A DNA stretch of 64,000 nucleotides from Niebla homalea (taxonomy: Eukaryota; Ascomycota; Lecanoromycetes; Lecanorales; Ramalinaceae). The translations under genes and the position numbers were made by a program. The stretch is taken from the NCBI GenBank assembly GCA_019925105.1, contig JAHGAU010000008.1, forward strand, positions 1,550,001 to 1,614,000, given 5' to 3'. This document shows, piece by piece, positions 1 to 64,000 of the stretch. Each line of letters begins with the position of its first letter. The stretch's first letter is position 1. The notes beneath the pieces were generated by a model that saw only the letters and a program-made list of their open reading frames with translations, had not been told where the DNA came from and searched no databases.

Positions 1-199
1 CCCGTGTCTCAATCAGATCAGTGCATTCCCTTCGTATCAAGATCTTCAACACGACTTACATCGCATAGCCATAGCTCGCGATCAATTTGGCCAATTTGGC
101 CAAACACTCCCCCAAGCCCATCATTCGTCGGTAAGTAGATCTTAGAGGTGGTTTTCTTCGATTCATCGATGTATCGAGAGACTTGCATCATATAGAACA

Positions 200-598
200 A
201 TGCTGACTTCTACTTCTGAACAGAGTGGTTCGCATCCCCGCTTGACTAGTCATCAAGAGTCTGGGAGTCCCAATCCTCATACTTCGAGGTCAGTAGCGGA
301 TGCCCACGAGCTTGGCCTCGATCAGCATGTCAGCCACCAACGCTATGACTCTCCGATGTTCTCGCCATATCAATCTCCAGCTTCTACTGCCGGTCGCAAC
401 TCTCCAGTGCCTTCCTCAGCTTCAAAAAAAGACCATGAGCCTCGTAGGGCTCGAAGGGAAGAGAATAGAGTCGGAAGCCTCTCCGGGACAAACCTCGTGC
501 ACATCGTGTTATGGGAAATTGAGGAGAGAGGTACTCGCTGTCCTTGCGAGCAATGCAAGCACAGCTATCTAGTCGACGCCAGGTTGGAACTTGACTAA
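200..598 (+). CDS. Hypothetical Ser/Pro-rich protein, doubtful
   Basis: An ATG-started frame of 132 codons. The first 75 residues are rich in Ser, Pro, His and Gln, followed by a basic stretch (KKDHEPRRARREE) and a short tail with a CPCEQC cysteine cluster. Composition is like disordered fungal proteins, and the six cysteines or so do not form a Zn2Cys6 pattern. I recognise no family. A competing open frame overlaps from 300 to 572, so the true frame or splicing is unclear. It may be an exon of a longer gene or a chance frame. Confidence 0.25.
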   Translation: MLTSTSEQSGSHPRLTSHQESGSPNPHTSRSVADAHELGLDQHVSHQRYDSPMFSPYQSPASTAGRNSPVPSSASKKDHEPRRARREENRVGSLSGTNLVHIVLWEIEERGTRCPCEQCKHSYLVDARLELD

Positions 599-1352
599 TC
601 CTGATAGCAATTGGAGAAGACAATCGAGCTGATGTCGGGATGGCGAGATGTGGCGAAGACGAGAAGGATTACAAGACCTATGTATCTGGATAATTCTTGA
701 TTGTGTGCAACTTATGACATCACCCTTCTTGGTGCTAGCCACCCCTGCATTGCACTTGATGTGATGCAGTGCTTCCACATTTTGACCGCGTAAACACCAA
801 TCTGCACGAAGCTCGTCCCCTGATGCTATGCGTCTTGAGTTGCATGAATTATCTAAGCTTGAGTTTCGTAAAGCATAGATCATGACTTTAGCTTGGTGCA
901 CGGTGACTTCTGGCCTTCTCCGGTGGTCATAAGACCAATGTACGAGGCGTAACAGTCAACTCGTAACGTCACTAATAAGTGAATGATTGCTGATACTGCA
1001 TAGGGCGACGTGTGGCTGCAATTACATCATAGTACGATGAATAACACTTTGCAGAGGATCGTCCAATTTCCCCTCCACCACGCCAAGGAGGAAAGGATCT
1101 CTGACCGTTGGCATCTGATTGCATTGGGGTTTCAAAGGTGGGAAATTACTCCGCACTCTTGTGTCTATAGTTAGTGCAGTGCTTCGACACCTTCCAGAGT
1201 TCGTTGTACAACATGCCAATTTTTCTCACAATGTGCAAATTTTCTCCACACCTCTCAAAGAGGTTATTCCCGTAGGAACTTCTCTCCCAATCCACGGCTT
1301 TTCCTTGGTCAACAGAGGTTCTCAAGAACTTCTTCTTCTCATTCGGATCACC
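599..1352. other. Intergenic, no gene seen
   Basis: No convincing coding frame on either strand. The frames present are short and start at non-ATG codons. It would hold the 5' region of the hypothetical gene at 1353. Confidence 0.4.
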
Positions 1353-2075
1353 ATGCCAAGCAGAATTCTAATAAAGCGTGATTCTTATGGAAGGCCCACG
1401 GAGGGAGGACTTCGTCTGCCTGGGACAGAGAGATCAGGTCGACCGGAGAAAGTGGTAAAAGTTGATACCGGGCTTCGTCCGAAGAACGACTGCAGAATCA
1501 GCAAGCCCAGCAATCCGATCAGGCACAAGAAGCAGCCTGCAGGATCAAAGCTCTCTAGACCTTCCACCTCTAACACTCAAAGATGTCACAAACTTCTCTC
1601 TAATGAGGTCGATGCGGGGGGTCTCTCCAACACGGCTCTCCTTGGTGAGAATCTAGCCTCAAATCCTGCGCCTGCTCACCCCAGCAACCCGAACCCGGTT
1701 GCCTCAATCGAGCCCGCTTCCATTGGGTTCCTCGGGTCAAGGCAAAGCTACCTTTCTCAAGACCCCACAGAGAGCAAAGGCAGCCATCACAACAAATCTT
1801 CGAATGATGATCAACTCCAAAGCGGGGCGCCGGCAGATGCCAGGACTACACAGTCCTTTAGTACTACGAGTCCAATTGAACCAGGCATCACAAAGGACCA
1901 ACCCCTCAACAATGGTGCTCTACTTCCAGGCATCCAAGTTGAAAAGCATGTCCCTCTCTCTTCTACACTTGGTCATGGTGCATCTCAAAATGGCGACTCA
2001 GCCCCACCTGGATCGGACAGAAGTCCTACCACAGGATCCACAGCTCCAGGAAGTCGAGGACATTCCACTAGCTAG
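1353..2075 (+). CDS. Hypothetical disordered Ser/Pro-rich protein
   Basis: A frame of 240 residues if started at the ATG at 1353, which sits in a good fungal context (tcaccATGcc). The open frame runs further upstream to about 1119, but without an ATG. The protein has a basic N-terminal third and a Ser/Thr/Pro/Asn/Gly-rich remainder, with no membrane segment or known domain. Its first residues (MPSRIL, then R..R.PTE) resemble those of the hypothetical protein starting at 4119 (MPHNIL, then RR.PTE), which might mean a distant relation. No function can be assigned. Confidence rests only on open-frame length and start context. Confidence 0.4.
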   Translation: MPSRILIKRDSYGRPTEGGLRLPGTERSGRPEKVVKVDTGLRPKNDCRISKPSNPIRHKKQPAGSKLSRPSTSNTQRCHKLLSNEVDAGGLSNTALLGENLASNPAPAHPSNPNPVASIEPASIGFLGSRQSYLSQDPTESKGSHHNKSSNDDQLQSGAPADARTTQSFSTTSPIEPGITKDQPLNNGALLPGIQVEKHVPLSSTLGHGASQNGDSAPPGSDRSPTTGSTAPGSRGHSTS

Positions 2076-2841
2076 GCATGCTGGAGAGGGGGAGACGATT
2101 GAAGTCAACTGATCTGTCACCCCACTAACACAGCCGCACGTGGAATTCACCGCAATTAATTTCTGAGGGTTGAATATGATGGATCGTCATTGTAGGGGCA
2201 TTGAGCACCTAGGCGCTGCCGAATCAAATGGACGACCCCATATAGGGTGTACGATTGCTATTTGATTTTTACCAGCGGGACGTCTTCCATCCTGGAGGTC
2301 ATGAGAGGCGTACTTGATACTGGCTCGCAAAAGGGAAGGCTTAACACAATGAATAATCGTTCACCTCAGTGCTTCTTCCTAGTCCAGCGATAAAATCCCC
2401 TGCAATTTTCTATTCCACGCGTTTTCGTTGTGCATATCGAGTCGTGCAGGCCCTTTGATCGGTCTGGAATTGTGTGGTGAGCCGCCTGGTTTCCCCATCC
2501 TGGGCACGATGCCTCAAACACGTTTCAGGGCATACTGAGTGGTCAGTAATGTCTCTCCCCTGCTCCACGGACATCTTCGAGAACACATGCCTGCCAGAAA
2601 GCTCGGGGGGGCAAAATTAACCCAAATGTTGTGACGCGAGAATGTGATGCAACGCTTAAATCTCACGAGAACCCATTGTGCAACATGAGGCATTCCCTTA
2701 AAAGCGGTGCTGAAGCCCAAACATTTTCTCTTCCTTACTATCTTGAACTTGCTGGAATCCTGCCTTCTATCTTCCTTGCACAGTAGAGACAAAATTCTGT
2801 TCACTTGCTCGCTGTTGCTCTGTGCTTCCACCTAGAGCACC
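2076..2841. other. Intergenic, no gene seen
   Basis: No supported gene. Short frames on both strands overlap one another without coding character. It presumably contains the promoter of the gene at 2842. Confidence 0.4.
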
Positions 2842-3597
2842 ATGCCTTGGCCTCAAAGAGAGTCGCCCACCAGCCACAGGACATATGGAACACTGAGGCC
2901 CAAGTCTACGCAGCCCGTTGCAAGAAAACGGTCCCATCCAATCAGAGAGCCTCTTAGAGAAACATATCCGGAACAACTGGCGTACAACACCACCAGCAGC
3001 GACCGGGCCCTGCGCGTTCCAAGATGGCGCATTCGCTCCGAGTCTCCCCCTCTCAGGCCTAGCCCAGACTGCTCGTCGAGCGGGCTTTCTGGTGCCTCAC
3101 ACAGCTCCAAGGCTCGAGCACCTTCCCGACTGCACCAATGGGACGATTATGGAACAGCTGATGGATACTTGATAAACCATGGCAACAAAATCCGGGAAGG
3201 AAGTCGTGCTCAAAGCAACAGGGATCAACTTCCAACTCCTCCACGCCACCATAGTCCCGCGCGTTCGCAGCGTTCCACCGGATCTCGAGGCAGCCACTCT
3301 TCATATCATGATGGCCTGACTCCTGGAGGTTTCATGGACGAGGAGTATGAAAGCCGACCAATGAATTTTTACTCACCACCTCATGAACCCTCGTATGACT
3401 GTAGTCCTCGGACCCCGGGCTGGGATTGTGAAGACAGCCCCAATCCTCGCTCTGGTAGTCCTGCAGGCATTCGCCAATGTACACCTGGGAGCTCTCACCT
3501 CAGCCGTCCAGCAACACCCAATTTTGGCGACCATGAGCCAGTGTCTCCAATATCAGGTACTTACGTCTCCCCACGCCAGATCCTTCGGACGAAGTGA
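2842..3597 (+). CDS. Hypothetical Ser/Pro/Arg-rich disordered protein
   Basis: A frame of 251 residues from an ATG in good context (gcaccATGcc). The composition is strongly biased to Ser, Pro, Arg and His, with many SP, SPR and TPxx dipeptides that resemble proline-directed kinase sites. Short acidic patches (DEEYE, DCEDSP) occur in the last third. No domain, signal peptide or membrane segment is visible. It lies between two other low-complexity hypothetical genes on the same strand. A possible donor (GTACTT) near 3558 could splice to a further exon, so the C-terminus is uncertain. It looks like a real but rapidly evolving gene. Confidence 0.45.
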   Translation: MPWPQRESPTSHRTYGTLRPKSTQPVARKRSHPIREPLRETYPEQLAYNTTSSDRALRVPRWRIRSESPPLRPSPDCSSSGLSGASHSSKARAPSRLHQWDDYGTADGYLINHGNKIREGSRAQSNRDQLPTPPRHHSPARSQRSTGSRGSHSSYHDGLTPGGFMDEEYESRPMNFYSPPHEPSYDCSPRTPGWDCEDSPNPRSGSPAGIRQCTPGSSHLSRPATPNFGDHEPVSPISGTYVSPRQILRTK

Positions 3598-4118
3598 AAC
3601 AATCTGGGCTGGATGGTGGGAGGGCGTCTTGAGGCGAATTTGGGTGCGTTCTATTTATGATGGGTGAGAATTTCAACAGTACCAGTGGCCAAAGGGAGGG
3701 CTATGACTGTGTGGATCCAGTGGATGATGTCAACTGCATGTCAGAGAAATTACGAATGACTGCTCCTCATGACCGCCAGTATACGGCTGTCAGGTTCATG
3801 AGCGGTATGGTTCGAACGAGATTGGATTACACTGGTTTCATTGTCGATAATGGAAATGATTGATCTTGTTCCTTGATGAAATATCACTTCATGTGGCCAT
3901 TTTGTCTCCAATTCGGGATTCTGCGCCAGGAGTGTTTTCCCATCAGAAAGCGGGAGAAGATCGTGGTGTTTTATTGCTGACACACTCAAAAGAGAATGTT
4001 CTTATTCTAGCGTGTAGACTCTTCGACATTTTGACATGTTTGCTCTTTCTTACCTTTTCTGACAACTAATATTAAGATAGAAGTTCCGTGGCTTGCCCCA
4101 ACGCTTCACTAAACAACC
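3598..4118. other. Intergenic, no gene seen
   Basis: AT-richer stretch between two hypothetical genes. Open frames are short and conflicting. Nothing was recognised. Confidence 0.4.
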
Positions 4119-4860
4119 ATGCCGCACAACATTCTCAGAAACAGCAGAAGAGATAGACGACTCCCAACAGAAGAAAATAATCGGACTCATGTTCGTGAAA
4201 CGCTCAAAAGCCTCTTCCAGAAATGTTGGATCAAGCGCAAGCCAAGAACAGACGACGTTCCGGACTCATCATCTGTTCGGTCAGGATGGTCAGACAGCAC
4301 GCTGGTCGATCCGCCAATCGACAGCCGTAGCTCCAGTCAGCGCTCTCAAAGCAACGGCCAGGAAGTCTCTCGACACCATCATCGCGACACAGAGGCACAT
4401 CCAGTCGGGGCAGGGTATCCTCATGGTAGACGTCGACAAGATAGACATCACTCAACGTAAGATCGCACTAGGAATGTAGATGTTGCTTTTTTTTCTAGAC
4501 GAAGCTGACAAAGTCCATGGCTTTAGGCATCCCCACCAGAGGCACTTAAGAGATGAGCTATCTGGATCTGAGGAACAAGCCGGCTTTCCTTCAAGTGAAA
4601 GCCGTCGTAGAAACATTGCATCACTTACGAACCGTCTGGCAGCTTTAACGCCACTGCGAAGCGACAGATACAGTATTGACGGAGTATACTACATTGTGAA
4701 CTGGTACGACATTGACGACATCTGTGAACGTGACGAAGGGTATGATGGTGACGATGGATACGACGGCGACTTTGTCAGTGAGAGCCACACGATTTGTCGA
4801 TCAGGTCAACAAATTTGGAGCTTCAGCGAACGTGTCAGCCTCCGGATCAACTTGATGTGA
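4119..4860 (+). CDS. Hypothetical gene, splicing uncertain
   Basis: Two adjacent frames look coding. The first (4119-4460, ATG in context aaccATGcc) is rich in Arg, Ser and His. The second (about 4499-4860) has an acidic stretch with Tyr/Asp/Gly repeats (DEGYDGDDGYDGD) and ends at a TGA at 4860. A good acceptor (poly-T then CTAG) ends at 4498. A strong donor (GTAAGA) at 4456 joins the second frame to an overlapping frame lacking an early ATG. A weaker donor (GTAGAC) at 4425 would join it to the 4119 frame. I cannot decide between one spliced gene and two unrelated frames. No domain is recognised. Confidence 0.3.
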
Positions 4861-5374
4861 CAAGTTCGTGGGCCGCTTTCCTGATATGTGGCAACATGGC
4901 ACAACTTTCATTGGTCCTGGAAGAGAAAATCAATGGGTGCTATCATGATCTTTGACGGCCAGAGGAAGAGATCAAGGACTGCCTCGAATGACGATCCAAG
5001 CACATTCGGCGCCAGTGAAAGTGTCTGGCACCTAGCACTGAGTACAATGCAATTCTTGTAGTTGTTCGAATTCTCTTCCTCCAGAAAGCAAGACCGTGGC
5101 CGGAAAGCAACTTAAATTCTGAGTATGCCAATTTTCCAAACAAATTGCCCCGATTCGTGTCCACCCATCGCAGGAACCCCTTCATTGTTTGATAAATACC
5201 TTGGAAGCTACGTATAGACGTGACGTCACCCTCGACCCCCTTGCCAGCGCGGCAAATCTTCCCGGCGCAACGGCTCCACCGCTCTCCCCTTGCATCCATC
5301 TCCTGCATCCACCAAAACAACCTCCATCCCTACTCCAACCCACCACAATCCCCATCCTACAACATCCTCACAAA
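4861..5374. other. Upstream region of the UPF0132-like gene
   Basis: No gene recognised. The last 150 bases are C-rich and pyrimidine-biased (CCACC and CTCC runs), as in 5' leaders of many filamentous fungal genes. Confidence 0.4.
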
Positions 5375-6098
5375 ATGGATTTTGCACCCTACCAAGACAC
5401 CGACCCCTCCACCACCCGCGCCCTCAGCCCCCCACCCTCTCACAACACCCGCCCGCTCTCCCCATCCCCCAACGCCCGCGCCCACCCACCCCCCTCCGAA
5501 CCCCCCTACCAATCCCTCCCTCCCCCCTCCAATCCCTCCCACTACCCCCACCACCACACCTCAACCGCCCACCTCGAAGCCAACAACGGCAGCAGCAGCA
5601 ACCGCCTCACCAACATCTCCCTGTTCGAGACCTCGCTGCCGCTGCGGCTCGACCACGAGGCCCTGCTGGCGTACCTGGTGCTGCCGCCCGCGGGCGCGGC
5701 GCTGCTGCTGGTGCTCGAGCACCGGAGCGACTACGTCCGGTTCCACGCGTGGCAGAGCGCGATGGTGTTCAGCGCGCTGTTCGTGGCGCACCTGGTGCTG
5801 AGCTGGAGCGCGGTGCTGAGCTGGATGCTCTTCGTGCTGGATCTGGGGGTCATTGGGTTGGGGGGGTGGAGGGCGTGGAGGGATGGTGAGGTGGCGCTTC
5901 TGCTTATTCCATTTTCCTTTTTTTTCTTCTTTTCTTTCTTCTCTTTTGTTTGAAGGAGGGTGGTGGGAAGGGGTGGTGGGGTTGTGGAATAATGGTGTTG
6001 GTGGATGGATGGCTAACGGCGTTACAGCGGATGGGTTGGATAGGTTCGAGATGCCGTTTTTTGGGGGCTTGGCCAGTTCGTTCGTGGATTCGGAGTGA
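5375..6098 (+). CDS. UPF0132/DUF4870-like small membrane protein
   Basis: Two exons, 5375-5885 and 6028-6098. The 142-nt intron has donor GTGAGG, a CTAAC branch site at 6013-6017 and acceptor TACAG. The product is 193 residues. The first 85 or so are Pro/Ser/Thr/His-rich and presumably cytosolic. They are followed by about three closely spaced hydrophobic segments with the family hallmark YVRFHAWQS. The last exon supplies the ending (LDRFEMPFFG, then an acidic stop), which fits fungal members of this family. The function is unknown; the proteins are predicted multi-pass membrane proteins. The 3' end faces the convergent seipin gene 386 bp away. The splice choice is supported because it restores a continuous family-like C-terminus. 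Confidence 0.8.
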
Positions 6099-6484
6099 AA
6101 GTTGGAGGAGGTCGTGAGGCAAGGACGGGGTTGGGGCGGGTGTAATACTAGGCATGGCATGAGGGGAGCGTTACTGAAGGGGTGGTTTGGATGATACCCA
6201 GGAGTGTATATGCTAAGCTCACCATAAACCATCGATATCCTAGCGGGCCTCATAGGCCTTTGTATTCGTGCTTGGTGTAAGCCTCTCACACACGTCAGGT
6301 GGGCTCTCATTGCTTCAAAACATTGTGGTCAGGTGTAGAGGCTCATTTGAGGATAGGCAGAGCATGGTGTTTTAACGGGCCTCTCGGGGCAAATTATGCC
6401 ATTGCAAGTCTCGTGGCAGAACTTGGTCCATTATATGTACACAGGGGGTATCTTATATTAACGCATTTCCAAGCAGCGTCATCA
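6099..6484. other. Convergent 3' intergenic region
   Basis: Holds the 3' ends of the UPF0132-like gene (+) and the seipin gene (-). No additional gene was seen. Confidence 0.5.
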
Positions 6485-7866
6485 TCACCTCCCAGCACCA
6501 CTCCCCATCAACGCCTTCCGCCTTCTCTGTATGCCCGCCGCTCTCCCTTCCTCAACCCCCGTTCCAATCCCCGAGTCCCGCCATGCACTCCCCAAAGCCT
6601 CTTCATCCTCGAAGTCGTCTTCATCATCTGCCTCTGCTACTGTGGTCTGCAATGGCTGTATTGTCGTATCTTCGATGATATCATCGCCCTCCCTCTTGAT
6701 AGTCGCGGAACTATCTCTCGAGGGTGGATACCGTAACGGTCTCTGCCTCCCAATCGTAGGGAAAGTTCTGCTCGTATCCGACAAATCATCCAACAAGCCC
6801 CGATCGAACGTTTCAGACTCGGGAGTCGGTTCCGCCTTCATAATGCCATCGCTGTCATCACCCCCTTCCTCTTTCTTCACCACAACTTCCTTATCCGTGT
6901 TCATATAAAGGCTCAGCCCCGTCCACACCATCCCCATGGTCACCACACTACTCAACCAGAACGTGGTCGTGAAGACCACGAATGACAGGATCCGGTGATT
7001 ATACAGGATCCACCTCAATCCACTCAGTTTGGCAATGATCCGTATTCCCACACCGTAGAATTGCATCTTCTCATCCGCCTCCACGATAACCTCCGCAGTC
7101 GACGGGACACTGCCATCACCCTTGGCGAACTCGACCCCTTCGAACAGAGAGACGGCGAGGGTCTCGCTTTCTTTACTCAAACCAAGCACGTAGAGGGGAA
7201 GGGAGGCGAGGGTGCCAGCCGTGTCCGTGAGGGGAGAAGTGTAGGTGAGAATTGCGGAGCGTCGTGCGTGTGCGATGGTGGCATTGTTCCCGGCAATGTT
7301 TGAAGGGAGCAGGCGTTGAGACACTGAAGGCAGGGGAAGAGAGGGCAGGAGAGAGAGCGAGAGCATGAAATTGCCGGCTTGGAGGTTGTTGGGCGTGCGG
7401 GGGAGGTGGAGATCAAGATAGATATCGTAAGCTTGGTTTGGGACAAGAGCGCCCGGGAAGGAGGTCACGCCATGAGGATGTCCTTCTCTACGCAAAGCTC
7501 GCCTGATCAGCATGTAAAGTTGCTTCAAGTGTGCCGGCCGCGAATCAACCTGACGAAACGACCAACGTGATCGACGTACCCAAATTGCAGATGTATCGTC
7601 CTTTCAACGCCAGGCTGGGGCACAAATTCATAGTAGAAGAGCCAGAAGGCGATACTAGCAATACCAAGCAAGACAAAGGAGGTTGTGGCGAAAAGTGCGG
7701 TGCCTAGGTATATCTTCTGTGCAGGTTTGGAGACAAGGGTTCGTAGGGGGAGGAGCGCTGTATCCTAGCTTATTTAGCCTGGAAAAGACTAGCATTGCGC
7801 ATCAAAGAGGCTTACGACGGCCTGGCCGACCAATTCACGCCGGCGATCGCGCTTGAAGACGTCCAT
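6485..7866 (-). CDS. SEI1: Seipin, lipid droplet assembly protein
   Basis: Three exons: 7866-7816, 7764-7580 and 7487-6485. Introns of 51 and 92 nt have donors GTAAGC and GTACGT; the product is 412 residues. Seipin is an ER membrane protein that forms ring oligomers at ER-lipid droplet contacts and controls droplet growth. Visible features are a short basic cytosolic N-terminus, a first membrane segment at about 38-64, a luminal domain with the typical run of HLQFG, QAYDIYLDL, LPRTPNN and GNFML, and a second membrane segment at about 245-272. An acidic, Ser/Thr-rich cytosolic tail of about 140 residues follows. That tail is longer than in yeast Sei1/Fld1, as is common in filamentous fungi. 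The gene is co-oriented with NOT1 upstream. Confidence 0.88.
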
Positions 7867-8523
7867 CAATGCATGTTGGAAGAATATATCGCGATAGAAA
7901 TGGGGCTGAAGTAGAAGATGAAGTCGAGAATTCAAACATCACGTGATTTTATTGATTTACCGATATGGGTCAGATGGGATCAGATGGGATCAGATGGTGA
8001 GAACCTATTATTATGTCTGGCAAGGTTCAAGAGAGACTGTAGTTGAGCAGTCAATGGTAGTGTATCCTATAATACAAAGAAGGCAAATGGTGCCCTCCCT
8101 CACGCCCCTGATGCAAGTATGATACAGTGGCTTTTGCTTGTATCAATGCGCGCTTGAGATAGCAGGTCAAACGCAAATACAGAGACCAGCTAAGATCCGG
8201 CTCCCGCTCATCACAAGGCTCTCGCTAGATACAAGAAGATTCCATTAGGAGTTAAGGTTTGGTTTTGTTTTCAGAGAAAGGCTCCTCAGCTCGCCACTTT
8301 TTGGTATCTGTTCGCCGTCGCTGAATGGATGGAAGAGCTCTCATGATCATCGGTTGCGTTCATTTCCCTTGCCGCAACGAGCCCCTCTAAGATCAGTTGA
8401 ATTCGCAAAGCCAAAACGCCTTTCCAGGTGCGCCGTCAGAAGGGAGGGGGATGGGGACGGAGACAGAGTATTAGGTCAGTGATGTTGAGAACGTCAGATC
8501 GCGGTGGTGATATGATGGGTTGT
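7867..8523. promoter_or_regulatory. Region between NOT1 3' end and seipin 5' end
   Basis: Contains the seipin promoter. A palindromic E-box TCACGTGA lies at 7939-7946, about 75 bp before the seipin ATG. Further upstream the decamer CAGATGGGAT is repeated in tandem (two full copies and a partial third, 7971-7997). Roles are inferred only; bHLH factors such as Cbf1-type proteins bind this palindrome in fungi. Confidence 0.4.
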
Positions 8524-11500
8524 TTAGAGGTGTTGCGCGTATTGTATTGGAGGCCAACGCTGCTCTCGCTCCTCGCCCTGCTTCAGCATATCGTCGCACA
8601 AAGCGTGTATCTGTCAGACGGCGTTAGCATGTATGTGTCAAGGGAGAGAAGCATCTCCATTTACCTGCGGCGAGTTCTTGACGAATGGCAGATGCCAGAA
8701 GCCGTAGGCTGGATTTTTCAGTATTTCCAACATCACCACCACCAAGCCCCATGGGTGGGGTAAGACGACATGAAGCCTCTCGAGCAGTACGGCAATTATC
8801 TGTTGACGTTTGTCCCAGCCTTCGACGTTGGCTCCCTCCGTACCAAAGAGATGGAGTGTGGCATATGCAAAGAATTGGGTGTGCGCATTCGGCCATCGGA
8901 GCTGATTGACAATTGCGCTGATCAGGTGCAAGCGCGTACTGGCGGAAGACTCGTTGAACAGCCTTTGGAGCAAGATTGCTGGAGGAGAGTCGCTGACAAA
9001 AGCTGAGGTACCCCGGTGACCTTGCGTATTGACCGCAACTGTTCCAAGGTAGATGACCATGGCATGCATCAGTTGACAGTCAATCTTGAAGGCATCACCT
9101 TCCTTCATCGAAACCAGGGCCACGATCTGCATCACCTGATCTTGACTGAGATGGCCGGGAGTGAGCGCTGAATCCATCACATGTTGCAGTTTGGTATCAT
9201 GAAGAAGGGCCAAGAAGTCTCGGGAGATCCTTGGTGATCGTCTGATCTCTTCGAGACGATCAAACTTCAGACCTGAGACGAATGGACTCGGGAGATCGCG
9301 GAAAGAAAGTGGAGCGGCGCTCAGAGTGAGGTTCAAGAGTTGGGTACCATGCGGTGGTATAGCGTTGCAAAGGGTGAAGTGAGATTCTGCTAGAAACTCG
9401 GGAAAGTCGTGGTGTAGCACGAGCATGATGCGAAGCAACCCACGATATAGGTCCAGTGCCAAAGGGGAAAGCCGGTGGGGCGTCAGTAATCGCGAGACGT
9501 AAGACAACGCTTGTTCCATAATCTTGGCAAAGACATCATATCCCTGGCTTGCGTCAGCTGAGCATCCTCTCTCTGTGCATTTGCTGCTCACCTCGTCTCC
9601 TGGAATTTTGAGAAGGCTTGGGAGGAAGAAACGATGGGCGATGAGTCCAAGCCAGCTATAGATGAATCCAGGGAAATTGCGAGGTCCCATTGTCAGGAAA
9701 TTGGCGGCAAAGACCCGTAGCATCCTTTCGGTTACAAAGCCTGACTCACGATTGCTTTCATGCCAGTCGCACAAGATACCCGACAACAGGCGGAAGAAGA
9801 CACGTTGATTGAATCGCTCACCCTGCGTGACTTGGTGATGGTTCATGATCAACGTCATTAGGGATAGGATCGAGTCCATGTATTCGAGCTGCGACACATT
9901 GGCCATGCCGTCCTGCTCGCCATGAGATTTGACCAAGTAGACAATGAGTCTGGCCAGCCAGTCGACTTCGAAGAATTGTTTGCTGGATTGTTCCTTTGGC
10001 TGACGTTGACTGAGGCGATCCTCATCCTGGCTTATCCGGAATCCTGCGATGGCAGCATCGATACACAAGCGGAGAAAGACTGCCACGTCTTCTTGCTTCT
10101 GTAGCAAGTTCTTCATTTGAACTTGCACCACGAATGCAGCAAATACCTTGTTGTTCACAGTCCCGTAATTCTGTTCGCATAAACGTATCCACTCGTTAAA
10201 GACATAGTCGACTTGGTATTTTCTAATCATGGCCCGCTCATCCGAGCTATCCTGAACGCCATCCTCTACCGTTGTGAGTTTGCGCCAGATATCTGTCCTT
10301 GAGGATAGATGATTGTCTTGCGAACACCAATTCGCCAGAGCACCAAGACTCCTCGCGAAATCAGCTCGAAGGAAGAAAGGGCGCGAGCTAAGCAAGAGCT
10401 CTTCAATGACTGTAGAAAAGGCCTTCACTGCTTCCGCGGTCCGTTGATTGATAAGTTCAGCAATCGATTCATCGACCTTCCTGAGCTGTAGAATGTCTTG
10501 TTTGAGAAGCTCAACGGTAACGTCTGTATTGAGGATCCTGAAGTCGTTCAGTGAGTCTGCCCACTGAGCTACCTCCTTGGCTGTGGCAGGAAATGCTTGA
10601 TAGAGATATGATAAGATATGCACAAGAATCTCCACTAGATTCTTATTCATGCGATTTTCTTCGAAGAGCATCTGGCAAATTCCCTCAGCGCACTTCAGAG
10701 CGACTGAATCGTGCGAAGAAGAGAATTCTTTGACATGGTCCACCAATCCGAACAAGGTGGTCTCGTGACGTAAGGCTTCGAATGCCTGGCCGTCATGGTC
10801 GATGACGATATCGCGAATTTCGCGAATCACATCTTGCACTTGTTCTTGTATCATCTCAGGATCGAGATAGCCATTGGTCTGTGCTTGTGTTATAGAGGCG
10901 GGAAGTGGTGGTGGCAACATACGGCCTCGCTGCTGCTGCTGGTATTGTTGCGCCTGAAGCATTTGATGTGACAACGTCATGTTGTCCGCGGCTGTGGGCA
11001 TGTGTGGCATTGAAGAGTACGCATCCTGAAGGACATCAGGCACTTGGCGTCCACTGTCGGCAGAAGGAGTTTGCACGTGGTTTGTCGGACCTCGAGGCTG
11101 GCGACCAAAATCGGCGTAGATTGCTACCTGTTCAGGCTTCAGTCCCCCGGGCGTTTGTTTATACGGCTCGGATATCACAGTGCTCCAGCGGGTATGGGTT
11201 GGCCCAACATAGGGCTTGTTGGGGTGTTCGGACCTCCATTGGACACGTGAAGCTATCTCGCGCTCGATGTGGGCTTCGATTTCCGGGAGTGACTGATCTG
11301 CAGCTTTGTCCTCGACAATTTGGCAAGCGAAGTCCACATTATCATTGACACACATCAACATTGTGCCCTCTGGAAAGGCTTGCTCGGGAGATTCAGCCTG
11401 CGTGCGGCGTAAATACTGAGTCATGCTTTGCCTCAGAGGGTCCTTGGACGTAACTTGAGCCAGGCTGCTCGCAAGTTCCCGAGCTTGCCGGTGAGCAGCT

Positions 11501-14500
11501 TGACGGACGCGATCCTCATCTTCCTCACATGCGAAATCCTTGTTGATAAGACTGCTGGTTGCAATTGTAGCGACAGTGACAGACCGCTCGACAACAGACC
11601 CAATGATCTCGTATATAGCGTGGGTGACCGCATCGACGACGACCTGCCGAAGCCGAGCTTGGCTTGCGGTGCTCCCATTTGCTGGAGGAAATTTCAGCAT
11701 AGGCTCTAAGTCCGGTAGCTCCAAGTGCATTGCCTCGACTTCGAATTTGGGATTCTGCACATGGGCATTGAGCGCTCCAAGCGCAAGGTTATCGTAGTTT
11801 CGTACGCCATCAGGCAGCATCAGATTCGCTGGCTCATCGATATCTAGCGGACTTCCGCTGAGAATCGAGGATGGCTCGACTGACTTCAGGTCTATGCCAA
11901 ACTCATCGAAAAGAACCTCGATGTCGAACTTTTGATTGGTCGAGATGCCCACTTGATGATAAAATTCGACCAAGGCGGCAAGGATCTCCATGACCCAAGG
12001 ATTTGGTGGTTTGAAGACTGTCGACCGCCTGCCCTGTGCCAGGATATTGCAGACAAATGGTATCACGAGTATCAACTTGTCATACTGATAGCCTTCTCTA
12101 AGGAGATCCAGGAACGAGATGTGTTTCCGCTTAATCGGCATATCCTGTGCTAGGGTCAAGGAGCCTAGCCAGACGGCAAGACTTTTCAGGTTCTTGCGCT
12201 CAGAGCTAGATGCCAAAATGGCATCTGAATTGAGCAGCTTCTCAACAGTCGAGTAAGTCGAGCGCAAAACTTCGTTGGAAAGTGATCTGCTGTTGAAAAG
12301 CTGTAGTATGTCAAGATAAAGGGAGTGGTAATTTGGCTCGACTTTAGCTCTGCTGTTCACGAGGAAGTCGGCGAACCAGACATGGTTGTTTTCTCGTACC
12401 GCTAGTCGTAGCTGTCCAAATTTGTTGATCAAGTTCTGCGGTGAGACGTTATTAAAGAAGAAGACCACGTTCTCCTGAGTTCTCTCGTCTGGCTCTACCG
12501 ATGTAGGCTCGGGATCTGGGTTGATAGACTTGAAGATTGTCGTCATTCTGTGATCGAAAGACGTCAGATCCGCGCCGTTGAGCATTCCATCAATGCCGTT
12601 GGCTGGCTCAAGCTCCGAATCAGCGCCATTCTGGGTCAGAGCGTTCAAGGCCAACGTTCGAGCTTGAGTCCCATGCAACGTGGGGATTTGAAGGATGTGC
12701 TTGCAGTAATCTGCCCATTCAGGCTCATGGAGTCTCTCAGCGAAGGTTGTCAGCGCTTGCAGGCCAAATTTAAACATCGCAGCTTGTTGATTGTAGTCCT
12801 GCAGTGCGTCCAGAACCATTTCTCTGGCAACCCGAAGCGTGAGGTCGGAAATCAGGCCGACCTTGATGATACCTCCAAACAAGAGAGCTGTCTTCTGCAG
12901 TGGATCAAGAGGGTATTCGCTGAAACAAGAATACTCGTCGAACAGTCCGTGAATCATGCAAGCAAAGAGATCTCTCGATGTTCGCTCGTTGGACTCTTTG
13001 CATTCACGCAGGCGCTCAATGACCCTTTGTACCTCCATTTTCTTCTCGTACAGTTGCTTGTACAGCTCTTGCATTTCCACATCTGCACTGGGAGGCATCA
13101 TGTTAGGCTGGCGGCAATCGACATCAACACCTTCAGTGACGCTCTCACAGAGCAGGATTAACCTTGGATAAGCCTGGAAGCACGTTCGTTGCAGTACCTT
13201 CAACTCTGCGGGATTCGAGAAATGCTTGTCCAAGAATGTAAGCATGTCGTACGCCGTCTGCATGGACAGATTGACCATGTAAGGCCTTTCATGAGCACCT
13301 CGGGAGACCTCCAATTCGCTCTGAGCTTTGACGATGAGGAATCGATGAAGGTCTTGGGCGAAGTTTGGATTCGCATCCCCACTCCTTGCTTCAGCCCATT
13401 CAATGAAGTCGTGCAATCCGTTACGATGTGCAAGAGCGGCAAGATCGAAGCCGAACGCTGTGGTCAGAGTAAGTAGCTCATCTAGCCAGCCAAACTCGTG
13501 TACCATGGTGAGTATCTCCGGCAATGATAGAGGGTCGGTCCCGTGCGTAGTCACCAAGGTCGATGCCATTATGTGCTTATCAAGCCTCCACACGGTGCGC
13601 AACACATAAGTAGAGTGGGGACCCCTTCCTATCAGGTAAAAGGTCTTCAGGAGTAATCGAATTAACGTCGGTTGAGAGGAGGACTTCTCAATGGCGGATG
13701 CTGAGCAGATAAAGAAGCCAATCTTCTCGGCAACAATCAACACTACCTCCTGCTGTTGCTCTTCTAGTTGCTCTGGTGTCGGATCGGCATCAAATGCCAA
13801 CACATCCAGCAAGGCTGCGACAGCATCTAACGAGATTGTTGGATCATCTTTGGCTATTGAGGCTGTCCCAAGATCCTCTGACTGGCCAGGTGGGTCCATT
13901 GGATCATAGGCACGGCGAAAGTGAGGCATTGACGCTACCTCAAGCTCCTCGGCTGTGCATGCAAAAAAAGATGCCAGAATTGAGAGATGATAGTACTGCG
14001 AGCGGTAAGGGCCACGCCAAAGCGCCTGTATATCAAAATTGGGATCGCCTCGTGTTGCTGTCCTCAGTAATTTGATGATTGCGAGAAGTTGTGGCTTTGA
14101 AATCTGTAAATTGTTTCTGTCAAATTCACGTAAGACCCGGTACCAGTCCAATTGGCGCCCTAGGAGCTCTTGGATTGCTACTGCAAATGTCGTGACGTCG
14201 TACGGCTGCCAATCGGGTGTAATGATCATAAAAAGCAGTACTCCACTGATCTGATCTCCATCTAATATCTCCTCATCATAATTTGTGAGGAAGCGTTTGG
14301 CAGCGTCACTGCTGGCTGTGATGGATGGACCTGCCTTCCGGACATCAAGGTAGAAATCATGCTCGGTATGATCGAGCTCCATTACGAAGAAGAGGGACTG
14401 GATTTCAGAGGGCAACCCGCTCTCCGTGCTCTTGTATCTGAATTGCAGACACTGGACTATCTTTTCGAAATCCTGCTGGCTTATGGATCCCGCGGGCGAG

Positions 14501-15754
14501 TCATGCAGAAACTTGAGAGCGCAGGTGGCTAGTATGGAAGCATTCACGTCGCTTTCGGTGTTCTCGGAGTTGGCCAGCGCCTTTTGAAGGTCTGGGAAAT
14601 TAGATTTGAGGATCGAGGCAGCTTTTCTATTCAGCATAACGCTAGAAGGGGAAGTGAACCTTGGGACTGTACCTTTGTTCCTTAAATCTAGCCTTGAAGC
14701 ATAGGCAAGAGCTGATGCAAGAAGTGTCTTTGAGAAGGCATCCATTTTGAAGTGTTCCATGAACAATGCAAGGTCGAAATCTCGAAAGATGTCGCCCTCG
14801 GCAGTATCAATAGCATCGGCAATGCGTGAAGCTTGACTTGGATCTTTCGTAATGTTCTCCACCTCTCGCACCAGGATCTGATAGTTGGCCGGATTTTCAA
14901 CATTTCGACTAATACCGGGGAAAATCTGAGGGGAATTCCCACTGAGAAGACGACGAAAGTACTTGGGGAAATTTTCCATGCCGTTTGACTCGACGAGCTA
15001 GAACAATGTCAGAACACATCAGCTATATCGCATCGCGCTCATGACATACCTTCCGTATCGCGTCTGCGTGTGATTCCCACTTTGCTTTGCCTTCCTTCTC
15101 GGTAATGGATCCAAGTAGGAGAAAAATCTGAGTTGCGACGATTTTTGAAACGGATGATTGTCCGGAGCTGGCAGAAGGGGGCCCGGAAGCCGGATAAACG
15201 GATCTTTCGAAGGTGTTCGTGGTGGGCGATGTCAGACTATACTGCGATAGCGGGGGTGAGAAGGTCTGGCCCCTGATGTAGGCTCCTCCGCCACCACTGC
15301 CTCCACCTCCTCCTACTTGAGACGCGGTGGTCGAAGCCGCGGCGGAGGATGCCGACTGTGTATTTGAAGATGGCGTGATGGCTCTCGAGCGGGGTGAAAG
15401 CAATGGGTTCGATTGCCCTTGTGAGGCTCCAGATTGAAGGGTAGGGAAGGGTGACGAGGAGAGCGAGGAAGAGTGTCCACTACGGGTAGTGTCGTGTTGG
15501 ACAGTGGAATTGAGGACGGAAGAGAAGCTGGGGGTGAATGAAGAAGGTGAGGCAGTATTTCTACCGCGGGCGGTATCAGAGGCGGAGGATGCTAAGGTGG
15601 TGGACAAAGGAGTGAGCCCACGTCGAGATGAGGCTCCCGGGGCAGGAGGCCCCCAGGCCGATTGTTGTCCTCTCGGTGGCCGCGCACCAGAGGACTGGCC
15701 TTGATTGGATTGGTTGGTATTCTGTGTCGCGGAGGGTGGGGCATTGAAGTTCAT
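8524..15754 (-). CDS. NOT1: CCR4-NOT complex scaffold subunit NOT1
   Basis: Four exons: 15754-15050, 14997-9592, 9543-8665 and 8610-8524, giving 2358 residues, a normal size for NOT1. The protein is the scaffold of the CCR4-NOT deadenylase and links CAF1/CCR4, NOT2-NOT3/5 and CAF40 for mRNA decay and translational control. Seen here: a disordered Ser/Gly/Gln-rich N-terminus (about 200 residues), N-terminal HEAT-like repeats, a TTP-binding-type region (about 880-1040), the MIF4G domain that binds CAF1 (about 1075-1300), the DUF3819/CAF40-binding region (about 1347-1490), a Gln-rich linker and the C-terminal NOT1 domain (about 1930-2340) with FWHLPF near its end. Introns at 14998-15049 and 8611-8664 restore conserved sequence. 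The 48-nt intron 9544-9591 is open and in frame, so it would be missed by a plain frame search. Confidence 0.93.
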
Positions 15755-16386
15755 CTAGGATAGATGGTCATTGGTGAGACGAGTTGCGATGTGAAGTGAA
15801 TGGAGTATAGATGATGGCCTGCGCTGCTTAGGCCGGAGGGATGAGCAGAGGCGCAGAGGTGTGGAGGCGTAGGTACGTAGGGAGGAGACGACACAGGTAC
15901 CCCAAGAATTATGTAATATGATAAGATCTCGTGCAAAGTGAAGTGTGACAAGGCAAGCGACAGAGAAGAGATGAAGCAGATATTGTCCGTCGACACTTCT
16001 TCCTCTCGATTCCCATTTCCCACCCACCATTTTTAGCCTTCTTTTACCATACATTAGCCCCGTTATTTTCATCCGCCCGCCGCCCTTTTGCCTTTTCGCC
16101 TGCTGCTACCGCTAGTCTGGAACAGAGGCTTGGCGCAGGATCGACAGCTATTCACCCCGTCAACACTAGCGTGGTTTACTTTTGCAGTTTGTCGCAAGAT
16201 AAGGCATGACGAGGGGAGAATTGGTACGATCAGAAGTGCACTATTCTGGCCAGCTGTTCTTATTGACCAGTGTACCTGTGAGTGTGATTGTGATTGGGAT
16301 TGTCTCCTGACTTGGCATTATATATCGAGAGACTACGCGCCCTGAGGGAGCCACGTCCTAAATCTCAATCAGATACGGCAGGCGCA
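15755..16386. promoter_or_regulatory. Divergent promoter between NOT1 and the F-BAR gene
   Basis: The 632 bp between the two ATGs must hold both promoters. An inverted CCAAT (ATTGG) lies near 16293 on the F-BAR side. Pyrimidine-rich tracts precede both starts. No gene is seen. Confidence 0.45.
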
Positions 16387-19326
16387 ATGCCTGGCATTGT
16401 TGCTGATGCGCCTACAGTATCCCTATCCTGTGAGAAAGCCGATCCTGCAATTCAGTACGAGCGAGTCTAACCAGGATTGCAGTTGCCAACAACTTCTGGG
16501 GCAAAGATGATGCGGGCGTTCAGCCTTTGCTGGGGCGCATGCAAAGCGCCAAGGTCACTTGTGACGAGTTGAAGACATTTTACAACAGTCAGCTTGCTAA
16601 CGATCATTACGGATTCATGGTGCTAACTTGCTTCCAGCTCGAGCCGCCATCGAAGACGACTACTCCAAAAAGATGCAGGCTCTGTGTCGCAAGCCCCTTG
16701 GCTCATCGGAGGCTGGAACGCTGCGAGCATCATTGGATGTCATGAGGGGAGAGGTGGAGTCGATGGGGAAAGCACATCAAAACATCGCAGCTCAGATGAA
16801 GACTGAACTAGAGGAGCCTTTGACCGCTTTTGCAGGAGGCATGAAGGAACGACGGAAGATTGTGCAGGGCGGCATCGAGAAAATCTTCAAAACCAAGCAG
16901 CAACAGACCCAGGCCGTCAATAAGTCGCGCGACCGGTACGAGCAAGACTGCCTGAAAATAAAGGGCTACCTTGCCCAGGGACATATGGTCATGGGACAGG
17001 AGGAGCGAAAGAACAAGGCCAAGATGGAGAAAACCCAGATCCAGCTCGCTACGACTAGTAACGAATACGAAGCAGCAGTCAAGATCCTGGAGGAGACCAC
17101 CGGTCGATGGAACAGGGACTGGAAAGCCGCTTGCGATGTACGCGTCCGTGTGGCAATTGGTGGTTCGTCTGGATGCTGACGGCTATCTAGAAATTCCAAG
17201 ATCTTGAAGAGGAACGCCTGGACTTTATGAAGAGCAGCCTCTGGACCTTTGCAAATGTCTCATCGACCGTTTGTGTCAGCGATGATGCGGTAAGTGCGAT
17301 TTCAACCTGATCCGATCTCTGACTGACGATGAGAAGTCTTGCGAGAAGATTCGATTGTCTCTTGAAAATTGCGAAGTGGAAAAGGACATCTCCAGCTTCA
17401 TCCAGGAGAGGGGCACAGGCCAGGAGATTCCTGACCCCCCCAAGTATATCAATTTCTGCAGGGGGGACGTCGATGACAACGCTTCTGCAGCTTCAGAAGA
17501 CGACTATTCTGTTGCCCAATTCCAACGGACCATCAATCCCGCTTTCCGCAGCTCATCCCCTCAACCATCCACCTTTGAATCGCACCATGATGCAGGTTCC
17601 GATCTGGCTGCCAAAATGAATCCGCTGGGCGCACATACACCGCAGAGTCGCGAAACAACAGTGACTCCGCAGAAGGCACATCAGCAGCCACCACCCATTG
17701 TCGATTACAGGCAAGACAGTCAGGTCCGCGAGCCGTACCAGCACAAGATAGATGATCTAGCTCCCGTTCCGCACAACGAATACCCAACAGACGGTATGAC
17801 CATGTTTTGTCGCACGGCGCAGCCATCCGAGAGAAGTTCGGCTGCCAGCCCAACTAGACCATCGAGCAGCGATTCACACGTGCAAAGCGAATACTCCAAC
17901 CCAACGTCCTTCTCGAGCGCTGAAGCTGGCCCTGGCAAGCAACACCCAGTAAAGCACGATACATGGTCAGCGTCAAGTCCAGCGAAAGCGGTCCAGAAGA
18001 AGAGAAGCGGATTTTTTAGTAATAGCCCTTTTAGAAGGAAAAGCAAGCATGAAAGGGAAGCTCCAGCAATGACAACACCCACTTCACGCAATACTTGGGG
18101 TTCTTCCAACGACAGGAATGGGAACACCAATAGCCAAAGTCCTAACAAAAGTTATGGCCAAGACCGTCGCGCCCGAGACGTGAATTCGGGAAGCCCCGAG
18201 CCTGTTGACCCTCGAGCAAACTTCCAACTTAACGTTGGCAACAACGTCTTTGATGTTGCATCACCGGACAAACCCCATGGCAAGCCGGCCGCAAGAGGAA
18301 TGGCATCCCCGACGAAGGAACTTGACCCAATCGCTGCCGCGCTCGAGGAGCTCAAGGGCGTGAATAAGCAGTCCTCTGTTCGCATGTCAGCTGACCGCTA
18401 TGCCGGAGTGGCAACTCCTGGTCCGCCGAGCGCAGCAAGCACGCAGACAACTGATCCCATGGCAGCCCGGTCACCCCCACCTTCCTATCAGGACCAGCCG
18501 ATGAGTCGTCTTGGTGCACCCGAACCTGCTTTTACCTCTAAGCAAATGAAACAGACAACGCGGAACTATGTCAACAAGGCTCAGGACGTATACGGCTCAA
18601 ACCGAGCAACTCCTCGCCAGAACGGCGCTGAGGTACCCCGAGCAATCTCGCCACGTCCGATGAGGAGCACGAGCCCGAGGCCTGGCTACCAGGGGCGAGA
18701 GAACCAAGGATTGCCAAGGTCTGCAAGCCCGAACCCATACGGAGGCACAAGACCAAGGCCGACAGCCCAAACCAGCCCCAGTAAGCCAAATTATTCGCGC
18801 CACCACTCGCCGGATGATGTGGGAAGACATCCGTATCCGCAGCCACAATATGCCAGACATGAGCGTCCGCATAGTAGCGGGAACATGGCAATGCAACTGA
18901 CGAATGGTCCTCCCGTTGGTGGGCAACGGGGTAGAGGCAATGCTGGCCGGCCTATGAGCTACTACGGGGGCCAGCCTCCCCCGCAGCAAGCGGCAGATCC
19001 CAATGCAGGTCGCATGAGGAGCAAGAGCGCTGCAGATGGCAGGAAGTTCACGGCGAACGGTACACCAATCCTACAATTTGGTAAGTTTTGCCACCATAAA
19101 CACTTCAACATCCGCGAAGGTCATGGCTAATATGCTCCCTTTTTTTGTTTTCACAGCCCGCGCAATGTATGCGTACAGCGCTGTCATAGCAGAGGAGCTC
19201 TCTTTTGCGAAAGGTGATGTTCTGGCTGTTCTTCATCATCAGGATGACGGATGGTGGGAGGCCGAGGTTACTGGGAAGAAGGGCAGGCCGGGTCTGGTGC
19301 CGAGCAACTATCTTCAGCCATGTTGA
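16387..19326 (+). CDS. cdc15/imp2/hof1: F-BAR/SH3 cytokinesis protein, Cdc15/Imp2/Hof1 type
   Basis: Six exons: 16387-16429, 16483-16587, 16638-17137, 17191-17289, 17337-19080 and 19157-19326, for 886 residues (exon 5 could start 3 nt earlier). This family binds PIP2-rich membrane at the division site through its F-BAR domain and organises the actomyosin ring and septum through its SH3 domain. The start SFANNFWG and the region to about residue 270 match an F-BAR domain (RAAIEDDYSKKM, NKSRDRYEQDC). The middle 550 residues are disordered and rich in Ser, Pro, Gln and basic residues, as in Cdc15, where it is heavily phosphorylated. The last exon encodes the SH3 domain (ARAMYAYSA, DDGWWEAEV, GLVPSNYL). 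Introns carry CTAAC-type branch sites. Which of Cdc15 or Imp2 is the true ortholog needs a phylogeny. Confidence 0.9.
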
Positions 19327-20021
19327 TATGAGTGGCAAGAGAAACAATTTGCATCATTTCGAGTTGCCACTTGAGCTATGTGTAGATCCAGGTCATCGTG
19401 TCCGGAAAGGCAGCGTCCATAGTTCGATAATTGTTGATATTTGATTGTGGCATGTATACAGCGCTGAACAATTCATGCCCCAGACTTCACAAACCTTGAT
19501 ACCATTCAGCCTTTCAGCTATTCGCTCGCTTCGCGAAGAACATCTTCCTCGCACGGCCCTGGGACCTGATATCACAATGAAATGTAAGACCCAAGCGAAC
19601 TAGGTAGGTAGAGAACTGGCGGCTGAGGCGGCGTCCCCGCGTGTCCGAAATAGGCAACAAGCAACGTCCGTGTGCCTTTAGCAAACACATCCAAAGGATG
19701 CCTCGGATGCACATCATTGATGCAACTCTATTGCCTACGTTGTTTCGACTCCTGACTCGCAAGCAGCTCAATTCCGGACAGGATTATGTTGAAGATGTCT
19801 TGTTCACTCATAAGCGCTTGCTCCGAAGAAGATGTTTTGCGCTCACTGTGAACGACCCTGAGACATCGGCTCTTGATTGGATCCACTTCCCTCTACCACT
19901 CTTCATTAGAGAAGATAAGCAGCCAGTTTCGAAATTTGGTATAAGGTCTACCATTGCGATGCATAAGATGTCCAATTCCAAGCAGCCCCAGATGCGCGTA
20001 CATGTGTAAAGGGGCCAAAGG
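19327..20021. other. Intergenic, no gene seen
   Basis: Region between two plus-strand genes. Several short frames exist on both strands, none with family signatures or a good start context. It holds the phosphatase promoter. Confidence 0.4.
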
Positions 20022-21755
20022 ATGGCTGAAACGAGACGGCGGACGGCACTGAATGGGGCCACTCCACCCGAAGATGAAGAAGCACTTCTTCCCTCTCAAG
20101 GAGATAAGTATGCTGCCTTATGGGCTCCAAGTAAGGGGAGCAGGCGGCACCAGAGCACCACTCGTGATCCCACCTGCGCCATCTTGACCGGCCTCGTCAT
20201 GATCTTGCTCTTCTTATTTACAATTGTGTATATTATAATGTAAGCGACCGCACGTCTCAAAATCCGCATTCCTGTTGCTCAAGAGTCTCTTCCCTGTAGC
20301 TTTCCTTCGAGAGGTGATCACGTCCTTCCCCTCGCCTCTTCTTGCGATACCATCTCCCGAGGCTACCAATGTAATACACCGCTTTCCCACACCTGGGGCC
20401 AGTACTCGCCATTCTACCTCGTCCATTCGGACGTTTCAACCCGACCACCACACAATTGCACCGTAACATTTACCCAGCTCCTCTACCGCCACGGCGCCCG
20501 CTCTCCCACCGCCGACAAATCATCCGAATACAACAGCACCCTCGCCAAGATCAGCTCGACAGCCACCAACTTCTCCGGCCCCTACTCATTCCTCAAGGAC
20601 TACACCTACCCCCTTGGCGCCGACACCCTCACCGACTTCGGCCGTCAAGAACTAATCAACGCCGGCATCGACTTCTTCACCCACTATGAATCCCTTGCTT
20701 CGTCCACTGACCCATTCATCCGCGCCTCCGCGCAAGAGCGCGTGATCGAATCCGCGCAGAAATGGTCGCAGGGCTTCCACCGCGCCAAGATCTCGAGCGG
20801 CGCCACCAACGACTCAGCTTACCCCTTCCCGATCCTTGAAATCTCCGAGGATAAAGGCATGAACAACACGCTCAACCATGGCAATTGTCCCGTATTTGAA
20901 GCTGACACCACGGGAGCCGATGCGCAGGCAGATTTTGGTAAGACGTTCGTGCCGAGGATCACGGCGCGGTTGAATGGCAATTTATTGATGCCTCAGATGG
21001 CGGGTTTGGAGGATGCTGAGACCGTGTATCTGATGGATCTATGCCCTTTTACTACGCTCGTCCATAGCTCCACTGCGAATTTGCCGGCCTCGACGACGGG
21101 TTTCTGCGCGCTGTTCACAATGGATGAATGGGTGCAGTATGATTACTACCAGACCCTGGGTAAATACTACGGGTTTGGTCCCGGTAACCCTCTGGGGCCT
21201 ACGCAGGGCGTTGGATTCGCCAACGAACTGATTGCAAGGTTGACTAGCAGACCTGTGGAGGACCATACGACCGTCAACCACACTCTGGATGCTGATCCCG
21301 CGACATTCCCACTGGGGAGCAGAGTGTACGCCGATTTCAGCCATGATAACGATATGACTGCCATCTTCTCTGCGCTGAGGTTGTTCGAGAAGACTCCACT
21401 CTTAAGTAAGGAGAAAGTGATGAGTGTGGAGGAAATGGAAGGGTACGCGGCGAGCAGGACTGTGCCGTTTGCAGCCAGGATGGTGGTGGAGAAGATGGCT
21501 TGTGACATTGTGTCGCCGACAAAAGGCAAGGGGTCGGAAGAGATGGTCAGGGTGATAGTGAATGGACGGGTGGTGCCGCTCGAGTGGTGTGGGAGTGATG
21601 AGGAAGGAATGTGTAGCCTTGCATCCTTCATCGACGGCTTGTCTTTTGCAAAGAGCGGTGGGAAGTGGGATGATTGTTTTGGAAGAAAAGGGTTGGAGAG
21701 GGTGGAGGATCCTTGGAACGATGAGTCAAGCACGGGGAGAGTCGAGACTAAATAA
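20022..21755 (+). CDS. Membrane-anchored histidine acid phosphatase (phytase-like)
   Basis: Two exons, 20022-20239 and 20300-21755. The 60-nt intron has donor GTAAGC and acceptor TGTAG; the product is 557 residues. It belongs to histidine phosphatase clade 2, which hydrolyses phosphomonoesters through a phospho-histidine. The catalytic RHGARSP lies at residues 136-142 and the proton-donor HD pair at 421-422 (SHDND). The phytase-type start of the domain is clear (CDTISRGYQC, WGQYSPF). Instead of a cleaved signal peptide there is a polar 50-residue N-terminus followed by a membrane segment at about 53-74, giving a type II topology with the catalytic domain outside the cytosol. NxT/NxS sequons are present. 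Phytate as substrate is only an inference from the closest family. The gene is convergent with the RBR ligase gene. Confidence 0.88.
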
Positions 21756-22615
21756 CCCTCCTCGCCCACTCCCATGTCAGTCACCGACCCTTTGTACATC
21801 CTCGTCAACATTAAAACCATACGCATCGTCAGGTCAGCACGCCTCGAAGCCTTCCCACAGCACGTAAAACCTACTAGCTCTACCAAATCCCCTCCACTCC
21901 GGAAAAATCCACCATTCCCCGTTCAGGCCTCCCATCAACCACACGGTGATGAGCATCCCACATTTCTAGTGGGTTGGAACCATCGAAAACAATCGTCCAA
22001 GATTTCCCCATTCTTGGTTTAAGTACAAACAAAATTTGCTCGTGATGCTAAGTAAACTGCAGAACGGCTTAGGCGAAGTTGGGGGATCCAGTACGCAGCA
22101 CGCCCCAATGAAGATGTTTTTAAAGGCTTAGATGATGTTAAGACATTCCCTCAGCGTTTCGTGAGTCAGTCGATGCGCTTATCTATGTATGTATGGATGG
22201 ATGGATGGATGGATGGATGGGTGTGAGGAGCTGATCTGGAGGGGTGGTTGTTTGGTTTGACGTGGAGGATGTCTCTTTGCGGATGGAGAGTTATGTGATC
22301 CCCGTGGCGGAGATATGTGGACGTCTTTCTTACGTTGTCCATTGCGTTTGCTCGGTGGAGCCAGCACGTCAGATGATGGGGCATCGAGTCGATAGAGAAG
22401 TAACGAATTACGCCAAAAGGAAAGGAGGGAAGCTTGGTTACAACAAGAGGAAGTTTTGTCATTGTGTTTTATCTCCCATATCCATCCTTCGAATGTTTTT
22501 TATCTCCCATATTCATCCTTCCAAATCTTTCGCCCTCACGAAAAAGCATCTTGCTCACGTACAAAATGAACTCCATATGCCTTAGCGCGCGCATACAGTA
22601 GCATCAGACGCCCAT
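21756..22615. other. Convergent 3' intergenic region
   Basis: Lies between the 3' ends of the phosphatase (+) and RBR (-) genes. It contains a GGAT microsatellite and no gene that I can support. Confidence 0.4.
22186..22221. repeat. GGAT/TGTA tetranucleotide microsatellite
   Basis: Two TGTA units followed by about seven tandem GGAT units. It is noncoding, in the convergent intergenic region. Confidence 0.9.
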
Positions 22616-25228
22616 TTAGATCCCATCGTCACGGAAATCAATCAACGGAAACAGATCATCCTCATAAGGCGCTGCGGCCTGCGGCATCCCTCCATCCTCG
22701 TCCACCGGTTCGGGCAACCCATCGTCGATCAGCCGGTCTTGCGCCCGAGCAGGTCCCGGTGCCAACGGCATTGCGCCCCCACCACCACCACCACCATCAT
22801 TCCCCCAGCCCCATCCATCATTGGCCCAAGGATCATGGGGATCAGCTGCTGCGACAAGGCCGGGATCATCAGCACCAACTCCCCAACCGTCCACACCGCC
22901 GCCGCCGCCGCCGCCGCCCTCCCCGTCCCCAAACGCGCCCCCGTGCACCCTCCCCAAATGCGCATACACAGCCCCGGACGCATCAAACCCTTCCCCGCAT
23001 CTCCAACACATGTGGCCCCCACAACCCGCGCACTGGACGTGGTTGCACCCGTCCTCCTTGATGATGACGGCCCCGCACTTCGGGCAGGCTCGCGCCCCGG
23101 TCTTCTGCTTCCATTCGGCGAACTCGGGGTCCTCGACCAGCGACTTTTGGTATTGCGCGCAGGTCAAGCCTTCATGGCTGGCGATGTGGCAGGTCGTGCA
23201 GATGGCCGTCAGACACGCGGGACAGGTGACGACCTTGCCGTCGTCGGTCGGGTGGTAGATGGTCTCGCACCCGGCTGTTGGGCAGTAGCGGTACTTGGTC
23301 GGGTGGGCGCGCAGGTGGGCGGCGAAGGAGCGGGTGAGGAGAGCGTCGAAGACGTCGCGACTTAGGACCGATTGGAGTTCGGTGAGGGAGAGTATGGTGT
23401 CGCATTGGCTTGCGGCGCCGAGGCAGCGGAGAGGGAAGTTGGAGGGTGAGTCGGCGTAGCGAGCTTGGGAGATGAAGCAGGCGTGGTCGTAGATGTGGCC
23501 GCAGGGAGGGGTGTAGATGTCGTTGGGGGCAACGGGGTCGTAGCAGACTGCGCATTCGGTCTCTTTGGTTGTGGCACCGCCTTTGTTGGTGGTGGTGGAA
23601 GACTTTGCGCGGATGGCGTCGCCATTCAATTGTCGGACGATCCATTTGGCCCGGTCAGCATCCTCGGAGGTGCCAAGCAGAGTCATGCGGTTGATGAGAC
23701 TGAGCTGACTTGCCGCTTTGAAACGCACGTTTCGACTCCCAAATCTGGCAACAAGTTCGTTGTACACCAAGTCATTAGTTCCAGTAGGCCAGTCTGCGCT
23801 ATTCAGTTCGATGGTGTGGATGCTGAATGACGAATGGCGGATGTTGGTGACGAATTTGGCCAGAATGCTCTCCACGAGGGTCATCTTCTCGACCTTGCCG
23901 TACAAACTAACAAGACGTTCAGTCTTGTTCGAGTAGATGAAGACATCGTGCTCGATGCCGAGATTTCTCAGGTAGGTTATCCCTTCCCGCTTTGAGAAGA
24001 AGTCGAGCCAGATAATGTCTTGACCAGACTTGGCGGTATGACCTGCCAGTATCTTCTCGACGGCAGCTTTGGCTTTGGCAAGTCGTTGCACGGAATCAGA
24101 AACGATGTTGAGGGATCTGAACTTTTCGACTATCGTTGGATTGGCGCAACATCTGATGTCAAGATGACCTTCGGATTGATGCGCCAGCGCGATCTCGGAT
24201 ATGTTCGCCCTCAATCTCTGCCATAAGATTCTCAGGATAGGGATTCCGACAGTCAGCATGAGTGACACGGATATCCGGGAACCTCCAAGTTGAGGCAGTC
24301 GGTATCCGTCGAGCGTTTTGACAGCAGTCTGAGCCTCCTCGGTGGATGCGAATGTTGCTATACCTTCGGCACGCTTCTTTTTGGACTCGGTAAGTTCCCA
24401 GGCAGTGACCGTTCCCTTAGCACAGAGCTCCTTCGCAATCGTTTGGCCAATTTTATCACAAGTCGAGGAATAGGATGGCTCCCCAAATATCACCGACAAT
24501 GGCTGATGGTCTTTGCACACGTCACGGAGCAATTCCTCCTGCGTTTCGACATGCAAGTTGCCAATCCTCAGGCTTTGCATGCTGCTGTTGTCTCGCACTG
24601 TGGACAAATTGCGAGGATTTCTGCCCTTGATCTCAGACGCAGTAAGGCTCATCAGAGCTGCCCCTGCATCTGCGGCTTTGCTGAACTCGAGGACTGCAGT
24701 CTTTGACGGCTGGTACCACGTGCATTTCACGTTGATCAGCATGTTTGACCCAGCCGAAGTGGTTGCAGGGTCGACACTCAAGACCTGGGCCCCATCACCG
24801 AATGTCACCGAAGCACCAGCCATAGCCCTAGAGATGGTCTCAACAATTGGTGGCTCTTGATCATTATGAACCGACGGCGGCGAGTGTTTGACTAGGAGAT
24901 TGTCAGATATCACGTCTTGATACATGGGCATGACTGAAGACATACCTTCAGATTGTTGGGATCCTAGTCCCTCTTGAGGATAGTGCTGGAAGCGACATCG
25001 GTCGCCAAATCTGCAAGCTCCCTGGGCGTAGAAACGGCAAGGCACATGCGGGATCGCGCTGGGAGTTGGAGCAGTCGATGGGTGCAGCCCAAGACCTGAC
25101 ATTAGTTTGGGCAGGTCTCTCGTGTTAGAGACCTCTGATCTGGGGATAAGCGGTTGCACGTGCTCATGAGGACAGTTGCTGCCTCGCTGGCACCCGCCAG
25201 GACTTGTGAAGTCCCTGCAAACAACCAT
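22616..25228 (-). CDS. CCCH zinc-finger RBR E3 ubiquitin ligase
   Basis: 870 residues from the ATG at 25228; 852 if the 54-nt open intron 24892-24945 is removed. The frame continues upstream, but starting here puts the first CCCH finger directly at the N-terminus (C4, C13, C19, H23, spacing C-x8-C-x5-C-x3-H). A second CCCH finger (C-x7-C-x5-C-x3-H) lies about 85 residues later. The middle contains RRM-like and KH-like regions. The C-terminal third (about 556-775) is a RING1-IBR-RING2 module: CAVCYDP, an IBR with CPACLTAICTTC, then RING2 with CPKCGAVI and GCNHVQC. The first Cys of the last motif corresponds to the catalytic thioester Cys of RBR ligases. A Gly-rich tail and an acidic end follow. 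This suggests a ubiquitin ligase that binds RNA; the target is unknown. Confidence 0.87.
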   Translation of the reverse strand: MVVCRDFTSPGGCQRGSNCPHEHVQPLIPRSEVSNTRDLPKLMSGLGLHPSTAPTPSAIPHVPCRFYAQGACRFGDRCRFQHYPQEGLGSQQSEGMSSVMPMYQDVISDNLLVKHSPPSVHNDQEPPIVETISRAMAGASVTFGDGAQVLSVDPATTSAGSNMLINVKCTWYQPSKTAVLEFSKAADAGAALMSLTASEIKGRNPRNLSTVRDNSSMQSLRIGNLHVETQEELLRDVCKDHQPLSVIFGEPSYSSTCDKIGQTIAKELCAKGTVTAWELTESKKKRAEGIATFASTEEAQTAVKTLDGYRLPQLGGSRISVSLMLTVGIPILRILWQRLRANISEIALAHQSEGHLDIRCCANPTIVEKFRSLNIVSDSVQRLAKAKAAVEKILAGHTAKSGQDIIWLDFFSKREGITYLRNLGIEHDVFIYSNKTERLVSLYGKVEKMTLVESILAKFVTNIRHSSFSIHTIELNSADWPTGTNDLVYNELVARFGSRNVRFKAASQLSLINRMTLLGTSEDADRAKWIVRQLNGDAIRAKSSTTTNKGGATTKETECAVCYDPVAPNDIYTPPCGHIYDHACFISQARYADSPSNFPLRCLGAASQCDTILSLTELQSVLSRDVFDALLTRSFAAHLRAHPTKYRYCPTAGCETIYHPTDDGKVVTCPACLTAICTTCHIASHEGLTCAQYQKSLVEDPEFAEWKQKTGARACPKCGAVIIKEDGCNHVQCAGCGGHMCWRCGEGFDASGAVYAHLGRVHGGAFGDGEGGGGGGGGVDGWGVGADDPGLVAAADPHDPWANDGWGWGNDGGGGGGGAMPLAPGPARAQDRLIDDGLPEPVDEDGGMPQAAAPYEDDLFPLIDFRDDGI
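24892..24945 (-). other. Probable retained-frame intron in the RBR gene
   Basis: 54 nt, a multiple of three and without a stop, bounded by a strong donor (GTATGT), a CTGAC branch-like site and acceptor CCTAG. Its translation is Met-rich and fits poorly between the disordered flanks. The frame stays open either way, so only transcript data can decide. Confidence 0.6.
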
Positions 25229-25705
25229 GCCTGCAGAGAGCGATGGAGAGATTTGAGAAGGACAAAGAAGATGGAAGTTTAAAAACAGACAGAAATGTCC
25301 ACATCGACTGTATCGAGGACAAGTGTCGTGGCAATATGTCATACGCCTTGACACAGAGACGGTCGACACGGGTTATATATTTAGGTACCTGTTGTGTTGT
25401 GAATGCATAGGGTATCATGTGGTCTGCCAAGGAGCATGTGTTCAGCCGTGTCAGGTTAAAAAGCCAGAACCACAAGCAAACGTACTGAGAAGCTTGGTAG
25501 CTGATTCCTTCCTCCATGATTCTATCTCGTCCGGGTATTTATTGCATTCATCATGCGTCATTGCATAACGTAGTGATACCGCCATCACGCACAAATGTGA
25601 AAAACGCGAAAAGCTCGATGTTCAACCAGCCTCAGCTGCGTATAGGATGTTGTGAATCTCAAATCCAGTGCTATGCATGTTATTCATGAAATCTGCACGA
25701 AAGAA
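25229..25705. other. Region between RBR 5' end and RING-CH 5'... 3' flank
   Basis: Contains the promoter of the minus-strand RBR gene on its low-coordinate side running upward from 25229, and the 3' flank of the gene further up (25706). No separate gene was recognised. Confidence 0.35.
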
Positions 25706-27226
25706 TCATGTGGCCTTGGCTGAGGTCGCTTTGGCCCTATCATAATCCAAAATCCTCCTCATCTTATGCATCTGCGCTGTTTTGTACTTGGAGTATAGTA
25801 TGAGGGAATCTCTGATGACGATGAAAAGACAACCTCCGGCAATGCTTCTTCCGAATTGTGATTGCAAGAAGCCAACTGGGTACCTGTCCCCTATGCCTGG
25901 AGGTACGACCCATTTTCGAGGCAAAGTCCATTGCAAAGCCATGCCTACGCCTGCAGCAACTCCTGGAAAGAGCAAGGCCCCGAAAGTCTTTTCAAACGCC
26001 ACGTTCAATAAGATTGGGATCGCATTGCCGGCGTTTGCGGCCTGTGGCTGATTTGGCGGTTGATTCGCCGGCTGGGGAGGCCGTGGCTGACCCTGCTCAC
26101 CCCGATCATCCTGCGCTGCTGGTGCATGTGCCCCTTGTGCTGGTTGAGGTACGGCATCCGGTGCTGCTTCAACTTCTTCAATGACCTCCATTCGGATTCC
26201 GAGCTCCATGTTATCACCAAGCTCGAAATTCATCCCCTCGTCTTCTTGATTCTGGTCGTTCTGATCCTGCTGGTTGTCGCCGCCACCCTCGTCACCGGCC
26301 CTTGGCTGTATAACATTAATCCACGCTTTCTCTCTTTCTGCAAACAGGTACTGGTAAGCATGAGTGTAGGCTGCACGGAGATAGGGCAGCGCGACTAGGG
26401 TCATTGTCGCGCTTGGTGGCCAATAAAACGCGTGACGTGTAGGATGTGTGACTGTAAAGTAGAAGAAAGGGAGGATTGGCAGAAGGCTGTCCAGGTAGTG
26501 CGTCCTTGACATCAGTAATGTGACAGGTATGAAAGGAAGCAACCACTCGAGGTTGCTGTTGAGGCCATGACCAGGGCCCGCACCAAGAACCCGATTCGCA
26601 TCTTGAGTACCGAAGATGATATACACAGTATAGAAGCCGTGTATGTAACAGCCGTAGGTTATGCCTCCGATCAAGACGATAGCAGTGATGGGTATCATGG
26701 CCCGCCCTTGGATTCGCGACGCGCCGCGTACCAATTCAGTGATGATACTTCGCGGACGAGCAACGCGTATTGGCGTTTTGCATTGCGGACATTCGACTTT
26801 TGAAGCCGCTGGGCTGCTTGGCTTTGGGCGCTCAACCTCTGCTACCCAGTCTAGCAAACACGACTCGTGGGCTTGTAGACGACAGGCACACGGTGATCGC
26901 CATTGCGATGATGTCGGAGTGTCTTCTGTTTCTGCTTCCAAGCATATCCAACACTTTTTCGGCTCCACACTAGAGACCGCTGTCTGCGGCTTAGGCCTGG
27001 ATTGTGGTTCGGCGCTGTTATCTTCAGGTGTGGGTGACGGTTTGGGGGATGGCTCGGAAGAGGATGGGTGATTGAGCAAGACTGTGGAGGAGCTTTCGGA
27101 AGTGGAGGACTGAGGGATACTGGACCTGCGTTGTTGTTGCGTTGAGGTACTTTCTGGTGCTGGTGATGCAGCTGCCTGCTCTGACGACTGCTGCTGGCTA
27201 AATGCTTGTCGAGGTGTAGATGCCAT
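25706..27226 (-). CDS. RING-CH (MARCH-type) membrane E3 ubiquitin ligase
   Basis: A single exon of 506 residues from an ATG at 27226. The first 90 residues are Ser/Gln/Pro-rich and disordered. A C4HC3 RING-CH domain follows at about 92-152: CWIC, CAC, the HESC step and CPQCKTPI. After it come several hydrophobic segments in the middle (from about 178, IPITAIVLIGGITYG, and onwards) and a second hydrophobic group near the C-terminus. An acidic and Gln/Pro-rich loop lies between them. MARCH-type enzymes ubiquitinate membrane proteins at the ER, endosome or mitochondria; the location here cannot be told from sequence. It lies next to a second, unrelated E3 gene (RBR) on the same strand. Confidence 0.87.
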   Translation of the reverse strand: MASTPRQAFSQQQSSEQAAASPAPESTSTQQQRRSSIPQSSTSESSSTVLLNHPSSSEPSPKPSPTPEDNSAEPQSRPKPQTAVSSVEPKKCWICLEAETEDTPTSSQWRSPCACRLQAHESCLLDWVAEVERPKPSSPAASKVECPQCKTPIRVARPRSIITELVRGASRIQGRAMIPITAIVLIGGITYGCYIHGFYTVYIIFGTQDANRVLGAGPGHGLNSNLEWLLPFIPVTLLMSRTHYLDSLLPILPFFYFTVTHPTRHAFYWPPSATMTLVALPYLRAAYTHAYQYLFAEREKAWINVIQPRAGDEGGGDNQQDQNDQNQEDEGMNFELGDNMELGIRMEVIEEVEAAPDAVPQPAQGAHAPAAQDDRGEQGQPRPPQPANQPPNQPQAANAGNAIPILLNVAFEKTFGALLFPGVAAGVGMALQWTLPRKWVVPPGIGDRYPVGFLQSQFGRSIAGGCLFIVIRDSLILYSKYKTAQMHKMRRILDYDRAKATSAKAT

Positions 27227-27866
27227 GCTGAATTGACGTGAACTGAAACTCAGTGATTGTTACGACTGTGCGTCCCCGAAGATATCAGAGGATCGCCTCA
27301 AGATTTGTGGTGAGACTAGATTTTGGATGTCAGTTCTGAAATCAAATGTCTAAAAATGAACAACGAGATCGAAAGCGCGCTAGACGCGGCTGCGTCTCCG
27401 CCACCTCACATGGCCGCCTGTGAGCCAATTTGTTTTCGCTCGATTTCGATCTGATCAATGTCATGAGGTATTGAGTAAAGAACATTGTAATAACAGCTTG
27501 TAGTATGTCAAAATATGTCTGGTTTATCCTGGACACGAAATCTGGTTGCTGATCATGCAGTATCAACGACATCAACGCGATCATGCTTCTAGAACTATAC
27601 AATCAAGACCGCTCAATACATTTGCCCATGAACAGTATGTATATACAGCACATTTGCCCGAGCAGGGATATTGTGTATTCTGGCCCAAAAAAATAGAGCA
27701 ACATCATTCGACGTGACAGCCATGCCCGGTTGCCTCTTTGCTTCGTCGCCTGATTGACCGCCGAACTATTTTCCAAAGCTTAATCCTGTGACTACTCATG
27801 TATCGCCCCAATCGCTTTGTTCGATGTCAATCTCAGCCTTCTGTGACAGGCTTGGTGCCAATCTCT
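27227..27866. other. Intergenic, no gene seen
   Basis: Between two minus-strand genes. It holds the RING-CH promoter and the 3' flank of the sulfotransferase-like gene. An 86-codon minus-strand frame at 27342-27602 has no supporting features. Confidence 0.4.
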
Positions 27867-28874
27867 TTAAAATGGCTTGTAGGTCGCAAACAGACCTTGA
27901 ACCGAAGCGGGTGGCAAGAGAACCATCCAGGCCGCCACTCCGGCCGCTCCAAGGTACAAAGTCCACACGCAAGCTCCTAGCATTTGTGCTCCAAGTAACG
28001 CTCTCTTGATGTCCTTGGTGTCGTTGCTAAAGGAGTAGAGCTCAACTTCAGGTTTTATAAGGGGAAAGAGAAACCACAGTAAAAGACATACAGGTTCGGA
28101 AACGGCACGTCTGGCACCTCAACACCCAGGAATTCGCACAATGGTCCCCAGCCTTGCTTGACATTGAACTCCAACAATTTCTCTTTGGGCACGTTTTCCC
28201 GAACCTGATCATTGTGATAATGATAGTGGCCCGGTCCATATCCCCCTTCTGCATTCCACTTCTCCTTGATCTTGACAGCGAGCCGACGCTGCTCCCTCAA
28301 GTCCGTCAATGGGTAGGTCAGAAAACCGTAATGCCATGACCATACAACACCTAGTGCACCTGTCATGGAACGCCACCAGACCTCTGCTGAGTCACGCCCG
28401 TTGAGAATGACTTTCGCTGATGGATATAGCATCATAAGCTCCTGATATACGTCGGCGCCAGGCGAGTCAACTGTAGCCTTGTAACCAAGCATGGCGGTGC
28501 GAAGTGACTCCAGTCGGGAGACTTCATTGACCTTCTGGGCATCAAGAACGCGGCTGAACAAGCGAGACCGAGCAGGGTGCTCGAAACATTCCTTGGGACA
28601 AGTTAGTAACAGACCAGCAATATACGTCAGGGTTTTATGAAGGTGCGAAAGCAGCCACTCGACAATTGAGTAATATTGAATGCGGCTGACGTACGATCAT
28701 ATGGTGGCATGGGTCGAAGCCAAGGCGTTCAAGCGCAGCCTTCAACGACGTAGTGCCACATCTAGGTAGGCCAGCGCCTATCAATTGTAGTGAATCCGCA
28801 GCATCTGCCTTGATCGATGCCCGCTTGTGGTCCTTGAAGCCTACCCCAAAAGCGTCGTTAACAGCCTTGGACAT
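27867..28874 (-). CDS. Sulfotransferase-like P-loop protein (Sulfotransfer_4 type)
   Basis: Three exons: 28874-28695, 28591-28092 and 28026-27867, for 279 residues. Introns are 103 and 65 nt; the first has branch site CTAAC and an AAG acceptor. The N-terminal GLPRCGTTSLKAAL (from residue 35) is the phosphate-binding loop for PAPS, and ILNGRDSAEVWWRSM matches the 3'-phosphate-binding region of this family. KLLEFNVKQGWGPLCEFLG and FPNLNDT are typical late motifs. The last exon adds a hydrophobic C-terminus of about 35 residues that may anchor it to a membrane, as in many fungal members. The substrate is unknown; in fungi this family is widespread and mostly uncharacterised, and sulfotransfer has not been shown for most members. 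The joined frames read smoothly into family-like sequence. Confidence 0.82.
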
Positions 28875-30598
28875 GTTGAGAAATTGACATCTGATAATAC
28901 GGGAAGTACTGACCTCGAGACGGCAAGGTGCGAGCTATGTATGGGAGCTGCAGTAATGTTCGTGTCGCTCACGAAGGATTCTTGGTGATAAGCGAATGCT
29001 GTGTCAACAAGTGATTGATTTACGAAGGATTCGAATCCCTCGAATCCTTCAAATCCCTCGAATCCTTCGAATCCCGCTCCAGTCAAGTGCTCGACTGGGG
29101 CTATAGTGCATGGACAGTCTCTTGTTTGGCGTGGTCTCACGCGACGGCGGCTTGACCATCACTAGATCCTTATTAGCTGACTTCATCAATCACGAGGAGG
29201 TGGATCTCACTTCTTACCTATTCAAATGCACCGGCGTTTCAGCGTCCTTTTCCTTTCCTTTTGGGTGAAAACTCATGCATCCTCGATGCTTGACCGGAAT
29301 GAGTCTGAGGACCTAAATGAGCTTCCTTTGAGATATTGGCGATCATCATGTCCTCGTACCAAGCTTTGAAAGTTCAGTCGGTCTCATGATGCGGACTGTC
29401 TTCCAGCTTGAAGGCCCCCTGCAAGCGTGGTTTCAATTCAGCTAAGAATGCTGCTCTAGTACACATTAATAGTAGTGGAGCCTTAGAGCCTCCTCTTAGC
29501 TCTTGGGCGCCTGCAAACCATCGCGAAGCCGGAATAAGGTTACGTCACCTCGGATCGCTTGGGCCCCTGATGCCAGAGAGTCCAGAGTCTGAATCTGTTC
29601 GACTTATGATGAAAGACAGTGCTGTAGGGAGCTGCATAGAGCCTTAAGAGACATTCTCTTGCCCAATTCAAGATGGATAGTTATCAAGACGCTGTCAATG
29701 ATTGACGCCTTGTATTGGCTACGGGCTTTGATGCAACGTCAATAACGTGCCTTGGTCTGGATGACGAGAGTCGTCTTTGCTTTCAGTCAGCCTCGATCGT
29801 TGCGAGCCTCAAGAGGATCATTCGCAGTGTAGGGGTTCAATGAGAAGAGTTGCCATCCAAAAGGTTTAGAACTGGAAGTGCGGCCATCAATTCTGGTGTG
29901 TAAATTTCGTCAAACTTGGTTCTAAAATCATAGTTCTATCACGTGGTTTGGGTGGCATGCTGCCCACTCAACCAATTCGGCAGGGGCGACAATGGGGACG
30001 AGGCGGGAGGGTTGCCCTGTGAAGAAAGGCGGCGACCAACGTATTCTGTCGTTAGCGCCCATACCTCAAAAGTGAATGGACCTGTATCTCTACACTTCAT
30101 ACCCCTTCGTCGATTATCACTAATGCTGCCTCCGTTTCTACGCCTAGAATACATGATTGTAGCGGTCTTGTGGAATTGATTGTCAGAGGAATGCATTGGT
30201 TCCTCAGATTCTACCCCGCAGTGACAAGCATTACGGAATCACCTCAGATTCACGAGTCGGAGTGCGCCACGTGGCGTCTGCCCTGTGAGACTTCAGCATT
30301 TTGTGGTGTGTTGAGCGTGGGCAATAGATAGCATGTAGTTGACTCCGTCCCATTGGGAGAGCGAGCTCAACGCCAAGCGTCTTGGGCATCATGTCCCTCA
30401 GTGTACCATGTTGGCCAACGCTATTGGACCTTCATCCACACCTCAATACAAATCTCTGTCTCGATCTAGCAATGTGTATCGTTTCCCCTCCCCCCCAAAA
30501 ATTCAACTCTGTGGGACGGATATTCGCGTCCTCTATGTTGAGCCTTTATCCACCCTTTTGCCTCTGATCACCTATTCTAGGCGTTGGTAAGAGGCTCT
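28875..30598. other. 1.7-kb divergent intergenic region
   Basis: Lies between the 5' ends of the sulfotransferase-like gene (-) and the coiled-coil gene (+). Apart from a small 9-bp tandem repeat (29031-29075) I see no gene, tRNA or element here. Confidence 0.4.
29031..29075. repeat. Five tandem 9-bp units
   Basis: Five units of consensus CGAATCCYT/CTT in tandem. On the minus strand it is open in the 3n register (Gly-Phe-Glu repeats), but no start or gene context supports translation. Confidence 0.8.
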
Positions 30599-32636
30599 AT
30601 GCGTTCACGGATCCTCGATGGTAACCTTTCGACCAAGAGAAGAAGTCCCAACTCAAAGACTCACTCTGCCTTGAACGGTCTCCTTCGTCGCCTCTCCACT
30701 GGTACGAACTCTTCTTCACGCGGTGCCCACGGTCAGACAGAAGTGAGCGAAATGTTTCGATACGACCGATCTGCTGAAGCTTCGATCTCTGAATCGGAAG
30801 TAGCTAAAAGAGTCGAGAACTTTGCAGGGTCAGAATACGATGCCCAAACGTACGAACAGTGCCCATGGCGGACCCACTAAGCGCAAAGACATAACATTAG
30901 ATGAAGCCAAGAATGAAGAACTCAGGTCTCCCAGAAGTCTTGACCTCAGCCACAGCAATACTGAAAGTCCTCGAAAATCAGCTGCTATACTAGCCGGCTC
31001 CAACGGGGCCTTACAGCGCCTCGCAGACATCGCGCAGTACTTCGAATCCTCTTTCGCCAATGAAATCGATGTGGTTGAAGAGGCTTATAGGACAGAGATG
31101 GAGAGGGAGAATGAAATTAAAAGATTGGGTGAGACTGTGCAGACGCTGACTTATTTCAAGAGCGAGGAGATGGACAACCTCCGTTGTGAAAATAAAGAAC
31201 TCAAGGCTGGTCAAGAGGCTTGCGGAAGGGAAAGGGAGTTGTGCCAGACGATGGAGGGGGAGCTGAAGGCTCGGCATGCTGAAGCAGAGGCGGGTAGAGA
31301 GGAAGACTACAAACGAAAACTACAGGATGAGAAAGCGAAATTCCAGAAGTCCATGAGAGCGAAGAAAGCAGAAATCGAAGCTGGAAGCAAAGAGAAAGTC
31401 GAAGAGTTGAAGAAACAAAATGAGGATTTGTCGGCAATGAATGAAGAGCTCAAGCAATGTTTATCAGAAGCCAAAAAAAAATTGGAGACAAAGAAGGCAC
31501 GACATGCTCGAGTAGAAAAGAGCCTAGAGGAGGACAATGAGAGCCTGACTGCAGAGCTCAAGCAAATGAAGTCGGAGTTCCCTGTCGGAGGCAAACCGGT
31601 TGAACATTAGTCGGTTTTATCCGATTCCATCAAGTGACAATACCTACCTGCTGATGCGTTTTCAGCACGGAGAAGTTCCAGCGTATATCTGATGCCATCA
31701 GAGAGGTGTCGTCAAAATATTTCCAGAAGCTTCCAGAACGAGCCATGGAGGTAAGTCAATACCTGCGTGATTCGTGGTTTGATCCACCCTAGCTTATCGA
31801 TGCGGAATGGGAGACAGAAGCCGGAAGCTGTTCATCAGGAGTTAAGCAAATTGAATCCTATCTTTGGCTCAACGCCTATCTGGCAGACCGAAATTTCGGA
31901 GTTCCTCAGGCTGAGGGACGTTCAACACGTCATTTCTGTTTGCCTGTGCGATTTCATATGGCGACCATTCTTTCCGCGAGATAGTCTACCGAGCAAAGAT
32001 CTGGTGGGTTCATTCTTGGAAGAAGTGTCCAAGTCGCTCTCCCGGTTGGGCGGGCGAAGTGAGAGCGCGTGGAGAGTCCTGACCTTGCGTGGCATTGACG
32101 ATCTTAATTTAGAATCGAGTCGAGCAGATGGCACGTTGCAGCAAGTCCTCGAGATTCTTCGACCGTTGACTAGTCCATCCGAGCTGGTGGGATTTGAGAG
32201 GGATTTGGCCAAAATCATCAAAGAGTCAATCACACTGTGGAAAACCGCCCGGAAGGACAAGGCCAAGTTCATTGTTGAAAAGCGTCCCGATCCTGGCGAT
32301 AAAGAGAAGTGGCAAGCGGAAGACGACCGAGGTTTTGTGGAGACATCCATGCTACCAGATGAAAAGATTGACACAACGGGTATCCCATCACTTTGTCTCT
32401 TCCCAAGCATTCTCCAAACAACCTCAGAGGGTGCAACCGTGGTGGTCCACCAAGGCAGCGCACTTTTCCCAACATCCCACATTTGGACTCAAGCAATGTG
32501 GGAGAAGAAGGAGCACGAGGAGGAGTTGGCCAAAGCAGTATCGGACGCCCGCTCGAGGGTCATCGCTCGAAGGACTTCATGTCCAACAGGCCCGAACAGT
32601 CCTATGAAGGGAAAATTCTCCATGACCCAGACTTGA
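30599..32636 (+). CDS. Coiled-coil protein of unknown function
   Basis: My model has four exons: 30599-30742, 30828-31570, 31666-31750 and 31818-32636, for 596 residues. Donors are GTGAGC, GTCGGA (weak) and GTAAGT; acceptors are TTGCAG, TTTCAG and GACAG. All phases agree. The N-terminus is basic and Ser-rich. Residues from about 110 to 300 form a long Glu/Lys-rich coiled coil. The C-terminal 270 residues are a folded-looking helical region (SEFLRLRDVQHVI, DFIWRPFF) of a type that I associate with uncharacterised Pezizomycotina proteins. No enzyme motif is present. The third donor-acceptor pair and the 5' start are the least certain parts. Confidence 0.62.
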
Positions 32637-33162
32637 CTTATTTGGATGTGTTTAGTGTTCCGTAGGTACATAGCGATTCACAGAATAAGGTTCCGATTGT
32701 TAGCGTGACTGCGAAACTTGACCAGCTCAGCGCTGTATGTGCGTGAAAAGCGAACCAGGGATATCCATTGGTAGAGGCGAAAGAAGCCCAAAGGAAGATA
32801 CTCGACCATTCACCGTGTCGGGATCAGCCTGAGAACCCAACAAATATAGACTCATCACGGTGTATTCGTACTTGAATGGGGTGTATATTCGTGCGTGTGT
32901 ATGTCCTCCCTAAATTTGGGTTTTACCATTTTTGAGACCAGCGAGGTATTACTAAGCGGTCGCTAGTGCTGGGGGTCCCGGGCTAATCGATCTGACCAAT
33001 CACATTCTCTGGGGCTCATCTGTAACTTCAATTTCATATCAGAAAGACCACGGCCCAGATGATTCGCTAAAAGATACAATCTCAGAGTATAGGCACCAAT
33101 CTTCTAAATTAGAGGACACATTTCAACCTTTGCAATGTAAAGCAAGCGACCAAAACAATAAG
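32637..33162. other. Intergenic, TFC6 promoter region
   Basis: Between two plus-strand genes. No coding frame with support. Confidence 0.45.
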
Positions 33163-35454
33163 ATGGCCTCCCCCAGAAAGTCGGGAAGACAACACGTCCC
33201 AAGCAGGAAGTACAGGGACGAAGCCATTGAAACACTAAATGAAATACTGAGTAGCGATCCCGAGGTCGAAGCAATTGCCGATCAGGAAGTCGCCGACACT
33301 GATGAGGACGAGGACTTTTCGGTGCAAGCTGCCGTTCAAGTTTCTTCTGGCGACGACGATTCCTTGATATCCGAAGGCGCTTCATCAGGCATAGCCACCC
33401 CCGTCGAGGACGATGAAGATGTGCATTCAGATGTTGGTCTTGGCTCCGACTCGGAAGAAGACAAGCTCCGCTTTCTGCGTGTCCGAAAAAGCAAACCAAG
33501 TAAGGAACCGACCATCGAAGGTGAAGAGAAACGTTCCAGAGGCCTGCTGGGTTCCCAGATCAGGAGCTATACCCGGCGCAACAAATTTGAGCTGCTCTGC
33601 GGGCCCGATCCAAAAGACGGGGATTTCCTGATCCGGGCGGCTGATCAGTGGGCCAATGATCCGACGCTTCCACGGAGAGCAAGCTTCAGACATTCGTTCA
33701 ACCACCCAGAGAATAGACGTAACTGGGAGGCGACCAAAGGTTGGGAATGGTATTATAAACGTGGCGGTAAGGCTGCATTCGCTCAAAGGCAGAAGATGAG
33801 CCTTTTGGGCGAGGGGGACGCGTTGAGATATCTTCCAAAGAAGGCGCACCATACTCGGGACGTTGTGCTGGGCCCATATGGCCGTCAAAAACCGTTTAGA
33901 ACATCTACGAATAAGTCACTCGATATGGACAATGCTTGGGTTGAAGTTGCAGGCAATCAAAATCACTCTAATGACGAGGACAGATCACTAAAAAGGAGAA
34001 AACTTGGATGGCTGTTGAACGCCGGAAGCAAAGTGCGATGTCTTGACTGGGCGACCAAGGAGGAGAGTGATGTGCAGTACCTCGCTATGGGCACCAAACA
34101 GAACAATTTGACCCCCGAGGAAGCCAAGAAGAAAGCACCCTCATTTGCTTCATTACCAGGCCCCTCAAGCGTGCAGATGTGGTCCTTTGCAAGCGTGCAT
34201 CATCCCAACCCTTCGGATGACTCGGTCGAATCCACTCGTCATCCTAAACTCGTATACATCCTGTGTACTGACTGGGGAGACGCAAAACAGGTAAGATGGT
34301 GCCCAATGCCCCGTAGGTTCCAGGAAGACAACACCTCTCAAGCGCACGAGATTGGGCTGCTCGCGAGCATATGGGATGACGGATCGACAAGGATTCTTGT
34401 CATCAAGGCTCCGAGAAACAAGAACGATGAGAATGTTCATTTGAAGGTCGACTCTGCAGCATGCACCATCCCGCCTCTCAAGAACAGCATCTGCACGTGT
34501 ATGTGCTGGCTCTCCGCAACCGACATCGCTGTCGGTCATTCAAACGGCTTTGTCGCAATCTACAGCATCATCCCTGCCTCAAAATCACCACAATCTTCCA
34601 CACCCACTACATCCACACCTCCTCACCCCGCCAATGCAGCATCCTCCTCACCCCAAACTCACCAAGACCGTCCCCATCCCCGCCTCATCCTTCCCCTCCA
34701 CCACAGCTACATACTCTCCCTCAACACCTGCTACCACCCCTTCCCCTACCTCCTCACCTCTACCACCATCGCCGGCACCGCCCGCCTAACCGACCTCCGC
34801 TCCCCGCACACCTCCTCCCTCTCGACCCGCCGTTCGAACGTTGCTCCGGCGGATTGCATCTACCACCACGCCCTCTTCGCCTGTTTCGTGCCCGACGAGT
34901 CCAAGGAGACCATCGGCGCCATGGCGCTGAGGTGCTGGGGCAGCATTTCCGCGACGATGGATGTAGTCGGCATGGGCGGGGTGCGGGCGATAGACATAGG
35001 GAAATGCCATGCTGCGCTTGCAGTGGGCTGTGCGGATGGTGGGGTGGTGGTGAGTAACCCGATGAGGAGGGCGATTCGGCATAAAGAGCATTGTATGCAG
35101 TTGCTGCTCTGGCAGCATGAGTGGGTGAGACGGCCGAAGAGTCAAAGTCAAGATCAAGGGCAGGTCGACTCTGACGCAAAATTTGGAGAGGTTGGACAGA
35201 CGGAGCCGTTGGGTATATCACGCATCACAGAGTCATATAAAGCGCGCAAGTCTGACATCGATCAGAAGCCCGGGGGACGGAAGTTGAATATTGAGGGATC
35301 AAAGACTAAGGGGAGGGGCTCCATGGTATCGACCGTCTTTGAGGAAGAGTCGGGCGTCACAGCTTTGGCGTGGAACCCGAATGTGAACTGTGGGGGTTGG
35401 TTGGCTGTCGCGTGGGCCACGGGGTTGGTGAGGGTCGAAGATGTGGCGATCTGA
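33163..35454 (+). CDS. TFC6: TFIIIC subunit TFC6 (WD40, GTF3C2-like)
   Basis: A single exon of 763 residues from the ATG at 33163; the frame extends 33 nt upstream only with a TTG. TFC6 (yeast tau91, S. pombe Sfc6, human GTF3C2) is part of the B-box-binding half of TFIIIC, which recruits TFIIIB to tRNA genes. The first 120 residues are acidic and disordered. A conserved block follows (RRNKFELLCG, NRRNWEATKGWEWYY). The rest is a WD40 propeller with recognisable repeats (CTDWGDAKQVRWCP, ASIWDDGSTRI, DIAVGHSNGFVAIY, and a last LAWNPN...LAVAWATG). A Ser/Thr/Pro/His-rich insert of about 40 residues interrupts the propeller near residue 490. A donor-like GTAAGA at 34291 lies inside conserved coding sequence and is not used in my model. 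Confidence 0.85.
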   Translation: MASPRKSGRQHVPSRKYRDEAIETLNEILSSDPEVEAIADQEVADTDEDEDFSVQAAVQVSSGDDDSLISEGASSGIATPVEDDEDVHSDVGLGSDSEEDKLRFLRVRKSKPSKEPTIEGEEKRSRGLLGSQIRSYTRRNKFELLCGPDPKDGDFLIRAADQWANDPTLPRRASFRHSFNHPENRRNWEATKGWEWYYKRGGKAAFAQRQKMSLLGEGDALRYLPKKAHHTRDVVLGPYGRQKPFRTSTNKSLDMDNAWVEVAGNQNHSNDEDRSLKRRKLGWLLNAGSKVRCLDWATKEESDVQYLAMGTKQNNLTPEEAKKKAPSFASLPGPSSVQMWSFASVHHPNPSDDSVESTRHPKLVYILCTDWGDAKQVRWCPMPRRFQEDNTSQAHEIGLLASIWDDGSTRILVIKAPRNKNDENVHLKVDSAACTIPPLKNSICTCMCWLSATDIAVGHSNGFVAIYSIIPASKSPQSSTPTTSTPPHPANAASSSPQTHQDRPHPRLILPLHHSYILSLNTCYHPFPYLLTSTTIAGTARLTDLRSPHTSSLSTRRSNVAPADCIYHHALFACFVPDESKETIGAMALRCWGSISATMDVVGMGGVRAIDIGKCHAALAVGCADGGVVVSNPMRRAIRHKEHCMQLLLWQHEWVRRPKSQSQDQGQVDSDAKFGEVGQTEPLGISRITESYKARKSDIDQKPGGRKLNIEGSKTKGRGSMVSTVFEEESGVTALAWNPNVNCGGWLAVAWATGLVRVEDVAI

Positions 35455-35759
35455 GGGGAGTATTCTGAGTGAGATGAGTCGATGGTACAAGATACATTGT
35501 TCAATTCCACTGATATCGATGGGCGCTTGATCTCGCCGTTTCAGATACTCTATATCTGATACTGAAGCGGAAGAATTCATTGCTTCTTGATTCCCTTCTT
35601 TTCTAGTGACAGATCTGAGGGCCAACGTCATCCGACATCACCCGATGAAGCTTTATGAGAGCATAGGAACAACGTCAGCGTATCCTCACAGACTAGATCT
35701 TATTGATCTGTATCTTTCTTCTCTTCACGTCTTCTACTGATGCTCAGCCATTTTCGCCA
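35455..35759. other. TFC6 3' flank
   Basis: About 300 bp between the TFC6 stop and the start of the satellite array. No gene was recognised. Confidence 0.45.
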
Positions 35760-37410
35760 CATCGACTAGCCCCTCTTCGTCTCCCCAACAGCCCTTCGAT
35801 TTCTTCGGCGACAGTAGGCCAATCCCATCCATTGTGCGCTCTTTTTGGTGGCTTGGTGGCTTACCCCCCCGCTCGAAGCCAGTTCCATTTTCGTACACTC
35901 TGGATACCTGGTCTCCCATGGCAACACGGCCTTTCGATGCTGGACTGCTTCGATTTGCCCACTTCAAGGCCCTCTCCTTGGTCTCTGGCATCGAATTGGG
36001 GGCGCTCGGGCCTCGCCTTTGTGTGGTATTCGCCACTCTGTGAGGTTTTTGGGCACGCCCCCTGGAATCCTCACCTCTTATGTCCGGTCTCTCTCGGCTA
36101 TACACCATCATCTCCATCTGGGCTTGCTGGTGGCTTGCCGCAGTGCATGGCTTCTTCTGTTTACAGGGTTTCGACGCCGGACAATCGAGTTACTCCCCTT
36201 CCTCTATCTGGGCTTGGTGGTGGCTTGCGGCAGTGCATGGGCTTCTTCTGTTTACGTGGATTCGACGCCGAACAATCGAGTTGCCCCCCCTTGAGGCCCT
36301 CAACTGGTTTTCAAAGCTCACGCCACGGTAGATGGTCTCCCTGGCAACACGGTCTTTCGATACTGGAGCATCGTATTCACCTCTTCGGGAGACCCTTCAG
36401 TGTGTCTGGCGTCGGATTGGGGCGCTAGGGTCCAGACCGCTCCGTCAATCGCTCTTTGGATCTCCTACAGGCTCCGGGCGTTGATGCCACGCGCCATGAT
36501 TCCTGACGTCACACGAGATTCGATGCTGGACTGTCGAGTTGCCCATAATGAGATGCATCTCCAGGCTCCTGGCGTTGGACTGGGGATTACTTACCTCACG
36601 CTGTCGATTTTGCCACTTGCGAGGTTCCCTACCGGCGCCGGGGAGTGACTGGTGGGCGCCTGGGCGCCTGGTGCCACACTTCACGGTTTCCAAAGCAACA
36701 CGAGGTTCAATGCTGGACTTTCGGATTGCCCATTCTTGATCCTATTCCCAATGCCCGGCATTGAGCCGGGGAGCATGGACCTCGTGCTCGCTGCTTTGCC
36801 ACTTGGAAGCTCCCCTACAGACTCCGGGGGCTTGTGGTACAATCCATGGTTTCTCTCCGGCAACCTAATGCTCGATGCTAGGGTGTCAAGTTGACCATTT
36901 TTGATCCCGTCCCTGATGTATGGCGTCGGAGTGGGAAGCATGCTGTCCATTTGCCACCCTCGAGGTTTCTTGCAGTCTCTTGGCGTGGGCGCTACACTCC
37001 GTGGACCCTGAAATGTTTCGAGGCTCGATGCTGGACTGTGGAATTGCCCATAATGAGATGCATCTCCAAGCACCTGGCGTTGGACTGGGGATTACGTACA
37101 CGCTGTCATTTTTGCCACTCTCGAGGTTACCTACGGGCCCCGAAGGCTTGTACCACCATCACCCGTCTTCAGAGTAACACACGATCTCGAATGCTACTCC
37201 TCGCTCTCCATATTCCAAGGGTTTCTCAATGACGTGCTCTTTGTTTACGGGGGTTTGAGGCTGGATCTTTCAGGTTTGTCCGTTCTGGGCCCTTACATTA
37301 AGTTTTGATGGTTGTGCCACGATCGCTGGTCTCCATGGCAACTCCCAATCCGACGCTGGAGTCTGGAGTTGGCCCCTATTGGGTTTATTGGTGGTCTTGC
37401 TCGTTGAACA
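35760..37410. repeat. Degenerate satellite array, about 160-bp period
   Basis: The anchor CGATGCTGGACT and its variants recur at 35936, 36359, 36522, 36709, 36874, 37027, 37189 and 37352. The spacing is 153-187 bp once the first gap is set aside. Each unit also carries relatives of GGCAACACG before the anchor and TTGCCC after it. The closest pair (36522 and 37027) agree over more than 100 bp. In the first gap a separate element of about 88 bp is duplicated (36121-36193 and 36209-36282). Long open frames here (for example 35703-36428) reflect the sequence's low stop content, not a gene. No transposon ORF, terminal repeat or target duplication is visible. Confidence 0.8.
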
Positions 37411-38470
37411 AGGGAGCACGTGCCCCACACTAATAAGTGCCATAGGTAGTGTTCAGTCGCAAAGTTGAGCGTGAGCTGTGAAACCTTTCTGGAGAGTGAA
37501 CAATGTCTCCAACCCTGCTCCCCTTGATGTTTTTGCGAGCTTTAGGTAGCCTCGTCTCCAAATATTGGATGTTGGTCCTTTTCGCAGTTGTGCACTCCAT
37601 CCTCTGCGCATTTTTTGACAGAGAGTCCACACTCCAGGAATCATCCACACAACCAGCGTATGGGGAGGCGATCTACCGCGTCAGTCCCATTACTCGCCAT
37701 GCTTAGGAGCTCAAGGATAACCTGAAAGGTGCTGTACTTCTACTCCTGAGCGCATTGACTCGCATCCCGGATGGAGTTTGCGAGCCTTCAGAGATTTGAT
37801 ATTGTTGTCAGATGCAAGCCTTTATAGTCGATATCTGGTCCCCTAGATCTTGGAGATTTATCGCATTGGTGTACAAAATCCAGCCTCCCACACTGACAGG
37901 GAGTGTACTTTTGTTGAGCTCCCTAGAGAACGCAGGTCATCTGATGAACCGTGACAGTATCTTGAAAGACTTGATCAGTCCAAGCGTTGCCATGTTCATA
38001 TCATCCTGCAGACTCGACTGGTTTATGGTGTCATCGTACTTAAGCCATTGTTGAGTCTGTGTCGACAATGGCAAGCTCGTTAAAACCCCAAACTATTGCG
38101 GCGAGGGCGCGGTAAAATCAGGTTTCTCCCAATTCAAGCAACGTTTCCACTCTTTTAATTCATCCAAAAAGTGCTTGTTTAAAGGAGATCTTGGTTATAA
38201 AGTCAGTATCCTTACCTCAATTTATACGATTAGTACTGAAATCCTTGTCACAGACTATGCATTTGGTACGGGAATAAGCGTCCAGGATTGGCAATTTTTG
38301 TTGTTGTTGTTAACGAGCGTGGTACTTCCGCTACGGGGTTCCTGCATTAGATGCTCAGGCGTCTCTCGGCAGGAGAATGATAGAACGAATGAAGACTATG
38401 GAAAATTCCTTAGTGTTCCCTAGTCGGGAAAGAAGAATTCTGGCTCATAGCTACGTCAGACGTGTCTTGA
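37411..38470. other. Gene-free region after the satellite array
   Basis: AT-richer region between the array and the first paralog gene. Only short frames with no family resemblance were seen. Confidence 0.4.
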
Positions 38471-39001
38471 CTATAAGCAATGGGTGAGCTTACCTGTCAT
38501 GACACGCCTGTGTTCGTTCCTAGGCCGCAAGGTCCAAGTGTGAGATGGTAGTGCAGCCCATCCAGAACTCCCTGCGGACTTGTTCCTGCGTTGGGAGGAC
38601 TTCTGAGTCTTTGTCCGTCCCGTGGTTTTGGATTTCTGAATTCTTGCATTTGAGTTTGATTGCGCAGCATCGGCCTTTCGTATCGATTTACGTCCTTTGG
38701 AGGATTTTGGCCTCATCAAGCTCTTGGTCAGTCGACCTGGGTATTTGTATTCGCGATAAAAGACTTCATGATCCGACTCCGGACCATACGCAAATCCGCT
38801 CATGATATTGTTTGCTCGCAGCCATCGATCGAGTTCAAGTGTGGTGAGATGCCGTTCGCGTCCCCGTGACGCCGGCCACTTGCTTGCAGGATGATCCATG
38901 AGGTATTGAAAGCATTGAGAGCCAGCCTCAACACTGCCAACGTAGTGCTTCTCCATCTCTGCTTTTGCTGCAGGCGGGTCATCCCAGTCAACGGCGAACA
39001 T
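38471..39001 (-). CDS. Small two-part protein, local family copy A
   Basis: 176 residues from an ATG at 39001. The N-terminal 95 residues form a compact domain: a WDDPP start, YVGSVEAGSQCFQYLMD, HLTTLELDRWLRANN, then YGPESDHEVFYREY and a YPGRLTKSL end. The remainder is a strongly basic Lys/Arg/Ser tail that looks nuclear or nucleic-acid-binding. The same layout recurs in the gene at 39779-40363 and, decayed, at 42740-42976. A strong donor (GTAAGC) overlaps the last codons near 38487, so the true C-terminus may be spliced. I recognise no published domain. No function is assigned. Confidence 0.6.
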   Translation of the reverse strand: MFAVDWDDPPAAKAEMEKHYVGSVEAGSQCFQYLMDHPASKWPASRGRERHLTTLELDRWLRANNIMSGFAYGPESDHEVFYREYKYPGRLTKSLMRPKSSKGRKSIRKADAAQSNSNARIQKSKTTGRTKTQKSSQRRNKSAGSSGWAALPSHTWTLRPRNEHRRVMTGKLTHCL

Positions 39002-39778
39002 GATTCAAGTGTTGGGGTGGTACAGCTGTGTGTATGATGAAGTGAAGGATGCGGCTTCAGATGGTTGATGCTAAGATGTGCGGGTAGATCGATGAGCGAG
39101 AATGAACGAAGTGGCGAAGTTGCTTAAAGCTGGATCTGTTACTGTCATGGGACAGAAATTGTGGTTGAAGAGGGCAGGAGAGGGAGATTGGGTCGGCGAA
39201 TCTGTAACAACTCTTCAAGGGGCACTTAACGAAACAGTTGCCACCACCAAGATTCAGGAGTGCTCACCTCACCATCACTGTGTCTACCTCCGTAGTATCA
39301 GCAGGATCGACCTTGAAAGATTCAAAAGATGTTCGGCAAGTCTTTTCAACATCTCTTAGATCCGACTGTCAATGCCTCTCAAGATGAACTTTGTTTTGAG
39401 TCTACAAGTGCTGCCGACGACCAGAACGTGTGTGTCGTGGCCATGGGCCGCGTAATAATAATGGTAACATGCACATCTCGCTACTGAATCTATGACAACC
39501 CCTTTCTCCCGTCCTTGCACAAGAGCTCCTACGCAATGTTTTGAACCCGTTCGCACTCCATTGAATGAGTAAGATTGCCTTGTCGTAACACCAGTCATTG
39601 GGTTAATCTTGATTATCATGCTTCGAAAAACCTGAAAACCAATGTCCCTTGTCTTCCTCCGACGCTCAGTGACGTAGGTTTCTTCCTACTCCAGGGCCCA
39701 CGTATTGGTTTTACAGAATGCGAGAAAGGGGTCTCGAGCTTCGAGACCTGCGTTTTCGCTCGTCAGGATGGAAAATCT
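39002..39778. other. Intergenic between family copies A and B
   Basis: Holds the promoter of copy A and the 3' flank of copy B. An 85-codon plus-strand frame at 39102-39359 lacks supporting features. Confidence 0.4.
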
Positions 39779-40363
39779 CTAGAAGGCGCGGGTCAGACCT
39801 GATTGCGCTTCGGAGACTTGGAGGACTCTACCCGTTCTCGCACGCTTACGTTCTCTCTTAGGCTGTAGTGATTGAACGCGAGATGTGGTTGCGAGCGTGG
39901 CGTCTGATTCTGACTTCTTCCCGGCTTTCTTCGCCTGCCTTCTGGGCCTTATGATATCTTGCTGCTTGCTTGACCTTGATTTTGTTGTACCTGGATTCGA
40001 CCCTGGTTTTGCGGTAGTTTTGCGTTTCGCTGCAGAGCTCACTGCTTCCGGTTCTGACTTTGTGGGCTTGGCGGACTCTTGGGTATTTGCCAGCCACGCG
40101 GCCAACTGATCAGGATGTCTATACAATTTGTAATATATGATGCGCTCAGACTCAGCAGGATAGTGAGCCCCGCCAGTAAACCCGTTCGCTTCAAGATAGA
40201 GGACGAGCTCATATGTTGAAAGGTGCTCTGCCAGCCGGTAAGCCTCTCTCCCCATGTCCATACAAAATTGAAACATCGGAGAGCCGGCTTCTGGGCTGCC
40301 GGTGTATCGCTCTTCAAGCCATTCTCTGGATTCATTCAAATCATTCCAGTCAGGTTCCGACAT
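39779..40363 (-). CDS. Small two-part protein, local family copy B
   Basis: 194 residues from the ATG at 40363; the open frame goes five codons further, but only to a TTG. It matches copy A in the same order: WNDL start, LEERYTGSPEAGSPMFQFCMD spacing identical, HLSTYELVLYLEANG, YPAESERIIYYKLY and HPDQLAAWL. The tail is again basic (KRKTTAKPG, RPRRQAKKAGKK, KRERKRARTGR) but is hardly alignable with copy A. Conserved positions are Y-x-G-S-x-E-A-G-S, F-Q, M-D, H-L-x-T-x-E-L, A-N and E-S. The conserved domain against free tail suggests selection on the fold and on charge. The function is unknown. Confidence 0.62.
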   Translation of the reverse strand: MSEPDWNDLNESREWLEERYTGSPEAGSPMFQFCMDMGREAYRLAEHLSTYELVLYLEANGFTGGAHYPAESERIIYYKLYRHPDQLAAWLANTQESAKPTKSEPEAVSSAAKRKTTAKPGSNPGTTKSRSSKQQDIIRPRRQAKKAGKKSESDATLATTSRVQSLQPKRERKRARTGRVLQVSEAQSGLTRAF

Positions 40364-41123
40364 GTTCTGAGCTGACAATATCTCGCTAAAGGTGGAGTGT
40401 TAGAGTGCAAGGTCCTTTAGGTGGTTTTCAGGTAAAGAGTATATTGCGTTCAACTAAAGACACTAAAGTATGTTGTACAGAAGGTCAAGGAGTGAAGAGG
40501 GACACTCGTGGTGAATCCGGATTAGGCCCGGTAGGGCGGTAAATTCACTTATCACCCAGCTCAACTGTCACTTATTGGCGGGGTAAGTGATGTGAATAGT
40601 AAAATCCCGTTTGGGGAAGAGAGATGCTCTGAGGCATGACCAATGATCATGTAAGAGATGCTGATACCAGGCGGTTCGTGGAAATCGCTAAGCTTTGCCA
40701 TTCAGCCACACCTGCTTCGATTTCTGGCCTGCTTCCATTAAAAGGAGGGTCTTGCGCTTCTGATGGCTTAATCTTCTCTAGGTAGTCTGGTCACAGTGCA
40801 TGCCAATGCAAGATTCGACATGTCTCAAAGGAAGGATGCTATACGTTAATTGCTTCAAGGGCTGCGTTGACTTCACGATCAAGGTCGCATACACCGCGAT
40901 ATTAAGCCCTTGATTGTCCTAGTCCAAGAGTTGAATCCTTTTTGTCTTGTCTTTACAGCCTTTGGCCACGTCTCAATTTCACACGCTATATCATATACCG
41001 GCACTCCCGAATATCGTGCTCAAGCAGATATTACCGCTCTGGAGAAAGGCTCATGCGGAGTGCAGACGACAGCGGTTGACATCTAGATGAAAGACCTTCC
41101 GCAGACGCTTGTCGTGAAAGCCA
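40364..41123. other. Intergenic, no gene seen
   Basis: Contains the promoter of copy B. An imperfect inverted repeat (TTCACTTATCACCC against GGGGTAAGTGATGTGAA) lies at about 40540-40600. No coding frame has support. Confidence 0.4.
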
Positions 41124-41405
41124 ATGGCTATCAGTGAGACGCAAAGTCCAAGACGAAAGGGCCAGTCGAAGAATTACAAGCTCTCGGCCACATACAGCAG
41201 CAAAGGTGGTGTCCAGAAAACCCGAGTGCAGAAAGGCAAAGCGAAGGACCTCCCCTTGATGGACGCTCAGTATTTTTACGCACCGGCAAAGGCATATGCC
41301 CCTTTCGGCGGCGCAGTGGCCCCGAATGCCAACCAACTCATCAAAGACGAAGACGTCAAGGAAGCCAAGAACTATCCGCGTGCAATGGAGCTCTGCACCA
41401 GTTAG
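41124..41405 (+). CDS. Small basic hypothetical protein, doubtful
   Basis: 93 residues from an ATG. Lys/Ser/Ala-rich, with no domain, signal peptide or membrane segment. It sits between family copies B and C on the opposite strand. It may be a real small protein or a chance frame. Confidence 0.3.
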   Translation: MAISETQSPRRKGQSKNYKLSATYSSKGGVQKTRVQKGKAKDLPLMDAQYFYAPAKAYAPFGGAVAPNANQLIKDEDVKEAKNYPRAMELCTS

Positions 41406-42739
41406 GGAACGCTCACCTTGCAATCGATGTATGGGGATTTAGTAGCATTTACTGGAGCCGCAAATATTTGGTGGGCTATAGAGGAGTTTCTTGGATATTA
41501 ATAGGCTGTATTGAAACATGCGGGATTGCTTGTGAGTTGGATAATGTACCTATAGAGCAGTATCATGAGAGTTATGTGTTACTTCGATAGTCTCAAATGC
41601 CAAGTTCCGTTGGCAGAGCTTACCATGCCGGATCCAGAATGACTGATCTCTCTCGCACACAGTACTACTCACTGCGTCGCCGCGCGACATCCACCTCAAG
41701 CCTCTCGACCCTCACCCACTTGGGCAACTAATATTTTTCATCCCTTCAAAGTTGCCACAATCGTAATACAGACATGTGTCAATGACCAGGCCTCGCGTGA
41801 CTCTCCGACGTGCATATTATGTTCTCGCATCTGCCCCCTGTGCCTACTTCCCATCACCCCCACCATCATCAACCCTCTCAGTCCTTATCACATAAACTGA
41901 ACACCCCCCGGCCCCTTTTGTGCTCCAAACCCCAGTGAAAGCTCCACCGAAATTTGCCACCCCAAGTGCCCTTGTCACACCATACGTCACACATCACCAC
42001 CTCACGTGGGGCCTGGCGGGTCGGGAAGCGGCAAGACCGTAGATCCCGTGCTTTAGGCAGAAAAGAAACTTTTATATGAGGTCCAACGCTGGACGAGCTG
42101 GTTGACCGGATCAGGTATGGTGCCGTGGAAGTGTCATCACCGTGTGGTGGTGGTGTTGATAGTGGCGGGGACCTCGGTTAGCTCTAGGAGATTGGGCTAG
42201 GGCCGGGGCCAAGGCCAAGGCCGGGGGGGGAAGAGGTGATCCCAGGTCGCAACAATCGATTCCAGCTGCTGCTTACCTTCCTGCCTGAGCCATCATCATT
42301 CTATTGTCATGATGCGTCACGGGTGCTCAACAACCTCATCTGTGTTCTGGACACGCTGTGGGTTTTGAGTTCAATGTTTTACTAGGCTGCGTTCTTGTCT
42401 GATCTATGCATAGTACGATGTCTGAAGGAGAAGATCAAGAGAGCTGGCGTCCCATATGCTGTATCCACCATCGTCCAAGCCATCCATCCCTGCTCCTTGT
42501 CCAGAAGACACAAAGCAAAGGATCTTCGGTGGAGCGTTTGAGTCGAAGTGATGCTGCAAATATGATTAAGTCCGCGAATGAGGCGTTTGGAGTTTTCAAT
42601 GCCGAATCCTTGGGTTCCGACGATGCATCAAAGTCCCCCCCCCCTTAGCCTGCCGCCCCACCGCTCACACCACCAGTCTTCTCACACTCGTGAGCGGCTG
42701 GGGGTGTGGGCCCCAACACTGCCCATGGCATGTCGCTAT
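41406..42739. other. Gene-free region, partly C-rich and G-rich
   Basis: Contains a C/A-rich stretch (about 41820-41960) and a G-rich tract (about 42180-42240) with a run of nine G. An 80-codon frame at 42406-42648 has no support. Confidence 0.4.
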
Positions 42740-42976
42740 TTGTGACTGGAATAGGATATAAGATCAGACGACCCGAGCATCCGAGACGTTATTAGCTCGA
42801 TCCCAGCGAGCAAGCGAGCTCATACTATGTAAGGTGCTGCTCAACCCTGTGTGTGTGTCTGCCCCCTTTGTTATGCAGTATTGAAGGGGTGGAGAGTCGG
42901 CTGCAGAGCTACCAGTGTATCGCTGTTCCAGCCACCATTTAGCTATAACTGGATCGCTCGAATTGGGACCGGGCAT
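42740..42976 (-). pseudogene. Decayed third copy of the local family (copy C)
   Basis: The ATG-started frame at 42976 reads MPGPNSSDP, then WWLEQRYTGSSAADSP, matching WLEERYTGSPEAGSP of copy B. After about 45 residues the homology jumps frame. In the next frame a relative of HLSTYEL appears as QHLT, an in-frame TAG, then YEL, followed by further stops. Further on, the first frame again gives RWDRANN, like RWLRANN of copy A. Thus at least two length changes and a stop interrupt the conserved domain, and no basic tail follows. This is a pseudogene unless unusual splicing removes the break. Confidence 0.7.
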
Positions 42977-43578
42977 CTTTGGGATTGAAAGTTGCTGCGG
43001 TGGAAGGTCTTTCAAAAGGGAGGATGCATTAACAAATGACAATGTGTGGGGTTCTGAGGGTACGAGACGAGAAACAGAATTTTGGCGGGTGTATAGAGAT
43101 GGACAGAAAGGGTAGATCAAGTTCCAATGCTCCCAAAGAGATCGACTGCAGTAAAGAGGGAGATCACAAACCATCTGGTCTTGCGAGGAGTCTTATATGT
43201 CTTTCATAATCCCTTGAATAGCGCTGAACATTCCCAGCCGCCGAGCAGAGTCTCTATTCTTGGAAGTCCCATCGCCATCACCATTCCAAATCATAGTCGT
43301 CTACCAGGAACCATCCCAGACTCCCATATGGGAATTTCCCTGTCCTCTGGTCAGCATCTTTGGCGCCAAATCATTGATAGAGTTTTGCGAGAGCTCTAGA
43401 GTCGATGCTTGCAACGGATGCGACAGCTTTCAGGATCTAATTGTCGCAGTGTGGCTTGAAACATGGCAGTCGGGTTGATATCAGTATCGTACTTGAATTT
43501 TCGGCCCTTAAAGGCAGCCTTGCTTCCTCCTGCGAGCAGAGGCACAGTGAGGTTCCAAACATGGAGCTACGCATTCCT
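42977..43578. other. Intergenic, no gene seen
   Basis: Between copy C and the 3' end of OMS1. No supported frame. Confidence 0.4.
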
Positions 43579-44571
43579 TCACACGGCACGACGCTGTTGA
43601 GCGCCTCCCACCTGCGCCTTAGGCTCTTTCCACCCACTGGGCCTCGCCTCAACCACCCACACAGTCCCCAGATTCCACCAATGCGGCCTCTCCATCTTCT
43701 GCACCACCAACCCGCTCTGCTTCACAATCTCTCCAATATCCCTATTATGATAGCATCCGTATTGCTCCCCATGGCCCCTCGCACTCCTATCCAATATAAA
43801 GTTGATCCAGTCGTAATAACCCCTTCCATGCTCGATCAACAGAAGCCTCCCCGTGCGCGGGTTCATCAACTCGCCCAAATGCCTCAGCGTGTCCACGGGC
43901 CTTGGCGTGGAGCAAACACCCATGGTCTGTATGATGGTATCATACCCTTCCTTTGGCGCAACTCTAAGCTTCAAGGCTGCTTCCTGCTGAAAGGCGACCT
44001 TCGTGTCTGTAGGAAGCTTAGGATGCAACTCCTTCCATTTCTGCCTTGCGATCTCGAGCATAGGCCCGGACTGATCGAGAAATGTGATGGTCTTGCATGC
44101 TTTGAGGTTGTAGTACTTCGCATTCCTTCCTGTACCGACGGAGGTCTCAAGGACGTGACCTGAAGCTTGGTTTACTAGGCGCTTGCGGAGGGTATCGATG
44201 CCGCTTAGGGTTTCAGTGGTGTCTACCTCGTTGTCGAAGGTATTTGCAAGTTCATCATAACGTGGAGAGGTATCTGGATCTGATGGAGAGCCATCTGACC
44301 CATCTGCGTTTGGTGGATGGCTAGGCTCCCCGCTCAATTGGTAGAGCCAGTAACCGTAGATGAAGACATAATAGAAGCCGATGCCAGAGACGAAGTAGAG
44401 TGGAGCTCCACGCGATAGAGATTGTTGGGGGACAGATACGTGCGAATGTGGACGAGGCGGAGGGGCACTAGACATCAGCGTTGGTCAGCTTGGGGCTTCT
44501 GTCTGCTGTCAAGGATTCCATTCAGAGGTCACGTCATACCGGCTGATGGGCAGACGGCCTATGAGGCCCAT
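43579..44571 (-). CDS. OMS1: OMS1-like mitochondrial membrane methyltransferase
   Basis: Two exons, 44571-44540 and 44467-43579, for 306 residues. The 72-nt intron has donor GTATGA and acceptor TCTAG. The short first exon gives MGLIGRLPISR, a basic, acid-free start that fits a mitochondrial presequence. A membrane segment follows at about 31-55 (YFVSGIGFYYVFIYGYW), then a class I SAM-dependent methyltransferase domain with GHVLETSVGTGRN as the SAM-binding motif and TFLDQSGPML after strand 2. Yeast Oms1 is an inner-membrane protein with this fold and a high-copy suppressor of oxa1 mutants; its substrate is not firmly known. The frame without the first exon would start at 44475 and lack the presequence. 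Confidence 0.83.
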
Positions 44572-45465
44572 TGATCTGGATCCGGAATGAATGGCCGCAT
44601 CATCAGCCTCAGACGTGTGGGATGGGGTCGACAAGCATCCCCGATATGGGCGAATCCTCACGAAATTTGTTTGAGAGGTTGATGGGGGAACTCTGTACGG
44701 AATAAAGAAAACATGGTTCTATTTTTAGATTTGGAATTTGCCAAGACATGGACATATCTATCACTCATTCACTCTTCACCACCAAGACGTCACCAAGTCT
44801 ACTATCGCCAAATATCATTCCATCTCTCCATGTTGTACTCCAAATTGTCTCAGCGGTTTCAATATTCCATCGAGAATTACGTGAAGGTTATCCAAGTTCG
44901 TACGCGTCAAGCTTTGAGTCTTCGTCTCCAATGGGAAAGAAATGGGAAGCGAAGCTGCCGGTCCTCGAAATGCTGACCACCATTGCGATCTATTAGAAGG
45001 AATTTAGATCAGATAGTTTCTCACTTCTCTGACTTTGCCAAGACTGGGTCTCTTGGGTCACGCGCCCGCATCCATGTTACATGCATTTCACACGCAATCT
45101 GCCTGTCACTCATGTCATGTTTTTCTCCTAATGGAAGATCTTGATGTGTCCAGGCATCCTTTGACTGCTTTTGGCCGCTTCCCATTGTCCCGGTATTTTG
45201 TGTCGTCGCCATCGTCCCAAGATCGTCAGGCTTTGCAGGGCATAAACAATGGCATTGTTCCCTGCTAGATCAAGCTCTCATTGTTTGCCTAGAATGTCAT
45301 GCTTTGGATTCGTTTCCTGGCTTCTCCAACATATATATATCACGAGCAATCTATCTTGCTACACTTTATTAAGATTCATTCTCTACACATCTTACCAGAA
45401 CTACCTTAGCTCAATCGATCAGCCCATCAAACCAATCAGCTTCGAACATTCAACATACAATCACG
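44572..45465. promoter_or_regulatory. Divergent region between OMS1 and the His-rich gene
   Basis: 894 bp holding both promoters. A TATATATATC stretch at about 45331-45341 lies some 130 bp before the His-rich gene's ATG and could be its TATA element. The leader is A/T- and C-rich with few G, common for highly expressed fungal genes. Confidence 0.4.
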
Positions 45466-45960
45466 ATGCTTGGATCCCAAATTATCACTCTCCTCTTGGT
45501 GCCCTTGGCTCTCTCAGCCCCTACTGCACCCTCGGGGACAGCCAGCAATCCTCCTGCAGCTAGTGCGTCAATAGACGGCTCGGCCTCGGTCAATTGCACC
45601 GAGCTATTCGCTCACGAAATCGGCAACCATACACATAATGGGACTGTAGGCTCGCATCACCTAAATCACCATCTCCAACATCAAGGCCATCGAAAATGCG
45701 GCGATTCCCATCATCGCCATTTGAACGCGACAGGAGCGGCGTTGCATCGCTCACACAACCACAAAAACGCTTCAGATACATTCCATGCCACACAGCAGAA
45801 TATCACAGAGGAAGTGAACAAGCATGGTGCGGTGACGACCAACACTGTGGAGCGAAGGGAGATTGACACAAACACGACCGAGCCTGCAGACAATGTATGG
45901 ATGGACCGGACTGCTGGCGCCCTCATAGCAGGCCTGGCAGGAAAGCTAGGCTCAAACTGA
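45466..45960 (+). CDS. Secreted His-rich glycoprotein-like small protein
   Basis: 164 residues in one exon. The ATG is followed by a clear signal peptide (about 17 residues, IITLLLVPLALSAP). The mature part is Ser/Ala-rich, then carries about 20 His in 60 residues (NHTHNG, HHLNHHLQHQGH, DSHHRHLN), with numerous NxT/NxS sequons. Only two Cys are present, which may pair. A dibasic ERRE site near residue 130 could be cut by Kex2. The last 20 residues are mildly hydrophobic. Such sequences can bind Zn, Cu or Ni, and the size and secretion signal also fit an effector candidate, but neither role is shown. I recognise no family. Confidence 0.7.
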   Translation: MLGSQIITLLLVPLALSAPTAPSGTASNPPAASASIDGSASVNCTELFAHEIGNHTHNGTVGSHHLNHHLQHQGHRKCGDSHHRHLNATGAALHRSHNHKNASDTFHATQQNITEEVNKHGAVTTNTVERREIDTNTTEPADNVWMDRTAGALIAGLAGKLGSN

Positions 45961-47944
45961 CTAACACTGACAAAGATGTGAGCTCGGCTTGCCGGTTGTA
46001 GTAGAATAGCACTGGAAAAAATAATGAATATGATCTGACATCCAAAATTTACCAATGTGAACCCCTTGAAAAGCCTTTGCTGTGTCTATTCAATTCTCAA
46101 TCTCTCCTAGTCTGCTGATGACAGCAATGAAAATCTTTTGACAGTGAAAGTCAAGAGGAACAGCGTTGCACCTCTTGGGCAGATACTCAAGTAATGTCTA
46201 TTCTTTTGTTCTATCAACGAGAAGAAAGCTACAAACATGAACCATCCCAGTGCGACTTTCACAATATCTTTCTCGGAGGTATAGAAAGCGGCGAGTTTCG
46301 TGCCCTGTCTGGCTAGGCTTTAGCCCTACACTCAATACTTGTTCAAAAACTCCTTCCAATTGAATAAGCAACATCATAGTCATCATTATCGTACAATCGA
46401 GAAAGCTCAGCCAGGTGCTTGGGCTTCAGATGTTGATGAAGACTCCTTCATGTCGTGAAGCGAGGATTGATGCCGCCATTGATGTTCTTCACGCACTCCC
46501 GAGCGAACACGTCCAGAGACAGCGACTCGTCACATCTAGGCGAATTATGCTCGTGGTCCTCGCAGATCTGAGACGTGATATGACTACAAGACCAATGCCA
46601 GGATTGCTTGACTTCGCGAGTTCCTCTTTTGCGGTCTCTTGTGAAGGACAGAAGGGATTTTCTGCAATGGTCGCTGTTGCTTCGTAATGCGTTTCGCCCC
46701 TCCCCATTATTGAAGATTGTAAATCGCTGCTCGCAAGCTTCCTGTTCATCACCACGTATTGCTGCTACATTAATCCCAGCAACGAGAATGGTGCACTGTT
46801 CATAGCGTCCAAAGGCCACGACTGGGTCTATCCAGGCTTCCTCATGACATATCGCTCAAGTAGTGCGCATTTTACTTCATCTTCTCCCTCTACCCTAATC
46901 ACGCTTTTCTCTTCCACTTTTGCCCCCTCAAAAGCCAAAGAACACCACAGCCTAATCAAGCTAATCCTCCAACCTCCTCAACAGCCCTCCCCATCAGCCA
47001 CACCCGCCTCTCCCTCAATCAATCAACGAAGGAAATCCAGCCCACCGCATCATCCGACCAACATCCTCCTCACCCCGCACCTCCACCCCTCCGCCGACAT
47101 CACACACACACCGCCATCTCCTCCCCTCCCCTCCCCTCTCACTCCCGCTTGCCATACCGGAGGACCACAACCATCCACGGACAAAACCCATGACGACAAC
47201 ACCACCCCCTCGTCCGCACAACAACGGCAGCATTTAATGGATGGGTTCTTGGTTTGAGCATGGGGGCTGTGATGCGCTCCCCCCTGCCCCAGGGCAGGCT
47301 CGAATTTTTTGGGCGCGGTCGTTCGTGATGGAGGTATTGCTTGAGGCGTGGATGGACGGGGCAGCGACTGTGAGAGTTTGTAGTGGGCTGGGGTATAAGC
47401 CGAATGCGGTGCTAGGGTATTATGGGTTGGGTGGTTGGAAGTGGGGACTAGGTATGCAGACGCGTGGTGAGAGAGTGGTTGAGGGGGGGCCAAAAATTCA
47501 TGCGATCGGGGGCGTTTGGGGGAATCAGATGAGTGGTGGTTTGGAAGAAGATAGTGCGGGTCTGGGAGCGGGTTGCTACCAGTGGGGGGGTATCAATGGA
47601 GCGATTTACCAGCTGCGAGAGGAGGGATAGGATGGATCGCTCAATTAGCAATTCTTGGATGATGACTTCCGTTCTTTCTATTACTCCGTTGGGCAATCCT
47701 CCCAACAGCATATCAATGGTAAGGTATTGCGTGAAACGAGCCAAAGCACTTGAACTCGAGACAATAAAATGGAATATTGATGATTGAATCCTGACTACCA
47801 CTAACAATGGTGTAAAACCAACAACAAAAACCCAGCGCCACCAAATCAGCGCCCCTCCCATATCCCCCCCGCGGCAAAAAACCATCCTCCCAAAATACAC
47901 AAGAAGCGCCGCGCGCCCATATGCCACTTCAAAACACCCCAAGT
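45961..47944. other. Gene-free 2-kb region
   Basis: Between two convergent genes. A minus-strand open stretch at about 46448-46855 has somewhat coding-like composition but no ATG. A C-rich segment (about 46960-47180) gives long plus-strand frames of low complexity. Confidence 0.35.
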
Positions 47945-49024
47945 TCAAACGCCAACATCCATGCCCTGTTCTATAAATCCATCACTGGTCAACTGATTCC
48001 AGTTGACCAAGTCCATCCCCATTTCGAAATCCTGCATATCCAACCCCTCCCCGGGCCCACTATACTGCTGCTGCACCGGAGCCTCATCCATTGGCTGCTC
48101 ACCGGGGAATATCTGGTCCCAAACCTCGTCAATCACCCCGGGATCGCCCAGCTCGGGGGAGATGGAGTGCGTGGTGTTGGCCATGGGGACAGGCGCGGTG
48201 GGGAGAGGCACACCAGGGGCGGCATGGCCTTGTTGGCCGCCGACGACGGGAGGGAATACTTGGTATCCCTGCTGGTTGTAATAGGGGTCGTCGAAGGTGG
48301 GTGGGGCGAGAGGAGGTGCGGCGCCGGACAAGTCGAAGGGGTATTGACCAGGGGGGTAGGCCTGGCCAGGCAGGGGGATGTTGTAGCCCATCTGTTGCTG
48401 GGCGGGAGCGGCAGGTGGGTAGCCGTAGTAGCCAGGGTATTGAGCCGGCGCGCTCAGCACCGGCGTAGAGGGCCGAGCCGGAGTGGCAGGGCACGCAGGC
48501 TCCGGTCGGGGAGAGGCCTGCTTGCGCTGGCGCTTTGTGGTGGCGGCGGGCTTCTTAGACACCTTGTTGGTGTCATTGGCGGCGGTGTTCTTGGAGCCAC
48601 GTTTGGCATGTGGCTTCTTATCGTGTGGGTGCGTTTTCGCCAGGTGAGAGGCGATCTGGGCCCATGGCTGCTCGAGATTGAGGCGCCAGGCTGCGTCGTC
48701 CCTGTTGCTGACCATGCCCATGGCCGAGAGTAATGCATGAGGAGTGGTCAGGGCCTCCTCAGGAACGTTGGGGACCTCTCCGGACTGGATGATGTTGACG
48801 AGGGCCTGATGCATCATGCAGATTTGCATGGTGTAGCCGTTGATGGTGCCCTGTCGAATCATAGTGGCGTTCCCATCCCTGAGGGGGTCCCACATGAGGC
48901 ATATCTTGTTCTCTTTGATGCAAGTGGAGCACGGGTCGCCACCGCAGCACTTGACCTTCTTGAAACTGCAATTGTCGCAGACACGGTGGTGCTTGTCCTG
49001 GATCTGAGGGATCGTAACAGGCAT
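47945..49024 (-). CDS. Zn2Cys6-type transcription regulator
   Basis: 359 residues from the ATG at 49024 (MPVTIPQ); the frame continues upstream to 49096, but that start is not ATG and is less likely. A fungal Zn2Cys6 binuclear cluster lies at residues 16-42 (C16, C19, C26, C32, C35, C42; spacing x2, x6, x5, x2, x6). A short helical region follows, then a basic patch (KKPHAKRG, KRQRKQ) that may be a nuclear signal, and a long Pro/Gln/Tyr/Gly-rich region with an acidic end typical of activation domains. The fungal_trans middle homology domain is not present. A near-perfect 57-bp direct repeat lies in its 5' region. Target genes are unknown. Confidence 0.82.
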   Translation of the reverse strand: MPVTIPQIQDKHHRVCDNCSFKKVKCCGGDPCSTCIKENKICLMWDPLRDGNATMIRQGTINGYTMQICMMHQALVNIIQSGEVPNVPEEALTTPHALLSAMGMVSNRDDAAWRLNLEQPWAQIASHLAKTHPHDKKPHAKRGSKNTAANDTNKVSKKPAATTKRQRKQASPRPEPACPATPARPSTPVLSAPAQYPGYYGYPPAAPAQQQMGYNIPLPGQAYPPGQYPFDLSGAAPPLAPPTFDDPYYNQQGYQVFPPVVGGQQGHAAPGVPLPTAPVPMANTTHSISPELGDPGVIDEVWDQIFPGEQPMDEAPVQQQYSGPGEGLDMQDFEMGMDLVNWNQLTSDGFIEQGMDVGV

Positions 49025-49221
49025 TTTGACGTCTCTTAAGATTGACAACGAGAGCCGAAAGGTGACGGAGCGTATGTCAGTGTGAGAGCAATGCAATCAC
49101 TGTGATTGCAAAGCAAGAGCGATAAGGTCACCACAGTTGTAGAGCCGAAGCAATGTGGATAAGTGAGTGTTTGGAAGGATCGAAATCCGGAGATGTAAAT
49201 GCAAAACGGGGACGACGAGGT

Positions 49222-49335
49222 CACGACGACTAGACAACAGGAGCAATGCTGTTGAATGCGAGCGGGAGTGCAATGAGTTACGACGACTAGACAACAGGAG
49301 CAATGCTGTTGAGCGCGAGCGTGAGTGCAACGAGT
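49222..49335. repeat. 57-bp tandem direct duplication
   Basis: Two adjacent copies (49222-49278 and 49279-49335) differing at few positions, 200-310 bp upstream of the Zn2Cys6 gene's ATG on its 5' side. It could lie in the promoter or 5' UTR. Confidence 0.85.
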
Positions 49336-49633
49336 GTCTGTGAGATGACGAAGTTCAATTATATAAGCAATTTCTACGTGTGTATTTAATGAATTAACGA
49401 GCGTCGACTGTAGAATGCTTGAGGAGGAGAAAAGAAGAGGGAGAAACAAGGATGAGGGCAGCTCATTTATAGTCAGAATATGAGAATTACTCTTTGGGTG
49501 GCTTTGGAAAACTCGGAGTACCACAAGAAGCTCATGACAATAAGCTTTGAAGGGCTGTCCTAAGTCAGGGCGGAAGTGAGATTGTGGCAGCAGGAACCTA
49601 CCAGGCTTTCGAAGCATGTGTGGAGATCGGGCG
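49336..49633. other. Upstream region of the Zn2Cys6 gene
   Basis: No separate gene recognised. A long minus-strand frame through 49036-49617 is created partly by the 57-bp duplication (19 codons per unit) and has no start context. Confidence 0.4.
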
Positions 49634-49921
49634 TTATTTATGTTGAGCTTTGGAAGTGTAAGAGCTCAATAGGATACTGGCAGAAGGTCCTGTACTCCAG
49701 ATGCCAGTGTAGATAGGCAAGCCAGGAAAAGAGGAACAGCCGTATTGTCGGAATGTATTGAGGGCATCTTCATGTAGCTCGCGCAAGAAGACCGTCAGCA
49801 TGTAGACAGCGATGGCCACCAGCTGCTCTCTTTCAATCCGGCCATTGAGAGGGTCTGGCCAGACAGCCACCAACAAATCTCCTTCCACCACGCCGCCACC
49901 AGCTTGACTTTCGTGTATGAC
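49634..49921 (-). CDS. Possible exon of an unrecognised gene
   Basis: An open stretch with coding-like composition ending at a stop at 49634. It reads VVEGDLLVAVWPDPL, then NGRIEREQLVAIAVYML and a helical RELHEDALNTF. No ATG at a sensible place precedes it. A possible first exon begins at an ATG near 50127 (MTSWYIDTIGG), but phases do not join cleanly. It is reported as a candidate only. Confidence 0.25.
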   Translation of the reverse strand, partial: VIHESQAGGGVVEGDLLVAVWPDPLNGRIEREQLVAIAVYMLTVFLRELHEDALNTFRQYGCSSFPGLPIYTGIWSTGPSASILLSSYTSKAQHK

Positions 49922-52900
49922 TCCTTCTCAGGGTGTGTAAAGCTATCAAGGAGCGGCGAGAGAAGGAAAGCTTATCGACAGGGCTTGTAACATGATGTAA
50001 GTACGCCAAAAAGCTTCGTAGTGGATAATTGTTTGATGAGAAGGAGACGACAGGCACAATGGGGCTCAGGCGACGGCCACTTTGGCAGGAGAGGTCCACC
50101 GATTGTATCTATGTACCAGGACGTCATGATGTTTGCTCCTCTCATTCAAGCTCTTCGTAGGGTGTCCCATTCCATTTGATGGCGTAACCTTGGTGCACTC
50201 TGGCAATGGCCGTCGGCCCCTTAGCTTCAAGAGCTTGTGTGCGGAGCCTCACTGTGTGCCAGAAGCACGGGTGAGTATGGTTATCCATTACTGTGACAAC
50301 TGGGGCACGCTAGCCTGGATGACCCGGGGGGGTGCTCACGTAAGTGGCCATGGGCATGACCCGTATGGCCAGAAAAATTGCTCCTAAGGCTCAAATTCAG
50401 GTCCGGTACTGTTTAGCGTGGACGCCATGGTGGGTTATGTAATGCATGAGAGGGAAGAAAGGTGCTCGATGGGTGCGACAAGATACCCATTTCATCAAGC
50501 CTGATAAAACAATTGTAGACAGTTGAGAAGTATGTGCACATTGGATAAATGATACTGTAGCCTAGAAAAGATGTGAACGTGAGTATACCCAAAGACTGAT
50601 GATCTTGTATATCGACACGTGTGGCTCTTGAGGTTGTCGAGGAATCCCTTAGATATTGGTATGCGAAGATACCGTGATTATGTACATCGTTCTCGAAGTG
50701 ATCCGGTGTCTCTGTGAGTTTTACTCCTCGATTGCTTTCATGGATAGAAGATCTTGTTGGTGGTGAGGGCGTGTTTTGTTGCTCTGTGAAAGTTTCTTTT
50801 CCCACGGGGCTTGCTCATGTAATCCTCAGCTCCGCTTCACTTGACAAGTTCCTTTCCACAACTCATTCATGGAGAGGACATTAAACACAGCGTCAAGCCA
50901 AGAAGCTGCCACCTGAGGAAGGCGCTCCGGTCGTATAGCAGGTGTGTCGACCTATCGCTCTTTCCAAGACTTTGGTGGCGTTGACCCTCTAAGCCATTGT
51001 TGACCACAGCCGCGACTTGGTGATCACCACAACAATCCGAGACCAATGAGATCAACTTGACAACGCGCGAACATGTATCACGACAGTGCTATGACAGTAC
51101 TCATGTATGATGTCGGCATCAATTGTGCCATGACAGGGACCCTTGGCAGCAGCCGCCTTCGATTCGGCTATCCCCAACCGCAGTGCGCCTTAACGACGCC
51201 AGACTCTGGCGAAGGTAGCTCTGACGACATGAGCTTTTGTGGCGATGATGATAAGCCCTGACAGATGTAGACTTCGGCGACAATAGCTATCGACGGCAGT
51301 ACCCTTCGATGATTATGATAATCAACGACAGTGATGATTAATGACAAGTATCATCAATGACGGTGATCATCAATGGTGCCCATCGGTGACAGCACTCATT
51401 GATGCCGGTATTCTTGAACCACAGTATCCTTCGACGACAGCAGGCTCCAGCAACAACCACCTCAATCAGCAAGGAGCGGACGGTATGTTCTGACGGTCCA
51501 CACATGGACCAGCAGCGACAGCACCAAAGCAGACGGAGCTTGGGCATGGCAAAGCATTAAGTTCCAAAATCACAAAATAATGTGAGAGTATATACATATA
51601 TACATATGTATACATTACTCACACCAAGTAACTGGTATCCAAAAACAAGTGGCCATCAGCCACACGACATACGTCGGCAACAAGGTCCCAGCAATGGCCC
51701 TTTGGATGGCCAGTACCCTCGCAACCAGGGAGACTGTATCCTCATCAAGGTCCCATCATTGATCGATTCCATGCTGACAGTGGTACAAATATAATAGGTC
51801 ATGTGAATTTATCAATTCTCCGGGTCGGCAGACCAACATTCCGCCATGCTCGTAAATGGTCGTCTCTTGCCAGCAATCGTGCGACGAAGCCCTCATCCAT
51901 CAAGCCTCCCAGTGAAGAGATATGCCGGATAGTTACGAATACCAGATGAACATTACCGTGGAGTATATGCAGATCGCCTTCGTATCTGATCTGCCGAGTC
52001 AATCGAGTCGCAACGTGGAGACCCTCCAAACACGCCAGGATTATTGGCGGATGCGAGATGGGCTAGTCGTCACTGAAGAAGAGCATCTTGGATGTGAGAT
52101 AGGACCCTGCTCTGCCTCCAATATCTTGAAAGAGTCGCTGACCGCCAGGATAGCTCCCCATCGTTTCGGACCATCACTGGGGCTCTGCTCTGCCTAACAC
52201 GACTGAACCCAGATTCGACCAAAGACATCCGATGCCCAGCGGAAGTGGAAGCCATAAAGAGCAGGAAGTACCAGTCTTGTTTCTTTAGAATGATTTAGCT
52301 CTCAGCGAGACCGAGCAGGCTAAGATGGTCATACGTGCGCTGGCTATCAAGATATATTGAATAAGGAAACGCTCAACATCCCCCAGAATAAATCATATGT
52401 TCAAGCTGACGACCAAAGGTTTAATACACAAGGAATGCATGAAAGAGCAAGGGCAAACAGTATTCTTTTCAAGAGTTGAGGGAATGGGAATGTGTTGAAG
52501 ACCTTGAGCACAGGTGGTGCCTGCGATATGCTCCAAGAGTAGGAGTACACCTCACATTCACCACGTCTGGTACGAATTTGTCTTTCCGGTCTGCATGTAC
52601 AAGCCCCGCCTTCTCCACAATGATGCATCCGCATCAGACCTAGAAGAAAGCTATCAGCAAAATTGTTCCGCGATCCTCGATACTGAAATACAAGATCAGG
52701 ACTACATGTGCGAGGGCTTTCGGTCAGACTGTTGAGCTTGAATTTATTTTGTTACTTCAGGGTTGTTCAGAAGTTATCGTTTAGAAGAGTTGGTCATCAT
52801 GGAAGCTTTCCCTTACAAGGTGCGTAGAGTACCTGTTTTCGGACGACGCGGACTTACTTGTGACGAAGGAAAACTCCTGAGGACGACCTTATCATTGTCC

Positions 52901-53550
52901 GCTAGAGACCTGCCTTGACGAGTAGAACAGTTGTGATGTTCAAAGAGCTAAGGGGAAAAGTGGTGACGTGTGGAGGAGTTCTGCACCAAGGGAAATGGTG
53001 AAGAGATGTCGTTAAATTAAGCATGTAAAGCTCTGTGCGAGGCGAGCTTTGGCTTGGAACAACCGATGGATATCGACTGTTACTCCCGTTCTCTCGAAGT
53101 AAGCATTGACGTCGGCAGCCCATGGTGCTGACGCGAGCCAAGGAGATGAAGAGGCTCATGTCTCATGAAATGCAATCTATGGGCTTTATGGGCTACAGGC
53201 ACGGGACTACTAGGCAGGGAATATCATTCGTGTTCGAACACGGGGAAATTAGGGCAGAATTACCACTGAAAGGTGCTGTCGTGGTAGAACATAGAACGTT
53301 GAATTTGAAGAAGTTCCGCCATTAGCCGCCCCCTGTGCCGCCCAAAATTGTGATCATACCTCTATTCTTGTCCAACTCCGGGAGCCTTCTAAAATCCGAA
53401 CCCACTCCCACAGGCCGCTGCCCCTCCAGCTGGTGCAACAAGCACCATCTGCTTAGTTGCGTAGCACAGTACTACTCCATCTTCCCCGCCCAATTCGACA
53501 GAAGCACCCCGAGTCATCAGCAAGCTCAAATATCCTCTAGGAAGGTCAGG
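49922..53550. other. 3.6-kb gene-poor region
   Basis: No supported gene on either strand. The main structure is the degenerate repeat at about 51060-51790. The last 220 bp form the NTF2 promoter and leader. Confidence 0.4.
51060..51790. repeat. Degenerate short-period repeat
   Basis: Variants of GACAGTACCCTTCGATGA recur every 25-35 bp or so (for example near 51078, 51093, 51135, 51262, 51294, 51328, 51390, 51434), mixed with ATCATCAATGAC hairpin-like segments at 51340-51375. Copies are diverged, so unit length and borders are approximate. Confidence 0.55.
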
Positions 53551-54371
53551 ATGGGGGGTAAGTCATCTATTGCGCTTTACTTTCCACATGCCACTGCCTA
53601 CAGAACGGTGACACAAACAATCGCCTTTGGGCTGGAATGAGTATGAGTGCTGACTGCTGGCTGCTGCCTCACACAAAGACTTCAATGCTATCGCGAGTAC
53701 GAAAGGCCCAATTCCCTCTAACATCCTACACCTCTACCATCAAGAAATAATTTACTGAACGAGCGTACAGCACAATTCACAGAGTTCTACTATCAGACAT
53801 TCGACAGCGGTAAAGACGGACGGCCAAAGCTGTCAGCACTATACGTAAGAGCACAGCATGCTAGAAAAAAGAGCTGGCCTGGAAAGCTGACTGATCGGTC
53901 ACCTTCACGCAGCGCGATAATTCCATGCTCACGTTCGAGACGAATCAAGTTCAAGGCGCAACCAACATCATTGAGAAGCTAGTGGTACGTCACCGGATTG
54001 TGTGTACAAGATGGAGCCACTGATGATCCTCCTCATTCAAGTCTCTGCCCTTCGAGAAGACCCAACATCGGATAGACACGCTCGACGCTCAGCCATCAAG
54101 TACTGATGGAGGCGTCATGGTCATGGTAACAGGGAAGCTGCTTGTGAGTTCATCTTGCTCTACTGTCAGCAACTACCATGCAACACTCCAAACCCACTAA
54201 CAGAGACAATGAGCGGCGGAGACATGGCCGTGTGCTCTCGGCTGACTTTGATTGCCACACTAGATCGACGACAGCGAGCATCCTCAGAACTACGCTCAGA
54301 CCTTTCAGATACTACCAGATGGCGCTGGTAGCTACTATGTCATGAATGATGTCTTCCGGCTGCTGTACTGA
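53551..54371 (+). CDS. NTF2: Nuclear transport factor 2 (NTF2)
   Basis: Six exons: 53551-53557, 53679-53696, 53771-53844, 53913-53984, 54042-54143 and 54264-54371, for 126 residues, about the usual NTF2 length. NTF2 is a homodimer that carries Ran-GDP into the nucleus through FxFG nucleoporins. The spliced product reads MGDFNAIATQF, EFYYQTFDSG, YRDNSMLTFE, NIIEKLVSLPF, TLDAQPSSTDGG, VTGKLL and ends FRLLY, matching the family along its length. All phases agree, donors are GTAAGT, GTACGA, GTAAGA, GTACGT and GTGAGT, and CTGAC-type branch sites are visible. The first coding exon is only 7 nt and the second 18 nt, so the gene is invisible as an open frame. It is followed by TVP18 on the same strand. 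Confidence 0.93.
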
Positions 54372-55132
54372 GCCAGCTCGACAGCAACGTTGGAGTGGGT
54401 ACGGGTGTATTGATTATTGGCGTTCTTTCTGCGGTTAGAGCATTGCAGAAAATGAGAGAATGATACGCAATCTCCTGTGCTAGACAAAGCACGAGTGCAT
54501 GACGACCTCAGATCTTCAATGTTCTTGTCATGAAATGATGATGCGGCCAATAGGTAGTATTGGGGAGAGGCTATGAGAACATCAGGCACCAAGATTTCAT
54601 CCACAGCGATTGGACTAAATTGAGGCCATCTGACGTAGTACTGAGGCTCAGCGAAGATTGAACGAGGCATCAACATTTCCTCTTCTTTCGAGTACATATA
54701 AGATTGCATAAGGACCTTCATGGTTGCTGTCAGGAGAAGCATTATTGTCGGAAGCATTTGAAGCTTGCAGATGATTGGTCGAGGGCGCTAGCGCGACGCC
54801 TACGAATTTGGGGGATCCGATTGTTAAACAGTCAGCTTTTCCTAGCAGCCTTTCAGCTTCCAAACCAGGCTACATATTCGAACACCCTGCCTTTTGCGAT
54901 TCAACAAATTACGTCGAGACTACACATACAATCCTTTCTACAAAGCCCGCCAACCTCCTTGCAGCATTCCGCCTGCTGCCCGCAATGACCCTGTAAAGAC
55001 ACCTTGCAGAAGCTGCGACCAACTTATAGCAATTGGACTGGCGCTGCAACTTGTAGCACTGACAAAGTCAACACGCGATACAAATTTATCAGTCCACCTG
55101 GAGCTCGGCGCCTCTGGTAGGCTTACTACGTC
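54372..55132. other. NTF2-TVP18 intergenic region
   Basis: Holds the TVP18 promoter. A 140-codon minus-strand frame (54335-54757) starts at an ATG with a hydrophobic start, but overlaps the last NTF2 exon and has no other support. Confidence 0.4.
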
Positions 55133-55821
55133 ATGACGATTGCTGAGGAGCTGAGGTCGCGCAACTTCAGTAAGCAGATCCCCTGAATTGCTCCGGTAAT
55201 CGATACTGACTCCGCCTTCTTAGGTATCTACGGACAATGGTATACCTCAAAAGCGGATCTATCTATTCATCCCTTCCAGGAGAGAAGTCTTCGTTGAACA
55301 ACATCTACCGTCGTTGTAGCCATGAAGTTGTTGCTGACCACCGTTTCCCATCAGGCTCGGCGTTCTTTGCATAGTCCTCTGCATCGCCCTTGGTATATCA
55401 CATCTCCTACACATAGGAGTGCTCTTCATCTTTGGCCTGTTGTGCCTGTACGTCTTGCTCCTTCCTATCGCCCACCGCTCGTGATCCACTCAAGACGAGA
55501 CGCTGACACTTCCCACTCAGACTTTCCGGGCTCACCCTCATCTTCGTCGAAGTCCCCCTTCTCCTCCGCATCTGTCCCACCTCCCCTACGTTTGACAACT
55601 TCATCCGCCGTTTCACCACCAACTACATGCGTGCGGCCATCTATGGCGCTATGAGCCTAATTCAGTGGTTGAGCATGATCCCTGATCGTACGAGCTTGAT
55701 TGCTGCAGCGGTGGTGCTGCTGATGGCAGCGGTATGCTATCTGATTGCTGGACTGAAGGGTCAGGGATTCGTGGGGAGCAAGACGCTGGGAGGGCAGGGC
55801 GTCGCGCAGATGATCGTTTGA
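55133..55821 (+). CDS. TVP18: Golgi membrane protein TVP18
   Basis: Four exons: 55133-55169, 55224-55239, 55355-55447 and 55521-55821, for 148 residues, the normal TVP18 size. TVP18 is a four-pass protein of late Golgi (Tlg2) vesicles with a proposed role in vesicle traffic. The spliced start MTIAEELRSRNFSIYGQW, then GLTLIFVEVPLLLRICPTS, FTTNYMRAAIYG, IQWLSM and the end GSKTLGGQGVAQMIV are diagnostic. Exon 2 is only 16 nt. Introns are 54, 115 and 73 nt with donors GTAAGC, GTATAC and GTACGT and CTGAC branch sites. Only the last exon appears as an open frame. Confidence 0.94.
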
Positions 55822-56922
55822 GGCGGTTGATCTTTACAAACGCAAGGCGGTGCAAGGCAAGCGCGCCGACAAATGTCAGCTCGTGGCGGAACAGGTTACG
55901 ACACAGTGATGCACGCGTGTACTATGGACAAACACCTCGGTCCCAGAAGATGAAGAGGAGGATTGTACTAGCAGAGCAAACAGCACGACAACAACAGCAA
56001 ACTTAGCAATTCAAGGCCTATGCAAGAAAGGCGCGATTAGGCAAAAGACATTGTTCTTATGACACACAGGATCGACTTCCTCCGCAGAATTGAGGAGGTT
56101 GACCATGTGAAAATGATAGTGATAGGTTACTAGTTGACGTGACTGCGGGGAGGAATCCGCTTTTTAGTAATTCTAGAAGCATGTGATCGAACCTGCTTTT
56201 GCGATTGTGACCTGTATGATAAAGGTGGATATGCCTCATATACAGCCTGTCGCCGTAAGTGTAATCGCGCCGTTGTTGCCGCAGCCTTGAGCACACATGT
56301 ACCAAGCTAGCCGGCCCCATATCCGTATCTCTTTCATGCTGGAATTTGATTCGTGGGAGTGGGCATCCAGCTGGTGGTGCGGGCAGTTTGCTCACTTAGT
56401 GACCAGCCAGATCCAGGAACCGGTGCCGAGGCAAGATCTTGGCGCCAATCATCGTGATTCAAGATTCAACAATTCAAAAAGCCCATCATTCCTGAGTTTT
56501 GACAATATCCCACTTGATTCTTGTGTCCACCCCTTATAATAGGTATTTTGGAAGCTTCTATTCGATGTTTTGACATCCTTCCCTTGGCTATTCTATGAGC
56601 CGACCTGAGCTGACCATCCAATGTAAGTTACTACTAGACATGGCTTTCTCTGCCCCTACCGCCGTTTTGCAGACCCAGACTTTCCCTTTTGGAATTGAGT
56701 GCATGAGCAGATTATCGAATAGGACCTTGAGGATATTTAATTAGGTATTACAATCAAGGACATGTCCCGAAAAATGCTTGACCATTGGAGCAAAGACCTC
56801 GTACCCTTGGGGCACTCGTTCTCTGCTTTGACAAATAAGCCAGTGAGGTACTAATGTGACCCAGCAGATACCAGCCTGTCTCTTCAAGGCCCCCATCAAA
56901 GACACAGATCGTTGTGGACGCC
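55822..56922. other. Intergenic, AIM21 promoter region
   Basis: 1.1 kb between two plus-strand genes, with no supported gene. Confidence 0.45.
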
Positions 56923-59900
56923 ATGTCTACTCCTCAAGTTCCCCCACGCCCAGCTCGCTCCCATCACCAGTCCAATCCACCCATGGCCAGTATGGAAGTC
57001 CCAAAGATCTCTCCCCGTCCCAATCGCCGCGCCTCCGACCGTTCTCAATCTCCCCATCGTGACACCTTTGCTCGATCTCCCCTCCATGAACCTCCACTTG
57101 GCATGAGCCATGGCAATAGGAGTGGAGGCTTGTATGCCAGCAATAGCCAAAACAATTCAAGCTCAGACTTGCCCCGCCGCCCGCCAAGCGTCTCTTTACC
57201 ATCGGTGGGCCAAGAAGGCATCGAATATGCAAATATTGATGAGGGGGACTCCGGTGAAACCGTAGAGGAATCCAATCCCAATCAGCCCAAGGAGACTAGG
57301 AACATTGCTGGAGATCTCCCGTTGCATGCCCCGAAGGCCGCTTTCTCCGAGGGGACTGCCGCCAAGAGAGTTGCCCAGGTCACGCGGACGGATTCTGGTC
57401 AAGCTGCAGCTGCGGGTATTGGCAAAGCCAGACCCCCCTCCATCAGCGCAGATGACAAGGATCCGGACACTCGACCTCTCAAGCCAAAGGTCAGCTTCAG
57501 GACCGCATCCTCCGTCTCTACCGAGCGGCCGGGATCTGCCCAAGCCGAGGAAGACCATGGCATTCCTGAAATAGGACAGCGAGTACCTATGTATCCAGAT
57601 GCTGGCGATGTCCAGGCTCCTTCCCCAGCGCCTGACCAATCGCATTTCCCAGCAGGGATTGGTTTTCACAATGCCGGCCGCGCCAAATCTGGTCGACATC
57701 ATCGTCGCACTCCAAGTGGGAAAGAGGTGCTGCCGCCAGGTAGCTATGGCCTACACGGTCATGGCCTGCAGTCGGCCGATCAATTTGAGCAGCAATGGTA
57801 CGCAAAGCATCCAGATGCTTTGGAGAGAGAAGAGCATGGAGAATATGGGCCAGGGATTGGCGGTGGTAGAGGAGAATGGGCTTTAAGTAGTGATGACCTA
57901 AACAAGCTGGTCAGAGAAACAGGCAGTAAGCTCACTTATGCAATCTGTGAGATCATACCTCCTCATCACATGCTGATTTTTACTCGCTACAGAGGCCGCC
58001 CATGCTGGTGCTGGTGCTGGTGCACCTAACGAGCAGTACGGATATGAAGAAGCCGCCCGTCTCCACACTCCACACTCCGCAGGCCTTCGATCAAGTTCTC
58101 AGCCTCATGTTGAGTCGCCATTGCGCAAAGCCAGCTTTCCAGTAAACCCCGATGGTGACGCTGCTGTTCAAGAGGTGAGAAAATCTAATGCATCAAAGCT
58201 CATGACAGGAAGTGCCATGGAGAGTGAAACAGAAGACGATGATGTCTACATGGCCCCTCCGACAACGCGGAAGAGCAAAGATTATGGGAAGGGGTATGAG
58301 AAATCGTTTGAGGACCTCGCGCCACAAGGGGGCCTTCAGGAAGAGACGGAAGGCTACACACGAGACACTGATGACGGTGTCCCGATACTAGCATCGGACG
58401 AGGTCGCCAGAACACCAGGTGCTGAATATATGCAGCCAGCTGTCACCCCAACGGCGTCAAGGCGTGGCAGTGCCTATTATCCCGGCCTTGAGAATGATCC
58501 GTATGCCACGTTCAGAGGCAACAGCCGGTCTGGTAGTGCTTCAAACAGTCAACCGAGCAGCCGACCTGGTAGTGTCCATGGTATGAGTCTATCAAGACAC
58601 GCAACGCATGAAGACGATCGTGATAACATGCATACCCCCTTGGAGGACGTCGATGAGTATGAGCCTCTATTTCCGGAGGAGGACGGCAAGAAGAAGCCCA
58701 TAAGCGCTGCGAAGCGTCTGAAGATGCGAGATCACCTGAAGCGCTTTCCTAGTCAGGACATCTGGGAAGACACTCCCAATAGCTTACAGCTACAAGCAAC
58801 AGTTGATACGCCAGAACCTGAGGCGGCACAGGCTGCCGCAGAAGTGAAAGCGCCCGTTGCAGTCTTTGAGACGCCACAACAGGAAGCCGCGCGAAAGGGT
58901 GAGGTGTCAGAAGCAGAGAAGGCCAAGTTGCTACCAAAGGAGGAGCGCCTGGCCAAGTCAAATTTCAAGCCGCATCTTCGAGATGAAATGCATCGACCTG
59001 GCATGAAGCAAAGGTTTCCAAGTAAAGATATCTGGGAGGACTCTCCTGACAGTGCAGAGCTAACCACAACCGTTGGAGAAGATGCTTCTACCGACGTGAG
59101 GAGCCCACCAGATGCTGGTCTCGAGGCTGGTGCTGTTGTCGCAACGTCAGGAAGCCCCAAGGATGGTATTCTGGCTGGGGAACAAGCACGCGATGGCACT
59201 AATGCCGGTGCTCCGACAATGGAGTCAAAGCCCACGATACCACGCAGGCCAATCAAGGGTAAAGCTTCTGCAGATCTCAATCAGCAGCCGTCGGTACCGG
59301 CTCGGCCTCCCAAGAGATTGCATCAAGTGCCGCCAGTCGACGCCAAGGTCCCTGTTGCTCCATCGAAATTGAGTCAATCCGCATCCCCAACGGACCCAAC
59401 AGATCTCTTTTCTCCAACAGATACTCGAAAAGGTCCCTCGCTCCCAGAAAGAGCCAAGCCCCAGATACCTAGTAGGCCAGTGAAGGCTTCCGTGCAGGAT
59501 CAGTCGGACTCGACACCTTTATCCAAAGTAACTTCAGCATCATCTGTTGGCAGCGAGGGAAGTGAAAAGGGTGTCGCAGCCCCCCCTGGAGCCCCAAAGC
59601 CAAAACCTGCTGTGCCTGCGCGGCCCGTTGGTGGCAAGATCGCAGCCCTCCAGGGTGGATTCCTCGCGGACTTGAACTCGCGGCTAAAGGGCGGCCCGCC
59701 CGCTCCTAAACCTCAAGAAAAGGAGGTTCAATCAGAGCAGGAGAAGGCACCGTTGGCTGACGCGAGGAAAGGACGGGCCAAGGGACCTGCAAGACGGAAA
59801 CCTGTTGCAGCCAGTGAGGGTGGTACCTTTGAGAGCAAGCCCAGGACTTCAGGTTGGAGCATCTGTCCGCCTGTTACAGTATGGCAGACCGATGAAACTG

Positions 59901-60538
59901 GCCAAGTACATGTTCTTGTTCCACAACCGACAGCATCGACCCTAAAATCGAGCACTGTCACGACTGACGCTGCAGAAGCAGACCCACGGGTCGAAGCAAA
60001 CCCTACGTCAGAGCAGCATCAGTCAAATATTGAGGAGTTTAGCCATACCACAAGGAAACTCGAATCCACCAAGTCTCCTTTATCCCCTTCAACTCCACAG
60101 TCAACGGCTGCCGATCTCCCCACCCCTCATTCAGAAAAAAGTCACAATCCCCTCAGCATCGCTCCCAACACACCGGACTTGCCCGCTACTGCCACCGGCG
60201 ACATTCGGCCCGAAGACGTTGCCAAAGACTTCCAATCCCCCCTTGCTGCCAACGATCCGATCTCCCCGCCCTCAGGCGCCGCGGCAACGGATGAAGCATC
60301 GATGGACCCCCCCTTCCCCGCCTCAAGCAAAGCGGAAACCGCGACATCACCGCCGACCGCCGAACAGAAGAGCCAGACCGGTGAGAAGGACATCACCATC
60401 CAGCCTGGCACAGGCGGGGAGAAGAAGATGACGGCAATCATTGGCGGAAAGGCTGATGCTGAGGAAGGAGAGGGCGCTAATACGATTGTCAGGGAAGCCG
60501 GCTTGTCAGGGAAGGACGGCGGAGCTGAGTTGAGCTAG
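56923..60538 (+). CDS. AIM21: AIM21-like actin patch protein
   Basis: Two exons, 56923-57925 and 57993-60538, for 1182 residues. The 67-nt intron has donor GTAAGC and acceptor CTACAG. The open frame starts three codons earlier at a GTG; the ATG at 56923 (MSTPQVPPRP) is chosen. Yeast Aim21 forms a complex with Tda2, binds capping protein and SH3 proteins at cortical actin patches, and limits barbed-end assembly in endocytosis. The protein is disordered throughout, with many PxxP-type stretches (VPPRPARS, ISPRPNRR, IPRRPIKG, VPARPPKR, IPSRPVK, VPARPVGG). The motif RFPS-Q/K-DIWED occurs twice (residues 585 and 675), and these are its clearest family marks. The last 300 residues are Ser/Thr/Pro/Ala-rich with Glu. 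The assignment rests on motifs and layout, as disordered proteins align poorly. Confidence 0.8.
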
Positions 60539-62376
60539 GGTGAACATAGTGACTTGGTGGGGGGAAAACGAAGTACATATGGGTTTGTGGCCTGCTGAAT
60601 CATATAATTCATCTGGGGGCTGGGTCGGTCAGCATGCAAGGGTTAATAAAAGTGAATTTTGCAATTTTTCCGCGTTACGGAGCCAGAAAGACTGTGCTTT
60701 TGAGCAGAACTCGGGTAGTACGAATAATTCCCCCCTGACCCACCACCACCAGCTCCCCAACCTGTCTGTCTGTCTTCCAAGGTATCATTAACTCTCGCCC
60801 CACGCATCGCCCTGCTGCTGGATTGTATGTGGTAACACACTCTTCGCCCCCAACTAAGCCACTCAGTTGTGTTGCAGTCCGCTATTATCAAACGCAGATT
60901 GTTATTTTATGGAGAGAGAAAAAAAGGGGGGGGGGAAGAAATTTTTTTCCTTTGCCTTGTCTGATATCCCCCCCCCGCGGGTCCCAGCAGCTCAAGCATA
61001 CTTCCCAATCCTTCTTGATTGGTTGGATGGATGGATGGATGGATGGATGGATGGATGGACGGATGGGTGGGTGGGTGTGGGTGGATACGTCCAACATAAA
61101 GTAATAATCTCCAGTATTCAAAGAGAAAGAAAAAAAAAAGAATTCTGGACTGGACTGGACAGAACAGACGGCTAGAAGGGTTTACTGTTACCCCCCCCAG
61201 GTCCGCCAAAAACCCCCATACAATGATAATAAAGATAATAATACTAGTAACAGGAATAATTGCTGCAAGGAATCCCTTCCCGAGTCGTTGATATATACAC
61301 GCACACATTTCGTGACGACCCTGTTTTTCACTGCACTCTGCTTGCTCCTCTGCTATGCCGTACACGTATTTCAGACCTTCCTCCTCACAAGAAGCCCACC
61401 TAATCTTCCAGTCACCGGCCCCACAAGATCATGAGTGGCATCTCTGCCACCACTGACGCATAAAATCACCCATGGCCAGTTAGATACATACCCATTACCA
61501 GGTCTCAACGTTCGGGACTGATGGTGGCGGGAATTTTTGTCGATATGAGTGGAATGGAATATTGTATTGCATGGATGGACGAATCGCCATCCAAAGTCCC
61601 CAAGTACTGTCTGTCTGTTTACTGTTGGCTTTTTGGGCCTGTTGCTGGCTGCGGTGGTTTTTACATCGGATCAGATAGATGCCCGGACATGTGGTTGTGC
61701 GATGTGGAAAGAATACTCTCTGAGTAACACATTCGTATGTGTGTGTGGACGAATAGCCTTGGACTCGAGACTCGTTGCACGGAGTGATTTAAGGGTATGT
61801 ATGTTCAATGATGATGATGCTTTTGCATTTTGTAACGATGCGCGGGCTACTTGCCTTGTCAGCGGGCTTATCTAGTTGCTCGTCGCTGCCGGCATCGCTG
61901 CTATTACTGGCACTGATATCAGGGATGATGGAGGAGATGCGAGAAGTTGATGCTCGCTGGGACCGCTTCGCGGTGATGGCTCATTTCGACACTCTTGATC
62001 TGTAAGTCGTCAAGTGATGCTTTGCTATCTGCCATTGCCTTTTACTGAGGGTGCTGCCCCTCTTCAAGCCTAGGCGGCCAGCAAAGGCCGCGCAACAGGA
62101 TGTTTTGACCTGGGAAGCTTTGACTGTCAGGTGATTGAGGGATGATGCTCGTCATGAAAACGTTGTCACGTCGGATAGACAGGCTGAAGGGTCTAAGGGA
62201 TGCAATTTGCTCTGCCCCGGCTCGAGCAATTTGTGGGTACCGAAGTATTCGCCATCAAGATCCTGGAGCAGCGCGGTGCTTCGCAAGTATGACCTCAGAT
62301 CCCGTCGTGCGCCATCCTCGGACGATCAATATCGCGATTCATGGCAGTTCTTACAAAGGGTTTCAGAGACCATAAT
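60539..62376. other. Convergent intergenic region with simple repeats
   Basis: 1.8 kb between the 3' ends of AIM21 (+) and ETF-QO (-). It carries homopolymer runs (G10, T7, C8, A10) at about 60925-61200 and a GGAT microsatellite. No gene is supported. Confidence 0.45.
61024..61079. repeat. GGAT/GGTG microsatellite
   Basis: About nine tandem GGAT units, then a GGAC/GGAT/GGTG tract. It is the same motif as the microsatellite at 22186-22221 and also lies in a convergent 3' region. Confidence 0.9.
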
Positions 62377-64000
62377 TCAAGTCATGACATACTTCGGCCC
62401 CTCCCCACCCTGCGGTGTCTGCCAATTGATATCCTGCGCCGGCGCCTTGATATCGCAGGTCTTGCAATGAATGCAATTCTGCGCGTTAATCTGGAACTTC
62501 ATTCCCGTCACCCCACAATCCCCTCCCTTGGGATCCTCCACATACTCGTATACCCCTGCGGGACAGAACCGGTTCTCCAAGCCTTTGTACTTGGGCCACA
62601 TCTCCGCACCGTGCTTCTCCCAGTCTTTGACTTGCAAGTGGGAAGGTTGATCTTCTTCGTGGTTGGTGCCGGTTCGGTTGACGGATGTGAGGATGTCAAA
62701 GGTGACTTCGTTGTCGGGTTTGTCGTAGGTGATTTTGCGGGACGAGTCTGCTGTTTTGGTGGCTGCGTAGTCGCCTGGTTCTTTGTGCTTGAGCGTCCAG
62801 GGTGACTTGCCGCGCAGGATGAAGGCCTCGAGGCCAGAATATGCGATACCGCCGTACAGACCTAGAGGTGAATGGAAAGAGGGGCGCATGTTGCGGACTT
62901 GATGCAACTCGCTCCAGATGGAGCTCTTGCGTAATTTGTCTTCGTAGTCGAACAGGAATATGGTATCGCCATCAGTGCTCTCAGCTGTCGTTGCCGCGGA
63001 CTCGGAAGGAGTGCTCAGCGCTGAATACGTTGCCTCAGCGGCGAGCATGCCGGATCGCATCGCCGTATGCGTTCCCTTGATCTTTGGAACATTGAGGAAG
63101 CCGGCCGTGTCTCCTATGAGAGCGCCACCAGGAAAGGCACATTTAGGGATGGACTGGAAGCCGCCCTCGTTCAGCGCGCGTGCTCCGTATGAGATGCATT
63201 TGCCACCCTTGAGCACGGAACTGTAGAGCGAGTGCTGCTTCATCTTTTGAAATTCACCGTAGGGTGAGAGCCAGGGATTTGGATAGTCGAGCCCGACCAC
63301 CAGTCCGACGCTGACTAGATTTTCCCCGAAATGATACATCCACCCACCACCATAGGTGTCTGAGGGCAGTGGATAGCCCATAGAATGGACGACCTCGCCT
63401 TTTCTAAAATTCTCATCTGGCACTTCCCACACTTCCTTCAAGCCAAGACCGTACGTCTGGGGCTGGCTGTCCCTGCGCAAATCGAACTTCTTGATCACTT
63501 GCTTTGTCAAGTTGCCGTGACAGCCTTCAGCAAATAGCGTGACCCGCGCATGGAACTCCATGCCCCGCTCGAAACTCGGTTTCGGCTCTCCGGACCGCGA
63601 TACGCCCAGGTCATTAGTTGCGACACCCTTAACAGCGCCATCGGTGCCGTAGAGGACTTCGCTGGCCGCGAAACCAGGATAGACTTCCACACCAGCTTCC
63701 TCGGCGCGCTCACCAAGCCATCGGCAGAATTGGTTCAGCGAGATAATATAGTTGCCATGGTTATTCATCTGTGGGGGGGCAGGTATGGGAACAGCTGAGT
63801 TCTTGGTAAGAAAGCGCATCTTGTCTTTTATTGCCAGGGTAGCGCCCTCGAACTTGGTAGGGTTGTCGTCCGAGAGCCAATCGGGCAGCAGCTCGTTCAC
63901 GGCAGAGGGTTCGATGACATTGCCAGAGAGTATGTGGGCACCGATCTCGCCTGCTTTTTCCAGGAGTAGAACACGAAAGTCTTCATTGCCAGCGGCGGTG
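62377..64000 (-). CDS. CIR2: ETF-ubiquinone oxidoreductase, 5' end outside the window
   Basis: Open from the window edge (first full codon at 63999) to the stop at 62377, about 541 residues, so the N-terminus with the presequence and the GxGxxG FAD motif is missing. The enzyme (human ETFDH, yeast Cir2) is an inner mitochondrial membrane flavoprotein that passes electrons from ETF to ubiquinone in fatty acid and amino acid oxidation. Seen here: LLLEKAGEIGAHILSG, NHGNYIISLNQFCRWLG, FAEGCHGNLTKQV, GLGLKEVWEV, FPGGALIGDTAGFLNVPKIKG (the second FAD contact) and the C-terminal 4Fe-4S ligands: one Cys in FCPAGVYEY and three in NCIHCKTCDIK. The end GGEGPKYVMT is typical. No intron is evident within the visible part. 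Confidence 0.93.
   Translation of the reverse strand, partial: TAAGNEDFRVLLLEKAGEIGAHILSGNVIEPSAVNELLPDWLSDDNPTKFEGATLAIKDKMRFLTKNSAVPIPAPPQMNNHGNYIISLNQFCRWLGERAEEAGVEVYPGFAASEVLYGTDGAVKGVATNDLGVSRSGEPKPSFERGMEFHARVTLFAEGCHGNLTKQVIKKFDLRRDSQPQTYGLGLKEVWEVPDENFRKGEVVHSMGYPLPSDTYGGGWMYHFGENLVSVGLVVGLDYPNPWLSPYGEFQKMKQHSLYSSVLKGGKCISYGARALNEGGFQSIPKCAFPGGALIGDTAGFLNVPKIKGTHTAMRSGMLAAEATYSALSTPSESAATTAESTDGDTIFLFDYEDKLRKSSIWSELHQVRNMRPSFHSPLGLYGGIAYSGLEAFILRGKSPWTLKHKEPGDYAATKTADSSRKITYDKPDNEVTFDILTSVNRTGTNHEEDQPSHLQVKDWEKHGAEMWPKYKGLENRFCPAGVYEYVEDPKGGDCGVTGMKFQINAQNCIHCKTCDIKAPAQDINWQTPQGGEGPKYVMT

Follow-up and report, generated by a model that had tools for sequence, protein, structure and literature searches.

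Within the window, by which we mean the whole stretch of 64,000 nucleotides that was analysed, two small genes and one decayed relative lie on the minus strand between positions 38471 and 42976. The frames of copies A and B run from ATG to stop without interruption in the open reading frame list, at the positions and on the strand that a preliminary description of this DNA had given for them. Each of the two encodes an N-terminal head followed by a basic tail. The features are listed below by position; P0001–P0006 are unnamed predicted proteins from other assemblies, found as relatives of this family.

38471..39001, minus strand: copy A, 176 amino acids, uninterrupted frame; residues 1–90 are the head and 91–176 the basic tail; pairs with P0004
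38732..39001, minus strand: head of copy A, 90 residues, including the 14-residue DHPASKWPASRGRE, which is also present in P0004
39779..40363, minus strand: copy B, 194 amino acids, uninterrupted frame; residues 1–86 are the head and 87–194 the basic tail; pairs with P0001
39821..39883, minus strand: basic box near the end of copy B, SRVQSLQPKRERKRARTGRVL
40106..40363, minus strand: head of copy B, 86 residues; helices predicted at 9–20, 29–37, 39–47 and 50–59 with low to moderate confidence
40398..40572, minus strand (orientation tentative): LTR-like relic, whose end lies 34 bases upstream of the start codon of B
42764..42976, minus strand: copy C, decayed relative; homology at 42776–42976, with an extra piece at 42816–42863 that is out of frame and interrupted by a stop

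The proteins encoded by A and B could be aligned over nearly their full length, with 59 of 192 columns identical (31%; E 7e-21 in a single pairwise comparison). Copy C was recognised by its similarity to P0003 (E 2.1e-10 over 42776–42976, tblastn against the window only). It sits inside a longer open frame, 42764–43174, and since this frame ends in a stop at 42764 and the second homologous piece (42816–42863) is out of frame and carries an internal stop, C is a decayed copy, as had been proposed. No tail was recognised in copy C. A spliced end for copy A, noticed by eye as a GTAAGC near the stop, was dropped, without support from relatives. No RNA family reached its gathering score within the window.

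Relatives and copy number

The preliminary description had suggested a profile search for homologues. Six relatives, P0001–P0006, were found in other assemblies among about 5.8 billion proteins when B and a profile were used as queries. B alone returned three proteins (best E 2.5e-62), and a 5-row profile brought the number to six in all, with a best E of 2.7e-91 for a protein that the profile already contained. An 8-row profile gave no new relatives and returned only four of the six known ones. The search depends on shared 5-residue words, and the incomplete return of the 8-row profile makes clear that some genuine members escape it; the family could therefore extend beyond those found.

All six relatives have the same head, and five of them also have the basic tail and an L-x-P box; for none of them is a name, a function or a Pfam domain recorded. 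B shares 64% identity with P0001. P0004 is identical to A at 57 of 82 head positions, and the 14-residue stretch listed above is common to both. P0006, the one counted as tailless, has 101 amino acids and a tail of only 12 residues and lies on a 1,388-base contig; this near-tailless form is perhaps a cut-off gene call. The contigs carrying P0001 and P0003 both measure 109,568 bases and are most likely one and the same; in that case the clustering of two family types would be conserved.

In the tree of the eight proteins, A grouped with P0004 (100/98), B with P0001 (100/99) and P0002 with P0003 (100/98). When C was added, with 35% of the columns filled, it was placed with B, P0001, P0002 and P0003 at a weak 84/86, and support for B and P0001 was lowered to 91/99. 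The closest BLAST matches of C are P0003 and P0002, and C may represent the P0002/P0003 type in this genome, in decayed form. A and B are each joined to a partner from a different assembly, which suggests that the paralogue types arose before the sampled genomes diverged.

Additionally, the genome (50.6 Mb in 52 contigs) was searched with five protein queries, namely B, P0002, P0004, P0006 and P0005. A and B were recovered by all five, C by four (it was missed by P0004), and no further convincing copy was found by these queries in the 50.6 Mb. The protein search also gave two weak places, one on contig C6 (E 0.66, 31% over 68 residues) and one on contig C24 (E 0.015, 28% over 127 residues, with an internal stop), which were taken as probable composition matches. 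When the genome was searched at the DNA level, the coding sequence of B matched its own place only (one of one candidates scored), and of the stretch containing A only the downstream repeat was common to other places (nine of nine candidates scored); the DNA of C was searched only as part of a longer query, with 40 of its 90 candidates scored. The tree pairs, together with the finding of only three loci in this genome, argue against a recent local expansion, and the idea of a locally expanding family is not supported.

Head, tail and searches for known domains

The head is 82–90 residues long, depending on the marker used, and its net charge is −1 to −9 in all eight members. Fourteen columns are invariant among the eight sequences (M1, E17, G22, S23, G27, S28, Q32, H47, L48, E52, L57, N60, Y78 and Y81 in B numbering), and five of the eight begin with the acidic N-terminus MSEPDW. 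A motif pattern had been proposed from the copies in the window. The named motifs do exist in A and B, but several of their positions vary among the eight sequences, including Y, E and A in Y-x-G-S-x-E-A-G-S, F ahead of Q, and A in A-N, as well as M-D and E-S. The conserved N-terminal region itself could be confirmed, with about 85 residues conserved and no Pfam match beyond chance.

Comparison of the eight members with domain-family libraries gave chance-level matches only, with a best E of 0.068 in Pfam (searched at E 10), 0.067 among scattered matches in PHROGs (E 10) and 0.099 in NCBIfam (E 1). Only one family, SAV_2336_NTERM of NCBIfam, was matched repeatedly (by two of the eight, best E 0.15). 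The earlier remark that no described domain with this pattern was known is supported, a clear Pfam match being absent in all eight members. The 'undescribed' status rests mainly on these libraries; such a family is not named in the literature titles and abstract openings, where a nameless family could hardly surface. A likeness of the head to SAP, LEM or HeH domains was considered and dropped, as none of them was among the Pfam matches of the eight members and none came up as a PDB fold match, although with so weak a model such a fold may have been missed.

When the PDB was searched by sequence, no chain was found with B or with the 5-row profile, and the 8-row profile picked up two chains at chance level (E 0.75 and 1.3). 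AlphaFold models made with the eight sequences were poor (mean pLDDT 52.8 for B and 62.6 for P0006); both agree on helices at about 9–20, 29–39 and 50–59 (B numbering). In the tail of the B model the block means of pLDDT are 39–56, which, given the shallow alignment, is weak evidence of flexibility. When the P0006 model was used for a fold search, nothing in the PDB matched at E 10, a second comparison, with two chains, gave none either, and in a viral library only noise was seen (best E 2.4). At such model confidence an absent fold match says little about whether the fold is new.

The tail is 86–108 residues long in seven of the eight members. Its net charge is +17 to +24 in all seven, in agreement with the basic tail described before, and it contains 23–30% Lys+Arg and 9–18% bulky hydrophobic residues. 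It had also been called unalignable, which does not hold. The tails of A and B align with a score of 71; shuffled tails average 42, and one of 500 shuffles reached 71. Among A, B and P0001–P0004, 13 of the 15 tail pairs were reached by none of 500 shuffles and the remaining two, A–B and P0004–B, by one. The exception is P0005, whose six pairs (of 21 in total) were reached by 3, 14, 52, 67, 100 and 368 of 500 shuffles. The tails of all long-tailed members except P0005 therefore align beyond composition. Near the end, all seven have L-x-P followed by a basic cluster; the consensus of this box is S-R-x3-L-R-P-R-x-E-x-R-R-x2-T-G-R, with L-x-P as the only part common to all seven. The tail of B also contains KRERKR, a candidate nuclear localisation signal.

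Repeats and neighbouring genes

What had been described as a satellite array beside the genes turned out to be a small degenerate repeat patch. TRF found a 91-base unit at 36112–36289 in 2.0 copies only, and in a repeat search of the window degenerate pieces spanned 35.9–37.14 kb. A genome search that skips very common words located the piece 36100–36400 (301 bases) at no other position. Two dispersed repeats lie near the genes: one at 41974–42189, with at least seven other places (40 of 90 candidates scored), and one at 38095–38324, with eight other places.

Three alignments to the stretch upstream of B were obtained. All three cover 40398–40501 and one extends to 40572, with scores of 93–108 against a best of 29–33 in 200 shuffles. 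This relic resembles a family of units of about 220 bases with at least 39 other places (40 of 83 candidates scored). The ends TGT...ACA were seen in three of six unit loci inspected (L035, L036 and L048). When three of 29 loci were used as queries, some loci shared only the roughly 220 bases and others up to 1.6 kb beside the unit. Five unit loci have 22–30% G+C, with a longest open fragment of 62–97 residues, and no retroelement protein was identified at the unit loci. We infer that the units were probably left behind by a mutated LTR retroelement, some as solo copies and others as longer remnants; since L036 carries an additional unit copy in inverted orientation, an element with inverted ends stays an alternative. 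Judging from its position, the relic may form the promoter or the leader of B.

Frames for a methyltransferase (43579–44475), a zinc-cluster (Zn2-Cys6) protein (47945–49096) and an IBR/CCCH-finger protein (22616–25372) were also seen in the neighbourhood. These genes give no pointer to the function of A and B; the zinc-cluster protein, together with the size of the genome and the build of its genes, fits a fungal origin of the DNA.

Possible role of the family

The sequences are best read as a taxonomically restricted gene family of fungi, in which A and B would have survived and C would be a third member that has decayed. As to what these proteins do, we see about an even chance that they are nuclear, nucleic-acid-associated adaptors, with an acidic helical head for a partner and a basic tail for nuclear entry and for contact with nucleic acid or chromatin. 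The tail, perhaps flexible, would bring the protein into the nucleus and attach it there electrostatically to nucleic acid or chromatin; the net acidic and probably mostly helical head would bind another protein, which would make the family member an adaptor rather than an enzyme. The nucleic-acid part of this role is suggested by the charge of the tail.

Basic tails occur in ribosome-associated and lipid-binding proteins too. A conserved role outside the nucleus, in which the same tail would serve association with ribosomes, RNA or membrane lipids, is thus possible, if unlikely: charge alone cannot separate such roles, although the basic clusters of the tail, such as KRERKR in B, look like candidate nuclear localisation signals. 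We regard as distinctly unlikely a more far-reaching form of the adaptor reading, in which the head is an undescribed domain, the A, B and C types were kept or lost independently as nuclear adaptors, and B is transcribed from a captured LTR.

The proteins might also act in the nucleus through the head, as a divergent winged-helix-like DNA-binding domain assisted by the tail. The order of helices in the two models (9–20, 29–39 and 50–59) and the conserved stretch after them, in which two tyrosines are invariant, would fit such a domain. We nevertheless consider it quite improbable, as the head is net acidic in every member, residues 73–101 of the P0006 model have a pLDDT below 50 and no predicted strand, no PDB fold match was obtained at E 10 or better, and no such family was among the Pfam matches of the eight members (where filters drop most weak matches).

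Dispersed repeats surround the loci (the LTR-like relic before B, 41974–42189, 38095–38324 and the local repeats at 36–37 kb), and they could be taken to mean that A, B and C are remnants or domesticated products of a mobile element and not a host gene family. This is very improbable, given that only three loci were found by protein in 50.6 Mb, that at the DNA level, with 40 of 90 candidates scored for the query containing C and all of them for B and A, the coding sequence of B occurs at its own place only and A shares just its downstream repeat, that no transposon family was among the Pfam matches, and that the pairs are common to other assemblies. Small, basic proteins with few relatives and repeats nearby also bring to mind effectors, which would be exported and act in the nucleus of a second organism, since repeat-rich surroundings are a usual setting of effector genes, but there is hardly any likelihood of this here, as neither A nor B has a signal-like or membrane stretch by hydropathy (best 19-residue mean 0.03 for A and 0.49 for B), the N-terminus is acidic (MSEPDW in five of eight), and there are only two cysteines in A and one in B.

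Among known proteins, linker histones and HMG proteins are small, basic-tailed nuclear proteins, and they share with the A/B family the small size and the long Lys/Arg/Ser-rich tail. They differ in that no histone, HMG, AT-hook, SAP, LEM or HeH family was among the Pfam matches of the eight members, and in the acidic head found here. Orphan gene families are numerous in fungi and generally consist, as here, of short genes with few relatives found and no known domain, lying beside repeats. The A/B family differs from them by its three orthologue-like pairs and its shared two-part build, which indicate that it is not of the very youngest orphan kind. As things stand, it is one of many such families.

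The eight sequences and one decayed copy make a small set for functional work, and the LTR-like relic upstream of B provides a testable case of a mobile element at the promoter of a young gene. To the fungal genes of unknown role, the family adds one whose proteins have no known domain, a two-part build and three orthologue-like pairs.

Local repeats and a small frame

35916-37142, patch of degenerate local repeats
41124-41405, plus strand, 93-aa frame between copy B and the decayed copy C

The patch is built of pieces of 29-132 bases, several of them spaced at 150-190 bases, and when a 301-base piece of it (36100-36400) was used in a genome search that skips very common words, no second place was found. 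The 93-aa frame, a possible gene, was found once in the genome; a Pfam domain was sought in it without a match.

Dispersed repeats beside the gene copies

38095-38324, dispersed repeat immediately downstream of copy A
40398-40572, LTR-like relic upstream of copy B, of a family of about 220 bases
41974-42189, dispersed repeat between copies B and C

The repeat next to the intact gene copy A was found at eight other places, with identities of 66-80%, and that between copies B and C at at least seven others among the matches listed (73-87% identity; 40 of 90 candidates scored). The family of the LTR-like relic, which resembles mutated retroelement remains, is present at at least 39 other places among the matches listed (40 of 83 candidates scored), and the ATG of the intact copy B lies 34 bases beyond the end of this relic.
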